From Pseudomonadota bacterium (lineage in GTDB: Bacteria; Pseudomonadota; Alphaproteobacteria; Sphingomonadales; Sphingomonadaceae): DNA of 64,000 nucleotides. Shown here piece after piece: positions 1 to 64,000 of this stretch. Under the pieces are notes generated by a model. The model searched no databases. It was not told the DNA's origin and saw only the letters and a list, made by a program, of their open reading frames with translations. Both the position numbers and the translations under genes were made by a program. The DNA is taken from positions 124,001-188,000 of the forward strand of contig JAIUPN010000003.1 of NCBI GenBank assembly GCA_020160755.1, read 5' to 3'. The stretch's first letter is position 1. Every line of letters starts with the position of its first letter.

Positions 1-193
1 GGTCGACCGCACCGACGGCGCGCGCGTGCTGACCGACGACGGCTGGTGGCTGCTGCGCGCGTCGAATACGCAGGACGTGCTCGTCGCGCGCGCCGAGGCA
101 AAGGATGAGGCCGCACTGGCGCGTCTGCTCGCCGCGATCGACGAACAGCTCGCGCTGTCCGGGATCGTGCGCGGGCCGCAGGCGGGGCATTAG
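1..193 (+). CDS. Phosphomannomutase/phosphoglucomutase, C-terminal fragment
   Basis: The open frame enters from the left edge (first full codon at base 2) and ends at a TAG at 191-193, leaving 63 codons. The segment [20 protein letters not shown] matches the last (phosphate-binding) domain of the alpha-D-phosphohexomutase family, where an R-x-S-N-T motif contacts the substrate phosphate. The family interconverts mannose-6-P and mannose-1-P, or the glucose forms, for surface polysaccharide precursors. Only the C-terminal domain is present, so substrate preference cannot be judged. Confidence 0.75.
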
Positions 194-292
194 GCGCCGC
201 CTTCGTTTCCCTGCAATAATCTTGCCAGATTGACGTTCGCCGCGTCGCTGGGGTAACGCCGCTCGTGCGATAGAAACGGAACCGACCGACCT

Positions 293-1108
293 ATGACCGA
301 CGACGAATCCACCGCTGTCACGATGACCGAGGGCGATCATGGCGTCACCGAGCATAAGGCACATGTCCGCGAGGAAGCCGCCGCCGGCAATGGCCTCGCG
401 GTGATTTCGATCGCGAAAAGCTATGACAAGCGCGTCGTCCTCTCCGACGTGTCGCTGTCGGTCGGCAAGGGCGAGGTCGTCGGCCTGCTCGGCCCGAACG
501 GCGCGGGCAAGACGACCTGCTTCTATTCGATCATGGGGCTGGTGAAGCCCGACGCCGGGCGCATCATGCTCGACGGCGCCGACATCACCGCGCTGCCGAT
601 GTACCGTCGTGCAATCCTCGGCCTCGGCTATCTGCCGCAGGAAACATCGATCTTTCGCGGTATGACCGTCGAGCAGAATATCAGCGCGGTGCTCGAACTC
701 AGCGAGCCTGACAAGATCTCGCGCGAACGCCGGCTTGAGGAATTGCTCGACGAATTCGGGCTGACGCGCCTCCGTTCCTCGGCGGCGATGGCGCTGTCGG
801 GCGGCGAACGGCGCCGCGCCGAAATCGCGCGCGCGCTCGCAGCCAATCCGTCGATCATGCTGCTCGACGAACCCTTTGCAGGCATCGATCCCTTGTCGAT
901 CAGCGACATCCGCGACCTCGTCGCCGATCTGAAGACGCGCGGCATCGGCGTGCTGATCACCGACCATAATGTGCGCGAGACGCTCGATCTCGTCGACCGT
1001 GCCTGCATCATCTACGACGGCAAGGTGCTGCTTGCCGGCTCGCCGGCCGAACTCGTCGCCGACCCCGAGGTGCGCCGCCTCTATCTCGGCGAGGGTTTCT
1101 CCTTGTGA
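293..1108 (+). CDS. lptB: LPS export ABC transporter ATP-binding protein LptB
   Basis: This cytoplasmic ATPase (271 aa) drives the LptB2FG machine that extracts lipopolysaccharide from the inner membrane. Walker A GPNGAGKT is at residues 67-74, the Q-loop Gln at 116, the signature LSGGE at 168-172, Walker B IMLLDEP at 188-194 and the switch His at 225. The chain is about 30 residues longer than the usual ~240 aa because of an acidic N-terminal extension. A second in-frame ATG at 323 could be the true start, and no strong Shine-Dalgarno separates the two. It lies 15 bp upstream of rpoN, the common proteobacterial lptB-rpoN order. Confidence 0.93.
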   Translation: MTDDESTAVTMTEGDHGVTEHKAHVREEAAAGNGLAVISIAKSYDKRVVLSDVSLSVGKGEVVGLLGPNGAGKTTCFYSIMGLVKPDAGRIMLDGADITALPMYRRAILGLGYLPQETSIFRGMTVEQNISAVLELSEPDKISRERRLEELLDEFGLTRLRSSAAMALSGGERRRAEIARALAANPSIMLLDEPFAGIDPLSISDIRDLVADLKTRGIGVLITDHNVRETLDLVDRACIIYDGKVLLAGSPAELVADPEVRRLYLGEGFSL

Positions 1109-1123
1109 CGATGTGAGCCGCTG

Positions 1124-2590
1124 ATGGCGTTGGGTCCGCGCCTCGATCTCCGCCAGTCGCAATCGCTGGTGATGACGCCGCAGCTCCAGCAAGCGATCAA
1201 GCTGCTGGCGTTGTCGAACCTCGAACTCGAAGCCTATCTGGCCGAGGCGCTCGAGGGCAATCCGTTGCTCGATGCGACATCGGCCGACGGCGACGGTGGC
1301 GCGGGCGATCCGGGTGACGAGCGCGGCGCGGAAGCCCCCACCGCCGAGGCCGCGTCGCTCGACGCCGACGAGGCGCTGTCTTCGGACAGCGGCACCGCGA
1401 ACGACCTCGACGTCGACCTCGCCGCCGAGAGCTTCCATCATGACAGCGCGAGCGACAGTGTCGGGCTGTCGGGGGCGGGCGAGGACATCGATTTCGACAG
1501 CTTTGCGGAAGCCGAGGGCACGCTCCACGACCATCTGCTCGCGCAGGTCGGCGAGCGGTTCGGCGGGATCGAGGCGATTGTCGCGGGGCAGCTTGTCGCG
1601 CTGATCGACGAGGCGGGCTATCTCCGCGCCGATCTTGCCGAGCTGGCGGCGCAGCTCGGGGTGCCGCTCGCACTGGTCGAAGCGATACTCGCCGGCATCC
1701 AGTGTTTCGATCCGTCGGGAGTCGGCGCGCGCGACCTTGCCGAATGCATCGCGATCCAGGCGCGCGAGGCCGATCGTTACGATCCCGCAATGGCGACGAT
1801 GATCGCGCATCTCGACCTCGTCGCCAAGGGCGCCTTTCCGCAGCTCAAGCGCATCTGCGGGGTCGACGACGAGGATCTCGCCGACATGATTCGCGAACTG
1901 CGCAGCTATGATCCGAAGCCGGGGCTGAAATTCGGCGGCGACGGGGCGCAGGCGGTCGTCCCCGACCTTTATATCCGCCAGACGACGAAAGGCTGGGCGG
2001 TCGAGATCAACAGCGGCACGTTGCCGCGGCTGCTCGTCAACCGCCGCTATTATACCGAGCTGGCGAAGGGCGCTGCGGCGAAGAGCAAGGCTTGGCTCTC
2101 CGAGCAGCTCGCGGGCGCCAACTGGCTTGTGCGGGCGCTCGACCAGCGCCAGCGCACGATCGTCAAGGTCGCGAGCGAGATCGTCAAGCAGCAGGAGGGC
2201 TTCTTCCTCCACGGCGTCGCGCATATGCGCCCGCTGACCTTGCGGCAGGTTGCCGAGGCGATCGGGATGCACGAATCGACCGTCAGCCGCGTCACCAGCA
2301 ACAAATATCTCTCCTGCCCACGCGGATTGTTCGAGCTCAAATATTTCTTCTCGAGCGGTATTTCGGCGACCGAGGGCGACGGCGCGGTATCGGCGGAGGC
2401 GGTGAAGAGCCGGATCAAGGCGATGATCGAGGCCGAGGACGCGAAAGCGATCCTTTCCGACGAGACGATCGCGCAGAAACTCTCGGCCGAGGGGCACGAC
2501 ATCGCGCGGCGCACCGTGGTTAAATATCGCGAGGCGATGGGTTATGGCTCGTCGGTGCAAAGGCGGCGGCAAAAGGCGCTGGCGGGCTGA
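1124..2590 (+). CDS. rpoN: RNA polymerase sigma-54 factor RpoN
   Basis: This 488-residue alternative sigma factor recognises -24/-12 promoters and needs an AAA+ activator to open them. Region I (residues 1-50) is the Gln/Leu-rich activator-interacting segment starting MALGPRLDLRQSQSLVMTPQ. An acidic linker (about 50-130) follows, then the core-binding domain, a helix-turn-helix near 375-400 (RQVAEAIGMHESTVSR) and the RpoN box ARRTVVKYRE at 461-470. It directly follows lptB. A full-consensus sigma-54 promoter is present in the flagellar region of this window at 62973-62988, a plausible target. Confidence 0.96.
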   Translation: MALGPRLDLRQSQSLVMTPQLQQAIKLLALSNLELEAYLAEALEGNPLLDATSADGDGGAGDPGDERGAEAPTAEAASLDADEALSSDSGTANDLDVDLAAESFHHDSASDSVGLSGAGEDIDFDSFAEAEGTLHDHLLAQVGERFGGIEAIVAGQLVALIDEAGYLRADLAELAAQLGVPLALVEAILAGIQCFDPSGVGARDLAECIAIQAREADRYDPAMATMIAHLDLVAKGAFPQLKRICGVDDEDLADMIRELRSYDPKPGLKFGGDGAQAVVPDLYIRQTTKGWAVEINSGTLPRLLVNRRYYTELAKGAAAKSKAWLSEQLAGANWLVRALDQRQRTIVKVASEIVKQQEGFFLHGVAHMRPLTLRQVAEAIGMHESTVSRVTSNKYLSCPRGLFELKYFFSSGISATEGDGAVSAEAVKSRIKAMIEAEDAKAILSDETIAQKLSAEGHDIARRTVVKYREAMGYGSSVQRRRQKALAG

Positions 2591-2608
2591 TTTTGGCCGG
2601 AAAGGCGG

Positions 2609-2637
2609 TTGACTTTCGGGCGGCTTCCCCATAGTTG
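2609..2637 (+). promoter_or_regulatory. Candidate sigma-70 promoter for rpmJ
   Basis: TTGACT at 2609-2614 is followed after 17 bp by TAGTTG at 2632-2637, about 40 bp before the rpmJ start. The -35 is good and the -10 is weak. This is the only promoter-like pair between rpoN and rpmJ, and I assign it by position. Confidence 0.4.
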
Positions 2638-2679
2638 CGCCGCTTCGCGTCAATACGCCAAGATTTACGGACAGAGATC

Positions 2680-2805
2680 ATGAAGATTCGCAACAGCCTG
2701 AAGTCGCTGAAGGACCGCCACCGGGATAACCGCGTTATCCGCCGCCGTGGCCGCACCTATGTGATCAACAAGACCAACCGCCGCTTCAAGGCGCGCCAGG
2801 GCTGA
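2680..2805 (+). CDS. rpmJ: 50S ribosomal protein L36, zinc-free type
   Basis: This 41-residue, very basic protein ([20 protein letters not shown] at its start) is ribosomal protein L36 of the large subunit. It has no cysteine and so belongs to the zinc-independent (C-minus) L36 group usual in alphaproteobacteria. It is monocistronic, with its own promoter candidate upstream and a hairpin with a T-rich tail just after the stop. The length matches the family exactly. Confidence 0.95.
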
Positions 2806-2816
2806 TGCCCCTGCGC

Positions 2817-2842
2817 GGGGCAGGATTGCCCCGTTTGCTTTT
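2817..2842 (+). terminator. Rho-independent terminator of rpmJ
   Basis: The stem is GGGGCA (2817-2822) and TGCCCC (2827-2832) with a GGAT loop, followed by GTTTGCTTTT. It starts 11 bp after the rpmJ stop codon. Confidence 0.7.
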
Positions 2843-2902
2843 GGTGAACAGCGTTACGCCGTCGGAGGCTTCCGGCGGCGCTTTCGCGTGTCCGGAGCCG
2901 GC

Positions 2903-3517
2903 ATGATTCGCCGGAGCGTGATCTTCGACGTCGGCCGCGTCCTCTTCGACTGGGACCTGCGTTATCTGTTCGCCAAGCTGATCGACGACAAGGACGAGCT
3001 TGAGTGGTTCGTGGCCAACGTCGTCACGCCCGGGTGGCATTTCCAGCACGACGCCGGGCGCCCGCTCGCCGAGATGGTGCCCGAACGGAAAGCGGCGTTC
3101 CCCGATCAGGCGCCGCTGATCGACGTCTATGCGACACGCTTCAACGAGACGATCCCCGGCCCGATGCCGGGCAGCATCGAGCTCGTCGAGCGGCTCGACG
3201 CCGCGGGCGTGCCGCTCTTCGCGATCACCAATTTCGGGCATGAATTCTGGGAAGCTTTCCGCCCGACCCAGCCGGTCTTCGACCGCTTTCGCGATATTGT
3301 CGTCTCGGGGACCGAGAAGCTGATGAAACCCGATCCCGCGATCTACGCCCTCGCGATCGAGCGATTCGGCATCGATCCCGCCGGCGCGCTGTTCATCGAC
3401 GATATGGCGAAGAATATCGAAGGCGCCGAATCGGTCGGGATCGCGGGGCACCAGTTCGTCGATGCCGCGACGCTGGAGGCCGATCTGGCGGCGCGCGGAT
3501 ATCTGTCGCCGCGATGA
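2903..3517 (+). CDS. HAD-superfamily hydrolase (YihX-like phosphatase)
   Basis: This 204-residue protein has all four HAD motifs: the nucleophile Asp9 in DVGRVLFDW, Thr109-Asn110 (motif II), Lys142 in KPDP (motif III) and Asp166-Asp167 (motif IV). The residue two after the nucleophile, usually the general-acid Asp, is Gly11. As I recall, YihX-type sugar-phosphate phosphatases share this D-x-G pattern. The substrate is unknown. I start at the ATG at 2903 because CGGAG lies about 6 bp upstream; an in-frame GTG at 2888 would add five residues. The stop overlaps the next gene by 4 bp (ATGA), which suggests translational coupling. Confidence 0.85.
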   Translation: MIRRSVIFDVGRVLFDWDLRYLFAKLIDDKDELEWFVANVVTPGWHFQHDAGRPLAEMVPERKAAFPDQAPLIDVYATRFNETIPGPMPGSIELVERLDAAGVPLFAITNFGHEFWEAFRPTQPVFDRFRDIVVSGTEKLMKPDPAIYALAIERFGIDPAGALFIDDMAKNIEGAESVGIAGHQFVDAATLEADLAARGYLSPR

Positions 3518-3855
3518 GCAGGGCGGATCGCCTTGAGCGTCTCGATACGCGCCGCGTCGAGCTTGAAGCCGAATATGAGGACGTACTGCTTGAAGCCTTG
3601 CGCAAGGTTGCGGCCGGTTCGTGGGGCTTGTTCGGCCACACCAAGGATCGCGCTGCGCACGCCAAATGGGAACCCGTCGTCACAGATTTGTGCGACCGGG
3701 GCGAAGAAATCGATCAGATGCGCGATCAACTGGGATTGCAGCCGTTCGCGTTGCACGAGGAGTTCGAGGCATCGCGTGGCCCCGTCTCGACGAACGCGCC
3801 GGGCGAGCCCAAGCAGGCAAAGGCGTGGCTGGAACGATTGGGCAAGGAACTCTAG
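3514..3855 (+). CDS. Conserved hypothetical protein (113 aa)
   Basis: This small soluble charged protein has no signal peptide or membrane segment. Residues 1-35 and 55-75 look like amphipathic helices (EYEDVLLEALRKVAAG and DRGEEIDQMRDQLG). I do not recognise the family. Its start overlaps the stop of the HAD phosphatase gene by 4 bp, so the two are very probably co-translated and may work together. Confidence 0.6.
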   Translation: MSRADRLERLDTRRVELEAEYEDVLLEALRKVAAGSWGLFGHTKDRAAHAKWEPVVTDLCDRGEEIDQMRDQLGLQPFALHEEFEASRGPVSTNAPGEPKQAKAWLERLGKEL

Positions 3856-3877
3856 CCCAATCGCCTAGGCCCGCGCC

Positions 3878-6040
3878 TTACTTTTCTACCCCGAGCTGCG
3901 TCAGTACAAACGCAAACTCTTCCGCATCCTCGCGCAGAGCGCCCCAGCGGCCCGACTTGCCAGCGTGGCCCGCGCCCATGTTGGTGCGCAGCAGCAAGGT
4001 CGCGTCGTTGGTGCGCGTCGCGCGGAGCTTCGCGACCCATTTGGCGGGCTCCCAATAGGTCACGCGCGGGTCGTTGAGCCCCGCCGACACGAGCATCGGC
4101 GGATAGGCTTTGGCGGTAACATTGTCGTACGGGCTGTAGCTCAGCATATAGTCGAACGCCGCCTTGTCGGTGATCGGATTGCCCCATTCGGGCCATTCGC
4201 CGGGGGTCAGCGGCAGCGTTTCGTCGACCATCGTGTTGATCACATCGACGAAGGGCACGCCCGCAAGCACCGCGCCCCAGAGTTCGGGCGCCTGATTATA
4301 GACCGCGCCCATCACCTGACCGCCCGCCGAGCGGCCCTCGATCGAAATCCTGCCCGCGCTCGTATATTTGGCGGCGATCAGCCCCTTCGCGACGTCGATG
4401 AAGTCGTTGAACGTGTTCTTGCGCTTGTCGGTCTTGCCCGCGAGATACCAGGCGCGGCCGAGGTCGTCGCCGCCGCGGACATGCGCGATGGCATAGATCA
4501 TCCCGCGATCGACGAGGCTGAGGCGCGTCGTCGAAAAGCCCGGCGGGACGCGATAGCCGTAAGAGCCATAGACATAGAGGTGCATCGGCGCGCTGCCGTC
4601 GCGCGGGGTGCCCTTTTTATAGACGAGCGACACGGGAACCGGAGTGCCATCGCGCGATGGCATGTTTACCAGTTCGGTTACATACTCGTCATGATTGTAA
4701 CCGGAAGGAATCTCCTGGACCTTCAGCGTTTCAAGCTTGCCGCTCGCTAGGTCGTAGTCGAACACCGTGTCGGGGGTGACCATCGATTCATAGTCGAGGC
4801 GCAACTTGTCCTGATGATATTCGGGATTGTCGCCGAGCCCCGCCACATAAGTCGTCTCGGGGAACTCGATCCGGCCGGGGGTCAGCGGGGCGTCATATTT
4901 GCGGATATCGACCTGATCGACGCCCTTTTCGCGGGTTTCGAGGACGAAATAGTCGCGGAAGACCGAGAGGCCGGTGATGTAGCTTCCGTCCGATCCGGGG
5001 ATCAGCGTTTTCCATTCGCCCGGCGCCTTCATGCTTGCGGTCGCGACGCGGAAATTGGGATGCTCGTCGTTGGTGTAGACGTAGAGCGTGCCGTCGCGCT
5101 CATCGACGCTATATTCGCGGCCCTTCTTTCGCGCCGACACGAGCTGCATCTTCGCTTCGGGATTGTCGGCGGGAAGCAGATAGACCTCGCTCGTCTCGTT
5201 ATCGCCCGTCGCAATCACGATATAATTGTCGGCGGCGGTCTTGCCGATCCCGACCCCGAAGCCGATGTCGGCTTCCTTGTAGAGCAATTTGTCCTCGGAC
5301 ACGGGGCGTCCGAGCTTGTGCAGCCGGACATTGTCGGTGCGCCAATTCTCGTTCGCGAGGCCATAGAGGATCGCGTCGTTCTTCGACGTCCAGACGAGCG
5401 ATGACAGCGTCCCGGGAATGACGTCGGGCAGCATCGCGCCGGTTGCCAGATTCTTGAAGCGCACCTCGAACCGTTCGGAGCCATTGTCATCGAACGAATA
5501 GGCCATCAGCTTGCCGTCGGGGCTGATCGACAGTTCCGCGAGGCGGAAATAATCCTTGCCCGCGGCCATCGCGACTTCGTCGAGGATCAGGATCGCATCG
5601 CCGCCCGCGGCGGGCTTGCGATACCATTTCTTATATTCGGCGCCTTCCTCATATTCGACCCAGTATATCCAGTCGCCGTCCTTTTGCGGCACGGAGGAAT
5701 CGGCTTCCTTGATCCGGCCCTTCATCTCCTGAAACAGCGTTTCGACGAGCGCGGCATGCGGCTTCATCGCGGCGTCGAAATACGCATTTTCGGCCTTCAC
5801 ATAATCGAGCACATCCTTGTCATCGATCACCGGATAGCTCTCGTCCTTCAGCCAGTGATACGGGTCGGAGAGCGTCTTGCCGTGCAGCGTCATTTCGTGC
5901 GGACGCTTTTCCGCGACCGGGGCGGCGGGCAGGGCAGGGGTGGGGCTGGTCAATGCGGCATCTTTCTCTTTGGCGAGCAGCGGGGACGATACGACAAGCG
6001 GGGTGGCAATTGCCGCCAGAAACATCCAAATAGCGCGCAT
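3878..6040 (-). CDS. ptrB: Oligopeptidase B-like S9 family serine peptidase, secreted
   Basis: This 720-residue prolyl-oligopeptidase-family enzyme has an N-terminal beta-propeller and a C-terminal alpha/beta hydrolase domain. The triad is Ser571 in GRSAGG, Asp657 in GLNDPRV and His692 in GAGHAGKSG. The family cleaves short peptides, after basic residues in oligopeptidase B. The start at 6040 is chosen because it gives a signal peptide (MRAIWMFLAAIATPLVVSS) and has GGGGGA upstream; a longer frame to 6130 lacks both and would run into the next gene. A signal sequence suggests periplasmic location, unlike cytoplasmic E. coli PtrB. Confidence 0.9.
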   Translation of the reverse strand: MRAIWMFLAAIATPLVVSSPLLAKEKDAALTSPTPALPAAPVAEKRPHEMTLHGKTLSDPYHWLKDESYPVIDDKDVLDYVKAENAYFDAAMKPHAALVETLFQEMKGRIKEADSSVPQKDGDWIYWVEYEEGAEYKKWYRKPAAGGDAILILDEVAMAAGKDYFRLAELSISPDGKLMAYSFDDNGSERFEVRFKNLATGAMLPDVIPGTLSSLVWTSKNDAILYGLANENWRTDNVRLHKLGRPVSEDKLLYKEADIGFGVGIGKTAADNYIVIATGDNETSEVYLLPADNPEAKMQLVSARKKGREYSVDERDGTLYVYTNDEHPNFRVATASMKAPGEWKTLIPGSDGSYITGLSVFRDYFVLETREKGVDQVDIRKYDAPLTPGRIEFPETTYVAGLGDNPEYHQDKLRLDYESMVTPDTVFDYDLASGKLETLKVQEIPSGYNHDEYVTELVNMPSRDGTPVPVSLVYKKGTPRDGSAPMHLYVYGSYGYRVPPGFSTTRLSLVDRGMIYAIAHVRGGDDLGRAWYLAGKTDKRKNTFNDFIDVAKGLIAAKYTSAGRISIEGRSAGGQVMGAVYNQAPELWGAVLAGVPFVDVINTMVDETLPLTPGEWPEWGNPITDKAAFDYMLSYSPYDNVTAKAYPPMLVSAGLNDPRVTYWEPAKWVAKLRATRTNDATLLLRTNMGAGHAGKSGRWGALREDAEEFAFVLTQLGVEK

Positions 6041-6108
6041 CACAAAATCCCCCGCGGTGTCGCCCGATTGGGCGGGATCGACCATGATGTAGGAACAAGG
6101 AAGCGACC

Positions 6109-7947
6109 ATGTCCAGCCCCGTCCCCGCAACTGTTTACGCAGAGCGCCTCGCCCGCGTCCGTGCCGAACTCGCCGCGCGCGGCCTCGACGGTTTCGTCGT
6201 GCCGATCAGCGACGAGCATATGAGCGAATATGTCGGCGACTATGCGCAGCGTATGGCGTGGTTGACTGGCTTCGGGGGGTCGGCCGGCACCGCGGCGGTG
6301 CTGCCCGAAAAGGCGGCGGTGTTCGTCGACGGGCGCTATACGGTACAGGTGCGCGATCAGGTCGACGGGTCGCTCTTCGACTATGTCGGGGTGCCGCAGT
6401 CGAGCGTCGCCGAATGGCTCGGCGCGAACGTCAGCGCGGGACAGAAGGTCGGTTACGATCCCTGGCTCCACGGCATCGACTGGGCGCGCGGCCTCGAAAA
6501 GGCGCTTGCGGCGAAGGGCGCGCGGCTCGTCGCGGTCGACACGAACCCGATCGACGCCGCGTGGGACGACCAGCCCGCGCCGAGCGCCGCGGTGGTGACC
6601 GTCCACGATGCCGCGCTAGCCGGGCAGGGCGCGGTCGAGAAGCGCGAAATCATCGCCGACTGGCTGAAGGCGAAGGGGCTCGACACGACGGTGATGACCG
6701 CGCTCGATTCGGTGGCCTGGACCTTCAATATCCGCGGCACCGACGTCAGCCACACCCCGGTCGGCCTCGCCTTCGCGCTGCTTCACGCCGACGCGACCGC
6801 CGATCTGTTCATCGCGCCCGAGAAGGTGACCGACGCGGTGCGCGCGCATCTGGGCAACAGCGTGCGCATCCACGATCGCGACGCGTTCGAGGCGGCGCTC
6901 GCCGATCTTGCGGGCAAGAAGGTCGCGGTCGATCCCGACCGTGCGGTCGCGGCAATCTTTACCGCACTCGAAGGAACCGGAGCGCAGATCGCGCGCTGGC
7001 GCGATCCTGCGGTTCTGCCCAAGGCGATCAAGAACGCCACCGAACTCGATGGCACGCGCGCCGCGCATGTCCGCGACGGGGTTGCGGTGTCGCGCTTCCT
7101 CAAATGGATGGAAGAGGTCGCCCCGCAAGGCAATCTCGACGAGCTTGGCGCGGCGGCAAAGCTGCGCGAATTTCGCGACGAAAGCGGTGTGCTCAAGGAT
7201 CTGTCGTTCGACACCATCTCGGCGGCGGGACCGAACGGCGCGTTGCCGCACTACAAGGTCGACGAAACGACGAACCGCGGAATCGAAACCGGCACGCTCT
7301 ATCTTGTCGATTCGGGCGGGCAATATGCCGACGGCACGACCGACATCACGCGCACGATCGCGATCGGCACCCCGACCGCCGAGATGTGCCGCCGCTTCAC
7401 GCAGGTGCTCAAGGGGCATATCGCGCTTGCTACCGCGCGCTTCCCGACGGGCACGCGCGGCAGCCAGCTTGATATCCTCGCACGCCAGTATCTGTGGGCC
7501 GACGGGGTCGATTATGCGCATGGCACCGGGCACGGGGTCGGCACCTATCTGGCGGTCCACGAGGGGCCGCAGCGTATCGCCAAGCCGTCGGGCGGTCAGG
7601 CGGGAACCGAGGAGCCGCTCCACGCGGGCATGATCCTCTCGAACGAGCCCGGCTATTACAAGGCGGGCAGCTTCGGCATCCGCATCGAAAATCTGGTGAT
7701 CGTCGTGCCGCAAAGCATCGCCGGCGCCGAGGAGGATATGCTGGGGTTCGAGACGGTCACCTTCGCGCCGATCGCGCAGAACCTCGTCGATGTTGCGCTA
7801 TTGTCGCCCGCGGAGGCCGACTGGCTCGACGCCTATCATGCCGAGGTGTTCGCGAAACTGGCGGCCGGAACGCAGGGCGAGGAGCGCGAGTGGCTCGAAG
7901 CGGCGTGCGCGCCGCTCGACCGTACCCCCGCCGCGCTTGCCGCCTGA
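6109..7947 (+). CDS. pepP: Xaa-Pro aminopeptidase (M24B family)
   Basis: This 612-residue dinuclear metallopeptidase removes N-terminal residues before proline. It has two creatinase-like N-terminal domains (about 10-310) and the pita-bread catalytic domain. Metal ligands are Asp401, Asp412, His475 (HGTGHGVG), Glu513 (SNEPGYY) and Glu527. The length fits the long three-domain form typical of eukaryotes and alphaproteobacteria rather than the ~440 aa E. coli enzyme. AAGGAAG lies before the ATG. It is divergent from the oligopeptidase B gene across 68 bp, so two peptide-degrading enzymes share one control region. Confidence 0.92.
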   Translation: MSSPVPATVYAERLARVRAELAARGLDGFVVPISDEHMSEYVGDYAQRMAWLTGFGGSAGTAAVLPEKAAVFVDGRYTVQVRDQVDGSLFDYVGVPQSSVAEWLGANVSAGQKVGYDPWLHGIDWARGLEKALAAKGARLVAVDTNPIDAAWDDQPAPSAAVVTVHDAALAGQGAVEKREIIADWLKAKGLDTTVMTALDSVAWTFNIRGTDVSHTPVGLAFALLHADATADLFIAPEKVTDAVRAHLGNSVRIHDRDAFEAALADLAGKKVAVDPDRAVAAIFTALEGTGAQIARWRDPAVLPKAIKNATELDGTRAAHVRDGVAVSRFLKWMEEVAPQGNLDELGAAAKLREFRDESGVLKDLSFDTISAAGPNGALPHYKVDETTNRGIETGTLYLVDSGGQYADGTTDITRTIAIGTPTAEMCRRFTQVLKGHIALATARFPTGTRGSQLDILARQYLWADGVDYAHGTGHGVGTYLAVHEGPQRIAKPSGGQAGTEEPLHAGMILSNEPGYYKAGSFGIRIENLVIVVPQSIAGAEEDMLGFETVTFAPIAQNLVDVALLSPAEADWLDAYHAEVFAKLAAGTQGEEREWLEAACAPLDRTPAALAA

Positions 7948-7954
7948 CACCGCG

Positions 7955-8416
7955 ATGACCGCGACCCGCAGCGACGTGCCGCTCGCCGATTTCCGCGTGC
8001 AGGAACGCGTCCGCGTTCGCTTCAACGAGATCGACGGCCAGAATATCGTCTTCAACGCCAATTATCTCGTTTACGCGGATATTGGCGTCACAGAATATTT
8101 CCGCGCACTCGGCGAAGGGCAGCCCGGACCCTATTTTCACCAATATGGTACAGATATTCGTGAGACGCATTGCGAGATCGACTATCATGCGCCGGCGCGG
8201 CTCGATGAACTGATCACGATCGCGGCGCGGGTCAGCGCTTTCGGCCGGACGAGCTTCACGCTTCATTGCGGGATTTTTCGTGGAAATGAGCGGTTGACCG
8301 ACATCGAGATCAGCTATGCGCATATCGACAGCGATAGCGGACAGCCTACGTCGTTGCCCGGAAGCTTCATCGCCGAGGTGCGGCGATTCGAAACGCGAAT
8401 CCCGGTGCAAGACTGA
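7955..8416 (+). CDS. Hot-dog fold acyl-CoA thioesterase (4HBT type)
   Basis: This 153-residue single hot-dog protein has the signature RVRFNEIDGQNIVFNANYLV (residues 23-42), corresponding to the 4HBT pattern in which Asp-x-x-x-hydrophobic-x-x-Asn-Tyr contributes the catalytic acid. Family members hydrolyse short acyl- or hydroxybenzoyl-CoA thioesters. I start at the ATG at 7955, 5 bp after the peptidase stop. A longer reading from 7790 runs inside pepP and is a shadow. It is probably co-transcribed with pepP, but no functional link is evident. Confidence 0.8.
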   Translation: MTATRSDVPLADFRVQERVRVRFNEIDGQNIVFNANYLVYADIGVTEYFRALGEGQPGPYFHQYGTDIRETHCEIDYHAPARLDELITIAARVSAFGRTSFTLHCGIFRGNERLTDIEISYAHIDSDSGQPTSLPGSFIAEVRRFETRIPVQD

Positions 8417-8488
8417 TTCGCCGGCTCCTGATTCGAACCGGATCGTATTTCTCGACCAAAAAAGTCAGGTTTTGAGCCGGAAAAGGCC

Positions 8489-8516
8489 AAAAAAAAGGGC
8501 CACCCGAAGGTGGCCC
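8489..8516 (-). terminator. Rho-independent terminator, minus strand
   Basis: A perfect 8-bp stem (GGGCCACC at 8497-8504 and GGTGGCCC at 8509-8516) has a 4-nt loop. On the minus strand it is followed by eight T residues (A-run at 8489-8496). On the plus strand no T-run follows, so it does not serve the thioesterase gene. Confidence 0.85.
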
Positions 8517-8550
8517 GTGAAAGTTTTGGGAGAGGATGCCTAAAAGGCAA
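8489..8550 (-). ncRNA. Candidate small RNA (~60 nt)
   Basis: Reading the minus strand there is a sigma-70-like promoter, then a predicted start near 8550. A short hairpin follows (TGCC, loop TTTTA, GGCA; 8549-8537), then an unpaired pyrimidine-rich stretch ATCCTCTCCC that could pair with a Shine-Dalgarno, then a perfect terminator hairpin with an eight-T tail. No plausible reading frame ends at this terminator. The layout (5-prime hairpin, anti-SD-like single strand, intrinsic terminator) is typical of trans-acting bacterial sRNAs. The call is inferred from structure; no homologue was checked. Confidence 0.5.
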
Positions 8551-8555
8551 GTGTG

Positions 8556-8583
8556 ATATTGCAGTGCACAATGAATGTTGCAA
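8556..8583 (-). promoter_or_regulatory. Candidate sigma-70 promoter of the small RNA
   Basis: On the minus strand TTGCAA (8583-8578) is followed after 16 bp by CAATAT (8561-8556). This places the start close to 8550, exactly at the first hairpin of the candidate sRNA. Confidence 0.4.
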
Positions 8584-8603
8584 CTGCGAAAAGAGCATCT
8601 GCT

Positions 8604-8620
8604 ATTGCATTTTTTGCAAT
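8604..8620. repeat. ATTGCA inverted repeat
   Basis: ATTGCA (8604-8609) and TGCAAT (8615-8620) flank five T residues. It lies upstream of the candidate sRNA promoter, among further TTGCA/TGCA elements at 8559-8587. It could be a binding site for a regulator of that transcript. Confidence 0.35.
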
Positions 8621-8709
8621 CTATAGCGCTATCCGCGACCGTTCGGCGCAATCGTCCATGCGCTTCACTGCCCCTCGCAAATCGCCGTGACTTCGCCTAA
8701 ATTGCGCTG

Positions 8710-9177
8710 ATGGGAATGTTCAACAAGATGGATGTCGGCGGCGGCCTGTCCGATTTCTGGGCCTATGTCCGCGAACCCCGCCCGCATCGCTGGGCGATCT
8801 GGGGTGTCGCGCTGGCGCTGACCTGGCTGATTTTCACGGGGGTCGAGAAATATCTGATCCCCTATGAAAAGCCGAAAGAGCAGATCATCTATTTCGAAAA
8901 CTGGACCGCGAACCGCAGCGCCGCCGAAATTCGCGCCGACTGGGTTGCACGCGCCAGGGAAACGACGTTGCACAACGCCCAGAAGCGCGCCGAATATCAG
9001 CGCTTCGCCGACAGCCTCGGCATCGAATATGATTCGGCCGAAGCCGACAAGGTAACGCGCGAGACGCTGGGCGAAGAAGCCGCGGCCGCGGCGAAGAAAA
9101 AGCCCGAGCCGGTGCAGATCCGCTCGACCCTCGCCGAGCGCGCCGCGCGCAGCGCACAGCCCGAAGCGGCCGACTGA
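8710..9177 (+). CDS. Conserved hypothetical single-pass membrane protein
   Basis: This 155-residue protein has one membrane segment at about residues 28-45 (WAIWGVALALTWLIFTGV). A soluble, mostly helical charged C-terminal part follows and ends in an Ala/Lys/Pro-rich tail. I do not recognise a domain. A second ATG at 8716 is an alternative start. It lies 4 bp before ribD and may be its operon partner, though nothing links it to riboflavin. Confidence 0.65.
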   Translation: MGMFNKMDVGGGLSDFWAYVREPRPHRWAIWGVALALTWLIFTGVEKYLIPYEKPKEQIIYFENWTANRSAAEIRADWVARARETTLHNAQKRAEYQRFADSLGIEYDSAEADKVTRETLGEEAAAAAKKKPEPVQIRSTLAERAARSAQPEAAD

Positions 9178-9181
9178 CCGG

Positions 9182-10156
9182 ATGCAGCGCGGCCCTGCCG
9201 ACGCCGACTGGATGGCGGTCGCCATCGCGCTCTCGCGGCGCGGCCGCCCGGCGTCGGCGCCCAATCCCAACGTCGGCTGCCTGATCGTCCGGCAGGGCAA
9301 GGTTATCGCGCGCGGCTGGACGCAGGCGGGCGGACGGCCGCATGCCGAGGCGATGGCGCTGGCGGCGGCGGGCGACGCGGCGCGCGGCGCGACCGCCTAT
9401 GTCACGCTCGAACCCTGCGCCCATGCGAGCGCGCGCGGGCCCGCGTGCAGCGATTCGCTGATCGCTGCGGGCATCGCGCGCGTCGTGGTCGCCGCGCAGG
9501 ACCCCGATCCGCGCACCGACGGCAAGGGGATCGCACGGTTGCAATCGGCGGGGATCGAGGTTGTTTTCGACGTCCTGCCCGCTGAAGCGCGCGCGGCGAT
9601 GGCGCCATGGTGGACGCGGCACACCGAGGGGCGCCCGTTCGTGACGCTCAAGCTCGCGACCTCGCTCGATGGCGCCATTGCGATGGCCGACGGGTCGAGC
9701 CGCTGGATCACCGGGACGCGCGCCCGTGCGCACGGGCATCTGGAGCGCGCAAGCCATCAGGCGATTCTGGTCGGCCGCGGGACGCTCGACACCGATGCGC
9801 CGAGGCTCGATGTGCGCCTGCCGGGGCTCGAAGGCCGCAGCCCGCAAAAGCTGCTGCTCACCAACGGCACCGCGCCTGACGGCTGGACCGCGGTCGCGTC
9901 GCCCGAAGCCATCGATAATGTGGATTCGCTGCTCGTCGAGGGCGGCACCGGCGCGGCGTCGGCCTTCCTCGCCGCCGACCGCGTCGACCGGCTTCTGCTT
10001 TATCGTGCCCCGATCCTGATCGGCGGCGGCAAACCCGCGCTCGCCGACATCGGCCTGACCGATCTGGCCGAGGCACACGACCGCTGGCGCCTTGCCGACA
10101 GCCGCCTGCTTGGCAGCGACCGGCTCGACGTCTACGAGCGCGTCAGAGAAGGATAA
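9182..10156 (+). CDS. ribD: Bifunctional riboflavin biosynthesis deaminase/reductase RibD
   Basis: This 324-residue enzyme performs two steps of riboflavin synthesis. The N-terminal deaminase (1-145) has zinc ligands His54 in HAE, Cys79 in EPC and Cys89. The C-terminal NADPH-dependent reductase (about 150-320) starts at RPFVTLKLATSLDGAIA. Zinc-site spacing (EPC-x9-C) fits the family. It is followed 8 bp later by ribE. No FMN riboswitch is seen upstream. Confidence 0.94.
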   Translation: MQRGPADADWMAVAIALSRRGRPASAPNPNVGCLIVRQGKVIARGWTQAGGRPHAEAMALAAAGDAARGATAYVTLEPCAHASARGPACSDSLIAAGIARVVVAAQDPDPRTDGKGIARLQSAGIEVVFDVLPAEARAAMAPWWTRHTEGRPFVTLKLATSLDGAIAMADGSSRWITGTRARAHGHLERASHQAILVGRGTLDTDAPRLDVRLPGLEGRSPQKLLLTNGTAPDGWTAVASPEAIDNVDSLLVEGGTGAASAFLAADRVDRLLLYRAPILIGGGKPALADIGLTDLAEAHDRWRLADSRLLGSDRLDVYERVREG

Positions 10157-10164
10157 GGCACCCC

Positions 10165-10794
10165 ATGTTCACCGGCATCATCACCGACATCGGCACCATC
10201 CGCAGCCGCGAGGATCGCGGCGACACGCGGCTCGTCATCGACACCGCCTATGATGTCGGCAGCGTCGATATCGGCGCTTCGATCGCCTGCTCGGGCGCCT
10301 GCCTCACCGTCGTCGAAAAGGGCGTGTACGACGGCAGCAACGGCCCCGCGGGCTGGTTCGCGATCGACGCGAGCGGCGAAACGCTCGCCCGCACCGCGCC
10401 GGGGATGTGGGATGAGGGACGCCGGCTCAACCTCGAACGCGCGCTCAGGATCGGCGACGAGCTCGGCGGGCATATCGTCACCGGCCATGTCGACGACATC
10501 GGCCGCATCGTGTCGGTCGAACCCGTCGGCGATAGCGTGACGGTCACCGTCGCGGCGCCCGCATCGCTCGCGCCGCATATTGCGCCGAAGGGCTCGATCA
10601 CCGTCGACGGTGTGTCGCTGACGGTGAACGAGGTGACCGACCAGCCGGACGGCGAGGCGCATTTCACGCTCAACATCATCCCGCACACGCAGGAAATGAC
10701 GACGCTGAACGAAGCCGCCGCGGGGCGTCCGGTCAATCTCGAGATCGATATCCTCGCGCGTTATCTCGCGCGAATGCAGGCGCGCGGCGTCTAG
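10165..10794 (+). CDS. ribE: Riboflavin synthase alpha subunit
   Basis: This 209-residue enzyme dismutates two 6,7-dimethyl-8-ribityllumazine molecules to riboflavin. It starts with the diagnostic MFTGIITDIG and consists of two lumazine-binding beta-barrel repeats, the second starting near GGHIVTGHVDDIG (about 102). It is in an operon with ribD. Its 3-prime end overlaps the convergent mmcB by 4 bp. The other pathway genes, ribH and ribB, lie 7 kb away on the minus strand. Confidence 0.95.
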   Translation: MFTGIITDIGTIRSREDRGDTRLVIDTAYDVGSVDIGASIACSGACLTVVEKGVYDGSNGPAGWFAIDASGETLARTAPGMWDEGRRLNLERALRIGDELGGHIVTGHVDDIGRIVSVEPVGDSVTVTVAAPASLAPHIAPKGSITVDGVSLTVNEVTDQPDGEAHFTLNIIPHTQEMTTLNEAAAGRPVNLEIDILARYLARMQARGV

Positions 10795-11258
10795 CCTTCG
10801 AGCCAGCCGGCCGCCAGTTCAGGGTCGGCGGCGATCATAGACCGCCGCATTGCGAGTCGCCCGATGCGCAGCAGTTCGGCCTTGCGGCGCGCGGGGGCGA
10901 GGTTGCAGCTCGCGGCCTCGCGCACGACCGCCGCGCCGTAGCGGTCGGCGACGATCAACCCCGATGTCTCGCGGCGATAGCCCTCGGTTTCGAGGATCGC
11001 GGGGTCGAGCCCCGATGCGAGCGCCCAGTAGAAGCGATCGCACCAGTCGCAATAGTCGGGCCATTTGCCGTCGCCGTGCAGGTCGGCGCGGCTGACCTTG
11101 ATCTCGACGATGGTGATCTGACCCCTGGCGTCGATCGCGGTGAGGTCGGTGCGCCGCCCGTTGGGCAGCGGCACCTCGGGGATCGCGACCAGCCCTTGCT
11201 GCGCGAACAGCCGACATACGCCGCGCGCGACGTCCGCGGCGGTGATCGGGTCGGTCAT
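10791..11258 (-). CDS. mmcB: MmcB family DNA repair protein
   Basis: This 155-residue protein resembles MmcB of Caulobacter, a damage-inducible factor in mitomycin C repair. The run TDLTAIDARGQITIVEIKVS (residues 37-56) gives the D...E-x-K arrangement of PD-(D/E)XK nucleases, so an endonuclease fold is likely. I see no clear SOS box in the 16 bp before ssb, so it may be read through from ssb. Confidence 0.8.
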   Translation of the reverse strand: MTDPITAADVARGVCRLFAQQGLVAIPEVPLPNGRRTDLTAIDARGQITIVEIKVSRADLHGDGKWPDYCDWCDRFYWALASGLDPAILETEGYRRETSGLIVADRYGAAVVREAASCNLAPARRKAELLRIGRLAMRRSMIAADPELAAGWLEG

Positions 11259-11274
11259 CGCTTAAAATCCGTCC

Positions 11275-11829
11275 TCAGAACGGGACGTCGTCGTCCAGAT
11301 CGTCGTCGAAGGGCGGACGTCCGCCGCCGCTCGAACCGCCACCGAAGCCGCCGCCGGACGAGCCGCCCGACGAACCGCCGCCGCCCTGGTTCCAGCCGCC
11401 GCCCGAGCCACCGCCCGACGAACCGCCGCTCCAGTCGTCACCGCCGCCACCGCCGCGCGAACCGCCGCCACCGCCCGGCGCGCCGTCGAGCATGGTCAGC
11501 GTGCCGCCCATGCCCGCGATGACGATCTCGGTCGTATATTTGTCGTTGCCGTCGCGGTCCTGCCATTTGCGGGTGCGCAGCGAGCCTTCGATGTAAACTT
11601 TCGAGCCCTTTTTCAGGTAGCGTTCGACGACGCCGATCAGCCCTTCGCCGTTGATCACGACCTGATGCCACTCGGTGCGCTCCTTGCGCTCGCCGGTCAT
11701 CCGGTCCTTCCACTGCTCGGACGTCGCAATGCGGAGATTCGCGACCTTGCCGCCGTTCTGAAACGACTTGATTTCGGGATCGGCACCGAGGTTGCCGATG
11801 AGAATTACCTTGTTGACGCTGCCAGCCAT
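11275..11829 (-). CDS. ssb: Single-stranded DNA-binding protein
   Basis: This 184-residue SSB has an N-terminal OB fold (1-110, starting [20 protein letters not shown]), a disordered Gly/Ser-rich linker (about 118-172) and an acidic tip [10 protein letters not shown]. The tip is the docking peptide for recombination and repair proteins. The linker is strongly repetitive, which is normal for the family. mmcB lies 16 bp downstream, giving a DNA-maintenance pair. Confidence 0.96.
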
Positions 11830-11862
11830 CCGCCGCTCCGCTCCGCTAGAAAATGTGGAGGA

Positions 11863-13725
11863 TCAGCCGAGTCCGAAGGCGACGGCCGTCCAGTAAGTGA
11901 TACCAGCAGCGGCATAGGCGAGCAGGAACAAATAGCCAACCATGAACATCGGCCATTTCCATCCATTGGTCTCGCGCCTTGTGATTGCGATGGTCGAAAT
12001 GCACTGCGGCGCAAAGACGAACCAGGCGAGGAAGGCGAGCGCAGTGGCGAGGCTCCACTTGCCCTGCAATCGTTCGCCCAGCGACTGCGCCATCGCCTCC
12101 TCATCGTCACCCGCGTCGATCGCGTTCGCAGTCGCCATCGCCGACACCGCGACCTCGCGCGCTGCCATCGCGGGGATCAGCGCGAGCGCGATGTCGTGGT
12201 TGAAACCGATCGGCGCGACGACGACCTCCAGCCCGCTCGCGATGCGTCCGGCGACGCTATATTCGACCTGGCTTTCGCCCTCGGGTGCCTGCGGGAAGGT
12301 CAAAAGCAGCCAGAGGATGACGGTGGTCATCGCGATGATCGTGCCCGCGCGGCGCAGGAAGATCCATGCGCGCTGCCACAGGCCGATCGCGATGTCGCGC
12401 AGCCGCGGCATCTGGTATCGCGGCATTTCCATCATGAAGCCCGCGCCGGCGCCTTTCGCCACCGTGCGGCGCAGGACATAGGCGACGACAAGCGCGCCGA
12501 CGATTCCCGACAGATAGAGGCCGAAGAGCACGAGTCCCTGCAGCCCGACCGGGGTTCCGCCGACATTGGTGTCCGGAATGAAGGCAGCGATGATCAGCGC
12601 ATAAACCGGAAGCCGCGCCGAACAGGTCATCAGCGGCGCGATCAGGATCGTCGTCAGCCGGTCCTTTTCGTCGGGGATCGCGCGCGTCGCCATGATGCCG
12701 GGGACCGCGCAGGCGAAGCTGGAGAGCAGCGGGATGAAACCGCGCCCCGACAGGCCGACCTTGCCCATCAGCCCGTCCATCAGGAAGGCGGCGCGCGTCA
12801 TATAGCCCGACGCTTCCAGAAGCAGGATGAAGAGGAAGAGGATCAGGATCTGCGGCAGGAAGACGACGACCGCGCCGACGCCGGCGAGCAGGCCTTCGAC
12901 GACCAGTCCGCGCAGGAAATTGTCGGGGAAGGTTGCGACGACCCATTGCTGGACAATGCCGATCCCGCCTTCGAGGAAGTCGGCGGGTGCCTCGGCGGCG
13001 GCATAGACCGCCTGGAACATCACGAACATCAGCGCGAGCAGGATGATCATTCCGGCGACCGGATGCAGCACGACATTGTCGACGCGCTGCGTCCAGCGGC
13101 GCACCGGCGTTTCACTGAGGATCGCAGCGCGCGCGATCGTCCGCGCGCGCTGGTGCAGCGATGCGTCGTTCGCTTCGGCGGGCGCGGCGATTTCGTCCGC
13201 GCCGTGCGACCGGATCGCGCCGTCGACCGCGGCGAGCAGCTCGGCCATCCCGCGCTTGCGCACGGCGACGGTCGGGACGACCGGAACGCCGAGCTCCTTC
13301 GACAGGCGTTCGGCGTCGAGCGTCAGCCCGTCGCGTGCCGCGAGATCGACCATGTTGAGCGCGACGACGGTCGGCAGGTTCAGCGCGAGCAGTTCGAGCG
13401 CGAAGCTCAGATGATTATCGAGGTTTGCGGCGTCGAGCACGACGATCAGCGCGTCGGGACGCTTTTCGCCGTCCTGTTTGCCGAGCACGACGTCGCGTGT
13501 CACCGCCTCGTCGAGGCTCGCGGGGGTCAGGCTGTAGGTGCCGGGCAGGTCGATCAGCGAAAGCGGGCGGCCGTCGGCAAAGCTCGCATGTCCGGCCTTC
13601 CGCTCGACGGTGACGCCGGGATAATTGGCGATCTTCTGCCGCGCGCCGGTCAGCGCGTTGAACAGGCTCGATTTGCCGGCGTTGGGATTGCCGACGAGCG
13701 CGATCGAGGGGATGGCGCCGGTCAT
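11863..13725 (-). CDS. feoB: Ferrous iron transporter FeoB
   Basis: This 620-residue inner-membrane Fe(II) permease has an N-terminal G-protein domain: G1 GNPNAGKS (10-17), G2 in YPGVTVE, G3 DLPGTYS and G4 NMVD. A helical spacer and a membrane part with two Gate regions follow. The start at 13725 (MTGAIPSIALVGN) overlaps the feoA stop by 4 bp. The longer frame to 13851 lies inside feoA. No FeoC is present downstream. Length is at the short end of the family, without a long C-terminal tail. Confidence 0.94.
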   Translation of the reverse strand: MTGAIPSIALVGNPNAGKSSLFNALTGARQKIANYPGVTVERKAGHASFADGRPLSLIDLPGTYSLTPASLDEAVTRDVVLGKQDGEKRPDALIVVLDAANLDNHLSFALELLALNLPTVVALNMVDLAARDGLTLDAERLSKELGVPVVPTVAVRKRGMAELLAAVDGAIRSHGADEIAAPAEANDASLHQRARTIARAAILSETPVRRWTQRVDNVVLHPVAGMIILLALMFVMFQAVYAAAEAPADFLEGGIGIVQQWVVATFPDNFLRGLVVEGLLAGVGAVVVFLPQILILFLFILLLEASGYMTRAAFLMDGLMGKVGLSGRGFIPLLSSFACAVPGIMATRAIPDEKDRLTTILIAPLMTCSARLPVYALIIAAFIPDTNVGGTPVGLQGLVLFGLYLSGIVGALVVAYVLRRTVAKGAGAGFMMEMPRYQMPRLRDIAIGLWQRAWIFLRRAGTIIAMTTVILWLLLTFPQAPEGESQVEYSVAGRIASGLEVVVAPIGFNHDIALALIPAMAAREVAVSAMATANAIDAGDDEEAMAQSLGERLQGKWSLATALAFLAWFVFAPQCISTIAITRRETNGWKWPMFMVGYLFLLAYAAAGITYWTAVAFGLG

Positions 13726-13982
13726 GCCGCGGGCTCGACGGTGATTGCCGCGGCCTGCCGCGCGCGGATGATCACCTTCATGCGTCCGACGGTGAGGGCG
13801 AGCGGATCGCGCGAGAAAATGCTGCCGCGATGCAAGGGGGTGACCTCGCACCCTTCCATCAGGCCGAACTCGCGCAGGCGGCGGCCTTCATCCTCGGACA
13901 TCGCGGTCCAGTCGATCCGGGCAATCCGCACCATCACGCCGAGCGGCGCCCGATCGAGCAGATTTTCGAGCAAAGCAGTCAT
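13722..13982 (-). CDS. feoA: Ferrous iron transport accessory protein FeoA
   Basis: This 86-residue SH3-like protein partners the FeoB G domain. The core LREFGLMEGCEVTPLHRGSI (about 37-56) is typical of FeoA/DtxR SH3 domains. It is translationally coupled to feoB. A Fur-like palindrome lies 2 bp upstream of the ATG, which implies iron repression of both genes. No clear Shine-Dalgarno precedes the start. Confidence 0.88.
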   Translation of the reverse strand: MTALLENLLDRAPLGVMVRIARIDWTAMSEDEGRRLREFGLMEGCEVTPLHRGSIFSRDPLALTVGRMKVIIRARQAAAITVEPAA

Positions 13983-13984
13983 TT

Positions 13985-14003
13985 GCGAGCGATTATCAAT
14001 AAC
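13985..14003. promoter_or_regulatory. Fur-box-like operator of feoAB
   Basis: GCGAGCGATTATCAATAAC matches the 19-bp classical Fur consensus at 13 positions, with the core GATTATCA intact. It sits directly in front of feoA, where a bound repressor would block transcription of the ferrous-iron operon. Confidence 0.55.
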
Positions 14004-14040
14004 GGCGAGGGAGCGCCACCCCTCCTTTTGTAATTAATGA

Positions 14041-14706
14041 TTACCGCCCCGGATAGCGCAGCCGCCCGACGAAGCGAGCGAGGCTGGGCCGTTCGATGCT
14101 GCGCGACGCGCGGCGATGCTTCCAGCTTTCGAAACGCATCACCTGGTCGATGCGGCGCGCGAGGAACGCGCGCGTATCCGCGAAGCCCTCGCTCTCGTCG
14201 TTCAGGAACACCGCCATCGTCGAGCCATAGACCGCGCCGAGGATCGCGCGCTTGCTGTAATGATTATAGTCGGTCGCGGTGTCTCCCGCGAGGCGCCACA
14301 TATGGTCGGCGGCGCGCCAGCCAAGCTTTGCCGCGTGCGGCGCGTTGGTCGGCAGCGCGAGCAATGCGAGCGCGCGGCGCAGCGATTCGCGATTCGGCGC
14401 GAGCAGATCGATACGCGTCTCGACGAGCGTGGTGATGCGGTCGCGGATTTTCAGCGTCGCGAGCTTTTCGGCGGGCCAGCGTTGTTCCATGCCTGCGTCG
14501 ACATCGGCGAACCACGCGTCGACCATGTCGCGCCCGCCGCCGGGAAAGGCGAGGCGGGCGACGTCGGGGTCGACCGCGGCGCGGCGCGCAGCGTCGTCGA
14601 GTGCGGCGGGGCTGAAGCCATCGAATGCCGCCGATGCGGCAATCAGCGGGGCGAGGGCGGCGCGAATCTCGTCGAGCGTCGGGTCGGCGGGCAGGATGGA
14701 AGCCAT
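14041..14706 (-). CDS. COQ9 family ubiquinone biosynthesis protein
   Basis: This 221-residue TetR-like-fold protein is related to mitochondrial COQ9, a lipid-binding helper of the ubiquinone hydroxylases. The C-terminal half holds the recognisable TATDYNHYSKRAILGAVYGS (about 147-166). COQ9 is a common alphaproteobacterial marker. It lies 5 bp upstream of the EamA-family exporter stop on the same strand, so the two genes are packed tail-to-head without evident functional link. Confidence 0.85.
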   Translation of the reverse strand: MASILPADPTLDEIRAALAPLIAASAAFDGFSPAALDDAARRAAVDPDVARLAFPGGGRDMVDAWFADVDAGMEQRWPAEKLATLKIRDRITTLVETRIDLLAPNRESLRRALALLALPTNAPHAAKLGWRAADHMWRLAGDTATDYNHYSKRAILGAVYGSTMAVFLNDESEGFADTRAFLARRIDQVMRFESWKHRRASRSIERPSLARFVGRLRYPGR

Positions 14707-14711
14707 GATCT

Positions 14712-15632
14712 TCAGATAGGCGCGGCGCGGCGGCTCGGCAACCTAATCAGAACGAGCGCCGCACCGACCATCAGCCCGCCGAGAATGTCGATCGTCGACA
14801 GCGTCTCGCCGAACCCGATCCAGCCTGTGAGCGCGGCGAACGCCGGCTGGATCAGCAATGTCAGCCCGATCACCAGCGGCGAGAAGCGCGGCAGCGACCA
14901 GATCATCAGCCCCTGACCGACGACCTGGCTGATCAGCGCGAGCAGGATCAGCGGGGTCCAGTTCTGCGGCATCACCGTTTCGCCGATCGCGAGCGCGGTG
15001 CCGAGCAGGATCGGGACGCACACCGCCGAAGCGATGGCGAGCGCAGTCCACGGCGCGAGTTCGCCGCGCACGCGCTGCATCAGGATCACATAGCCCGTGT
15101 AGAGCACCCCCGCGAGCAGGCTCAGCAGGTCGCCGACGAGATAGTCGGGCGAGAGTTCATAGCTTTGCCCCATGAGCAGCGCCGATCCGGCGAAGGCGAG
15201 CAGGATCGCGGTCGCCTGCCAGCCGCGCGGCAACGTGCGGGTCAGGAAAATCGTCCAGAGAACGAGCAGCAGGCTGGCGCAATTGCCGAACAGGGTCGCG
15301 TTGGCGACCTTGGTCTGGAGGATGCCAAGGTGCCAGGCGGCCAGATCGAGCGCGAAGAAGATGCCCGCCGCCGCCGCGACGGTCAGCGCGGGGCGGGACG
15401 GCATCCGTCCGCCGGTCTCGCGCCACGCGAAGATCAGCAGCAGCGGCAGCGCGAGCGTCATCCGCCAGAAAGCCGAGGCGGTGGGCCCCACACCGTCGGC
15501 TTCGGCCATCCGCACGAGCATAGCGCCGAGCGACAGCGCGATATTGCCGCCGAGCAGCGCGGCAAAAGCCCAGCGCCCGGCGCCCGCGCCGGCGACCGAT
15601 TCGCTGTCGATGCTGTCCATCTTCGCTGTCAT
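14712..15632 (-). CDS. EamA/DMT family transporter
   Basis: This 306-residue integral membrane protein has ten hydrophobic segments in two EamA repeats (about 22-155 and 165-295). Such drug/metabolite transporters export amino acids or small metabolites; the substrate cannot be read from sequence. It is divergent from the ene-reductase across 113 bp. Confidence 0.85.
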   Translation of the reverse strand: MTAKMDSIDSESVAGAGAGRWAFAALLGGNIALSLGAMLVRMAEADGVGPTASAFWRMTLALPLLLIFAWRETGGRMPSRPALTVAAAAGIFFALDLAAWHLGILQTKVANATLFGNCASLLLVLWTIFLTRTLPRGWQATAILLAFAGSALLMGQSYELSPDYLVGDLLSLLAGVLYTGYVILMQRVRGELAPWTALAIASAVCVPILLGTALAIGETVMPQNWTPLILLALISQVVGQGLMIWSLPRFSPLVIGLTLLIQPAFAALTGWIGFGETLSTIDILGGLMVGAALVLIRLPSRRAAPI

Positions 15633-15745
15633 TTAGATTTTCTTTTGATACTGACCATTGTGCCGGCGCCGCGGCGTCCATAGCTTCGCGGGCCATAGCG
15701 ACGACCGATGGGGCCGTCGCGAAGAAAGTGCGACGTGGAGGAAAG

Positions 15746-16831
15746 ATGACTCTATCCCTGTTCGATCCGATCAAATTGGGCGCCATCGAAGCGCCGAACC
15801 GCATCATCATGGCGCCGCTGACGCGCGGCCGCGCCGGGCCGGGCTTTGTCCCGAACGAGCTTGCGCGCGACTATTATCGTCAGCGCGCCTCGGCGGGCCT
15901 CATCATTTCCGAAGCCACCGGCATTTCGCAGGAAGGCCTGGGCTGGCCGAGCGCGCCGGGCCTGTGGACCGAGGCGCAGGTCGAAGGCTGGAAGCCGGTG
16001 ACCGACGCCGTGCACGCAGCGGGCGGGCGCATCGTCGCGCAGCTCTGGCACATGGGCCGCGTCGTCCATTCGGTGTTCAACGACGGCAAGCCGCCCGTTT
16101 CGGCGTCGGCGACGCAGGCGCCGGGCAAAGCGCACACCCCCGCCGGCCGCTTCGAATATGAAGTCGCGCGTCCGCTCGAACTCGGTGAAATCCCGCGCGT
16201 GATTGCCGATTATGTGAAGGCGGCCGAAAATGCGAAAAAAGCGGGCTTCGACGGCGTGCAGCTCCACGGCGCGAACGGTTATCTGATCGACCAGTTCCTG
16301 CGCGACGGCAGCAACCTGCGCGACGATGATTATGGCGGCTCGATCGAGAATCGCATCCGCTTGCTCCGCGAAGTGACCGAGGCGCTGATCGGCGTGTGGG
16401 GTGCCGACCGCGTATCGGTGCGCCTGTCGCCGAACGGCGACACGCAGGGCGTCGACGACAGCGCGCCCGAACGGCTCTTCCCGATCGCCGCGGCGGCGCT
16501 CGACGCGCTCGGCATCGCTTTCCTCGAACTGCGCGAACCCGGCCCCGACGGCACCTTCGGGCGGACCGATGTTCCGAAACAGTCGCCGTCGATCCGCGCC
16601 GCATTCAAGGGGCCGCTGATCCTCAACAGCGACTATGACGTCGCGCTCGCCGAGGCCGCATTGGCGAGCGGAACCGCCGACGCCATCGCGTTCGGCCGCC
16701 CCTTCATCGGCAATCCCGATCTGGTCGAGCGGATCCGGAGCGGCGCCGAATGGGCGGCGGACAATCCGCAGACCTGGTATTCGCCGGGCCCGCTAGGCTA
16801 CACCGACTATCCCGCGCTGGTCACCGCGTAG
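15746..16831 (+). CDS. Old yellow enzyme-family alkene reductase
   Basis: This 361-residue FMN-dependent TIM-barrel enzyme reduces activated C=C bonds (NemA/XenB type). Thr26 in MAPLTR tunes the flavin. His174 and Asn177 in LHGANGYL bind the substrate carbonyl and Tyr179 is the usual proton donor. DDYGGSIENR is the family fingerprint. The start at 15746 is fixed by GGAGGAAAG just upstream; a GTG 18 bp earlier is unlikely. Confidence 0.92.
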   Translation: MTLSLFDPIKLGAIEAPNRIIMAPLTRGRAGPGFVPNELARDYYRQRASAGLIISEATGISQEGLGWPSAPGLWTEAQVEGWKPVTDAVHAAGGRIVAQLWHMGRVVHSVFNDGKPPVSASATQAPGKAHTPAGRFEYEVARPLELGEIPRVIADYVKAAENAKKAGFDGVQLHGANGYLIDQFLRDGSNLRDDDYGGSIENRIRLLREVTEALIGVWGADRVSVRLSPNGDTQGVDDSAPERLFPIAAAALDALGIAFLELREPGPDGTFGRTDVPKQSPSIRAAFKGPLILNSDYDVALAEAALASGTADAIAFGRPFIGNPDLVERIRSGAEWAADNPQTWYSPGPLGYTDYPALVTA

Positions 16832-16842
16832 GACAAGGATGG

Positions 16843-16866
16843 CCCGGGCGGTGTGTGCCGTCCGGG
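16843..16866. terminator. Hairpin between convergent genes
   Basis: CCCGGGCGG (16843-16851) pairs with CCGTCCGGG (16858-16866), with one G-T pair and a 6-nt loop. There is no T-run on either side, so it is at best a weak or factor-assisted terminator for the two converging genes. Confidence 0.35.
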
Positions 16867-17487
16867 TCAGCCCGTTTCGGCAAGGGCCTTGTCGATAATG
16901 CGGGCGCCGATCGGCGCCAGAAAATTGCCGCCGAAGCGGAACAGCACAAAAGCGCCGATAAAGAGCAGCAGCGGCTCGACGAAGAAGGCGATGATCGCCG
17001 CGATGACGAGCCCGAAAACCAGCGCCATGAAGCCGCCCGTCAATTCGGTCTGACCCTTCGGTCCCAGTTCGATCGTGCGCGGCCCTTTGCTATCCCACCA
17101 TTTGCCGGTGACGATCGTCTTTCGGCCGCCCGCTTGCGGCCGGGGACGCGGTGGATGGCGCGCGGGCGTCGGCTGGGCCGTGCTTCGCGGGCTTTCCTGC
17201 CAGGGTCGTTTCCGGTTCAGTTCGGCGACGGCTGTCGCCATCCGGTCGTTCGGCGGGCGCGGTGGATTGCGTTGCGGCGGCGCAGCGGCCGTGACGGTCG
17301 GCGCAGCGGGTTCGGGCGGCACCTGCCGCGACGCCGGCCGGATCGGTTCGACCCCCGCCTTGCGATCGTGCATATCCATCCGCTCGGCCGCAGTCGGCGG
17401 GGTCTGGCCGGTTTCCCTGTCGATCACCACCAGCCGCCCGCCGCGTTCGACGACGGAAAAGCGGCTGGGAGGCGGGCGATCAACCAA
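16867..17487 (-). CDS. Hypothetical Pro-rich protein with C-terminal membrane hairpin
   Basis: This 206-residue protein has a low-complexity Pro/Arg/Ala-rich region (about 45-125), then a short conserved-looking stretch and two adjacent hydrophobic segments at about 152-185 ([20 protein letters not shown] and following). No domain is recognised. It overlaps the 3-prime end of ribH by 8 bp and probably belongs to the same transcript. Confidence 0.6.
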
Positions 17488-17905
17488 TGCCGAATTGTTC
17501 CTTCAGCGCGAGCATGGCGAGCGCGGCCTTCGCCGCTTCGCCGCCCTTATCCTTGCGCGTCTTGTCAGCGCGCGCAAGCGCCTGTTCCTCATTCTCGACC
17601 GTCAGGATGCCGTTGCCGATCGCGAGCCCGTCGAGGGTCAGCGCCATGATGCCACGCGCGCTTTCGTTCGACACGACTTCGAAATGATAGGTTTCGCCGC
17701 GGATTACGACGCCGAGCGCGACATAGGCGTCGTAGCGGCCGCTGTCGGCGGCGAGCGAGATCGCGGCGGGAACCTCGAGTGCGCCGGGGACGGTCACCGT
17801 CTCATGGCTATGCCCCTCGGCCTCGAGCGCGCTGCGCACGCCGTCGATCAGCATGTCGTTGAGGTGCGAATAAAAGCGGGCTTCGACGATCAGGACGTGC
17901 GCCAT
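17480..17905 (-). CDS. ribH: 6,7-dimethyl-8-ribityllumazine synthase
   Basis: This 141-residue enzyme condenses the ribityl-pyrimidine from RibD with 3,4-dihydroxybutanone phosphate from RibB. His74 in GETYHFEVV is the catalytic base, with the substrate loops VPGALEVP (39-46) and [11 protein letters not shown]. Length is slightly short but complete. Its start overlaps the ribB stop by 1 bp, so it is coupled to the gene that makes its substrate. Confidence 0.94.
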
Positions 17906-19188
17906 CAGGCTTCTCCGGGAATGGGGCGTTCGCCGACGACCGACAGGCCATAGCCTTCGAGCCCGACGATATTGCTGTGGGTGGGGGTGAGCAGTTCCAT
18001 CGCATGGACGCCGAGGTCGGCGAGGATCTGCGCGCCGATACCATAAGTGCGAAGGTCCATCCCGCCGGTCGGCGGCGGGAGCGCGTCGGCCTCGGCCGAA
18101 CCGGGAAGCGGGCGCATCAGCATCACGATCACGCCGGCGCCGGCTTCGCCGATCGCGTCCATCGAACGCTGCAGCCGGCGCTTCTTCGGACCCGGGCGGC
18201 CCATGATGTCGTCGAAGAGCGACACGGCGTGCATCCGCACCAAGGTCACGCCGTCGGGATCGACCGGCCCTTTTTGCAGCACCAGATTGACGCTGCCGTC
18301 GACCTTGTTGCGATAGGATTTGAGGCGCCAGTCGCCGCCATAATCCGATTCGAACGGTTCGTCGGAGACGCATTCGACCAGCCGGTCGGTGCGGTTGCGG
18401 TACGCGATCAGGTCGGCGATCGTGCCGATCTTGAGCCCGTGACGCCGCGCGAAGGGGATCAGGTCGTCGAGCCGCGCCATCGTGCCGTCGTCGTTCATGA
18501 TCTCGCAGATCACACCCGACGGGTTGAGCCCCGCGAGTCGTGCGATGTCGACCGAGGCCTCGGTATGGCCCGCGCGCACGAGCACGCCGCCGTCGCGTGC
18601 GATCAGCGGGAAGATATGGCCGGGGGTGACGATATCGTCGCGGCTCTTGCCCGCGTCGATCGCGACCGCGACGGTGCGCGCGCGGTCGCCCGCCGAAATG
18701 CCCGTGGTTACGCCTTCGCGCGCCTCGATCGAGGTGGTGAAGGCGGTTTCGTGTCGCGTGCCGTTGTTGCGGCTCATCAGCTCGAGCCCGAGCGTGTCGA
18801 CGCGCGCCTTGGTGAGCGTCAGGCAGACGAGGCCGCGGCCGTGCGTGACCATGAAATTGATCGCGTCGGGGGTTGCCATCTGGGCGGGGATGACAAGGTC
18901 GCCTTCATTCTCGCGATCCTCATCGTCGACGAGGATGAACATGCGGCCGTTGCGCGCCTCGGCGATGATTTCCTCAGGGCTGGCCATCGGCGACAGCTCG
19001 CTGCCGTTCGCGAGCCAGTTTTCGAGCTTGCGCAGCGTGTCGGCGGTGGGGTTCCAACCGGGCGAATCAAGGTCGCGCAGGCTGTTGGCGTGGAGACCCG
19101 CGGCGCGGGCAAGGCCCGAACGCGACATGGCTCCGTCGTCGACGATGGATCGGATGCGATCGATGAGCTGTGTGGACATGTTGCCCAT
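17905..19188 (-). CDS. ribB: 3,4-dihydroxy-2-butanone 4-phosphate synthase with N-terminal HTH and degenerate RibA domain
   Basis: This 427-residue, three-part protein begins with a helix-turn-helix-like segment (about 5-60; [16 protein letters not shown]). The RibB domain (about 70-270) has the acidic loop RENEGDL at 92-98 and [14 protein letters not shown]. The C-terminal part (about 275-427) is GTP-cyclohydrolase-II-like but lacks the three-cysteine zinc site (C-x-S-E-C...C-D-C-G) needed for activity. It should therefore make dihydroxybutanone phosphate only, and another RibA must exist elsewhere. A GTP cyclohydrolase-like domain without its zinc site recalls the RibBX class. An alternative ATG lies at 19179. 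Confidence 0.88.
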
Positions 19189-19245
19189 GTCTCACACTGA
19201 AATGTGATAGTCAATCAGTATATCACATTGGGCTGGTTGGGCTGG

Positions 19246-19866
19246 CTATTTGGGGCCGAAGCTCGGTCCGAAGTCGCGAGCCGGCGCATCGCTTTTGGCA
19301 TCGAGCAGTGCGACGATCTGACCACTCCGGTCGTCGCGTTTGGCATAGTCGCGCGCCGACATGCCGGCGACATGGTCGGCCTTGTCGGGGTTGGCGCCGC
19401 GCTTCACGAGCAGGCGGACCATCGCGGCGTTCTTTGCCTGCACCGCGAGGATCAGCGCGGTTTCGCCGCGCCGGTTGGCCTGGTCGACGGGCGCCCGGCG
19501 ATTGAGCAGCTCCTCCGCGCCGTCGGCGAAATTGAGCAGCGCGGCGTGCATCAGCGGGGTCACGCCCTGCCGGTCGGCGATCGACGGATCGGCATCCTTG
19601 GCGAGCAGGAAGCGCAGCCAGGTCGCGTCGCGCCGCTTGGTGACGATGGCCAGCGCGGTTTCTCCCGATTCGGGGTGCCGCGTGTTGATCAGTGACGCAT
19701 CGCCCTTCAGCGCATCGGTCGCCTTGGTCCCGTCGCGGCTTTCGACCGCTTGCAGGAAGGCATAGCCGCCGCGGAACTGCGCCTGCGCGGGCGCCTGGAA
19801 CAGGCCCGTCGCGGCGAGCAGCGCGAGGATGAAAGAGGCGAGGCGGAACTCCGCGCGTCGAAACAT
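19246..19866 (-). CDS. Exported ankyrin repeat protein
   Basis: This 206-residue protein has an N-terminal signal peptide (about 1-30, ending APAQAQ). Four or so ankyrin repeats follow (GETALAIVTKRRDATWLRFLL; GVTPLMHAALLNFADGAEELL; GETALILAVQAKNAAMVRLLV). Probably periplasmic and protein-binding. Ankyrin proteins of this type sometimes accompany catalase or envelope-stress genes, but nothing nearby identifies a partner. It is divergent from the SCO1 gene. Confidence 0.8.
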   Translation of the reverse strand: MFRRAEFRLASFILALLAATGLFQAPAQAQFRGGYAFLQAVESRDGTKATDALKGDASLINTRHPESGETALAIVTKRRDATWLRFLLAKDADPSIADRQGVTPLMHAALLNFADGAEELLNRRAPVDQANRRGETALILAVQAKNAAMVRLLVKRGANPDKADHVAGMSARDYAKRDDRSGQIVALLDAKSDAPARDFGPSFGPK

Positions 19867-19954
19867 GATCTGGGCGACCCCTGGGGCAATATGTCCGTCG
19901 CTCGCGCGACGACAAAGGTTGATTTTCGGCGACTAGCCGACCAAGGCTGGCCAC

Positions 19955-20599
19955 ATGATGAATATCGCAAATATGGGACAAAGGCTGGTCCGTGCAAGCC
20001 TGATCCTCGCTTTCGGTGCGGCGCTGGCCGGATGCAACGGCGCGGCCGACACCGCGCCCGCCAAGCCGCCGCTCGAAGGGGCGCGCATCGGCGGCGCCTT
20101 CACGCTCACCGACCAGAATGGCAAGACGGTCCGCGACAGCGATTTTGCCGGGCAATATCGCCTCGTTTATTTCGGCTACAGCTTCTGCCCCGACATCTGC
20201 CCGGTCGACCTGCAAAAGCTGATGCGCGGTCTGTCGCAGTTCGAAAAGGCCGACGCCGCGCGCGGCGCCAAGGTCGCGCCGCTCTTCATTACCGTCGATC
20301 CCGCGCGCGATACCCCCGAAGCGCTGAAGCCCTTCGTCGCGCGCTATCATCCGCGCCTGCTCGGCCTCACCGGCACGCCCGAACAGATCGCCGCGGTCGC
20401 GAAAGCGTTTGTGGTCACTTACAACAAGGTGCCGGGCTCGGCGCCCGACCGCTATCTGATGGCGCATAGCCAGCTTGCCTTCCTGATGGATCCCCACGGC
20501 AAGCCGCTCGCGCTGCTGCCGCTCGACGATCCGTCGACCGACGCCGACGAGGGCGCGCCCGACAAGGTCGCCGCCGAACTGGCGAAATGGGTCAAATGA
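19955..20599 (+). CDS. SCO1/SenC family copper chaperone lipoprotein
   Basis: This 214-residue thioredoxin-fold protein delivers copper to cytochrome c oxidase CuA or maintains its thiols. The lipobox LAGC gives acylation at Cys27. The copper ligands are Cys78 and Cys82 in FCPDIC and the His of AHSQLAF near 169. It overlaps the next start by 4 bp (ATGA). A start at the second Met (residue 7) is possible. Confidence 0.9.
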   Translation: MMNIANMGQRLVRASLILAFGAALAGCNGAADTAPAKPPLEGARIGGAFTLTDQNGKTVRDSDFAGQYRLVYFGYSFCPDICPVDLQKLMRGLSQFEKADAARGAKVAPLFITVDPARDTPEALKPFVARYHPRLLGLTGTPEQIAAVAKAFVVTYNKVPGSAPDRYLMAHSQLAFLMDPHGKPLALLPLDDPSTDADEGAPDKVAAELAKWVK

Positions 20600-21036
20600 T
20601 GGCCGGCGGGCGCCCCTTCTGGGAAGCGCCGCTTGCCACTCTCGACGCGGGGCAATGGGAGGCGCTGTGCGACGGCTGCGGCAAATGCTGCCTCCACAAG
20701 CTGGAGGATGAGGATACGGGCCGCATCTATCCGACCAATGTCGCGTGCCGCCTGCTCGACCTTTCGACCGCGCGCTGCGGCGATTACAAGCATCGCCGCC
20801 GCCATGTCCCCGACTGCCTGACGCTGACCAAGGCGAAGGTGGCCGATATCGAATGGCTGCCGCAGACCTGCGCCTATCGCCTGCGCGCCGAGGGCGAACC
20901 GCTGCCCGACTGGCATTATCTGGTCTGCGGCGATCGCGATGCCGTGCACAGGGCAGGCGAATCGATCGTCGGCTGGACGGTCGGCGAGGATGTCGCGGGG
21001 CCGCTCGAGAATCATCTTGTCGAACGCGCCGTCTGA
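20596..21036 (+). CDS. YcgN family cysteine-cluster protein
   Basis: This ~146-residue protein belongs to the UPF0260/YcgN group, recognised by a CDGCGKCCLHK cluster near the N-terminus and further conserved cysteines (VACRL, RCGDY, DCLTL, TCAYR, VCGD). Such clusters bind zinc or iron; the function is unknown. The ATG at 20596 overlaps the SCO1 stop; in-frame ATGs at 20587 and 20599 are alternatives. Confidence 0.82.
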   Translation: MMAGGRPFWEAPLATLDAGQWEALCDGCGKCCLHKLEDEDTGRIYPTNVACRLLDLSTARCGDYKHRRRHVPDCLTLTKAKVADIEWLPQTCAYRLRAEGEPLPDWHYLVCGDRDAVHRAGESIVGWTVGEDVAGPLENHLVERAV

Positions 21037-21748
21037 CTTCCTCGCCGAAGGGCCGCACATCCGGGTGGGCGATGATGCCTGGCCGGTACGCGTCGTGCGC
21101 CATGCGCAGTCGCGCCGCTATCGCCTCGTCTTCGACGGGGCGCGCGGCGAGCTCCGATTGACCGTGCCGCGGCGCACCAACGAACGCGCCGCCTTGAAAT
21201 GGGCGAGCGAGCAGCAGGCGTGGCTCGTCGAACAGGTCGGCAAGGCGGCGTTGCCGGTGGTCGTCGGGCCGGGCGCGTCACTGCCCTTTCGCGGCACCCT
21301 GCGGCAGGTCGACTGGACGCCGGTGGCGCCGCGCGCAATCCGGCTCGATGACATGGTGCTGCGCGTCGGGGGGCCCGCCGAAAGCGTCGGGCGGCGCATC
21401 GAGCGCTGGCTGAAGGCCGAGGCGCTCGACCTGATGGAGCGCGAAAGCCGCGAAATAGCCGGCGCGGCGGGGCTGGTCGTCGGCCGCGTCGGGGTCGGCG
21501 ACCCGCGCAGCCGCTGGGGCAGCTGCACACATGATGGCGACCTGCGCTACAGCTGGCGGCTCGTCATGGCACCCGACCATGTGCGCCGCGCGACCGTCGC
21601 GCACGAGGTCGCGCACCTTCGCCATATGGATCACAGCGCGGCGTTCCACGCGCTCGTCGACGAATTGCACGATGGCGATGTCGCGGCCGCGCGCGGCTGG
21701 CTGCGCCGCGAGGGGCGCTCGCTCCACCGCTATCGTTTTACCGTCTGA
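20990..21748 (+). CDS. YgjP-type (SprT-like) zinc metallopeptidase
   Basis: This ~252-residue protein has the M48/DUF45 zinc motif HEVAHLRHMDHSAAFH near residues 205-220 and the preceding signature RSRWGSC. The family is soluble and its substrate is poorly defined. Its start lies within the end of the preceding gene. A TTG at 21017 would give a shorter protein beginning at SNAPSDFL and is equally possible. Confidence 0.8.
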   Translation: MSRGRSRIILSNAPSDFLAEGPHIRVGDDAWPVRVVRHAQSRRYRLVFDGARGELRLTVPRRTNERAALKWASEQQAWLVEQVGKAALPVVVGPGASLPFRGTLRQVDWTPVAPRAIRLDDMVLRVGGPAESVGRRIERWLKAEALDLMERESREIAGAAGLVVGRVGVGDPRSRWGSCTHDGDLRYSWRLVMAPDHVRRATVAHEVAHLRHMDHSAAFHALVDELHDGDVAAARGWLRREGRSLHRYRFTV

Positions 21749-21754
21749 GCGCGC

Positions 21755-23947
21755 TCACTCGGAGGTTTCGGATGGCGGCCGCGGCTGCGATCCCCTGGCC
21801 GGGGGCGGCACGACCTTCGGCACCGTCACCATCTTGGGCTGACCGCCATTTTTCGGCACCGCGCCATTGTCGGCGGGCGGGCGGCGGCCGGTCTGTTCCT
21901 CGATCCACTGCTGGTCGAGCACCGGTCCGTCCTCGGTCGGCGGCGGCGGCGGTGCCACGCCTTCGGGCGGCCGGCTGTCATAGGGCAGCTCGATCGGCAT
22001 GCCATTCTCGTCGACGAGCGCACCTTCGCCGGGTTCGCCCATATAGGCCTCTCCCTCGTCCTCGAGCTGCCATTCGGGCAGCACGACCTCGGTGTCGAAT
22101 TGTTCGACCGGGCGGCGCGCCACCGCGACGCGCATATAATCGGCAAAGGCCTTGGCGGGCGCGCGGCCACCCTGCAGCCCGCCGACGGGCTTCGCATCGT
22201 CGCGGCCCATCCAGACACCGGTGGTGATCCCGCTCGAAAAGCCAAGGAACCAGCCGTCCTTGTTGCTCGACGTCGTGCCGGTCTTGCCCGCGACGGGGCG
22301 GCCGATCTGCGCCGCCTTGCCCGTCCCGGTGTTGACCGCGGTCTGCAGCAGGTCGGTGATCCCCGCCGCGACCCAATGGTCGACCAGCGTCTGTCCGCGC
22401 TCGGCAGGGCGCTGATAGAGGAGGTCGCCGCTCGCGGTCGTTACCTTGGTGATGCCATAGGGCTGCACCGACACGCCGCCGCGCGCGACCGCGGCGAACG
22501 CGGCGGTCATGTCGATCACGCGGACCTCGGCGCTGCCGAGCACCATCGACGGGTGGGTGTTGACCGGGGTGGTGATGCCGAAGCGGCGCGCCATATTGGC
22601 GACTGCCGAAAAACCGACCTCGTCGCCGAGCTTCGCCGCCACTGTATTGACCGAATAGGCAAAAGCGCTGCGCAGGTCCATCGTACCCGCGAAACGGCCC
22701 GACGAGTTGCGGGGGCTCCAGCCGTTGATCGTCACGGGTTCGTCGACGACCGCATCGCCGACCTTATAGCCCGCTTCGAGCGCCGCCATATAGACGAACA
22801 GCTTCCACGCCGACCCCGGCTGGCGCAGCGCCTGTGTCGCGCGGTTGTAGTTCGACGCGACATAGTCGGTGCCGCCGACCATAGCGCGCACCGCGCCGTC
22901 GCGGTCGAGCGAAACGAGCGCGCCTTGCACGCCCTTGGGCGTATTCGCCTGGATCGAGGCGGTCGCGGCGCGCTGCATACCCAGATCGATTGTCGTGTAG
23001 ACGTCGAGCGCCTCGCTGCCTTCGTCGATCAGCATGTCGAGCTGCGGCAGCGCCCAGTCGCTGAAATAGCGCGCGCTGTTCTGCCCGGTTTCCTTCGCGA
23101 GCTGGACATTCGCGGGTTCGGCGCTGTCGGCCTGCGCCTGCGTGATGACGCCGGCGTCGACCATGACGTCGAGCACGACGCCTGCGCGGCCGAGCGCCGC
23201 CTGCGCGTCGGCGGTCGGCGAATAGCGCGACGGCGCCTTCACCAGCCCCGCAACCACCGCGGCCTCGGACAGCGACATTTCGGTCGCGCTGTGGCCGAAG
23301 AAACTGTTCGACGCGGCGTCGATGCCATAGCTGCCACCGCCGAAATAGACCTTGTTCAGGTAAAGCTCGAGGATCTCGTCCTTCGAGAATTTCCATTCGA
23401 GCGCGAGCGCGAGGATCATCTCGCGCGCCTTGCGCTTGAAATCATAGCTGTTCGACAGGAAGATGTTGCGCGCGAGCTGCTGCGTGATTGTCGATGCGCC
23501 CTGCAGGCGCCGGCCGCTGCCGCGATTTTGCAGCGCCACGGCTGCGGCGCGCGCCATGCCGACCGGGTCAAGCCCGGGATGATAGCGAAAGCGTCTGTCC
23601 TCGACCGCGACCATCGCGTCCTGCATCACCTGCGGCGTTTCCCTGAGGGTCAGCCAGCGGCCGTAGTTTGGCCCCAGCGACAGGAAGACGGTGCCGTCGG
23701 CAGCGCGAACGCGGATCGTCTGACCCGCGGGCGATTTCTTGAGCTCCTCGAAGCTCGGCATACGCTGGACGGCAATGCCGACCGCCACAGCGAGCGCGAC
23801 AAAGCCGACGACCGCGAGGCCGAGGCCCCAGCGAAAGGCACGGCGCAGCCACACGCGCCAGCGCGGCGGCTCGCCGCCGGGCGTGCCGCTGCCTTTGCTG
23901 GACGATGACGATTGTTTCGACGAAGCCTGCTGTCTTTCGCGGCGCAA
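21755..23947 (-). CDS. Class A penicillin-binding protein 1A
   Basis: This 730-residue bifunctional peptidoglycan synthase has a basic Ser-rich cytoplasmic tail (1-38) and a membrane anchor (about 40-60). A GT51 glycosyltransferase domain has catalytic Glu116 in EDRRF and the QGASTITQQLARN helix. The transpeptidase has Ser379-x-x-Lys382 in GSAWK, SVN and KTGTT. A Pro/Glu-rich C-terminal tail follows. The start is a TTG preceded by AAGGGAAGGAA at a suitable distance. Confidence 0.92.
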   Translation of the reverse strand: MRRERQQASSKQSSSSSKGSGTPGGEPPRWRVWLRRAFRWGLGLAVVGFVALAVAVGIAVQRMPSFEELKKSPAGQTIRVRAADGTVFLSLGPNYGRWLTLRETPQVMQDAMVAVEDRRFRYHPGLDPVGMARAAAVALQNRGSGRRLQGASTITQQLARNIFLSNSYDFKRKAREMILALALEWKFSKDEILELYLNKVYFGGGSYGIDAASNSFFGHSATEMSLSEAAVVAGLVKAPSRYSPTADAQAALGRAGVVLDVMVDAGVITQAQADSAEPANVQLAKETGQNSARYFSDWALPQLDMLIDEGSEALDVYTTIDLGMQRAATASIQANTPKGVQGALVSLDRDGAVRAMVGGTDYVASNYNRATQALRQPGSAWKLFVYMAALEAGYKVGDAVVDEPVTINGWSPRNSSGRFAGTMDLRSAFAYSVNTVAAKLGDEVGFSAVANMARRFGITTPVNTHPSMVLGSAEVRVIDMTAAFAAVARGGVSVQPYGITKVTTASGDLLYQRPAERGQTLVDHWVAAGITDLLQTAVNTGTGKAAQIGRPVAGKTGTTSSNKDGWFLGFSSGITTGVWMGRDDAKPVGGLQGGRAPAKAFADYMRVAVARRPVEQFDTEVVLPEWQLEDEGEAYMGEPGEGALVDENGMPIELPYDSRPPEGVAPPPPPTEDGPVLDQQWIEEQTGRRPPADNGAVPKNGGQPKMVTVPKVVPPPARGSQPRPPSETSE

Positions 23948-24001
23948 AGCCGGTGTTCCTTCCCTTACTGCGCCCCTGATGCGTCAGTCCGGGAAGGAAT
24001 T

Positions 24002-24409
24002 TCAGTCCTTGCCGGTTGTCGCCTCTTCCTGCCCGCGGTCCGCGAAGTCAAGCGCCGCGCTGTTGATGCAATAGCGCAATCCGGTCGGTCCGGGGCCGTC
24101 GGGGAAGACATGGCCGAGGTGGCCTTCGCATTTCGCGCAGCGTACTTCAGTGCGAACCATGCCGTGGCTGGTGTCGGTCAGCTCGGCGACCGACGCTTCG
24201 TTCGCGGGCGCGGTATAGCTTGGCCAGCCCGATCCGCTGTCATATTTGGTGCGGCTGTCGAACAAGGGCTCGCCGCAACTCGCGCAGCGATACATGCCGT
24301 CGCCCTTATGGTCGGTATATTTGCCGGTGAAGGCGCGTTCGGTGCCGCCTTCGCGCAGCACATGATAGGCCATCGGGTCGAGATCGGCGTCGGATTTTCT
24401 ATCGGTCAT
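24002..24409 (-). CDS. msrB: Peptide-methionine (R)-S-oxide reductase MsrB
   Basis: This 135-residue repair enzyme reduces methionine-R-sulfoxide in proteins. The catalytic Cys is 114 in RYCINSAAL, the zinc-binding pairs are Cys42/45 and Cys91/94, and GSGWPSY and HLGHVF are the active-site fingerprints. The resolving thiol must come from thioredoxin or another Cys. I chose the ATG at 24409; the longer frame upstream to 24760 overlaps the end of the oxidoreductase gene. Confidence 0.93.
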
Positions 24410-24503
24410 GGCGGATCGGCTCCTGAAGCGGCAGCCCGGCCCGGGCGTCGCCGCGTTGCCTCCTATATCGGTGCGGACGCGCCCCGCTGCAAGGCTGCGC
24501 CGT

Positions 24504-25610
24504 TCAATCGCCGCGAATCCGCGTCGCGCGCATCGCCCAGCGGACGAGGGGTGGAAGGCTTGATGCCAGCGACACCAGCGCGCCCGCGGTCCGCAGATTC
24601 TCGCCTGTCCGCCAGGCGAGGTTCGCGACGGCGAAGGGGCGCACCATGCGGGCGGCGAGCGCGCGTTGATAGGCGGGCGCTGCCCCGCCACCGCCGTAAC
24701 GCCACGCCGCCACCGCGGCATCGGCGCTCGCAAGGGCGAGTCCCATACCCTCGCCCGCAAGGCTGGGGATCACGCCGGCCTGATCGCCGAGCCGGAACAG
24801 CCCCGAGGACGTATCGCGCGCGCGCCATCCGTAAGGGACATGCCCGATCGCATCGATATTATTCGCCCGGTCGGCGTACGCGAGCCGCTCGCCGAGTCGA
24901 GGGTGCGCGTCGCCGAGCGCGCGCAGCAGCGCCGCGGGGCCGCCCCCGGCCTCGTCGAGGCGCGATTTGTGAACCGCAAGGCACAGGTTGGCGCTGCCGT
25001 CTTCCTGTCGCACCAGCCCGGCGTAGCCGCGGTCGAACAGGTGGAGTTCGACCGCGTCGCCGACCAGCCGGTCGAGCGCAGCGTGGTGCGGAAGCCGCAG
25101 CCGCAGGCCCATCACCGGATCGGCGCGCTGCCATGCTGCGGGCTCACGCGGAAAGCCGCGAAAGCCATGCTTGCCAGCGGCGAGAAAAAGCGCCGGGGCC
25201 GAAAGCGCGGCGCCGTCGCGCGTCTGCACGCAGCCGCCCTCGATCATCGTCGCGTGAACCCCGCGCTCAAAGCTGGCGCCCGCGGCCTCCGCTGCGGCCT
25301 GCAAGGCGCCGTCGAGGCGGCGCCGCGACACGCCTATCGCGGGTGCGGGGAGCGTGGTTTCGCTGTATCGGCCGCCCGCGAACAGCCGTACGCAGGTCAC
25401 TCGCTGGCGGCCGAGTTCTGCGCGGTCGAGACCCAGCGCGTCGAGCCGCGCGAGCGACTGCCAGCTCAGGAAGCCGCCGCACAGCGCATCGCCCGTTTCG
25501 CGCGCGCGTTCGAGGAGCAGGACCTTTGCGCCGCCGCGCGCGAGTCCGATCGCTGCGGCCGACCCGGCGGGTCCGGCGCCGACGACGATCGCGTCGGTCC
25601 CGGTCCCCAT
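24504..25610 (-). CDS. FAD-dependent oxidoreductase of the polyketide cassette (geranylgeranyl-reductase/hydroxylase-like)
   Basis: This 368-residue flavoprotein has the dinucleotide fold GAGPAG at 11-16 and the second FAD motif [20 protein letters not shown]. Such single-component enzymes act either as aromatic hydroxylases or as isoprenoid/menaquinone reductases. It is the last gene of a three-gene unit with a methyltransferase (13 bp upstream) and a type III polyketide synthase, so it most likely oxidises the methylated polyketide. Start at 25610; a GTG six bases earlier is possible. Confidence 0.82.
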
Positions 25611-25623
25611 CCCCGTCACGGCG

Positions 25624-26337
25624 TCACCGGATGCGCTCGACGCAGAGGCGGTAGGGAAAGCTGCGGAAGATGCGGCAATCGCTCGCCGTATCGGGCAGCG
25701 CTTCGGCCAGCATCGCCCGCCATTCGGCGCGGCGAAAGCTGCGCCCGACCGATAGCTGCCCGTCGCGCCGCACGATCGGGTCAACCCACGCCAGTGCCGC
25801 GAGCAGCGGATAGCCGGCAAAGGGCAGGCGCCGGCGGTGGAGGTCGTTGACCAGCCAGCCGCGCGCCGCCTCTTTCTCCATGAAGCGCAGGAATTCGGTG
25901 CGCTGCGTGGGCGTCATATGGTGGCTGACGAGGCTGGAGATGACGAGGTCCCACCCCTGCCCTGCGAGCGCCCGGTAATCGCCGGTGATCAGGCGCGCGC
26001 GCGCGCCGAGCCGCGTTGCCGCCACGATTTCGCTTTTGCGATTGAGGTCGACGCCGACAAGGTCGAGCGCGACCCCGCGCCGGTCACCCCAGCGCGCGAT
26101 CCGCGCGAGCATGTCGCCCGCGCCGAACCCGACATCGAGGATGCGCCAAGTGCGGTCGCCGACACCACGCGCGCGCACCCGGTCGAGAAAGCCCAGCGTC
26201 GGTCGCGGCGCCATCGTCAGGCCGTTGATCCGCGACAGATCGGCAAGCACCTTCGCATAGCGATCGGGTGGCAGGTCGGCGGCGTCCATCTCCTCGTCCT
26301 GCGCGATCGGAACACGAAGGCTGGCGAAGGGGTTCAT
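25624..26337 (-). CDS. SAM-dependent methyltransferase of the polyketide cassette
   Basis: This 237-residue class I methyltransferase has the SAM-binding motif ILDVGFGAGDML (about 66-77), an acidic ribose-binding residue in LVGVDLN and the post-motif SSLVSHHM. Its start overlaps the stop of the polyketide synthase by 4 bp (ATGA), which makes a role in tailoring the polyketide very likely. Confidence 0.85.
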   Translation of the reverse strand: MNPFASLRVPIAQDEEMDAADLPPDRYAKVLADLSRINGLTMAPRPTLGFLDRVRARGVGDRTWRILDVGFGAGDMLARIARWGDRRGVALDLVGVDLNRKSEIVAATRLGARARLITGDYRALAGQGWDLVISSLVSHHMTPTQRTEFLRFMEKEAARGWLVNDLHRRRLPFAGYPLLAALAWVDPIVRRDGQLSVGRSFRRAEWRAMLAEALPDTASDCRIFRSFPYRLCVERIR

Positions 26338-27404
26338 GGCGCGGTGAAGCGGATCGCTTCGGCGGCGAGCCCGGGGCCGAAGGCGATCGCAATCCCCTCC
26401 CCCTCTGCGCCGCGCGCCATCATGTCGGCGAGCACGAACAGGATCGTCGCCGACGACATATTGCCGAAACGCGCGAGCACGGCGCGGCTGTCGGCGAGCG
26501 CGTCCGGATCGACGTCCAGCGCATGTTCGACCGCGTCGAGCACCGAGCGGCCGCCCGCATGGACCGCGAGCAGCGGCGGCGGTTCGTCGCTACCGAACAA
26601 TTGGCGCCGTACCGTGGGCGCGGCCAGCGCCTCGCGCAGCCGTCCGGGGACTTCGCCCGACAACTGCATCTCGAAACCCCTGTCGCCGATGTCCCAGCGG
26701 ATCAGGTCTGCGCTGTCTTCGAGCGCGAGGCTGCGCCCTTCGCCCAGCGTCAGCCCGTGCGGCGCGGCCGACACGATGCCCGCCGCGGCGCCGTCGCTGA
26801 ACTGCAGCATCATCAGCAGCGGTTCGGCCTCTTCGGCGGGCGACAGGTGCAGGCTCGACAGTTCGACACTGACCACCAGCACGACGGCGCCCGGTTCGGA
26901 CCGCACGATATGCCGCGCGGTGCGCAGCGCGGTGACCCCGGCATAACAGCCCATGAAGCCGATCAGCACGCGCTCGACGGTCGCGGGCAGCCCCAGCCGC
27001 TGCGCGACGATCTGGTCGATCCCGGGCGCGACGAAACCGGTGCAACTCGCGACGACGATATGGGTGACGCGCGCCGGGTCGAGCGCGTCGCCGAGCGCCG
27101 CGATCGCCTCCATCGCAAGATCGGGGGCATATTGTGCATAGGCCGCCATCCGCGCCGACGTCGGCGGCAGCCCGGGGACGTCGTAGAAGCCGCCCGCGCC
27201 AACGGGCGATCCGCCGTCGGCGGTCGGCGGCAGCACCGACCAGCGATGATCGATTCCCGATCGCGCCGCCATGCGAGCAAAGAGCGCGCGCATACGCGGA
27301 TCGGCCAGTCGCGGCGTCGCCCAGTCGATGAACGCCTGGTGGATGTCGTGGTCGGGTACCGCGGTGGCGAGGGCATTGAGCCAAACGGCCGGGGGACTGC
27401 TCAT
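26334..27404 (-). CDS. Type III polyketide synthase
   Basis: This 356-residue chalcone-synthase-fold enzyme builds a polyketide from an acyl-CoA starter and malonyl-CoA. The catalytic triad is complete: Cys153 in GFMGCYAG, His282 in AVHAGG and Asn315 in FGNMSSAT. Bacterial homologues form alkylresorcinols, alkylpyrones or tetrahydroxynaphthalene; the starter cannot be read here. It heads a coupled operon with a methyltransferase and a flavin oxidoreductase and is divergent from a DUF4402 gene. Confidence 0.92.
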   Translation of the reverse strand: MSSPPAVWLNALATAVPDHDIHQAFIDWATPRLADPRMRALFARMAARSGIDHRWSVLPPTADGGSPVGAGGFYDVPGLPPTSARMAAYAQYAPDLAMEAIAALGDALDPARVTHIVVASCTGFVAPGIDQIVAQRLGLPATVERVLIGFMGCYAGVTALRTARHIVRSEPGAVVLVVSVELSSLHLSPAEEAEPLLMMLQFSDGAAAGIVSAAPHGLTLGEGRSLALEDSADLIRWDIGDRGFEMQLSGEVPGRLREALAAPTVRRQLFGSDEPPPLLAVHAGGRSVLDAVEHALDVDPDALADSRAVLARFGNMSSATILFVLADMMARGAEGEGIAIAFGPGLAAEAIRFTAP

Positions 27405-27499
27405 GCCGCGGGTTTGACCGAAAAGCCGGCCGCTGGCCAGTGGATAAGCGAGGGTGTTGTTTTACCCCGGATTAACCATGGCTCGGGTAGGGTGCCCGT

Positions 27500-28015
27500 G
27501 TGAAATTGCGCCTTTTCCTTATGTCGGGCCTGCTTGTCGCCGCGATCCCCCCCGCTGCGGCGCAATGCCAGCTTTGCGCGCCCGATACGACGGCCAGTGC
27601 GGTCGCGGCCCGTCAAGCTGCAACCCCCTTGCGCGTCGACGTCGAAACGCGGCTCGACATGGGCCGCATTGCGGTCGGCGCGATGGGCGGCGAGGTCGAG
27701 ATCGATCCCGCGTCGGGCGCGCGGCGCCTGCGCGGCGATGTCGTCGATCTGGGCGGCTTCGCGCTGACCGGCACGGTCATCGTGCGCGGCGAACCCGGCG
27801 CCGAAGTGCGGGTGATCCTGCCTGCGAGCGTCGATCTCGAAAGCGGGCACGGGCGGACCGCGCGCGTCACCGGGCTTGTCACCGACCTTTCAGCCGCGCC
27901 GCGTCTCGGCCTCGACGGCCGCCTCGTCTTCCGCTTCGGCGGGCGGCTCCAGATCGCCGGCCTCGACGACGGCGACTATCGCGGACGGATTCCGGTGACG
28001 GTGGAGTATCAATAG
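27500..28015 (+). CDS. DUF4402 domain exported protein
   Basis: This 171-residue protein has a signal peptide (about 1-22) and a beta-rich DUF4402 domain. Family-typical phrases are LTGTVIVRGEPGAEVRVILP and RLVFRFGGRLQIA, ending in IPVTVEYQ. DUF4402 proteins resemble fimbria-like surface subunits of alphaproteobacteria, but only one copy and no chaperone or usher is seen here. Starts with GTG. Confidence 0.72.
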   Translation: MKLRLFLMSGLLVAAIPPAAAQCQLCAPDTTASAVAARQAATPLRVDVETRLDMGRIAVGAMGGEVEIDPASGARRLRGDVVDLGGFALTGTVIVRGEPGAEVRVILPASVDLESGHGRTARVTGLVTDLSAAPRLGLDGRLVFRFGGRLQIAGLDDGDYRGRIPVTVEYQ

Positions 28016-28091
28016 GCGCCTGCCGAACGCGCTTTCCATCGGCACGAAGGAAAGCGATAGTCCGTCTCCCAACTGGCCGGTAAAATTTGTG

Positions 28092-28457
28092 ATGAACCTG
28101 ATCGCGCACGTCGAAATTCCCGTCATTGACCTCGAACGCGCGATGCGTTTCTACCGCCGCCTATTCGACCTCGACTTTCGAGAGATCGTCACCATCCACG
28201 ACAACCGGATGGCGTATTTTCCGTTTGAGGAGGGACAGGACGGCGCCAGCGGCGCGCTTGCGCAAGGCGAGGTCTATGTCCCGGCGCGCGAGGGCGCGAT
28301 CGTCTATTTCCGCGTTCCCGACATCGATCGGACCATCGCGCGCGCGGTTGCGGAGGGCAGCGCGCTTCTGTTCGCGAAAACACCGGTGGGCGACAATCTG
28401 TTCGTCGCCGAGATCACCGACAGCGAAGGAAACCGCATCGCGCTACAGAGTGGTTGA
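28092..28457 (+). CDS. VOC (glyoxalase/bleomycin-resistance) family protein
   Basis: This 121-residue single-domain vicinal oxygen chelate protein has two beta-alpha-beta repeats (HVEIPVIDLERAMRFYRRLF and IVYFRVPDIDRTIARAVAEG). It ends in EITDSEGNRIALQS, where the Glu typically binds metal. The reaction is not predictable. An in-frame GTG lies immediately upstream of the ATG. Confidence 0.8.
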   Translation: MNLIAHVEIPVIDLERAMRFYRRLFDLDFREIVTIHDNRMAYFPFEEGQDGASGALAQGEVYVPAREGAIVYFRVPDIDRTIARAVAEGSALLFAKTPVGDNLFVAEITDSEGNRIALQSG

Positions 28458-28481
28458 CGGGCGGCCGCCGACCGGGCGCGC

Positions 28482-29147
28482 CTATCCGCGCGACCCGAAC
28501 AGTGCTGTCCCGACGCGAACATGTGTCGCGCCGAGCATGGCGGCGTTCTCGTAATCGCCGCTCATCCCCATCGAACGCAGCGGCAAGCCGTGGCGTTCGG
28601 CGAGTTCGTCGAGCAGGGCGAAATAGGGCGCGGGGTCGACGTCGGCGGGCGGGATCGCCATCAGGCCGTCGATCGAGAGACCGGCATTCTTTGCTTCGGT
28701 CAGCAGCGCCGGCAGGTTGGCGACCGTGCAGCCGCCCTTCTGTTCCTCGTCGCCGATATTGACCTGGATGAACAGCTGCGGCCGCTTGCCCGCCTTGTCG
28801 CATGCCTTGGCGAGCGCCTGCACCAGCGACGAGCGGTCGACCGAGTGGATCGCGTCGAACAGCGCCACCGCTTCCTCGGCCTTGTTCGACTGCAACTGGC
28901 CGATCAGGTGGAGGATGATGCCCGGCGTTTCGCCTTGCAGTTCGGGCCATTTCGCCGCGGCTTCCTGCACGCGATTCTCGCCGAAATGGCGCTGGCCCGC
29001 GGCGATCAGCGGGCGGATCGCGTTGGCGTCATGCGTTTTCGACACCGCGATCAGTTCGATATCCGCGGCGCGCCGCTGCGCGCGCTGCGCGGCGCCCGCG
29101 ATATCGGCCCGTACCTTCGCCAGCCGTTCTGCTGCTTCGCTCATCAT
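28482..29147 (-). CDS. PLP homeostasis protein (YggS family)
   Basis: This 221-residue PLP-binding TIM-barrel protein controls pyridoxal phosphate supply and has no known catalytic activity. Lys37 in IAVSKTH forms the aldimine, HFGENRVQEA (54-63) and HLIGQLQSNK are the family signatures and GMSGDY binds the phosphate. It is divergent from the TenI-like gene. Confidence 0.93.
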   Translation of the reverse strand: MMSEAAERLAKVRADIAGAAQRAQRRAADIELIAVSKTHDANAIRPLIAAGQRHFGENRVQEAAAKWPELQGETPGIILHLIGQLQSNKAEEAVALFDAIHSVDRSSLVQALAKACDKAGKRPQLFIQVNIGDEEQKGGCTVANLPALLTEAKNAGLSIDGLMAIPPADVDPAPYFALLDELAERHGLPLRSMGMSGDYENAAMLGATHVRVGTALFGSRG

Positions 29148-29200
29148 ATCGTCCCGTTCCGCGCGTTGCGTGCGCTCGCGACGCGCCTATAGAAAGGGCG

Positions 29201-29827
29201 ATGCGCCCGCGCCACCCCCTGCCCCGCAAATTGCCCAAAGTCTGGCTGTTCAGCGACGTGCGGACGCGGGCCGATGTGATCACGCTCGCCGCGCTGCTCC
29301 CGCCGGGCAGCGGTGTCGTTCTTCGGCATGACAGTCTGACGCCCGGCGCGCGCTGGCGCCTGCTGCGTCGCCTGATGCGGGTGGCAAGCGCGCGCGGACT
29401 CACCGTGCTGCTTGCCGGGATGCCCGCGACAGCCGCGCGCTGGGGTGCCGACGGGGTGCATCTGCGCCAGCACGACGCGCGCCGCGCAGGGCAAGCGCGG
29501 CGGGCCGGGCTGCTCGTGACGATGCCCGTCCATAACGCGCGCGAGGCACGCCGCGCGCACCGCGCCGCGTCCGACGGCGTTTTCGTATCGCCGCTTCATC
29601 CGACGCGCTCGCACCCCGGCGCGCCCGTGCTCGGCCGCGCGGTATGGCTGCGGCTGGCGCGGCTGGCCGGGGGGCAGGCGATCGCGCTCGGCGGGATGAC
29701 CCCGGCGCGGGCGCGGGCGCTGCAACGCGCGCGCGGAATCAGTACCGGCTGGGCGGCGATCGATGCGTGGGAGGAAAAGGCGTCGAAACGCCGGGCGCGT
29801 CAGAAACGGAACGCGGTTCCGACATAG
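29201..29827 (+). CDS. Thiamine-phosphate-synthase-like / TenI-like protein
   Basis: This 208-residue TIM-barrel protein has GADGVHL, the phosphate loop SPLHPTRSHPGAPVLG and ALGGM of the ThiE/TenI family. The N-D-R motif that binds pyrophosphate in true ThiE is replaced by AGMPATA. It is therefore more likely a TenI-like or diverged protein than a thiamine phosphate synthase. The tail is very Arg-rich and its 3-prime end overlaps the convergent gene by 28 bp. Confidence 0.7.
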   Translation: MRPRHPLPRKLPKVWLFSDVRTRADVITLAALLPPGSGVVLRHDSLTPGARWRLLRRLMRVASARGLTVLLAGMPATAARWGADGVHLRQHDARRAGQARRAGLLVTMPVHNAREARRAHRAASDGVFVSPLHPTRSHPGAPVLGRAVWLRLARLAGGQAIALGGMTPARARALQRARGISTGWAAIDAWEEKASKRRARQKRNAVPT

Positions 29828-30513
29828 ACCGCCTGGCTGTCGCGGCGCGAATCGGTCAGCGGTTCGACACGGTCGTCGGCGCGATAACGAACGCCCGCGG
29901 TCACATCGATATTCTTGGTCAGGCGATAGCTGCTGACCACATCGACGGCGGGCGCTTCGCCGGGAGCGGTGACGCGGTCGGTCGCGCCGCTGGGGTCGCT
30001 GGAGCGGTTGACCATACGTGTGGCGAAGCGCGACTTTTTCTCGTCCTGCTCGGGAGCCTTCGCGACCGGCAGGTTGCGCAGGTCGGTGCCGCGCGGCAAC
30101 GACGGGGTGACGAATTTCTCGAACCCGACCGACGCGCCCAGATTATATTTGACCGGGGCGATCGCGATCGGTGCGGTGCGGCCGGCCACCAGCGCCGTGG
30201 TACGCGCCGCGCTCGATGCGTCGTCGCGCGCGCGGATCACGACGGTGATTGCGCGGTTCTTGCGGCTGCTGTCGGTGAGCGCGGGGGTGAAGCTGAAGCT
30301 GCGGCGCGCTTCGGCCGACATCTTGTTGTAGCGGGCGATCAGCCGTTCGTCGCCCGATGCGGGGGTGAACTGGCCGAGCAGGGTTTCGGAAAGCGAGGTG
30401 TCGCGGATACGGTCGGCGCGCGACATCGCGGCCAGCGCCGGCGGAAGCGCAAGCGAAGCCACCGCCAGAGCGGTGAGACCGATTTTCCAAAAATGTCGCG
30501 ATGTCCGCGCCAT
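29800..30513 (-). CDS. Exported hypothetical protein with beta-barrel-like C-terminus
   Basis: This 237-residue protein has a signal peptide (about 1-29, ending PPALA). The C-terminal half alternates hydrophobic and polar residues and ends in YVGTAFRF, the terminal aromatic pattern of outer-membrane barrels. The family is not recognised. Likely envelope-located. Confidence 0.65.
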   Translation of the reverse strand: MARTSRHFWKIGLTALAVASLALPPALAAMSRADRIRDTSLSETLLGQFTPASGDERLIARYNKMSAEARRSFSFTPALTDSSRKNRAITVVIRARDDASSAARTTALVAGRTAPIAIAPVKYNLGASVGFEKFVTPSLPRGTDLRNLPVAKAPEQDEKKSRFATRMVNRSSDPSGATDRVTAPGEAPAVDVVSSYRLTKNIDVTAGVRYRADDRVEPLTDSRRDSQAVYVGTAFRF

Positions 30514-30794
30514 TGCTCTACGACTCCAACCCCAATCGACTCGTCAAATAGGACTCCCGGCGCGATATTGCCAGTGAATCCCGTCAGATTATTGCAATGA
30601 TTCCGCTTTTTGCCGGAATTGTTGCGGGATCGTCACAGTGGCTCGCCAATCTGACCAGAATCTGAACGGCGGACCGGCCCGAATTGCCGCGCTTGCGGGG
30701 CGGCGACAAGGGCGATAGAGACGCTGGCAATTCCGTTATGCGCGGCCTGGTTTTCCCTGATTCCGGCGGCGCTCAAGAGATAAGGTGTATCGGC

Positions 30795-31256
30795 ATGTCC
30801 AAGCTTTCCGTCCTTGCCACGCTCGGCCGTCGTCCGGCCACGCTCGCGCTGCTCGGACTCACCGCGCTCGGCCTTTCGGCTTGCGCGAGCAAGGACCGGC
30901 CGCGTGCCGACCTCGCGGCCAGCCAGGTCACGACGATCGGCGTGAACAGCTATTTGTGGCGCGCGTCGCTCGATGCACTGTCGTTCATGCCGCTGCTGCA
31001 GGCCGATTCGTCGGGCGGCGTCATCATCACCGACTGGTATGCGAATCCGGGCAATCCGGGCGAGCGAATGAAGGTCACCGTGTCGATCCTCGATCAGGAT
31101 CTGCGCGCCGACGCGCTCCGCATCGCCGCCTCGCGTCAGGTGGCGCAGGGCGGCACCTGGGTCGACGCGCCGGTGCAGGCCGCCACGGTGCAGAAGCTTG
31201 AGGAAATCATCCTCACTCGCGCCCGCGACCTGCGTCGCTCGGCCATCAAGGGCTAA
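30795..31256 (+). CDS. DUF3576 family lipoprotein
   Basis: This 153-residue predicted lipoprotein has the lipobox LSAC, so Cys30 is acylated. The mature part carries the DUF3576 pattern (GVNSYLWRASLDALSFMPL, GVIITDWYANPGNPGERMKV). In alphaproteobacteria this gene commonly precedes leuS-lptE-holA, as here. The start at 30795 gives a proper signal sequence; the longer frame to 30684 does not. Confidence 0.85.
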   Translation: MSKLSVLATLGRRPATLALLGLTALGLSACASKDRPRADLAASQVTTIGVNSYLWRASLDALSFMPLLQADSSGGVIITDWYANPGNPGERMKVTVSILDQDLRADALRIAASRQVAQGGTWVDAPVQAATVQKLEEIILTRARDLRRSAIKG

Positions 31257-31309
31257 TCCGGCGACGCGGCTTGCGCGTCCCCTAGACAGACAAACGGGGT
31301 AACCGACGA

Positions 31310-33859
31310 ATGACCCGCGAACCGCGCTTTGGCGCCCTCGCCGCCGACGCCCGCTGGCAAAAGGCGTGGGAGGCGGCGAACAGCTTTGCCACGACCGATA
31401 CAGCGGACCGGCCCAAGGCCTATATCCTCGAGATGTTCCCCTATCCGTCGGGGCGCATCCATATGGGCCATGTCCGCAACTATGCGATGGGCGACGTCCT
31501 CGCCCGCTTCAAGCGGATGACCGGTCACGACGTGCTCCACCCGATGGGCTGGGACGCGTTCGGGATGCCCGCCGAAAATGCCGCGATGGAAAAGGGCGTC
31601 CACCCCGGCGGCTGGACGCGCGACAATATCGCGTCGATGCGCGCGCAGCTGAAGCGCCTCGGCCTCGCGATCGACTGGAGCCGTGAACTCGCGACGTGCG
31701 AGCCCGATTATTACGGGCAGGAACAGGCGCTGTTCCTCGACCTGTTCGCCGCGGGGCTCGTCACGCGCAAGCACAGCTATGTCAACTGGGACCCGGTCGA
31801 CATGACCGTGCTCGCGAACGAGCAGGTGATCGACGGCCGCGGCTGGCGCTCGGGCGCGCTCGTCGAAAAGAAGAAATTGTCGCAGTGGTTCCTCAAGATC
31901 ACCGACTTCGCCGACGAGCTGCTCGAAGGCCTCGAAGCCCTCGACAAATGGCCCGACAAGGTGCGCCTGATGCAGGAAAACTGGATCGGCAAGTCGCAGG
32001 GTCTGGAATTCAGCTTCAGGCTCGCCGGCGGTGCGGTCGGCTTCGACGTCTTCACGACGCGTCCCGACACGCTGTTCGGCGCGAGCTTTGCGGCGATTTC
32101 GCCCGATCATCCGCTCGCTGAGCGCCTCGCGAAGGATTCGCCCGAACTGGCGGCGTTCATCGAGGAATGCCGCCGTCAGGGCACCGCCGCCGAGCAGATC
32201 GACACCGCGGAGAAGATGGGGTTCGACACCGGCCTTGCCGTCGAGCATCCGCTCGACGCGAACTGGCACCTGCCCGTCTGGGTCGTGAATTATGTGCTGA
32301 TGGACTATGGCACCGGAGCCATCTTCGGCTGCCCCGCGCACGATCAGCGCGACCTTGATTTCGCGCATAAATATGAACTGCCCGTCTATCGCGTGATCGC
32401 CGACGGTGACGAAACCGACCAGCATTTCACCGGCAAGGAGGCTTACACCGGCCCCGGAAAGCTGGTGAACAGCCACTTCCTCGACGGCATGACGATCGAC
32501 GAAGCCAAAGCGGCGGTCATCGCGCGGTCGGAGCATGAAGGGTGGGGCAAGGGCACGACCGTGTGGCGCCTGCGCGACTGGGGCGTGTCGCGCCAGCGCT
32601 ACTGGGGCACGCCGATCCCGTTCATCCATTGCGATGCGTGCGGTACGGTGCCGGTGCCGAAGGGCCAGCTCCCCGTCATCCTGCCCGAGGATGTCGATTT
32701 CTCGGTCCCCGGAAACCCGCTCGATCGCCATCCGACGTGGAAGCATGTCGCGTGTCCGTCATGCGGCGGCGAAGCGATCCGCGAAACCGATACGCTCGAC
32801 ACCTTCGTCGATTCGTCTTGGTATTTCCTGCGCTTTGCGAGCTCGCCGGCCGACAAGCCGTTCGATCCCGAAGTCATCCGCCGCTGGCTGCCCGTCGACC
32901 AGTATATCGGCGGCATCGAGCATGCGATCCTCCACCTGCTCTACGCGCGCTTCTGGACGCGCGCGCTGCAGAAGATGGGGATGATCGACATCGCCGAGCC
33001 CTTTGCGAGCCTGTTCACGCAGGGCATGGTGACGCACGAGACCTATAGCCGCGCGCAGGGCGAAGGCCTGCCGCCGCTCTTCTTCACCCCCGACGAGATC
33101 GAACGCGGCGCCGATAGCGCGACGCTGACCGCCGATGGCGCACCCGTCGACATTGGCCGCGTGATCAAGATGTCGAAGTCGAAGAAGAATGTCGTCGATC
33201 CCGACGCCATCCTCGACCAATATGGCGCCGACGCCGCGCGCTGGTTCATGCTCTCCGACAGCCCGCCCGAGCGTGATCTGCCGTGGAGTGAGGCGGGCAT
33301 CGAGGGCGCGTGGCGCTTCGTCCAGCGCCTGTGGCGCCTGTTCGGCGATACCGAAAATGTCGGTGACGGCACCGAGGACAAGGCGCTTGCGCGCAAGCTG
33401 CACCAAGCGATCGCCGGTGTGGCGGCCGATATCGAGGCGCTCGGCTTCAACAAGGCGGTCGCCAAGATCCACGCGCTCGCGAACGACGTCGAAAAAGCCA
33501 AGCCCTCTGCCACCCGCGCCGAGGCGTGCCGCACCTTGATCCTGCTCGTCGCGCCGATGCTGCCGCACCTTGCCGAAGAGGCGTGGGCGGCGCTCCCCGA
33601 AAGCCAGCGGACGACCGCGATGATCGCCGACGCCGCCTGGCCCGCCGCCGATCCGGCACTGCTCGTCGATGACGAGGTGACAATCGCGATCCAGATGGCG
33701 GGTAAGCTGCGCGACACGATGACCATCGCCAAGGGCCTCGACAGGCAAGCGACCGAAGCCGCGGCGCTCGCGCGCCCGCGGATCGTCGAACTGCTCGCGG
33801 GCGCGGCACCGAAGAAGGTGATTGTGGTCCCCGATCGTTTGGTGAATATCGTTCCCTGA
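31310..33859 (+). CDS. leuS: Leucine-tRNA ligase
   Basis: This 849-residue class I aminoacyl-tRNA synthetase has the HIGH-type motif HMGH at 51-54 within [14 protein letters not shown]1 editing domain (about 220-430) includes TTRPDT and [16 protein letters not shown]. The KMSKS loop is near residue 620, and an anticodon-binding domain with a C-terminal tail follows. Its TGA overlaps the lptE ATG by 1 bp, making an essential-gene operon. Confidence 0.97.
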
Positions 33860-34410
33860 TGCGCTTGCTTCTCGTCTCCTGCCTCGCGGCCGCTTCGCTG
33901 ACCATCGGCGGCTGCGGTCTGCGTCCGCTCTATGCGAACGGCAGCAAGGGGGCGGTGGCGCAGGTGCTGGCCGACGTCGATGTCGCGCCGATCGAGGGGC
34001 ACAATGGCTGGCTCGTCCGCAACGCACTCCGCGACCGGCTACAGGCGACGCAGGGCGGCGAGGGTGCGGGCAAGCGCCTTCGCCTCGATGTCCGGCTCGA
34101 GGATTCGATCACCGGCTTCGGCGTCCGCGCTGACGATGCGGTGACGCGCGAGCGTCGTACCTTGCGTGCGCGCTATCAGCTCGTCGACGCGGCGTCGGGC
34201 GAGGTGCTGCTCGACGCGACGGCGGCGCAGGACGCGGGGATCGACGTCGTCGGCAGCGAATATGCGACGATCGCCGCCGAATCGACCGCGCTCGAACGGC
34301 TCGCCTCGGGGGTCGCCGACCAGATCGTCGCGCGGCTTGCAGTTTATGCGAACCGTGGCGGTGGCGGCCAGCCGGCCGCCGCGCCCGCCCCGACCCCAGC
34401 CGGGCAATGA
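33859..34410 (+). CDS. lptE: LPS assembly lipoprotein LptE
   Basis: This 183-residue outer-membrane lipoprotein plugs the LptD barrel. The lipobox IGGC gives Cys19, followed by the LptE phrase GLRPLYANG, and the C-terminus is Ala/Pro-rich. It sits between leuS and holA, the conserved order in proteobacteria. It complements LptB encoded at the start of this window. Confidence 0.88.
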   Translation: MRLLLVSCLAAASLTIGGCGLRPLYANGSKGAVAQVLADVDVAPIEGHNGWLVRNALRDRLQATQGGEGAGKRLRLDVRLEDSITGFGVRADDAVTRERRTLRARYQLVDAASGEVLLDATAAQDAGIDVVGSEYATIAAESTALERLASGVADQIVARLAVYANRGGGGQPAAAPAPTPAGQ

Positions 34411-35438
34411 AGAGCGTCAAGCCGAACGAACTCGAACGCCTCTCGCGCCTTGACCCCGCGGTTCGTTTCACCCTCCTGACCGGTCCCGACGAAGCGACGA
34501 TGGAAGCCGTTGCGAGCCATTTGATCGGGCTCGCGGGCAAGGATGCCGAGCGGCTCGACCTGACGGGATCGCAGCTGGCGCAGGATCCGTCGCTGCTCGC
34601 GGCCGAGGCGGCGTCGATGTCGCTTTTTTCCTCCGCACGCGTGATCCGGCTCGAACTGTCGGGTAGCGGCGACGACAGCCTGGCCGCGGTCGAGGCGCTG
34701 CTTGCCGCCGACACCGCGATCAATCCGGTGATTGCGACCGGCGCGTCGGTCACTGCCAAATCGAAACTCGTGAAGCTCGTCGAAGGCGCGGACCATGCCG
34801 TCGCTGCGATCTGTTACCAGCCCGACCGGCGCCAGCTTGTCGGCATCGCGATGGCGGCGGCCGAGGAGCAGGGGCTGCGGATCGCCAACGCCGATGCGCA
34901 ATTGTTCGTCGACCTGGTGTCGGGCGATCAGGCGCTGATGCGGCGCGAGATCGAGAAGATGGCGCTCTATCTCGACGCGGGTCCCGACCGCCAGCGGCAG
35001 GTGACCGCCGCCGACATCGCGGCATTGGGCGCCGCGACGCACGAAGAAGATGTCAGCGAGTGCATCAATGTCGCATTGGGCGGCAAGGTGCGTGAGCTTC
35101 CCGCGATGCTCGCGAAAGCAGCGGCGATCGGCGTCGCCGAAATCCGCATCATCCGCGCGCTGGCGATCCGCGCGCTGGCGCTCGCGCGGCTGCGTGCCGA
35201 AGTCGACGGCGGCGCGCACCCCGCGACGGTCGTGTCGGCGCGCACCAGCGGGATTTTCTGGAAGGAACGCGACGCGGTGACGGCGCAGCTCCACATCTGG
35301 GATTCGGTGCGCATCGCGCGGCTGATGAGCCGGCTGCTCGACTGCGAACGCGCGCTCAAATCATCGGGTGCCGCGGGGGCGGTGCTGTTCCGCAAGCTGA
35401 TGACCGACATCGCGCATCAGGCTGCGCGCGCGCGGTAA
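34407..35438 (+). CDS. holA: DNA polymerase III delta subunit
   Basis: This 343-residue clamp-loader subunit opens the beta clamp. The N-terminal AAA+-like domain lacks a functional Walker A, as expected for delta. MKSVKPNELERL and the collar-domain phrase SGDQALMRREIEKMALYL support the assignment. It overlaps lptE by 4 bp (ATGA) and ends the leuS-lptE-holA operon. Confidence 0.9.
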   Translation: MKSVKPNELERLSRLDPAVRFTLLTGPDEATMEAVASHLIGLAGKDAERLDLTGSQLAQDPSLLAAEAASMSLFSSARVIRLELSGSGDDSLAAVEALLAADTAINPVIATGASVTAKSKLVKLVEGADHAVAAICYQPDRRQLVGIAMAAAEEQGLRIANADAQLFVDLVSGDQALMRREIEKMALYLDAGPDRQRQVTAADIAALGAATHEEDVSECINVALGGKVRELPAMLAKAAAIGVAEIRIIRALAIRALALARLRAEVDGGAHPATVVSARTSGIFWKERDAVTAQLHIWDSVRIARLMSRLLDCERALKSSGAAGAVLFRKLMTDIAHQAARAR

Positions 35439-35464
35439 CGGAGCGCCGCTTTCGGCCAGGGTGC

Positions 35465-35501
35465 AAGAAAAAGGGCAGCGGTATCGTCGATACCGCTGCC
35501 C
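35465..35501 (-). terminator. Strong rho-independent terminator of the TonB-dependent receptor gene
   Basis: A perfect 13-bp stem (35473-35485 with 35489-35501) has a 3-nt loop and on the minus strand is followed by TTTTTCTT. It lies 26 bp after the receptor stop and also separates it from the converging holA. Confidence 0.88.
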
Positions 35502-35526
35502 CCCGGGACTACCCTTTGATGAGGGA

Positions 35527-38238
35527 TCAGAAGTTCAGCTTCACGCCCCCCGAAATATAGCGTCCGATCACGTCGAAGTTGGGGCTGGTATAGGGCGTGA
35601 TCGGCGGGTCGCGGTCGAACAGGTTGTTGACGTTGCCGAACAGGGTGAACGGGCCGGCTTTGAACTGGGCACCGAGGTCGATGTAGGTGCGGCTGCCGAC
35701 CTTGTTGTTCACGATCGGAACGGGGACATTGTTCACCACCGTCAGCGGACGGTCGAGGCCGCCGTCGACGTAACGGACACGCAGGTTCGCGCCGAAGCTG
35801 TCGTTGTCGAACGCGATCGTGCCCGTTCCGCGCCATTTCGGCGTCGAGAAGGCGGTATCGCCGCCGACGTAGCCCGAAACGTCATTGCCGTTGATCTTCA
35901 GGTTGAAGACATGGTTGGCCAGCGCGCGGAACGACAGGTTCCCGTCGCCGAGCGGCATACGGTACGATGCCTCGATGTCGAGGCCCTGCGTGGCGTAGTT
36001 GGCGAGATTGCGGTAGCCGTTCGTGATCGATCCGATGGTGCCATTGGCTTCGCGGACGATCGTGCCCTTACAGGTCGGATCGTTCGGCGCGGCCGCGAAA
36101 CATTGCTTGAGGATGTCGTTCGCGGTGACCGTCGTGATTACATTGTCGATGTCGATGTCGTAATAATCGACCGACAGGCGGAACCCCGGAGCAAAGGACG
36201 GCGAATAGGATCCGCCGAGCGTCAGCGTATGGGCGATTTCGGGTGTCAGATTGGCGTTACCGCCGCCGTAGACGACGACATTGTTCTGGACGGCGCCGTT
36301 CTGACCCTGGAACGGATCGAAGACGCTGCCGATGTTCGTCGAGCGGCTGAGGTAATATTCGGTGATGCTCGGCGAGCGAATATCGCGCGAATAGACGGCG
36401 CGGAAGAGCAGGTCGTTGACGACGCGCAGCGTGCCGCCGGTCTTCCACGACCAGATGCCGCCGCTGGTGCTGTAGTCCGAATAGCGCGCGGCGCCGTTGA
36501 CTTCGAGCTTCAGGACATCGGCGATGTCGAGCAGCGGCACGTTCACTTCGGCGAAGGCTTCCTTGACGTTGAAGCTGCCGTTCGTCGCCGACGAGTTGAG
36601 CGTGCCGAGCGCGTTGGCGAGCGACAGCGGGTCGACATAGTTGGTGACCTGCTTTTCCCAGCGGACGTCGGTGCCGACGGCAATGTCGACGGCGCCGGCC
36701 CAGGTCGAGAAGGGCTGGCCCGACAAGCTGGCGCCCGCGGCGTCGAGCTTGATCGTGTAGATCAGGTGCGAACCGCCAAAGGCCCATGCGGCGGCCTTGT
36801 CGGAAATGCTGCCGTTGCCGAACAGGTTGATCGGTACGCAGCTGGGGTCGTCGTTCGTCGTCAAGGCGTCGGCGTTGATGCGGCACGTCGGCGTGCCGTT
36901 CACCAGTACCGAATCGACGCCATTGGTGAAGCGCGATTTGATCCGCTGGTTGTTGAGCCGCTGGTTGAGCCGGATTTCGCCGTGATTATAATAGGCATCA
37001 TATTTCCAGCCGTCGCCGAAGCTGCCTTCGAGCCCGATCGAGCCTTCGAGATTGCGACGGCTGTATTTGAACGTCATCACCCCGTCGGGGCCGACATCGT
37101 CGAGCACACGGCCGAGCAGGAAGGGACCCGTGACGCCGGCGGCGGCGAGCTGGTTGCGGTTCGCCTGCGTCAGGAAGGCGTTGTCGGGCATGATGACCGC
37201 GGCGGGCGTTTCGGGGAAGAAGCTGTAGTTCGCCGACATGCGGTGATAGCTGAAATTGGCCCAGACCTTGAGCGAGTCGGTGAGATCGTAGCTGGCGCGC
37301 GCAAAGAGGTTCGCGCGCTCATAGGGTGTGCTGACCGCGACATAGTCGAAAATATTCTGGCCGCCGCCGCCGACCGTCGTGACGCCGTTCGTGATGCTGC
37401 CGAGCGGGAAGGCGCCGATGTTGCCGTCGGGATTGAAGACCAGATTACGCGGCGCACCGGTGAGGGTGAGGATCGAGCCGCCGTTGTAAAGCTGCGTCGA
37501 ATTGGGATCGCGCACCAGTTCGAGCTTGTTGTCGGGGCGCTGGAACAGGCCGGCGACGAGATTGGGGCGGTCGTCGCGGCTGAGGGCGCCGCGCTCGTTC
37601 ATATATTCGCCCGCGACCATGAAATGCCCACGTCCGCCCGCGAAATCGGTCCCCCATGCGATGTCGGCGCCGTAACGCGCCATATCGCCGCGCGACGAGA
37701 TCCCCGACTGCACGCCCATGCGCCAGCCGTTGAAATCATCGTCGAGGATGATGTTGACGACGCCCGCGACCGCGCCCGATCCCCATGCGGCCGAGGCGCC
37801 GCCGGTGACGACGTCGATCCGCTTGACCAGGCTTTGCGGTACGATGTTGAGGTCGTTGGCCCCGGCAAAGCGGTGTCCGTTGAGCAGGGTGAGGGTGCGG
37901 ACCGATCCGAGGCCGCGCATGTCGGCGGTCGACACGCCGCTGGATGTGTTGCCGGGCGTCGTCGACGGCGTCGACGTGGCGCGGAACTGGGGCGTGTCGT
38001 TCAGAACCTGTGCGATGCTCGGCCGGTTGCCGAGTGCGAGTTCGGCCTCGCCGATCACGGTCGTCGGCGTCGGTGCGTCGAAACCCGAACGCTGAATGCG
38101 CGAACCGGTGACGATGATTTCGCTGTCCGAAGCGGCGGCTTCGGGGGCGGCATCGGCCGACTGCGCATAGGCCGGGCTGATGCCGGCCAGCATCGAAAGC
38201 GCAGTACCGGCGTACCAGCAGGATTGAACGAGCTTCAT
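35527..38238 (-). CDS. TonB-dependent outer membrane receptor
   Basis: This 903-residue receptor has a signal peptide (to about AYA), a TonB-box/STN-free N-terminus and the motif SEIIVTGSRI before the plug domain. A 22-strand barrel follows and ends in a terminal aromatic residue (ISGGVKLNF). Sphingomonads use such receptors for sugars, siderophores and aromatics; no ligand can be assigned. The start at 38238 has AAAGGGGAT upstream, better than the in-frame codon at 38256. It is monocistronic with its own terminator. A divergent DeoR-MFS pair across 406 bp hints at a sugar-related substrate. Confidence 0.88.
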   Translation of the reverse strand: MKLVQSCWYAGTALSMLAGISPAYAQSADAAPEAAASDSEIIVTGSRIQRSGFDAPTPTTVIGEAELALGNRPSIAQVLNDTPQFRATSTPSTTPGNTSSGVSTADMRGLGSVRTLTLLNGHRFAGANDLNIVPQSLVKRIDVVTGGASAAWGSGAVAGVVNIILDDDFNGWRMGVQSGISSRGDMARYGADIAWGTDFAGGRGHFMVAGEYMNERGALSRDDRPNLVAGLFQRPDNKLELVRDPNSTQLYNGGSILTLTGAPRNLVFNPDGNIGAFPLGSITNGVTTVGGGGQNIFDYVAVSTPYERANLFARASYDLTDSLKVWANFSYHRMSANYSFFPETPAAVIMPDNAFLTQANRNQLAAAGVTGPFLLGRVLDDVGPDGVMTFKYSRRNLEGSIGLEGSFGDGWKYDAYYNHGEIRLNQRLNNQRIKSRFTNGVDSVLVNGTPTCRINADALTTNDDPSCVPINLFGNGSISDKAAAWAFGGSHLIYTIKLDAAGASLSGQPFSTWAGAVDIAVGTDVRWEKQVTNYVDPLSLANALGTLNSSATNGSFNVKEAFAEVNVPLLDIADVLKLEVNGAARYSDYSTSGGIWSWKTGGTLRVVNDLLFRAVYSRDIRSPSITEYYLSRSTNIGSVFDPFQGQNGAVQNNVVVYGGGNANLTPEIAHTLTLGGSYSPSFAPGFRLSVDYYDIDIDNVITTVTANDILKQCFAAAPNDPTCKGTIVREANGTIGSITNGYRNLANYATQGLDIEASYRMPLGDGNLSFRALANHVFNLKINGNDVSGYVGGDTAFSTPKWRGTGTIAFDNDSFGANLRVRYVDGGLDRPLTVVNNVPVPIVNNKVGSRTYIDLGAQFKAGPFTLFGNVNNLFDRDPPITPYTSPNFDVIGRYISGGVKLNF

Positions 38239-38412
38239 AGATATCCCCTTTGCCAAAACGGACGGCGAGACCTGCCGCCTGCCCGGTGATCGTCTTTTAT
38301 TTTCACTAAGAGGCCCGTACGGCCTTCGGCTTTGCGGATTTCTATAAAGTCGGGCTGAATGGAAAAAGCAACCCTGATATGGACAAAATTTTCAATTGTG
38401 GAAAATTTGTCA

Positions 38413-38427
38413 CGGTGAATTTCACCG
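38413..38427. promoter_or_regulatory. Perfect 15-bp palindrome, candidate operator
   Basis: CGGTGAA and TTCACCG flank a single T. It lies 175 bp upstream of the receptor start in AT-rich DNA and is the right size for a dimeric regulator. No consensus was matched. Confidence 0.4.
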
Positions 38428-38591
38428 ACCTGATAGCATCACTCTGGAAACCATAGATTTTTGCCAAAGTCGATATTGCAAAATTTGTTAGCCACCGGCG
38501 CAAATCGATCACGCAGCCCGATTTGGAAGCCGGATTGCGGTGCCCGCCAGGCCCGAGCGGCGATGAAGAGTCCTGCGATGAGAATGTAAAT

Positions 38592-38631
38592 CGTGCACAA
38601 TCGTGCAAATTGACGTGCACGATTGTGCACG
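38592..38631. promoter_or_regulatory. 16-bp perfect inverted repeat, candidate DeoR operator
   Basis: CGTGCACAATCGTGCA (38592-38607) is repeated as its exact complement at 38616-38631, with an 8-bp spacer. Each arm itself holds two GTGCA elements, giving four half-sites. It ends 13 bp before the DeoR start codon, an ideal place for autoregulation. Confidence 0.65.
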
Positions 38632-38644
38632 CTATGGCGCTGCC

Positions 38645-39418
38645 ATGACGAAGGACCATCCGACCATCCGGCGCGACACGATCGCTGCCCGACTCGCGAA
38701 CCAGCAGCCGGTCTCGGCGACCGCGCTGGCGGCCGAATTCGATGTTTCCGAAGATGCGATCCGCCGCGACCTGCGCGCGCTTGCCGCCGAAGGCCGGTGC
38801 CGCCGCGTCTATGGCGGCGCGCTGCCGATTCTGCCCGACGCGGCGCCCCTAGCAGCGCGGCTGGGCGAGGGGCGCGAGGAGAAGCTGCGTCTCGCGCGCG
38901 CTGCCGCACTGGCCATTCGGCCGGGCGAGCTCCTGTTCCTCGACAGCGGCAGCACCAACATGGCGCTCGTCGAATTCCTGCCCGAAGACGCCGAACTGAC
39001 CGTCGCGACCAATTCGGTCGATATCGCCGCGGCGGTGCTTCGGCGGCAGGATCTGCGCCTGATCGTCGTCGGCGGGGTCGCCGACCCGCTGGTGGGGGGC
39101 TGCATCGACGCGGTGGCGGTGCAGGCGATCGTCCAGATGCGGTTCGATTGCGCCTTTATCGGCGCCTGCGCGATTTCGGAGGATGGCGCGGCGGCGGATC
39201 ATTTCGAGGATGCGACCTTCAAGCGCGCGGTCGTCGCGTCGGCGCGGCGAACCTTTGTTCTTGCAACCGATGACAAGGTCGGGCGCCGCGCGGTCCACCA
39301 TATCGCGTCGCTTCGGCAGATCGATATGCTGGTCGTCGGTCCCGGTGTGTCCGATGATCAGCGCGCATCGCTCGATGCGGCTGGTTTGCGTGCGGTTATG
39401 GTCGCGGGCCGCGACTGA
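38645..39418 (+). CDS. DeoR/GlpR family transcriptional regulator
   Basis: This 257-residue sugar-responsive regulator has an N-terminal DeoR helix-turn-helix (about 10-60; VSATALAAEFDVSEDAIRRD). The C-terminal phosphosugar-binding domain has FLDSGSTNMAL and LATDDKVGRRAVH. Such proteins usually repress carbohydrate genes until a phosphorylated sugar binds. It is followed after 20 bp by an MFS transporter. The ATG at 38645 is downstream of the operator-like repeat; an earlier GTG at 38603 would lie within it. Confidence 0.88.
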   Translation: MTKDHPTIRRDTIAARLANQQPVSATALAAEFDVSEDAIRRDLRALAAEGRCRRVYGGALPILPDAAPLAARLGEGREEKLRLARAAALAIRPGELLFLDSGSTNMALVEFLPEDAELTVATNSVDIAAAVLRRQDLRLIVVGGVADPLVGGCIDAVAVQAIVQMRFDCAFIGACAISEDGAAADHFEDATFKRAVVASARRTFVLATDDKVGRRAVHHIASLRQIDMLVVGPGVSDDQRASLDAAGLRAVMVAGRD

Positions 39419-39438
39419 TCTTTTCCGGGGATAGATAT

Positions 39439-40575
39439 ATGACTTCCGCCGATCGTCCGGCTACGCGGCTGGCGACTCGTCTTGCATTCTTCGTCGCTGG
39501 CTTTGGCATCGCCTGCTGGGCGCCGCTTGTCCCCTTCGCCAAGGCGCGACTCCAGATCGACGATGCGATGCTCGGGCTGCTGCTGCTCTGCATCGGCGGA
39601 GGCTCGGTCGCGGCGATGCTCGCGACAGGGCCGCTGACCGCGCGCTATGGCAGCCGGCCGGTGATCGTCGCGAGCGGCTTCCTGCTCGCAGCTATCCTGC
39701 CCTTCCTCTCGATCGCCGCGACGCCACTTGCCCTTGGCGCGATCCTGCTGGTCTTCGGCGGCGCACTCGGATCGCTCGACGTTGCGGTGAACGTCCATGC
39801 GGTCGAGGTCGAACGTGCGTCGGGCGTACCGCTGATGTCGGGCTTTCATGCGCTCTTCAGCATCGGCGGGTTTGCCGGGGCGGGCCTGATGACGCTGTTC
39901 CTGTCGCTGGAGGTCGATACGCTGGCCGCGACGCTGATCTGCGCCGCCTTCATGCTCGCGGCGATGCTCGTCGCCCGCCCGCGCCTGCTCGCGACGCGCG
40001 GCGCCGAAGATGGTCCGCTGTTCGTGCGGCCGCAGGGGATAGTGCTGCTTCTGTCGATCCTCGCGATGGTCACCTTTCTGGCCGAAGGCGCGATGCTCGA
40101 CTGGAGCGCGCTGCTAATTACGCAGGGAGGGCTCGTCGATGTGAAGCAGGGCGGGGTCGGCTATATTCTCTTCGCGATCGCGATGACGGCGGGGCGGTTG
40201 CTTGGCGACCGCCTTGTCGCCCGGATCGGGGACTATCGGACCTTGCTCGGCGGCGGGACGGTTGCCGTGCTCGGTTTCGCGGTCCTGCTCGCGGTCCCTG
40301 TGGCCCCAGTCGCGCTCGGCGGCTTCGTCCTGATCGGCCTCGGGGCGTCCAACCTCGTGCCCGTGCTGTTCCGCCGCGCCGGGAGCCAGTCCAATATGCC
40401 TCCCGCGCTGGCGATCGGCGCGCTCACCACCCTGGGCTATGCGGGCATCCTTGTCGGGCCGGCGGGCATCGGCGTGGTGGCGAAGGCGGTCGGCCTGCCC
40501 GCCGCCTTCTGGATCCTTGCCGCGCTGCTGCTCCTCGTGCCGCTGACCGCGCGCCGGGTGACGCGCGACGCGTAG
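39439..40575 (+). CDS. MFS transporter
   Basis: This 378-residue membrane protein has 12 predicted helices. The loop 2-3 signature is GPLTARYGSRPV and the second half repeats it as GDRLVARIGDYR. It resembles the YbjJ/FucP-like branch. Co-transcription with a DeoR regulator suggests a sugar or sugar-derived substrate. Probably imports what the neighbouring outer-membrane receptor admits, but this is inference from position only. Confidence 0.82.
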   Translation: MTSADRPATRLATRLAFFVAGFGIACWAPLVPFAKARLQIDDAMLGLLLLCIGGGSVAAMLATGPLTARYGSRPVIVASGFLLAAILPFLSIAATPLALGAILLVFGGALGSLDVAVNVHAVEVERASGVPLMSGFHALFSIGGFAGAGLMTLFLSLEVDTLAATLICAAFMLAAMLVARPRLLATRGAEDGPLFVRPQGIVLLLSILAMVTFLAEGAMLDWSALLITQGGLVDVKQGGVGYILFAIAMTAGRLLGDRLVARIGDYRTLLGGGTVAVLGFAVLLAVPVAPVALGGFVLIGLGASNLVPVLFRRAGSQSNMPPALAIGALTTLGYAGILVGPAGIGVVAKAVGLPAAFWILAALLLLVPLTARRVTRDA

Positions 40576-40578
40576 AAG

Positions 40579-42135
40579 CTACGACCGGATCAGGTGATCG
40601 AAGGCCGACAGCGCGGCTTTCGATCCTTCGCCCATCGCGATGACGATCTGCTTGTAGGGCACCGTCGTGACGTCGCCCGCCGCGAAGATGCCCGGCTGGC
40701 TCGTCGCGCCGCGCGCATCGACCTCGATCTCGCCGCGATCGCTGAGCGCGACCGCGCTGCCGAGCCATTCGGTGTTCGGCACGAGGCCGATCTGGACGAA
40801 GATGCCTTCGAGTTCGACGAGATGCTCCTCGTCGCGATTGCGGTCGCGATAGCGCAGGCCGACGACCTTCTCGCCATTGCCGAGCACCTCGGTGGTGAGC
40901 GCCGAGGTAATGACCGTCACGTTCGGCAGGCTGCGCAGCTTCGTCTGGAGCACCGCGTCGGCGCGAAGCTCTGCGTCGAACTCGATCAGTGTGACGTGCG
41001 CGACGAGCCCGGCGAGGTCGATCGCCGCCTCGACGCCCGAATTGCCGCCGCCGATCACCGCGACGCGCTTGCCCTTGAACAGCGGGCCATCGCAATGCGG
41101 GCAATAAGCGACGCCCTTGTTGCGATATTCGGCCTCGCCGGGGACGCCCATCTGGCGCCAGCGCGCGCCGGTCGACAGGATCACCGTCTTGCCTTTCACG
41201 CTCGCGCCGCTCTTCAGCTTCACTTCGTGCAGGCCGCCTGCCCCGCCGGGGATCAGTTCGGCGGCTTCCTGCACGTTCATCACGTCGACGTCATAGTCCT
41301 TCACATGCGCTTCGAGTTGCGCGGCGAGTTTCGGGCCTTCTGTGTGCTGGACCGAAATGAAATTCTCGATCCCCATCGTGTCGAGCACCTGCCCGCCGAA
41401 ACGCTCGGCGACGATGCCGGTGCGGATGCCCTTGCGCGCGGCGTAAACGGCCGCTGCGGCGCCGCCGGGTCCGCCGCCGACGACGAGCACGTCGAACGGC
41501 TCTTTCGCGGCGATCTTTTCGGCGGCGCGGGCGACCGCGCCGGTGTCGAGCTTGGCAACGATCTGCGCGAGATCCATACGGCCCTGGCCGAAGGGTTCGC
41601 CGTTCAGGAACACCGCGGGCACCGCCATCACCTGACGCCGTTCGACCTCGTCCTGAAACAAGGCGCCGTCGATCGCGGTGTGGCGGATGTTCGGGTTCAG
41701 CGCGGCCATGATGTTGAGCGCCTGCACGACATCGGGACAATTCTGGCACGAAAGCGAGAAGAAGGTTTCGAAGGCGAAGTCGCCATCCAGCGCGCGGACC
41801 GCGTCGAGCAGTTCGGCGTCTTCCTTCGGCGGGTGGCCGCCGACGTGGAGCAGCGCGAGGATCAGCGAGGTGAATTCATGCCCCATCGGCAGCCCCGCGA
41901 ACACGGCTTCGGCCTTCCCTTCATCGGCGCGGATCGCAAAGGACGGGCGGCGCGCGTCATCGCCGTCGAACCGCGCGGTGACGAGGTCCGACTGCGCCGC
42001 GACTTCTTCGACAAGGCTGCGCATCTCGGCCGACCTCGGCGACGCGTCGAGGCTCGCGACCAGCTCGATCGGACGGCGGAGGTTGCCGAGATAGGATTTG
42101 AGCTGGGCAGTCGTGTTGGCGTCGAGCATCGGCAT
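40579..42135 (-). CDS. ahpF: Alkyl hydroperoxide reductase subunit F
   Basis: This 518-residue flavoprotein passes electrons from NADH to AhpC. The N-terminal double-thioredoxin domain has its CxxC in SCQNCPDVV (about 128-136). The C-terminal thioredoxin-reductase-like part has the FAD motif GGGPGG and the redox pair in CPHCDG. It lies 121 bp downstream of ahpC on the same strand and converges on the MFS gene with a 3-bp gap. Confidence 0.95.
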
Positions 42136-42256
42136 GGGGAGAGCCTTTCGGGCAGGAGCAAGGGTTCGCCGCGGGGGACGGCGTCAGAATCTTGTGTTTT
42201 TGCAGGAGCTAAGACCGGGCGAGCGCTGCCCGCCCGGTCCTCGCAAATCGGTCGGC

Positions 42257-42820
42257 TCAGATCTTGCCGACGAGTTCGATCGAGGGTGCGAGCGTTTCGG
42301 CGCCCTCTTCCCATTTCGCCGGGCAGACCTGACCCGGGTTGGCGCGGACATAGACCGCGGCCTTGATCTTGCGGACGAGTTCCTCGGCGTTGCGGCCGAC
42401 GCCTTCGCTGGTGATTTCCATCACCTGGATCACGCCGTCGGGATCGACGACGAAGGTCGCGCGGTCGGCAAGGCCCGAATCTTCGCGCAGCACGCCGAAG
42501 TTGTTGGCGAGGACGTGGTTCTGGTCGCCCAGCATGTGATAGTTGATCTTGCCGATCGCCGGCGAGCTGTCGTGCCATGCCTTGTGGCTGAAGTGCGTGT
42601 CGGTCGACACCGAATAGACTTCGACGCCGAGGCCCTGAAGCGCCTGATACTGGTCGGCGAGGTCTTCGAGCTCGGTCGGGCAGACGAAGGTGAAGTCGGC
42701 CGGATAGAAGAAGAAAACGCCCCACTTGCCCTTGGTGTCGGCGTCCGACACGGGGACGAACTTGCCCTGATGGTAGGAGGTGGCGTTGAACGGCTTGATC
42801 GAGCTTCCGATGATACCCAT
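42257..42820 (-). CDS. ahpC: Alkyl hydroperoxide reductase subunit C (peroxiredoxin)
   Basis: This 187-residue typical 2-Cys peroxiredoxin reduces peroxides. The peroxidatic Cys47 is in FVCPTE and the resolving Cys166 in VCPAKW. It is operonic with ahpF. The start at 42820 gives the canonical [11 protein letters not shown] and has AAAGGAA upstream. A TGCAAA inverted repeat lies 29 bp before the start. Confidence 0.96.
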
Positions 42821-42848
42821 GGGAGAGTGATTCCTTTGTTTGCTGCAC

Positions 42849-42864
42849 TGCAAAATGATTTGCA
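42849..42864. promoter_or_regulatory. TGCAAA-N4-TTTGCA inverted repeat upstream of ahpC
   Basis: TGCAAA (42849-42854) and TTTGCA (42859-42864) flank ATGA. The shape resembles alphaproteobacterial Fur/Mur-type palindromes. The distance to the ahpC start fits an operator, but the regulator is uncertain (a Fur-family protein or another peroxide regulator). Confidence 0.4.
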
Positions 42865-42965
42865 GGGCGCCAGCTATGCTGACTGGCGCACGCACTCAAC
42901 CCCAATTTTCCGGGCACACTTATCGGCTGAATCGATCAAAGGGCGAAGTTCGCGCAAAAGCGCGA

Positions 42966-43259
42966 TCAGCGGCAGCGATCCTTCGCGCCCGCCAGCAGGT
43001 CGATCACCTCGGCGTCGAAATCGTCGGGCGCGGCGGGTGTGATCTTGCGGAAGCGGCGCGCGCAATAGGCGGCGCGCGGGCCGAGGTCGGGAACATCGCG
43101 GAAATTCAGCGCAGTACCCGATTGCCCGCCGACAAGGTCGGGCATGTCCGCCAGCACGGTCCGCACCGTGAAGACGGCGCCCGGGCGAACCTCGGGCGGG
43201 TAGCGCTCGTGCCGGCTGATGCACAGCGCCAGGTCATCCACTCGCCAATCGTCCGTCAT
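42966..43259 (-). CDS. Hypothetical small protein (97 aa)
   Basis: This 97-residue soluble protein starts MTDDWRVDDLALCISRHERY and has no transmembrane or known domain. The central part (RPGAVFTVRTVLADMPDLVG) looks like a small beta fold, perhaps SH3-like, as in some phage-related proteins. It is an isolated gene upstream of ahpC, with an AT-rich gap on its other side. Confidence 0.5.
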   Translation of the reverse strand: MTDDWRVDDLALCISRHERYPPEVRPGAVFTVRTVLADMPDLVGGQSGTALNFRDVPDLGPRAAYCARRFRKITPAAPDDFDAEVIDLLAGAKDRCR

Positions 43260-43531
43260 AATCAACCTCGTGGCTGTTACGCAGGCTTGGGCGCAGCATA
43301 GCAGCTTTGCGCGGCGCTCGCCATGCGTCACCATATTCGGGCGAATGGACAGGCGGTCACCAAATTGCCGCGCATTTTATTCTTATATTATATGGATTTA
43401 CTTAGTAAGCGAAGAAACTTGCGCTAACGGATAGAGCTCGTTACTACCCGCCGGGCGGCGGGTTCCGACCCGCGATCGCGCCGGATGGAAACGGCCCTAT
43501 GGGCCGGAATTTTGCGGGAGACAGGGGCCGG

Positions 43532-44740
43532 ATGTACGACCTGCTGGCCGGACTGTCGGTGATCGAGGCGTCGTCCTTCGTCGCGTCCCCCACTGCCGGG
43601 CTCTATTGCGCACAAATGGGGGCGGAAGTGATCCGCGTCGATCAGGTTGGCGGCGGCCCCGATTTTCGGCGCTGGCCGGTCACGACGACGAATGATTCGC
43701 TCTATTGGGAAAACCTCAACCGCGCCAAGAAGTCGGTCGCGCTCGACCTCGGCCGGGCCGAGGGGCGCGAACTGCTCCAGGCGCTGGTGCGCGCGACGGG
43801 GCAGTTCGTCACCAATTTCCCGGTCGGCGGCTTCCTGTCGCACGAGATATTGTCCGAGGGGCGCCCCGACCTGATCACGGTGCGCGTGATGGGCTGGGCC
43901 GACGGCTCCCCCGCGCTCGACTATACGGTGAACAACAGCGTCGGTTATCCGATGCTCACCGGCGCCGGACCCGACCCGGTCAACCATGTGCTCCCCGCGT
44001 GGGACCTGCTCACCGGCGCCTATGCCGCCTTTGCGCTGCTCGCGGCGATCCAGCGCCGCAGCACCACCGGTGAAGGCGGCGAGGTGCGCTTGCCCCTGTC
44101 TGACGTCGCGATCGGCACCGTCGCCAATCTCGGCGGCGTCGCGGAGATGCTCTATTCGGGCGCGAACCGTCCGCGGCTGGGCAACGCGGTCTATGGCCTG
44201 TTCGGGCGCGATTTCGTGACGCGCGACGGGCAGCGCACGATGATCGTCGTCGTCACCCCGCGCCAATGGGCGAATCTGGTTTCGGCGCTGGGTCTCGGCG
44301 ACGCGATCGCTGCGGTCGAGACCGCGCACGGCGTGTCCTTCGCGGCCGACGACGGGCTCCGCTTCACACATCGCGACGCGCTTTACCCGTTGTTCGAGGC
44401 GGCGATTGCAGGCCGCGATCATGCCGACCTTGCCGCCGCCTTCGACGCGGGCGGCATCGTCCATTCGCCCTATCGCACGATGTACGAGGCGGTGCACGAT
44501 CCGGCGCTCGTCGCCGAAAACCCGATCTTTGGTGCCGCCGACAATCCTAGCGGTTTCGCCTATCCCGCCGCGGGTGCCTTTGCGACCTTGCCGCAGCAGG
44601 AACGGCGGCCGCCCGCGCCCGCGCCGCGCAACGGTGCGCACAGCGAAGAAATATTGAGCGAACGCCTGTCGCTGTCCTCGGGCGAGATTGCGCGCCTTAT
44701 CGATGCGGGTATCGTCGGCGTCGCAACATTGGAGAAATGA
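43532..44740 (+). CDS. CaiB/BaiF (class III) CoA-transferase
   Basis: This 402-residue enzyme moves CoA between carboxylic acids via an aspartyl-CoA anhydride. The likely catalytic residue is Asp158 in LPAWDLLTGAYA, and GLSVIEASSFVASPTAG and NRAKKSVALDL are family hallmarks. It opens an operon with a thiolase (4 bp later) and an acyl-CoA dehydrogenase, so it probably activates an organic acid for CoA-linked breakdown. The ATG at 43532 is preferred; an upstream start at 43499 lacks homology-like sequence. The preceding 43260-43531 gap is AT-rich (43370-43410) and may hold the operon promoter. Confidence 0.88.
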   Translation: MYDLLAGLSVIEASSFVASPTAGLYCAQMGAEVIRVDQVGGGPDFRRWPVTTTNDSLYWENLNRAKKSVALDLGRAEGRELLQALVRATGQFVTNFPVGGFLSHEILSEGRPDLITVRVMGWADGSPALDYTVNNSVGYPMLTGAGPDPVNHVLPAWDLLTGAYAAFALLAAIQRRSTTGEGGEVRLPLSDVAIGTVANLGGVAEMLYSGANRPRLGNAVYGLFGRDFVTRDGQRTMIVVVTPRQWANLVSALGLGDAIAAVETAHGVSFAADDGLRFTHRDALYPLFEAAIAGRDHADLAAAFDAGGIVHSPYRTMYEAVHDPALVAENPIFGAADNPSGFAYPAAGAFATLPQQERRPPAPAPRNGAHSEEILSERLSLSSGEIARLIDAGIVGVATLEK

Positions 44741-44744
44741 AGAT

Positions 44745-45959
44745 ATGACCCTGCGCCGCGCCGCCATCGTCGCCCCGATCCGCACTGCCGTCGGCAAGTT
44801 CGGCGGCGCGCTGTCCTCAATGACCGCGGGCGAGCTTGGCGCGGTCATCCTGAAGGCGCTGGTCGAGCGGACGAAGATCGACCCGGCGCGCGTCGACGAC
44901 GTTGTTTTCAGCCAAGGCTATGGCAATGGCGAGGCGCCGAGCATCGGGCACTGGTCTTGGCTCGCGGCCGGGCTGCCGCTCGAGGTGCCCGGCTACCAGC
45001 TCGACCGCCGCTGCGGCTCGGGGCTGCAGGCGATCGCGAACGCCGCGATGATGGTCCAGACGGGCATGTCCGACCTCGTCGTTGCGGGCGGCGTCGAATC
45101 GATGTCGAACGTCGAACATTACAGCACCGACATCCGTAAAGGCGTGCGCGCGGGCAATTTGACGCTCCACGACCGGCTGACGCGCGGGCGGCTGATGTCG
45201 CAGCCGGTCGAGCGCTTCGGCGTGATCACCGGGATGATCGAGACCGCCGAAAATCTCGCGAAGGATTACGATATCAGCCGCGAGGCGTGTGATACCTATG
45301 CCGTGCGCAGCCATCAGCGCGCCGCCGCGGCGTGGGCGAACGGCCTGTTCGACGACGAGCTTGTCCCGGTGTCGGTGCCGCAGAAGAAGGGCGATCCGGT
45401 CGTCTTTACGCACGACGAGGGTTACCGCGCCGACGCCACAATGGAATCGCTCGGCAAGCTGCGCCCGCTCGAAGGCGGCGTCGTCACCGCGGGCAATGCG
45501 AGCCAGCAGAATGACGCTGCGGCGGCGTGCCTTGTCGTCGCCGAGGACAAGCTCGACGAACTCGGGTTAGAGCCGATCGCATGGTTCCACAGCTGGGCTG
45601 CGGCGGGCTGCGATCCGAGCCGGATGGGCATCGGCCCGGTCCCTGCGGTCGAGCGCCTGTTCGCGCGCACCGGCCTCGGCTGGGGCGACATCGACCTTGT
45701 CGAACTCAACGAGGCGTTCGCGCCGCAGGTGCTCGCGGTGCTGAAGGGCTGGGGCTGGTCGGAGGGCGACAGCCGCAACGACATTCTCAACGTCAACGGA
45801 TCGGGCATCTCGCTCGGCCACCCGATCGGCGCGACCGGCGGGCGCATCCTCGCCAATCTGACGCGCGAGCTGGTGCGCCGCGACGGCCGCTACGGGCTCG
45901 AAACGATGTGCATCGGCGGCGGACAGGGCATCGCTGCGATCTTCGAGCGCGCCGTCTGA
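44745..45959 (+). CDS. Acetyl-CoA acyltransferase (thiolase)
   Basis: This 404-residue thiolase has the nucleophile Cys90 in DRRCGSGLQA, His in GHPIGATG and the second Cys in MCIGGGQG. It cleaves or forms 3-ketoacyl-CoA with release or use of acetyl-CoA. The variable loop (MSQPVERFGVITGMIETAEN) differs from housekeeping PhaA, in line with a catabolic role. The start has GGAGAAATG upstream. Confidence 0.92.
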   Translation: MTLRRAAIVAPIRTAVGKFGGALSSMTAGELGAVILKALVERTKIDPARVDDVVFSQGYGNGEAPSIGHWSWLAAGLPLEVPGYQLDRRCGSGLQAIANAAMMVQTGMSDLVVAGGVESMSNVEHYSTDIRKGVRAGNLTLHDRLTRGRLMSQPVERFGVITGMIETAENLAKDYDISREACDTYAVRSHQRAAAAWANGLFDDELVPVSVPQKKGDPVVFTHDEGYRADATMESLGKLRPLEGGVVTAGNASQQNDAAAACLVVAEDKLDELGLEPIAWFHSWAAAGCDPSRMGIGPVPAVERLFARTGLGWGDIDLVELNEAFAPQVLAVLKGWGWSEGDSRNDILNVNGSGISLGHPIGATGGRILANLTRELVRRDGRYGLETMCIGGGQGIAAIFERAV

Positions 45960-45961
45960 GC

Positions 45962-47554
45962 ATGGAGGGCCTTCGTCAGGCCCTGACCGCCGCGCAGGCC
46001 TATCGCGGCGCTGCGGAGGCTGCGCTTGCCGAGCGGTTGGCGCACGCCCGGATCGACCGCGAACAGCGCGCGGCACACGGCTTTGCATGGGTCGCGACGA
46101 CGGTCGCGGCGCTCGAAGCCACACTGGATTGGGCCGAGACCGGGCAGGGTGCGAACCCGCTCGATGCGAAGGTTGCGACGCTCGCTTTCGCCGAGGGGAT
46201 CGGCCAGCTCGTCGGCGGGCTGCCGATGGCGCAGAACGAGATATTCCGCCCCGCCGACCTTGGACTGGGCGCGGCGGCGCGGCGATTGGCCGAAAGCTGC
46301 GCCGACCTGCTCGACGCCGACCATGCCGCGCTGCGCGCCGACGTCGCGGCCGCGCTCGCCGATGGGCACTGGCCGAGCGAGACGCTGCACGACGCCGATC
46401 TCGATTCGATCCGCGACCAGTTTCGCCGCTTCACCGATGCCGAGATCGTTCCGCACGCGCACGACTGGCATCTCGCCAACGACCTGATCCCCGATGCGAC
46501 CGTGCAGGCGATGGCCGACCTGGGCACCTTCGGCGTTTGCATCCCCGACGAATATGGCGGGCTGGGCCTGTCAAAGCTGGTGATGTGCATCGTCACCGAG
46601 GAATTGTCGCGCGGCTGGATCGGCGCGGGCTCGCTCGGCACGCGCTCCGAAATCGCCGGCGAGCTGATCGCGATGGGCGGCACCGATGCGCAAAAGGCCG
46701 AATGGCTGCCGCGCATCGCGAGCGGCGAAGTGCTGCCGACTGCGGTGTTCACCGAACCCGATGTCGGATCGGACCTCGGCTCGCTGCAAACCAAAGCGCG
46801 GCGGGAGGGCGATCATTGGGTGATCGACGGCGCGAAAAACTGGATCACCCACGCCGCGCGCTCCGACCTGATGACCTTGCTCGCGCGCACGATGCCCGAC
46901 GCGAAGGGCTATGCCGGCCTGTCGATGCTGCTCGTTCCCAAGCCGCGCGGAACCGAAAGCGAACCTTTCCCCGCCAATGGCATGACCGGCAGTGAAATCG
47001 AGGTGCTCGGTTATCGCGGGATGCGCGAATATACGTTGCAGTTCGACGCGATGCGTGCCCCCGCCGACGCGCTGCTCGGCGGCGAAGAGGGGCAGGGGTT
47101 CAAGCAGCTGATGCGCACCTTCGAGGGCGCGCGGATCCAGACCGCCGCGCGCGCGGTCGGCGTGGCGCGGCGCGCGCTCGAACTTGGGCTGGGTTATGCG
47201 CTGGCGCGCAAGCAGTTCGGCAAGGCGATCGTCCATTTCCCGCGCGTCGCCGACAAGCTCGCGATGGGCCTCGTCGATTTCGTCGCGGCGCGCGAGCTGT
47301 CCTATGCCGCGGCGCGCGCGAAGGACGGCGGCAAGCGCTGCGATATCGAGGCGGGGATGGCGAAGCTGCTCGGCGCGCGCGCTGCCTGGTCGAACGCCGA
47401 TGCGAGCCTGCAGATCCACGGCGGCAACGGCTATGCGCTCGAATATGAGATCAGCCGCGTGCTGTGCGACGCGCGCATCCTCAACATTTTCGAAGGCGCG
47501 GCGGAGATACAGGCGCAGGTGATCGCGCGCGGGCTGGTCGGCGGGCGGAACTAG
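45962..47554 (+). CDS. Acyl-CoA dehydrogenase with N-terminal extension, (2S)-methylsuccinyl-CoA dehydrogenase-like
   Basis: This 530-residue flavoenzyme is about 150 residues longer than ordinary acyl-CoA dehydrogenases. The helical N-terminal extension and the core phrases (DQFRRFTDAEIVPHAHDWHL, GMTGSEIEVLGYRGMREY, IQTAARAVGVARRAL, LQIHGGNGYALEYEISR) closely resemble Mcd of the ethylmalonyl-CoA pathway, as remembered. Mcd oxidises methylsuccinyl-CoA to mesaconyl-CoA. The other pathway genes (ccr, ecm, mch) are not in this window, so an alternative branched dicarboxylyl-CoA substrate is possible. The start is 2 bp after the thiolase stop. Confidence 0.82.
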   Translation: MEGLRQALTAAQAYRGAAEAALAERLAHARIDREQRAAHGFAWVATTVAALEATLDWAETGQGANPLDAKVATLAFAEGIGQLVGGLPMAQNEIFRPADLGLGAAARRLAESCADLLDADHAALRADVAAALADGHWPSETLHDADLDSIRDQFRRFTDAEIVPHAHDWHLANDLIPDATVQAMADLGTFGVCIPDEYGGLGLSKLVMCIVTEELSRGWIGAGSLGTRSEIAGELIAMGGTDAQKAEWLPRIASGEVLPTAVFTEPDVGSDLGSLQTKARREGDHWVIDGAKNWITHAARSDLMTLLARTMPDAKGYAGLSMLLVPKPRGTESEPFPANGMTGSEIEVLGYRGMREYTLQFDAMRAPADALLGGEEGQGFKQLMRTFEGARIQTAARAVGVARRALELGLGYALARKQFGKAIVHFPRVADKLAMGLVDFVAARELSYAAARAKDGGKRCDIEAGMAKLLGARAAWSNADASLQIHGGNGYALEYEISRVLCDARILNIFEGAAEIQAQVIARGLVGGRN

Positions 47555-48714
47555 AGCCAGAGCAGGGGCTGGCGCACCGGGAAGTTGCGCACGACCTCGC
47601 CGATGGTCGGATCGGGATCGAGGCGTTGCCAGAGGTCCAGCCAGTCGCTGCGCTTTTGCGCGAGGCCACCGAAAAGCAGGCTCGGCTGGCGCACCGGGAA
47701 GCCGTCCCCATATTCGATGTCGGGCGGCAGCGACCATTGCGCCTTGTCGGCGATGAAGGGCGCCATCCACGCGATCGCGCCGCCGATCGAGCGGCCGTCC
47801 TCTGTCTGCCAGTCGATCAGTTCGCGGCCGCCGAGCAGCCACGCCGAGGCGGCAAGGACGTCGAGGTTGAAGAGTGCATAGGCATAGGGCTTGGTGCGCG
47901 CGAGCTCGAGCGGCTGGCGGCCGTCGGGGGTGATCTGGGTCGGGATGATCACGGTCTGCAACCGCGTGCGCGTGTCGGCGAGGACGTCCTTTCGGCCGAG
48001 CAAGGCGGCGAAGGAGGCGGCTTGAAGCAGCCAGCACGTGCCGTGGTTGTTCTGCTCGTCGCGTTCGGTGATGCCGAAGGGGGAGGCGGTGAGCCAGTCG
48101 AGATAGGCAGCGAACCAGCCCTCGACGCCGGCGCGGATCGCGGCATAGCCCGGAGCGTCCCGCCGGGCGAACAGGGCGGCGGCGCGCGCGACCTCGACGA
48201 TCTGCAGCGTATCGATCACCCCGATGGCGCGGCCTGCGTTCACGCCGATGATCGCCTGTGCATGATCGAGGTTCGGGTTCATCCGCGTTGCCGGATCAAC
48301 GAACCACGCGGCGAGGTGGCGCATCGCGCGCTCCGCAAAGCGTGCCTCGCCGGTGAGGTCCCACAGCGCCGCGAGCGCGGGGACCGTGCGGCCGAAGGCG
48401 ATCAGCGCGTCGCGGTGGCCGTCGAACTTGTCGGGATTCGAGCGGCCGTCGCGGCGAATATAGGCGCCGCCGGGGTTCGCCGGATCGGGCCACCAGTAAT
48501 CGCCCTCGGAATAATAGTCTTGCGGACCGGCCGGGCTGCGCGGCGCCGCGATGGCGGCGATCGTGCGCGACTCCGCGGCGAGTAGCGCATCGGCCAGCGG
48601 CGTCAGGCGCCGGCGTTCGATTGCACGGATGTCGAGGCCGCGGGGCCGCGGCCGTGCCCATGCGGCGGGAGCGGCCAGCAACGCGGCGAGGAGCAAGGCG
48701 CGCCGTGCGATCAT
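47551..48714 (-). CDS. PL5-like alginate lyase family protein (paralogue 1)
   Basis: This 387-residue alpha/alpha-toroid lyase has a signal peptide (about 1-20), so it is periplasmic or secreted. The catalytic NNHGTCW motif and the sugar-binding run YWWPDPANPGGAYIRRDG are typical of the alginate_lyase family (PL5), which beta-eliminates mannuronate or glucuronate linkages. It is a paralogue of the next gene, with the same two motifs. It ends 4 bp inside the convergent dehydrogenase gene. Confidence 0.86.
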   Translation of the reverse strand: MIARRALLLAALLAAPAAWARPRPRGLDIRAIERRRLTPLADALLAAESRTIAAIAAPRSPAGPQDYYSEGDYWWPDPANPGGAYIRRDGRSNPDKFDGHRDALIAFGRTVPALAALWDLTGEARFAERAMRHLAAWFVDPATRMNPNLDHAQAIIGVNAGRAIGVIDTLQIVEVARAAALFARRDAPGYAAIRAGVEGWFAAYLDWLTASPFGITERDEQNNHGTCWLLQAASFAALLGRKDVLADTRTRLQTVIIPTQITPDGRQPLELARTKPYAYALFNLDVLAASAWLLGGRELIDWQTEDGRSIGGAIAWMAPFIADKAQWSLPPDIEYGDGFPVRQPSLLFGGLAQKRSDWLDLWQRLDPDPTIGEVVRNFPVRQPLLWL

Positions 48715-48723
48715 GCGCCGACC

Positions 48724-49983
48724 TTAGCGCGCGCGATGGCGCAGCAACAGGTCGCCGCCGACCATGCGTGGATAGGCGCCGGGACCCCATGCCGTGTCGG
48801 CGCGAACGAGCAACGCGTCGAGCATGTCCGCGGGCCAGCGCTGTTCCTTGTAGGGCCAGTCCACCGCGCGGCCGCGATACCCCGCGACATAGTCGGTCGC
48901 CTTGCGGAGCGAGCGGCCCTTTTCCTCGGCGCGATAGAGGTCGATACCGAGGCAGGCCGCGCTGTCGGCAACGATATAGGCGGCATCGAGTGCAAAGAGC
49001 GAATAATGGAAGCTGCGCGTGCGGCCGAGTTCGGCGGGCATGGCGCCCGATGCATCGACCTGCCGCGCGATCCGCGCTTTGGGAAAGGCTGCGACGATCT
49101 GGTTTGCGATCCCTAGCCGCCGCGCGAACAGCGCGAAGCGCGCAACCTGCGCATCGTACCAGAGGCCGTGGTTGTTCGACGCCTTGCCCTCGGCCTTGCC
49201 GTTGGTGCTCTTCAGCATCCAGTCGACATAGCGCGCGAACCAGCCTTCGAGCGCCGCGGTCTCGTCGGGCGTCAGCGCCCCCGACGGCGCGATCAGCCCC
49301 GCGGCGTCGATGACCGTGATGAAGCCCGCGCCGTCGAGCACGCCTTCGGGGCGGCCGTTCGACACTCCGGGTACGGCCTGCGCATAAGTCATGTTCGGAT
49401 TCATCGCGGTCGCCGGATCGAGGAACCAGCTGCGGATCACCCGCGCCGCGCCGTCGGCATATCGGCGCTCGCCGCTGTAATAATAAGCGAGCGCGAGCGT
49501 GTCGGCCTCGCGGACCATGCGGCCGAGCGCGCTGCGATCGAAGCGATTGCTTTCGACCTCGGGATTGGTGTCGCCGTCGCGGCGGATGTACGCGCCCTTG
49601 GGATCGGCGGGGCTCGGCCACCAATAGCGCGCGAGGCTGACATAATCGCGGCGGTCGCCCGATATCGGAATACTGCGCTTGTCCATCACCGAGGGGGGCT
49701 TCGCGCCAAGCGCCTTGTCGGCACGTGCGATGAGGCTGCGATAGGCGGCGCCGACCGCGGGGTCGGTCGGGAGCGCCGCCTTGATCGCTTCGAGGTCGGC
49801 GGGGCGCAGCGTGAAGGTGCGGCGCCCGCCGGACGACGGGGCATAACCCTCGCTCGCGTCGCAACCGGGCGCGGCGGGCGGGGGCGGCGGTGATGGCGAG
49901 GAAAAAGCCGCCGCCGCGGACGGAAAATACGCGGCGGCGGCCAGGATAGCCCAAGGGAGTCGGGCTAAAGTCGTGGGCTTCAC
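48724..49983 (-). CDS. PL5-like alginate lyase family protein (paralogue 2)
   Basis: This 419-residue protein has a signal peptide (VKPTTLARLPWAILAAAAYF) followed by a Ser/Pro spacer. The lyase domain has YWWPSPADPKGAYIRRDG and NNHGLWYD. The start is a GTG whose first base follows the receptor frame so that GTGA overlaps the receptor TGA; translation coupling is likely. The next lyase starts 9 bp later. Two diverged copies suggest two linkage specificities, such as endo and exo. Confidence 0.85.
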   Translation of the reverse strand: MKPTTLARLPWAILAAAAYFPSAAAAFSSPSPPPPPAAPGCDASEGYAPSSGGRRTFTLRPADLEAIKAALPTDPAVGAAYRSLIARADKALGAKPPSVMDKRSIPISGDRRDYVSLARYWWPSPADPKGAYIRRDGDTNPEVESNRFDRSALGRMVREADTLALAYYYSGERRYADGAARVIRSWFLDPATAMNPNMTYAQAVPGVSNGRPEGVLDGAGFITVIDAAGLIAPSGALTPDETAALEGWFARYVDWMLKSTNGKAEGKASNNHGLWYDAQVARFALFARRLGIANQIVAAFPKARIARQVDASGAMPAELGRTRSFHYSLFALDAAYIVADSAACLGIDLYRAEEKGRSLRKATDYVAGYRGRAVDWPYKEQRWPADMLDALLVRADTAWGPGAYPRMVGGDLLLRHRAR

Positions 49984-52847
49984 AGGCGGACCCGGAAGCC
50001 GAAGAAATATTGGGTGCCGCCGCGCGACACCTCGGCGATGCTGTCGTATCCGCCCTTGTACATCACGTCCTCGGTGCCGGTGACGTTGATCGCCTGCAGC
50101 TTCAGCTGGACATTTTTGGTGAGGTCGTACTGCGCCGACAGGTTGAGGTAGGTGCCGCCGCGGATCTCGCGGTTGGTGCCGCCGTTCGGCTTGTAATAGC
50201 CCGAGCGGTAACGAAGGTTGGCGCGTAGCGAGAGCCCCCATTTTTCGAACCACAAAGATCCGCTCGCGGTCCATTTCGACAGCCCGATTAAATTCGCCGG
50301 GTCGACATAGGCGGCGATCGGCGAGGTGTCGGGATATTCGAAACTGGCGAAGGCGCGGTTGACCGATCCCTGGATACCGAAACCGTCGAGCGGGTCGGGC
50401 AGCCATGTGAAGGCGTGGCTGGCGGTCGCCTCGACCCCGTAGAGGTGCCGCGTTTCAAGGTCGTTCGACGGGGCGACCGGGTTGATCGTGAAGGTTTCGG
50501 TCACCGGCGCGCTATTGTCGCGGATCGTGGTGACGGTGATGTCGGTCGGGATCGCCTCGGAGCGCCCGATGACGGTGCCCTTCGCCCATTTATAATAGCC
50601 TGCGACCGACACGAGCGTGTCCTGCGACGCATAGAGTTCGAGGCTGGCGTCGATATTCCACGCGCGCAGCGGCTTGAGGTTGGGGTTGCCGGTCGTCGCG
50701 TTGAAGATGATATTGTCGACGTCGGTCCCGGGTCCGGGGGTCAGGCTGACCCCGGCCCCGAAGCTTTCGATCCCCGACCGCGCGATAGCGCGATAGGCGG
50801 CGAGACGCAGCTTGACCTCTTGCGACAGGTCGAAGGCGATATTCGCGCTCGGCAGGAAATAATCATAGCTGCCCTTGCCGCGGTTGATGGCGAGCTGTCC
50901 GGCCGGATCGACCGCGATGACATAGGCGTCGTTGCCGCTGTCGATGGTCAGCCGGTACGGCTGGCGGAAGCCGACCGAGCTGATGTCGGTCTTGACCCAG
51001 CGTAGTCCGACATTGCCGCTGAACGGCACGCTGCCCGCATCGGATTCGAAATTCGCCATCGCATAGGCGGCATAGATGCGCTCGGTGACGTCGATGTCGC
51101 TCGGGTCGCGGCCGTCGGCGGGATAGGGAAGCGCGTCGTCGCTGCCGGCAAAGGTACGGAACAGACAGTCATTGTCGAAGCTTGCCCAGCGGGTGACGTT
51201 CGTCCCCATGCCCTTCATGTAGCTCGTGGTGGTGAAGGGGGTGCGGCACTGCTGGTTCGCCTGCGTGATCAGCGCGGTCACCGTCGCGGCGTTGCCGGGG
51301 ATCGTGTTGAGGTCGTTGTTGCGGGCATTGTCGTTGGTGCGGTGATGGTCGGACACGCGGCCGCCGAACTTGACGCCGGTGATGAAGCCGTCGAACTCGC
51401 GGTCGATGTCGAGCCGCGCGGCCCAGATGCGGTCGGTGCGGTCGGTGACGAAGCGGCGGCGCGCATAGACCGCATTGTTCGCGTTGGCGAGGAACAGGCC
51501 GGGATCGGTGATGTCGAAATTGTCGAACGCGACAACCGGCACGACATCGTCGTCGATATAGGTCAGCGTATAGCCGACGCGGCGCGTCGAGCGCATCCGC
51601 GTCTGCTTCTGCGTCTCGGTCCGGTGGCTGTTCGAATAGGATGCGTCGAACGCGACGTTCCAGCGGTCTGGCGACCAGATCAGGCTCACGCCGCCGCCCA
51701 GATATTCCTCGTTGCGCTGGCGTGTCTCGAGCTGGTTTTCGAGGTTCGAATTGCCGCGATAGCTCATCAGCGCGCCGCGCGAATAGCCGTCGCTTTCGTT
51801 GCCGATCGCCAACGGCTGGACGCCGCGCAGCCCTTCGGTGATACCGAGGACGTTGCGGTCCTCGAGGCTGTTGCGCTTCGAATACTGGCCGTCGAGCGCA
51901 ATCTCGAAATCGGGTGACGGCCGCCACTGGATCGCGCCGATCAGGCCGTCGCGGACCTCGGAGGTGCGCTGGGTGCGAAAGCTGCGCGACGAATTGGCGA
52001 AATAGGGATCGACGATCGTCTCGTTCGCATTGCGCGGCGCGGTGGCGAAGGTGCAGTTCAGCGTGTTCGTCGCGCCGTTGGTCGCCGCGGTGTTGCACAG
52101 CTGGAAGGTCGAATTGGCGTTATAATAATCCTCGGGCGCCGACGTGTCCTGCCGCTGGTAGCCGATCGAGACGCCGATATCGCCGATCCCGGTCGAATAT
52201 TGGTCGGTGTAGGAAAAGTTGGCGCGATAGCCGAGCCCGTCGTGCTGGTAGACGTCATTGTCCTGCGGCTGGAAATCGCCGCGCACCTCGAACTGGATGC
52301 GGCGCTTGCCATAATCGAGTGGCTTCATCGACCTGAGTTCGATGATCCCGCCGACCCCGCCTTCGAGGAAGTCGGCGCGCTGCGTCTTGTAGACGAGCAC
52401 GCCGTTGACGAGTTCGGACGGGAATTGCTGGAAGGCGACCGAACGGTCGGGGCCGGCGGTCGACACCTCGCGACCGTTGAAGGTCGAAAAGCTCAGGGTC
52501 GGGCCAAGCCCGCGCACCGACAGTTCGTTGGCGTTGCCCTTGAAGCGGTCGGCCGAGACGCCAACGATGCGTTCGAGCGTGTCGCCGACCGAATTGTCGG
52601 GGGTCGCGCCGATCTCGTCGCTGACGAGGCCGTCGACGACGATGTCGGCATCGCGTTTGAACGCGATCGAGCTGCGCTGCGTCGCGCGGGTGCCGGTGAC
52701 GAGGATTTCGTCGCCGCCCTCGATCGCCGCGACCTGCTCGCTTTCGGTTGCGGCGGACGCTTCCTGTGCCTGCGCCGGCAGGGCGGCGAACAATGCGGCG
52801 GATGCCAGCAGCGCGGCGCGGGTCGGCAAGGCCGATGGTGACGTCAT
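49980..52847 (-). CDS. TonB-dependent receptor of the polysaccharide locus
   Basis: This 955-residue outer-membrane receptor of the large TonB-Xanth-Caul type begins with a signal peptide (to AQA). DEILVTGTRATQRSSIAFKR lies before the plug (ADIVVDGLVSDEIGATPDNS is a family fingerprint) and the barrel ends FFGFRVRL. This type is used by sphingomonads and Caulobacter for oligosaccharides. The start at 52847 has AGGAGAGGGAA in front. The first gene of the receptor-lyase-lyase operon, it is preceded by three operator-like elements. Confidence 0.9.
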   Translation of the reverse strand: MTSPSALPTRAALLASAALFAALPAQAQEASAATESEQVAAIEGGDEILVTGTRATQRSSIAFKRDADIVVDGLVSDEIGATPDNSVGDTLERIVGVSADRFKGNANELSVRGLGPTLSFSTFNGREVSTAGPDRSVAFQQFPSELVNGVLVYKTQRADFLEGGVGGIIELRSMKPLDYGKRRIQFEVRGDFQPQDNDVYQHDGLGYRANFSYTDQYSTGIGDIGVSIGYQRQDTSAPEDYYNANSTFQLCNTAATNGATNTLNCTFATAPRNANETIVDPYFANSSRSFRTQRTSEVRDGLIGAIQWRPSPDFEIALDGQYSKRNSLEDRNVLGITEGLRGVQPLAIGNESDGYSRGALMSYRGNSNLENQLETRQRNEEYLGGGVSLIWSPDRWNVAFDASYSNSHRTETQKQTRMRSTRRVGYTLTYIDDDVVPVVAFDNFDITDPGLFLANANNAVYARRRFVTDRTDRIWAARLDIDREFDGFITGVKFGGRVSDHHRTNDNARNNDLNTIPGNAATVTALITQANQQCRTPFTTTSYMKGMGTNVTRWASFDNDCLFRTFAGSDDALPYPADGRDPSDIDVTERIYAAYAMANFESDAGSVPFSGNVGLRWVKTDISSVGFRQPYRLTIDSGNDAYVIAVDPAGQLAINRGKGSYDYFLPSANIAFDLSQEVKLRLAAYRAIARSGIESFGAGVSLTPGPGTDVDNIIFNATTGNPNLKPLRAWNIDASLELYASQDTLVSVAGYYKWAKGTVIGRSEAIPTDITVTTIRDNSAPVTETFTINPVAPSNDLETRHLYGVEATASHAFTWLPDPLDGFGIQGSVNRAFASFEYPDTSPIAAYVDPANLIGLSKWTASGSLWFEKWGLSLRANLRYRSGYYKPNGGTNREIRGGTYLNLSAQYDLTKNVQLKLQAINVTGTEDVMYKGGYDSIAEVSRGGTQYFFGFRVRL

Positions 52848-52892
52848 TTCCCTCTCCTCTTTTGACGCTCCCGCTGCCGGAGGCGCGACCCG

Positions 52893-52910
52893 ATTGATAC
52901 CGGTGTCAAT
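52893..52910. promoter_or_regulatory. ACCGGT-centred near-palindrome, candidate operator
   Basis: ATTGATACCGGTGTCAAT is palindromic except for one pair and lies 46 bp upstream of the receptor start. Its complement shares TTGACACCGGT with a site in front of the GH88/105-manD pair. A CG-centred palindrome of this type is typical of LacI-family regulators, none of which is in the window. Confidence 0.5.
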
Positions 52911-52916
52911 ATTATA

Positions 52917-52946
52917 TGTAATACAACTTGTGAAATGTATTACAAC
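52917..52946. promoter_or_regulatory. Tandem TGTAWTACA operators
   Basis: TGTAATACAAC (52917-52927) and TGTATTACAAC (52936-52946) are two copies 19 bp apart, about two helical turns. Each contains a 9-bp palindrome (TGTAATACA or TGTATTACA). FCD-type GntR regulators bind TNGT/ACNA-type palindromes, so the GntR gene at 56519 is the natural candidate. Confidence 0.5.
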
Positions 52947-53009
52947 TTTGCGAGGGTGAGTCAATCGCGGGTAATATGGGGTGGGCCTTGGCAATTCATC
53001 CCTTTTATA

Positions 53010-54161
53010 TCAACGCTTTATGCGCTTTTTCGACAGATCGTACATCGCGGTGCCGGCGAGCAGATAGCCGCCGCTGCCGTAAAATTGGGTTTCCTTTGCC
53101 GATACGCTGTCGGGGCGGTCGCCGACCTGCTGGACCCAGCCGAGCATCCCGTCGGGCTGGACCGCGCCTTGCAGGGCGTGCCATCCGCGCACCGCTGCGG
53201 GCTCATAGATCCGCCGGTCGAGCAAGCCGTTGTCGACGCCCCACGCAAAGGCATAGGTGAAGAAAGCGGTCCCGCTCGATTCGGGTGGCGTGCCCGGATC
53301 ATTGTCGAGCAGCGATGCCGGCCAATAGCCGTCGGCCTTTTGCAGCGTGACGAGTCGCGCCGCCATCTTCCGGAACAGGCTCTCATAATAGGGCCGCTGC
53401 GGGTCTTGCCTGTCCAGCACCTGCAGCACGCGGACAAGGCCGCCCATCACCCAGCCATTGCCGCGGCTCCAGAACAGCTTGCGCCCCTTGGCGTCGCGCA
53501 TGTCGAAAAAGCGGCTGTCGCGGAAATAGAGATTCTCCGACGGATCGAAGAGATAGTCGGTCGCCGCCTTCCATTCCTCGTGCACGAAATCGGCGTAGCG
53601 CTTGTCGCCCGTTGTTTTGGCGAAGCGAAGCATCGTCGGCGGCGCCATGAACAGCGCGTCGCACCAGCACCAGCGGTCGGTGCAGGTCGACGTTCCCTTG
53701 CCCGGCGCGACGGGAATGAATTCGAGGCCGATCGTCGGGCGGTTGGCGAGCAGATGGTCGAAATAGGCGCGCACCGGCGCGGCCGCCTGCTTGCCCCCGC
53801 CGTTCTGCGCCGCCCAAAGCCACGCCTGCCCGATCAGCTGGTCGTCGGCATGATAGGGACGGTCGCCCATCCGCCATTCCTCGGCGCGCCCGAGGTCGAG
53901 CAGCGGCTTCGCATAGCTTCTGTCGCGGCCCGCGAGCTCGGTCAGCGCGACCCAGAAGGTTGCCTGCTGCCAGTCGCGCGCGTCCCGGACGCTTTTTCGC
54001 GCGGCGGGCATTGCCGCCCAGTTGGTGCGGTTCGCCAGCTGCCAGTCGGCGACGCGACGGGTCTGCGCGAGGATCGCGGCGGGCCGCGGCATCGCCGGTT
54101 CGGCGGGCGCCACCGCCGCGACGGGGCTGGTCATCATCAGGGCCACGAGGCTCAGCGGCAT
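53010..54161 (-). CDS. GH88/GH105 unsaturated uronyl hydrolase
   Basis: This 383-residue glycoside hydrolase with a signal peptide (about 1-20) hydrates the unsaturated uronate that a lyase leaves at the non-reducing end. The alpha/alpha barrel has the likely catalytic Asp in WCDALFMAPP. KLFWSRGNGWVMGGLVRVLQ and ESSGTAFFTYAFAWGVDNG are typical GH105/88 phrases. It is divergent from manD across 219 bp. The start at 54161 has AAAGGAAATGAC upstream. Confidence 0.88.
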   Translation of the reverse strand: MPLSLVALMMTSPVAAVAPAEPAMPRPAAILAQTRRVADWQLANRTNWAAMPAARKSVRDARDWQQATFWVALTELAGRDRSYAKPLLDLGRAEEWRMGDRPYHADDQLIGQAWLWAAQNGGGKQAAAPVRAYFDHLLANRPTIGLEFIPVAPGKGTSTCTDRWCWCDALFMAPPTMLRFAKTTGDKRYADFVHEEWKAATDYLFDPSENLYFRDSRFFDMRDAKGRKLFWSRGNGWVMGGLVRVLQVLDRQDPQRPYYESLFRKMAARLVTLQKADGYWPASLLDNDPGTPPESSGTAFFTYAFAWGVDNGLLDRRIYEPAAVRGWHALQGAVQPDGMLGWVQQVGDRPDSVSAKETQFYGSGGYLLAGTAMYDLSKKRIKR

Positions 54162-54293
54162 GTCATTTCCTTTGCGGGATCGAGAGGGTGACCGGCGAAA
54201 GGAGAGGCATTTCGGTGCAATTTTGCCGGATGCGGGGTGCATCTGGCGCTGCGCATCGCGTTTCCTCTCCCCTTGACGGGCTGGCCTTTGGCC

Positions 54294-54308
54294 TTGACAC
54301 CGGTGACA
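54294..54308. promoter_or_regulatory. Second ACCGGT-type operator site
   Basis: TTGACACCGGTGACA sits in the divergent GH88/105-manD region and shares an 11-bp identical run with the complement of the site upstream of the TonB receptor. One regulator probably controls both transcripts. Confidence 0.45.
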
Positions 54309-54341
54309 TATGTCTTTCCTTTTCGATCAAGTGTCAATAAG

Positions 54342-54354
54342 GTTGTCACACAAC
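54342..54354. promoter_or_regulatory. GTTGT-N3-ACAAC palindrome
   Basis: GTTGTCACACAAC is a 13-bp inverted repeat 26 bp upstream of the manD start. It fits the TTGT/ACAA pattern of FCD-type GntR operators, although it is not identical to the TGTAWTACA sites before the receptor gene. Confidence 0.4.
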
Positions 54355-54380
54355 TAGCCCATATGGCCAGAGGGGATGGA

Positions 54381-55592
54381 ATGCCGAAAATCGTGTCAGC
54401 CCGGGTGATCCTGACCTCGCCGGGCCGCAATTTCACGACGCTGAAGATCGAATGCGACGACGGCACCACCGGCGTCGGCGACGCGACGCTCAACGGCCGC
54501 GAGCTTGCGGTCGCAAGCTATCTGTCAGAGCATGTCGTCCCGTGCCTGATCGGGCGCGACGCGCACCGGATCGAGGATATCTGGCAATATCTCTACAAGG
54601 GCGCCTATTGGCGCCGCGGCCCGGTGACGATGGCGGCGATCGCCGCGGTCGACATGGCGCTGTGGGATATCAAGGGCAAGATCGCGGGATTGCCGGTCTA
54701 TCAGCTGCTCGGCGGCGCGGCGCGTGAAGGGTGCATGGTCTATGGCCACGCCAATGGCGCGAGCATCGAAGACACGATCGAGGCGGCGCTCGATTATCAG
54801 CGGCAGGGATATAAGGCGATCCGCCTGCAATGCGGCGTGCCGGGGATGGCGTCGACCTATGGCGTGAGCAAGGACCGCTATTTTTACGAACCCGCCGACA
54901 ACGACCTGCCGACCGAGAATGTCTGGTCGACCGCCAAATATATGCGCATCGTCCCCGACCTGTTCGCCGCCGCGCGCGAGGCGCTCGGCTGGGATGTTCA
55001 TCTGCTCCACGACGTCCACCACCGTCTGACCCCGATCGAGGCGGCGCGGCTCGGAAAGGATCTCGAGCCCTGGCGTCCCTTCTGGATCGAGGACGCGACC
55101 CCCGCCGAAGATCAGGAGGCGTTCCGCCTGATCCGCCAGCATACGACGACCCCGCTCGCGGTCGGCGAAATTTTCTCGTCGATCTGGGATTGCAAGGCGC
55201 TGATCGAGAACCGGCTGATCGACTATATTCGTGCGACCGTGCTTCATGCGGGCGGGATCACCCATATGCGCCAGATCGCGTCGCTCGCCGATCTCTACCA
55301 GATCCGTACCGGCTGCCACGGCGCGACCGACCTGTCGCCGGTAACGATGGCGGCGGCGCTGCACCTTGGCCTGACGATCCCGAATTTCGGCGTGCAGGAA
55401 TATATGCGTCACACGGTGGAAACCGACGCGGTGTTCCCGCACGCATACCGCTTTGAGGGCGGGATGCTCCATCCGGGCGACGCGCCGGGGCTTGGCGTCG
55501 ATATCGACGAGGCGCTCGCCGAAACCTTTCCATACGCCCGTGCCTATCTGCCGGTGAACCGGCTCGAGGACGGGACGATGTGGAGCTGGTGA
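54381..55592 (+). CDS. manD: D-mannonate dehydratase ManD (enolase superfamily)
   Basis: This 403-residue enzyme converts D-mannonate to 2-keto-3-deoxygluconate. Mg ligands are Asp211, Glu237 and Glu263. His213, His313, Arg148 and Tyr160 match the catalytic set of high-activity ManD, all one position later than in the Novosphingobium enzyme as I recall it. The start at 54381 has GAGGGGAT in front; the ATG at 54363 is an alternative. Mannonate is the reduced form of fructuronate from glucuronate or galacturonate, so a uronate polymer is the likely source. Confidence 0.93.
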
Positions 55593-56485
55593 TGCGGCCG
55601 GCATTCCTTGCACTCGGCCTGCTGGTCGCGTCGGCTGCGGCGCAGGACCACCAGCCGCTCCGGCCGGCGACGGCGGAGGAGCAGAAAGCGCGCGCCGCAG
55701 TAACGATCGCCGACTATCGCTTCGACGACCTGCTCTGGGAAAACGACCGCATCGCGTACCGCATTTACGGCCGCGCGCTGGAGGCGGCCGAGCCGCCGTC
55801 GTCGTCGGGTATCGACGCTTGGGGCAAGCGCGTGCGCTGGCCCTTCATGGACCGCCAGCTTCGCACCGGCGACCAGCATGGCGACCATGGCGAAGGGGTC
55901 GATTTCTACAATGTCGGGACCGGGCGCGGGGTCGGCGGGCTCGGCATCTGGCACGACAACAAGCTGTGGACCTCGCGCAACTATGTCCGGCCGCATATCC
56001 TGCATACGGGCGGCGCGGTCGCGGACTTCACGGTCGATTATGACGCATGGCCGGTCGATGTCGCGCGGACAGTGCGTGAGACGCGACGCTTCACCTTGCC
56101 GGCGGGAACGAATTTCACCCGCATGACCTCGACCATCGCTTCGAGCAGCGACGCGGAGCTGGTCGTCGGCATCGGTATTTCGAAGCGGCCAGTGGGTGGC
56201 GGCAAGCTGGGTGAGGTGAAGAAGGACGAAGCGGCGGCACGGCTGAGCTGGTGGGGACCCGCCGACGGCGAAAAGGGACGGATGGCGGCGGCAGTGATCG
56301 TCGATCCGGCCGCGTTCGCGGGCTTCGCCGAAGACGCTGACAATTATCTGATCCTCGCGCGCGTCCGGCCGGGGCGGCCCTTTGTCTATTACAGCGGCGC
56401 GGCGTGGGACCGCGGCGGCGATTTTGCGACGCGCGAGGCCTGGAATAGCTATATCGACGCGCAGCGACCCGATTTCCGGCCCTAG
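55592..56485 (+). CDS. DUF4861 family exported protein
   Basis: This 297-residue protein with a signal peptide (about 1-18) carries DUF4861 (WENDRIAYRIYGRAL, WHDNKLWTSRNYVRPHILHTG). The domain is common in polysaccharide-utilisation loci with uronyl hydrolases, and its fold suggests sugar binding or a hydrolase. The start overlaps the manD stop by 1 bp, so it is translationally coupled to it. Its role is unknown. Confidence 0.82.
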   Translation: MRPAFLALGLLVASAAAQDHQPLRPATAEEQKARAAVTIADYRFDDLLWENDRIAYRIYGRALEAAEPPSSSGIDAWGKRVRWPFMDRQLRTGDQHGDHGEGVDFYNVGTGRGVGGLGIWHDNKLWTSRNYVRPHILHTGGAVADFTVDYDAWPVDVARTVRETRRFTLPAGTNFTRMTSTIASSSDAELVVGIGISKRPVGGGKLGEVKKDEAAARLSWWGPADGEKGRMAAAVIVDPAAFAGFAEDADNYLILARVRPGRPFVYYSGAAWDRGGDFATREAWNSYIDAQRPDFRP

Positions 56486-56518
56486 CCAGTTTTGAAACGC
56501 AATGATAACGCGTCAATC

Positions 56519-57226
56519 ATGGTGGTAACCAAGGCGGCATCGCTGGCGGACGATCTGGTCCAGCGTTTCGAGGAACGGATCGAGACGGGTGAAATGCCGC
56601 CCGGATCGCGCTTTCCGACCGAAAAGGCGATTACCGAAGATTTCGGCGTCAGCCGCACCGTCGTGCGCGAGGCCTATTCGCGGCTTGCGGCGCGCGGCCT
56701 GCTCGAATCGCGGCGCGGATCGGGCGCTTACGTCCCCGACGGAGCGCAATATCGCGCGTTTCAGGTCACCGCCGAGGAAGTCGGCGAGATCGACGATGTG
56801 CTGAAGCTGCTCGAAATGCGCATGGGTTTCGAGGCCGAGATGGCCGACCTTGCCGCGCGGCGCCGCACCGAAAAGGATCTTGTCGAGCTGCGCCGCACGC
56901 TAGACGCAATGGAGAAAAGCAGCGACGTCGATGCCTCGGTTGCGGCCGATGCCGCCTTTCACGCGGCGATCGCCAGCGCGACGGGCAACCCCTATTTCCT
57001 CCGCTTCACCCAGTTCCTCGGCGTGCGTCTCGTCCCGTCGCGACGGCTGTACCTGCAAGGCGATGACCCGGTCCAGCACCAGCGCTACGCGCACACGATC
57101 AACCGCGATCATGAGGCGATCGTCGTGGCGATCGAGGCGGGCGATCCCGTCGCGGCGCGGCGCGCGGCGCGGCGGCATATCGAAAAATCGATCCTGCGCT
57201 ATCGTACCCTCAAGGAGGCAGGATAG
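56519..57226 (+). CDS. GntR family regulator (FadR/FCD subfamily)
   Basis: This 235-residue regulator has an N-terminal winged helix (about 10-75; GSRFPTEKAITEDFGVSRTV) and an FCD effector domain whose metal-binding residues include Asp and His in AADAAFHAAIASATGNP. The family responds to uronates or related acids (UxuR/ExuR). It is the last gene of the manD-DUF4861 unit and the only local regulator of the locus. A TTG at 56492 is an alternative start. Confidence 0.88.
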   Translation: MVVTKAASLADDLVQRFEERIETGEMPPGSRFPTEKAITEDFGVSRTVVREAYSRLAARGLLESRRGSGAYVPDGAQYRAFQVTAEEVGEIDDVLKLLEMRMGFEAEMADLAARRRTEKDLVELRRTLDAMEKSSDVDASVAADAAFHAAIASATGNPYFLRFTQFLGVRLVPSRRLYLQGDDPVQHQRYAHTINRDHEAIVVAIEAGDPVAARRAARRHIEKSILRYRTLKEAG

Positions 57227-57337
57227 CGAACCGCCGATCGTCCGGCGTTGTTCCCGCCTGCAAGGATGTGTAAGGGCGTGACCGGGAATGGGTCAGGCAA
57301 GAAATTAGCTATCTACCGACCTTGATTTCGACTCGTG

Positions 57338-57835
57338 ATGCTCTATTCCAGCCCCGTGCACGGCGACCCCGACAATTACATCAGCCTGCTGTCTGCCGCG
57401 CAGATTGAAACGTTGCGGCACGTTTTCGAGCACAAAAATTCCAAGCAGATCGCCCGCCTGATGAATGTCTCGCCGCACACGGTCGACGAACGCGTGCGGC
57501 GAGTGTTAAAGAAACTTAATGTTTCTAACAGGATAGAGGCGGCGCGCATCCTGGCGGTTAACGGTGTCTTCGATCATGTTACCCCTTATCAGCCTTTGAC
57601 ATATCAATTGATCGACCTAGGCGAGGTTGCCCCGCCGGACGATGCCGAGCCGGGGCGCAGTTCGTTTCGGCGGCTATTCGATATCGGTTCGCCATTTCCT
57701 ACCGCGTCCCAGCCGGCTAACCGGCATGGGTTGATGGAAAGGATAATCTGGCCGATTCTGATCGCATTCGCGACGATTTTGGCCTTCTCCGCCCTCTATT
57801 CGATCCTTGTCGGACTCGGTCGTGTGATGACCTGA
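57338..57835 (+). CDS. LuxR-type HTH protein with C-terminal membrane anchor
   Basis: This 165-residue protein places a LuxR/GerE DNA-binding domain at the N-terminus (about 15-75; SKQIARLMNVSPHTVDERVR) and a single transmembrane helix at about 135-158 near the C-terminus. There is no receiver or autoinducer domain. It would be held at the membrane with DNA-binding in the cytoplasm. The RNA start lies after a 110-bp gap. A GTG immediately before the ATG is possible. Confidence 0.75.
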   Translation: MLYSSPVHGDPDNYISLLSAAQIETLRHVFEHKNSKQIARLMNVSPHTVDERVRRVLKKLNVSNRIEAARILAVNGVFDHVTPYQPLTYQLIDLGEVAPPDDAEPGRSSFRRLFDIGSPFPTASQPANRHGLMERIIWPILIAFATILAFSALYSILVGLGRVMT

Positions 57836-57896
57836 ATGTTCGAACCGAATGCTGCGGGGGGGAAACCGGTAGCATTCTTTTTCAAGGAAAAAGAAG

Positions 57897-58271
57897 ATGC
57901 TGAACGAACGAGTTTCTGCAGCAAAGAAGATCGCTTCCGACCTGCATTTGGCCGAAGACGCCATCGACGAAGCGATGATCCGTATCGCGCAGCTTGCTGC
58001 GACGCTGCCGACCGCGCGCCGCGAAACCAACATGTCGGCGATCGTCGGCCAGGAAGCGATGGCGAAGGTTGCCCATGCGCTTGCCGCCGCCGGCGAGGTC
58101 CGCCAGCTCTTGACCGATGCGCATCTGGCGTTGACGGTGACGCAGAAGGAAGTCGGCCTCGGCACGCGGATGTTCGGCGCGGGCGTCAAGCCGGCGGCAG
58201 CGAAGCTGGTCGACGAAGGCAGCAACGATCGTTCGGGCGCCGACGCGCCGGCGTTCGCGAAGGCCGGTTGA
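57897..58271 (+). CDS. Conserved hypothetical helical protein (124 aa)
   Basis: This 124-residue soluble, mostly alpha-helical protein (LHLAEDAIDEAMIRIAQLAA; QEAMAKVAHALAAAGEVRQL) has a disordered, charged C-terminus. The family is not recognised. CAAGGAAAAAGAAG precedes the ATG. It lies between the membrane-anchored LuxR protein and a membrane protein and may form an operon with them. Confidence 0.6.
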   Translation: MLNERVSAAKKIASDLHLAEDAIDEAMIRIAQLAATLPTARRETNMSAIVGQEAMAKVAHALAAAGEVRQLLTDAHLALTVTQKEVGLGTRMFGAGVKPAAAKLVDEGSNDRSGADAPAFAKAG

Positions 58272-58296
58272 TCCGCAAGAAAGGTTGAGAGCCACA

Positions 58297-58710
58297 ATGT
58301 GGTCCGTGGCGATCTATTATGTTGTCCTGCTCATCACGGTGGCCGTCGCGATCCGACGCGGCGGGCCACTGGAACGCTGGGCAGCCTATACAGCATTGAT
58401 CGCCTCGGTCCTCACCAGTGCCGTGACACCTTTCCCGACCTGGACCGATATTGAGATTAATATCTTCGTCATCGACATGCTGGTTCTGCTGAGCTTCTGG
58501 CTCATCGCCATGAAAGCGCACAGTTTCTGGCCCTACTGGATCACCGGATGGCAGCTCATCGCCATTTTCGGACATATCCAGAAGTTCATGTTCTCGGAGA
58601 TATTGGCGCGACCCTATTCGCTCCTCTCAGTCTATATATCGTACCCGATCCTGCTGCTGATCATTTATGCATCGGGTTCGTCCAGTCGGCGGAACGACGT
58701 CGCAGCCTAG
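58297..58710 (+). CDS. Hypothetical four-helix membrane protein
   Basis: This 137-residue protein has about four hydrophobic segments (about 3-20, 30-45, 55-72 and 104-122). No domain is recognised. It follows the small helical gene by 25 bp. Confidence 0.6.
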   Translation: MWSVAIYYVVLLITVAVAIRRGGPLERWAAYTALIASVLTSAVTPFPTWTDIEINIFVIDMLVLLSFWLIAMKAHSFWPYWITGWQLIAIFGHIQKFMFSEILARPYSLLSVYISYPILLLIIYASGSSSRRNDVAA

Positions 58711-58740
58711 TGTGCGTGGCTCCCCGGGGGGCATCACAAC

Positions 58741-59220
58741 ATGCAGCAATTTTCGAACCAAGAAATTGCCGAGCTGAAATCGCGTGTCGACCAGATTCAG
58801 GAACTGCTCGCGGGCCGTTCCGAAGAGCTGGCGGTGCCCGTGCGCGAAGCGCCGCTGAAGGCCGGACTGCTCGACCAGTTGTCGTTCAGCATTCAGATCC
58901 GTCGGATCCGTCGCAGCCACTTCGGCACCGCCGAGATGTCGGGTCCGACATGGGATATGATGCTCGACCTGATGCTGGCCGGGACCCACGGCCGCGTGCT
59001 CAGCGCGAGCGACCTCGCCACCGGCGCGGGGGTTCCTCTTTCGTCGGGGCTGCGCATGATCAGCGCGCTCGAACGGCTGGGGCTGGTCCACCGCGCGATC
59101 GACGAACGCGACCGGCGGCGCACCATCGTTCGGCTGACCGACGTCGGCACCGAGCGCATGGCGAGCTATTTCGACAAGGTCGGTGCCGCCTCGCAGGGCG
59201 GCCAGACGCTGGCGGCCTGA
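58741..59220 (+). CDS. MarR-like winged-helix regulator
   Basis: This 159-residue protein has a coiled N-terminus (1-45) and a winged helix (about 75-145). ASDLATGAGVPLSSGLRMISAL is the recognition region, and the basic wing DERDRRRTIVRLTDVG is typical of MarR. It lies 30 bp after the membrane protein and converges on fliA. Confidence 0.75.
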   Translation: MQQFSNQEIAELKSRVDQIQELLAGRSEELAVPVREAPLKAGLLDQLSFSIQIRRIRRSHFGTAEMSGPTWDMMLDLMLAGTHGRVLSASDLATGAGVPLSSGLRMISALERLGLVHRAIDERDRRRTIVRLTDVGTERMASYFDKVGAASQGGQTLAA

Positions 59221-59230
59221 CGTTCGCGAA

Positions 59231-59249
59231 GGCGGCCGGGTTGGCCGCC
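59231..59249. terminator. Hairpin between the MarR-like gene and fliA
   Basis: GGCGGCC (59231-59237) and GGCCGCC (59243-59249) flank a 5-nt loop between two convergent stops. There is no T-run on either side, so termination is only possible. Confidence 0.35.
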
Positions 59250-59257
59250 CCGACACG

Positions 59258-60004
59258 TCATTCGGTCATCTCGCGCATCATGCGGTCGACTTTGACCATC
59301 GCCTCGCGCTTGATCTGGCAGATACGCGCGGCGCTGACGTCGAGCGTCAGGCCGATCTCGTGCAGGTTGAGCTCTTCGAAGAAATAGAGCTGCAGCACCA
59401 TCTGTTCGCGCTCGGACAGGCGGCTGACGCACTGGCGCAGCGCCCCGATCAGATCCTCCTGCTCGCATTTCTCGCTCGCGCCGATACCATCGTCGGCGGC
59501 GAGGAAAGCGCCGATATCGGTCAGCTCGTCGAGCGAGGTCGAACGGCCGTGCGTCGCATTGCGTTCAAGCGCGAAATAATCCTCCGCCGACATGTCGAAC
59601 GCGACCGCCATTTCGGCGGCGGTCGGCGCGCGCATCAGCTGCTGTTCGAGCGCGCCGCGCATCGCGTGGATCCGCTTCGCGGCGGTCATTGCGGAGCGGC
59701 CGACATCGGCTTCGCGGCGTAGCTGGTCGATCATCGCGCCGCGGATGCGCGTCGTGGCATAGGTGGCGAACGCAAAACCGCGCTCTTCATAATGGCGGCT
59801 CGCCTCGATCAGCGCGATCAGTCCCGTCTGGATCAGGTCGTCGAGTTCGCTTGTCCGCGACACGCGCGAAAACACCTGCCACGCGATCTTGCGGACCAGC
59901 GGCGAATATTCCTCGACCAGCGCCTCGACGCTTTCGCCATAGCCGCGCGCACGCGGCGCGCGTCCGGTGGTCCCGGCAAATTGCCCGGCGGGCTCAATTC
60001 TCAT
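59258..60004 (-). CDS. fliA: RNA polymerase sigma-28 factor FliA
   Basis: This 248-residue sigma factor transcribes late flagellar genes. Region 2 is EEYSPLVRKIAWQVFSRVSR...DDLIQTGLIALIEA, and region 4 ends with the HTH LHEIGLTLDVSAARICQIKRE. It overlaps the flhA stop by 11 bp. The start at 60004 is the first Met after the flhA reading. FlgM, its anti-sigma partner, is encoded 3.3 kb upstream. Confidence 0.93.
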   Translation of the reverse strand: MRIEPAGQFAGTTGRAPRARGYGESVEALVEEYSPLVRKIAWQVFSRVSRTSELDDLIQTGLIALIEASRHYEERGFAFATYATTRIRGAMIDQLRREADVGRSAMTAAKRIHAMRGALEQQLMRAPTAAEMAVAFDMSAEDYFALERNATHGRSTSLDELTDIGAFLAADDGIGASEKCEQEDLIGALRQCVSRLSEREQMVLQLYFFEELNLHEIGLTLDVSAARICQIKREAMVKVDRMMREMTE

Positions 60005-62117
60005 GCGGTTGGTCCTCCATGTGGGCGTCGGGCCCGGACGCGAGGCGGGGCACTTCGGCGCCGATCGTCGCGACGATTTCGGTCTGCTTGTTCGCCGGGA
60101 TTTCAAGGTAGGAAATGACGGCGACATCAGGGAAGGTGGCGCGCACGAGCCGTGACAGCGCCGAGCGGCAGATCGGCGAGGCGACGAGCGCGAAGCTGCG
60201 CGTTTGCAACAATAGGGGTTCGACCGCCTGGCCGACCTGTTCGATGATCGTCATCGCCATGCCGTGCTCGAACGGCCATTCGGCGGCGGGGTTGGCGCGC
60301 ACCGCCTGGTTGAGCAGCATCTCGACTTCGGGGCTGAAGGTGACGACGGGCAGCGGCATCCGGCTCGGCACGATCGTCTGCACGATGAGCGCGCCGATGC
60401 GCTGGCGCACCGACTCGACGAGGTCGCTTTCGCCGAGCTGCTGGCCCGACAGCGTGACCATCGCTTCGGCGATCTTGCGGAAGTCGCGGAGCGGCACCCG
60501 CTCGACGAGCAAGGATTTGCACAGGCTCGCAACGCGCGGCAGCGGATAGCCCTGCGGGCTGAGATTCTGCGCGAGCTGCGGATAATGGACCTTGAGATTT
60601 TCGATCAGCGCCTGCGCGTCGTCGATGCCGAACAGCTCGGCGGCGGCGCCGACGATGCTGTTGTTGAGGTGCGTCGCGACCACGGTTGCCGGATCGACGA
60701 CGGTATAGCCCGCGGCGATCGCGTCATTCTGCATCGCCTTCGGGATCCAGAGCGCGTCGAGGCCGAAGGTCGGGTCCTTGCACGCGCGCCCGGTGACCTT
60801 GGTGACGAGGTCGCCTGAATCGAGCGCGAGCATTTCGTTGGGGAAGACTTCGTCCTCGCCGACGATCACCCCTGCGACCGAGATGCGATAGACGTTGCCC
60901 GGCAGCGACAGGTCGTCGGTGACCTTCACCGGCGGGACGACGAAGCCGAGTTCCTTCGACAACTGGCGGCGGATGCCGGTGATCCGCGTCATCAGCGGCG
61001 AGCCCTTGCGTTCGTCGACGAGGCTGACGAGCGCGTATCCGATCTCGAGCTGGCACGCGCTGGCGTCGCTGACGTCCGCCCATTCGATGTGCGACGGGTC
61101 GGGCGCGGGGGCGGCGGGTTCGGGCAGGTCGGCGACCGCTGCGGCGCTGCGGCGCAGCTGCCAGCCGATACCGAAAGAGAGCGCGGCGGCGGGCAGGATC
61201 AGCATTTGCGGCATTGCGGGGACGAGGCCGAGGATGAACAGGATGCCGCCGACCGCCATCCAGATGGCGGGCGAAGCGAACTGGCTGCCGATCTGGCCGC
61301 TGAGGTCGAAGGGCGAGGCGACGCGGGTGACGATTGCGGCGGCGGCAATCGACAGCAGAAGCGCGGGGATCTGCGCAACGAGCGCATCGCCGATTGCGAG
61401 CGTGACATAGGTGCTGCCGGCTTCGGAGAAGCTGAGCCCGTGGCTGAAGATACCGAGAATGAGCCCGCCGACGATGTTGACGAACAGGATCAGCAGACCC
61501 GCGACCGCGTCGCCCTTCACGAATTTCGACGCACCGTCCATCGAGCCGTAGAAATCGGCCTCGGTCGCGACTTCGACGCGGCGGGCCTTCGCTTCTTCGG
61601 GGGTGAGCAGCCCGGCGTTGAGATCGGCGTCGATCGCCATCTGCTTGCCCGGCAAGGCGTCAAGGGTGAAGCGCGCCGACACTTCGGAGACGCGGCCCGC
61701 GCCCTTGGTGATCACGATCAGGTTGATGATCATCAGGACGAAAAAGACGAACAGGCCGACGACATAATCGCCGCCGATCAGCACCTGGCCGAACGCCTCG
61801 ATGACATGGCCCGCCGATGCGGTGCCTTCGTGACCGTGGACGAGAACGACGCGCGTCGAGGCGACGTTGAGCGCGAGCCGGAACAATGTCGCGAGCAGCA
61901 ACACGGTCGGGAAGGCTGAAAAGTCGAGCGGTTTCGACGCCTGCAGCGCGACCATCAGGATCAACAGGCTGATCATGATGTTCGCGACGAAGCTGATGTC
62001 GAGGATCAGCGGCGAAACCGGGATCACCATCAGCCCGACGAGGATCAGCATCCCTGCGGGCAGCGCCGATACACCGGCGATGCGGCCGATGTTGCCGAGG
62101 TTGAAGCCGGCGGTCAT
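59994..62117 (-). CDS. flhA: Flagellar biosynthesis protein FlhA
   Basis: This 707-residue core of the flagellar type III export gate has about eight N-terminal transmembrane helices. The FHIPEP-family loop ARFTLDALPGKQMAIDADLN follows, then the cytoplasmic domain that docks chaperone-substrate complexes. It overlaps the transglycosylase gene by 4 bp (ATGA). It belongs to the unit with the sigma-54 promoter. Confidence 0.97.
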   Translation of the reverse strand: MTAGFNLGNIGRIAGVSALPAGMLILVGLMVIPVSPLILDISFVANIMISLLILMVALQASKPLDFSAFPTVLLLATLFRLALNVASTRVVLVHGHEGTASAGHVIEAFGQVLIGGDYVVGLFVFFVLMIINLIVITKGAGRVSEVSARFTLDALPGKQMAIDADLNAGLLTPEEAKARRVEVATEADFYGSMDGASKFVKGDAVAGLLILFVNIVGGLILGIFSHGLSFSEAGSTYVTLAIGDALVAQIPALLLSIAAAAIVTRVASPFDLSGQIGSQFASPAIWMAVGGILFILGLVPAMPQMLILPAAALSFGIGWQLRRSAAAVADLPEPAAPAPDPSHIEWADVSDASACQLEIGYALVSLVDERKGSPLMTRITGIRRQLSKELGFVVPPVKVTDDLSLPGNVYRISVAGVIVGEDEVFPNEMLALDSGDLVTKVTGRACKDPTFGLDALWIPKAMQNDAIAAGYTVVDPATVVATHLNNSIVGAAAELFGIDDAQALIENLKVHYPQLAQNLSPQGYPLPRVASLCKSLLVERVPLRDFRKIAEAMVTLSGQQLGESDLVESVRQRIGALIVQTIVPSRMPLPVVTFSPEVEMLLNQAVRANPAAEWPFEHGMAMTIIEQVGQAVEPLLLQTRSFALVASPICRSALSRLVRATFPDVAVISYLEIPANKQTEIVATIGAEVPRLASGPDAHMEDQPHEN

Positions 62118-62941
62118 GCCGCGCCTCCCGAAAGCGACGCGAGCCGCCGATAGGCATCGGCGGCAAAGCCCATCGAGAGCTTTTTCGGCATAGGCTGGAT
62201 ATCCATCATCTGTAGGGGTGGCCGTCCGCCACCGGTGCCCGCGAGGCCCGCCGAGCTGCTCGCCTGTGCGTGCCAGCCGGTGGGAGCGAAGGGCTTCATA
62301 TTTTCGGTCTTGCCGCCGTCTTCGAGCTTCACGCGAAAGCGTTCGCGGATCTCGGCAAGGCTACGCATGCTGCCGTCGGGGGCGTAAAAGACCGAGCGAT
62401 TGGCGGCGGCCGCCTCGGGCATCATCGACGCTCCGGGCTGATCGGGGTTCGCCTCGAGCGCCGACAGGAATTTGGCGGCGCCACCGCTTCCGAGGAAGTG
62501 TGCCAGATAGAGGTCGACCGGCTCGGCGCTGCGGCCGATCCGGCTTTCGAGATAGTCGCGGTTATCGCCGGTCAGCGCGGCGGCCATGTTCGACGACGCG
62601 GCAGGATCGTCGCGCAGGTCGAAAATTTGCTGGCGGAGCGTCGGGTCGGTCACCGTCAGCCGGCCCGACGCGTCGCGGCCGATCGCGTCGGCGGCCCAGG
62701 CGAGCCCGTGGTTCGCACCATGACGATCGAGCGTCGCCAGCCAGGTCTGCTTGGTGAACTGGTACAGTCCGCGCGCCGACGATGTCGGCGCCTTGGCGGT
62801 CGGGTTATACCCGCTTTCGACGCGCGCGACGTCGACCAGATAGTCGAAATCGATTCCCGACCGCGCCGACGCATTCTGCACCGCATCGATAACGGGTGCG
62901 GCGATGCGCGATGGGCCCTGGGGATTGTTGATTGCGTTCAT
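62114..62941 (-). CDS. Flagellar lytic transglycosylase (SLT domain)
   Basis: This 275-residue protein has an N-terminal lytic transglycosylase domain with catalytic Glu42 in ARVESGYNP and a family-typical LGSGGAAKFL. A low-complexity tail follows. Proteins of this layout open peptidoglycan for the rod in alphaproteobacteria (SltF/PleA). No clear signal peptide is seen; it could be exported by the flagellar apparatus. It is the first gene after the sigma-54 promoter and is coupled to flhA. Confidence 0.85.
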   Translation of the reverse strand: MNAINNPQGPSRIAAPVIDAVQNASARSGIDFDYLVDVARVESGYNPTAKAPTSSARGLYQFTKQTWLATLDRHGANHGLAWAADAIGRDASGRLTVTDPTLRQQIFDLRDDPAASSNMAAALTGDNRDYLESRIGRSAEPVDLYLAHFLGSGGAAKFLSALEANPDQPGASMMPEAAAANRSVFYAPDGSMRSLAEIRERFRVKLEDGGKTENMKPFAPTGWHAQASSSAGLAGTGGGRPPLQMMDIQPMPKKLSMGFAADAYRRLASLSGGAA

Positions 62942-62972
62942 GGCTGTCGTTCCGCTGGTTCAGCAGAACAAA

Positions 62973-62988
62973 AGCAATCATCGTGCCA
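62973..62988 (-). promoter_or_regulatory. Sigma-54 (RpoN) promoter, full consensus
   Basis: The minus strand reads TGGCACG, four bases, TTGCT, which matches the -24/-12 consensus at every conserved position with correct spacing. Transcription would begin about 12 bp downstream, near 62960, and the first gene (the transglycosylase) starts at 62941. Confidence 0.85.
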
Positions 62989-63020
62989 TTTCGCCGATGT
63001 GACATGAAATCACATGGTTA

Positions 63021-63326
63021 TCAGTATCTTAAAGCGACCCCGCGATGGTGGGTGCCACGGATTTCATGGCTCTTGTCAATCCTCTGACGCGTCCAGTCCT
63101 TCAGGATGTTGACGCGGACCGCCGCCGCCTCCAGCCGCCCGAGCGTCTGCCCGATCAGCGTCCGCGCGCGAAGCTCGCTGCCCGCCGGGATGCTCGCGCC
63201 GCGAAACAGGATCACCGCGGTGGCCAGTTCCTCGGTCGCGGCGATGATCGCACCGGCATCATGCCCGTCGAGCGCGCCGACCAGCGTGTCGAGCCGCGAT
63301 TGTATCTCGTCCATTTGCGCGAGCAT
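63021..63326 (-). CDS. Putative flagellar export chaperone (FlgN-like)
   Basis: This 101-residue all-helical protein has heptad-like leucines in the first 50 residues (MDEIQSRLDTLVGALDGHDA). Length and position directly after flgM agree with FlgN, the chaperone for hook-filament proteins. The sequence alone would not identify it. Start overlaps the flgM stop (TGATG). Confidence 0.55.
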   Translation of the reverse strand: MLAQMDEIQSRLDTLVGALDGHDAGAIIAATEELATAVILFRGASIPAGSELRARTLIGQTLGRLEAAAVRVNILKDWTRQRIDKSHEIRGTHHRGVALRY

Positions 63327-63622
63327 CAATCGGCTCCGCCGTGGAAATCGAGCATCGCGCTGGCGACGATCGCGGGGTGCACACCATAGCTGCCGCCGGC
63401 GATCGCGGTGCGGAGCGCGGCGACACGCGCGACGTCGACCGGCGGTGCCTGGTCGGCGAGGCTGCTCGCAAGGCGCGTCAGCCGTGCGGTCGGCAGACTG
63501 TCCTGCGTCGGCTGGAGCTGCGCTGCGGCGCGCATCGGCACTGCCGCCTCGCTGGCGACCCGGCGTAGCGGGCCGGCGCGGCCGATGCCGCCGACTGGTC
63601 CGATCTTGCTGTCACCCGACAT
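63326..63622 (-). CDS. flgM: Anti-sigma-28 factor FlgM
   Basis: This 98-residue small protein holds FliA inactive until it is exported after hook completion. The C-terminal FlgM core is DVARVAALRTAIAGGSYGVH followed by PAIVASAMLDF. The ATG at 63622 is preferred because GGAGG lies at the right distance; an ATG at 63634 falls inside that Shine-Dalgarno. Confidence 0.82.
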   Translation of the reverse strand: MSGDSKIGPVGGIGRAGPLRRVASEAAVPMRAAAQLQPTQDSLPTARLTRLASSLADQAPPVDVARVAALRTAIAGGSYGVHPAIVASAMLDFHGGAD

Positions 63623-63715
63623 AATGGCCTCCATCCGATGCCGTCAGAAAAGTGACGACGCGGTTCACGAAGGCTTTAACGGACGGTGTACGCGGCGATT
63701 AAGGCAACCGGTCGC

Positions 63716-63767
63716 AAAAAGACAAAAGAAAGGCCCGGTGGCGTCGGAATGCCGACAGCCCCGGGCC
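63716..63767 (-). terminator. Intrinsic terminator after flgA
   Basis: A long imperfect hairpin pairs GGCCCGG (63732-63738) with CCGGGCC (63761-63767), with an inner GTCGG/CCGAC stem. On the minus strand a T-rich tail follows (complement of 63716-63731). It separates flgA from flgM. Confidence 0.7.
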
Positions 63768-63791
63768 GACGGGCGGGAAGCGAACGCGGAA

Positions 63792-64000
63792 TCAGTTGTC
63801 GAGGCGCGCGCGTCCGGGACCGGTGACGGTGGCGCTGAGCGAGGATTTGGCGTCGTTTCCGCGCAAGGCAATGGTCTCGCCGACGCGGCCGTCCTGCGTC
63901 GCGATTGCGGCATAGCTGATCGAATAGCTCGGCGTGTCGATGGTCACGCGGACATTGTCGCCGCGGCGGATGACGGGGGTGCCAGACGACGCGCGTGCAA
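63792..64000 (-). CDS. flgA: Flagellar P-ring formation protein FlgA, C-terminal fragment
   Basis: The frame runs off the right edge and ends at the TGA at 63792-63794 (about 69 residues visible). The C-terminal SAF-like domain ends IALRGNDAKSSLSATVTGPG, typical of FlgA, the periplasmic chaperone for FlgI. The N-terminal part lies outside the window. It belongs to a separate transcript from flgM, because a terminator lies between them. Confidence 0.72.
   Translation of the reverse strand, partial: ARASSGTPVIRRGDNVRVTIDTPSYSISYAAIATQDGRVGETIALRGNDAKSSLSATVTGPGRARLDN

Follow-up and report, generated by a model that had tools for sequence, protein, structure and literature searches.

In S. granuli TFA, SuhB has been shown experimentally to be a 61-nt, Hfq-dependent sRNA which binds the thnR 5' UTR, also in an Hfq-dependent manner, and blocks thnR translation during catabolite repression; its expression is higher at fast growth and in the presence of PHB granules, and the figure legend explains that the dotted lines of the regulatory scheme stand for unknown mechanisms (all from the part of the review PMC6563040 available to us). 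In Caulobacter, the alphaR8 sRNAs SisA-D repress mRNAs with Hfq through an anti-Shine-Dalgarno (anti-SD) 10-mer; the accessible portion of that paper names MmgR as the sole characterised alphaR8 member, and the word SuhB is absent from it (PMC12559287). MmgR, an sRNA of S. meliloti, is treated in the available sections of PMC8401924. Its gene is repressed by PhaR (AniA), which binds the mmgR promoter at a site tested by gel shift, and the set described for S. meliloti comprises a phasin, a depolymerase and the sRNA (PMC12542648, in the extracts consulted). Within the literature searched on PhaR together with SuhB or with Sphingopyxis, we found no statement of a PhaR-suhB link; the search did not extend to most subscription papers, among them that of 2018 on SuhB, so the link may already be in print.

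Identity and fold of the small RNA

The window, that is, the whole 64,000-nucleotide stretch of DNA that was analysed, belongs to the genus Sphingopyxis. A whole-window Rfam scan of these 64 kb yielded a single match, to RF00519 (suhB/MmgR), at positions 8482-8555 of the minus strand, covering the full model (1-77) and scoring 57.4 bits where the gathering threshold is 41. Rfam describes RF00519 (suhB) as 'Makes More Granules Regulator RNA', and the structural elements of the family, a 5' hairpin, a single-stranded pyrimidine stretch and a Rho-independent terminator, are all present. The initial annotation had proposed an sRNA of about 60 nt here, a length in keeping with the 61 nt of the orthologous TFA SuhB; from that length and the spacing to the -10 element, the transcript was placed at 8489-8549 (minus strand), with an inferred start at 8549.

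Folding of these 61 nt (8549 to 8489) gave -23.7 kcal/mol. The 5' hairpin UGCCUUUUAGGCA (8537-8549, minus strand) forms 5 bp, UGCCU/AGGCA, around a 3-nt loop, so that the hairpin noticed originally does fold but is one of 5 bp and not of 4 bp. It is followed by a 20-nt unpaired stretch which, in line with the original description of an unpaired pyrimidine tract, contains the putative anti-SD seed CCUCUCCC (8528-8535, minus strand), and then by the terminator, whose perfect 8-bp stem with its 4-nt loop (8497-8516, minus strand) and eight-T tail (8489-8496, minus strand), transcribed as eight U, were recovered in the fold and by the terminator call; the 8-bp stem and the eight T agree with the first description. 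The 74-nt Rfam match had a stability z-score of -4.5, and none of 200 shuffles was as stable.

The gene lies between that of a YbgC/FadM-type acyl-CoA thioesterase (7955-8416, plus strand; TIGR00051 above cut-off), which is convergent with the sRNA, and that of a 155-aa protein with no Pfam or NCBIfam family (8710-9177, plus strand), which is divergent from it. The gap, 8417-8709, holds no other convincing gene, and the minus-strand reading frames listed across it run through the terminator, none ending there; both points had been anticipated from the sequence. Because no minus-strand gene ends at the terminator, the T tract is 3' of the stem on the minus strand only and conservation runs on through promoter, hairpin and seed, it is very unlikely that the structure merely terminates a minus-strand protein transcript or serves the thioesterase gene alone, even if that gene does converge on the region. 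The number of terminators is by itself no better than chance (4 found against 5.5 expected in 8 kb); the reality of the sRNA rests on its conservation and on the Rfam match, by which the observation can be considered confirmed at the level of sequence.

Conservation and a variant seed in Sphingomonadaceae

RF00519 was found above cut-off in 57 of 60 near relatives and, in a sample of the family, in 120 of 149 genomes, the genome under study being included in both counts. This genome has one match above cut-off; the best of the others, at 28.6 bits against the cut-off of 41, was rejected as a second suhB copy. Elsewhere in the genus, a second match above cut-off, of 46-49 bits, does occur in a few genomes (G027:C50:187169-187243, G009:C326:4212-4289 and G012:C50:779-856). 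Among named genomes, the neighbouring 155-aa protein, used as a query independent of the RNA, retrieved 42 loci, chiefly of Sphingopyxis, and the sRNA was upstream of that gene in 42/42; these are close relatives, so this conservation is essentially that of one genus.

Together with loci from other genera, 93 loci were compared, the duplicates L132 (of L165) and L145 (of L163) having been dropped from the family counts. The 5' hairpin is part of the minimum free energy fold in 93/93 loci, CCUCUCC is fully unpaired in 92/93 and a simple-rule terminator is found in 92/93 (with 45 kinds of stem, a few being short and questionable), figures that are partly so by construction, since every locus apart from the window (92) fits an anchoring pattern which includes hairpin and seed and 50 of these loci were selected by RNA likeness. 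Both hairpins are conserved in relatives. In an alignment of 63 sequences (62 of the 66 distinct loci plus the window; L040, L071, L165 and L171 were left out), changes on both sides with pairing kept were seen at 7 of the 11 predicted pairs, and these 7 all belong to the terminator. The covariation check suggested originally was in this way positive for the terminator but gave nothing for the 5' hairpin and seed, which are almost invariant. In the locus L078, from a MAG, the terminator hairpin and its T tract seem to be duplicated in tandem just downstream of the sRNA. Given the Rfam match, the 42/42 synteny, the compensatory changes and the experiments on the ortholog, it is scarcely credible that a functionless hairpin and terminator arose here by chance, however frequent terminator-like sites are in shuffles of the region, and conservation already refutes that reading.

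The seed differs between families. All Sphingomonadaceae loci (92/92) match the pattern with UCCUCUCC, and the loci of other families carry the standard seed GUUUCCUCCCU in 13/13; the weak matches L002-L008 of the genome under study were excluded from this comparison of 17 genus loci and 13 other-family loci. The Sphingomonadaceae thus have a fixed variant of the seed, AUCCUCUCC(C/U)A. The exact 10-mer by which the Caulobacter paper defines alphaR8, UUUCCUCCCU, is absent from the window sRNA, which has AUCCUCUCCC instead, and for this reason we would file it as a seed-variant branch of RF00519 rather than a strict alphaR8 copy. The usual alphaR8 neighbour, an N-formylglutamate amidohydrolase gene (found in most species, not all), is also missing, the three FGase genes of the genome being on contigs C7 and C1 and none on the suhB contig, C3. 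An Hfq gene was found in the genome (L083/L084, G000:C1:409050-409484), and it seems to hold two Hfq domains within one 184-aa reading frame.

Sphingopyxis SuhB is a gene of about 61 nt conserved in its genus, which agrees with the one match above cut-off in this genome and the 42/42 syntenic loci. On account of the Rfam score above the curated threshold, the conservation in relatives, the synteny, the compensatory changes in the terminator and the TFA experiments, we hold it to be very probable that the locus is the Sphingopyxis SuhB sRNA gene (RF00519, related to MmgR/alphaR8), its general mechanism included. The sRNA is therefore real, but of an already known kind, and both this Rfam family and the operator-like sites upstream of it are absent from the initial annotation.

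The suhB promoter and its putative PhaR-type operator

The promoter consists of a -35 element, TTGCAA (8583-8578, minus strand), a spacer of 16 nt and a conserved -10 element, CAATAT (8561-8556, minus strand). The alphaproteobacterial form of the -10 element is CTATAT. Beside the -35 element is a block, TTTCGCAGTTGC (8580-8591), which is invariant in 43 rows and reads TTTCGCACTTGC in most other genera. The promoter-like pair reported at the outset resembles the sigma-70 consensus only weakly and escaped the scanner, but its core is kept in 43/43 Sphingopyxis-type rows, window included.

Overlapping the -10 element, we found the PhaR-type operator TCATTGTGCACTGCAATATCA (8554-8574, minus strand; core TGCACTGCA, 8560-8568), which shows the palindrome YGCRNYGCR with AT-rich arms that characterises the PhaR (AniA) regulon and shares 15 of 21 letters with PhaR sites tested by EMSA. 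As the loose YGCRNYGCR motif is frequent in such GC-rich loci (the 17 genus loci have between 0.11 and 0.38 occurrences per 80 nt), a matrix and tests at fixed positions were used. With a matrix made of seven S. meliloti PhaR sites, the mmgR site being omitted, 8554-8574 ranked first of the 63,980 positions of the window at 25.7 bits, compared with 23.3 for the runner-up at 42838, 13.9 for the third and peaks of 8.1-14.0 in ten shuffled windows. The runner-up site, 42838-42858, is just upstream of ahpC (42260-42820, minus strand). In 42/42 Sphingopyxis-type loci, the suhB promoter site was the best matrix position of the whole locus. Among the other Sphingomonadaceae it was the best in 18/50 loci, and in 22/50 the plain motif was present no more than 32 nt before the hairpin, against a shuffle mean of 0.2; it was missing from the remaining 28/50 and from 13/13 suhB loci of other families.

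In the genome under study, TTGTGCRNTGCA gave 11 matches against 0 in the reversed control. Three of them are at a phasin gene (two sites around its promoter), the only one found by Pfam Phasin_2; one is upstream of phaZ (TIGR01849, 545.6 bits against 300.75) and one at suhB, while the remaining 6 of 11 are near genes without an evident PHB tie or not identified. One of these six precedes a gene for malate synthase, and the PhaR-type pattern was likewise seen upstream of an ANTAR-domain response regulator (L126 1501-1512 and L125 1501-1512 for the two places). The phaR gene itself was found in this genome and in all 54 genomes searched, with or without the operator. We had predicted that phaR would be lacking more often where the operator is lacking; the second half of this prediction was wrong, and a comparison of presence and absence has no discriminating power. 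With phaR everywhere, having the regulator does not account for the loci where the motif is missing. A PhaR-suhB link is consequently not universal: the motif is absent from the 28 and 13 loci mentioned although all 54 tested genomes have phaR.

Another TGCA-binding protein could use the promoter site. A second inverted repeat, TTGCAAAAAATGCAA (TTGCR-N5-YGCAA; 8605-8619), is conserved across Sphingomonadaceae suhB promoters: by pattern it is kept in 42/42 Sphingopyxis and in 29/50 other loci, the pattern having fallen on a different stretch in at least two rows (L070, L074), and its strict form, TTGCA-N5-TGCAA, has only one other occurrence in the genome. It is possible, if rather doubtful, that the sRNA is SuhB but that a different regulator, perhaps the one using TTGCR-N5-YGCAA, binds the -10 palindrome and that PHB affects suhB indirectly, through growth rate. 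Along with the second repeat, the reported dependence of TFA suhB on growth rate (PMC6563040, in the part available) and the absence of the motif in many genera that have phaR would favour such an arrangement; against it stand the match of the palindrome to EMSA-tested PhaR sites and its recurrence, within this genome, at phaZ and the phasin gene.

We consider direct repression of suhB by PhaR somewhat the likelier arrangement in Sphingopyxis. PHB granules would then switch on an anti-SD RNA, and a trio of phasin, phaZ and sRNA under one operator would be shared with the mmgR system of Sinorhizobium across two alphaproteobacterial orders, with individual genera of Sphingomonadaceae having retained or lost the operator. 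As far as we found, the PhaR-suhB link is new; it is a well-supported and directly testable addition rather than a demonstrated one.

Putative circuit, candidate targets and comparison with known systems

In the circuit proposed here, PhaR bound across the -10 element would repress the suhB promoter. When PHB accumulates, its granules would titrate PhaR off this promoter and suhB would be transcribed, and the raised level of SuhB would shut down alternative uptake and catabolic functions. The unpaired CCUCUCCC would do so by base-pairing to ribosome binding sites of the GGGAGAGG type, so that mRNAs for transporters, receptors and catabolic functions are no longer translated. Action of the pyrimidine stretch in trans on ribosome binding sites had been proposed from the sequence and is supported by its agreement with the experiments on relatives, TFA SuhB and the Caulobacter alphaR8 RNAs.

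The pattern GGGAGAGG-N2..10-ATG had 29 matches in the genome; the reversed control had 1. Of the reading frames listed for these, 21 had at least 50 aa; two of them represent one place and were left out, and of the 19 scanned by Pfam, 15 had a match at E 0.001 or better, including three MFS transporters and one MFS fragment, two TonB receptors, an amidohydrolase, a dipeptidase and a gluconolactonase-like protein. This list agrees with the target classes of SisA, but such genes are common, so they are to be taken as no more than candidates. For the phasin, phaZ and ahpC leaders, pairing with SuhB was no better than for shuffles, and the phasin and phaZ leaders do not look like SuhB targets.

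While the sRNA itself is known, the control of its promoter is the part that we did not find in print. Should the operator be used as proposed, it would supply the link that has been missing from PHB storage to catabolite repression in sphingomonads, which are used for pollutant degradation, and SuhB, MmgR and SisA, sRNAs studied separately, would be joined in one carbon-status circuit.

Of the known systems, SuhB of S. granuli TFA (Garcia-Romero et al. 2018, as covered in the available part of PMC6563040) shares with the window sRNA the genus, the Rfam family name, the length of about 61 nt and the conservation in Sphingopyxis, together with an Hfq-bearing host and a PHB-related control of expression; the sequence comparison was made through a stand-in, S. 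granuli NBRC 100800 (L056), which differs from the window sRNA in the terminator and by one added A. MmgR of Sinorhizobium meliloti (RF00519/alphaR8) has in common with it the Rfam family, the hairpin, the pyrimidine stretch, the terminator and a PhaR-type promoter site, but the Rfam consensus seed is UUUcCUCCCU, as opposed to AUCCUCUCCC in the window, and 77 nt are reported for MmgR compared with the inferred 61. SisA-D of Caulobacter crescentus (alphaR8; sponge CrfA) resemble it in having an anti-SD seed after a weak 5' hairpin, in Hfq and in carbon-linked targets that include TonB receptors; they differ in the letters of the seed, and no conserved promoter motif is reported among sisA-D, in contrast to the promoter site described here.
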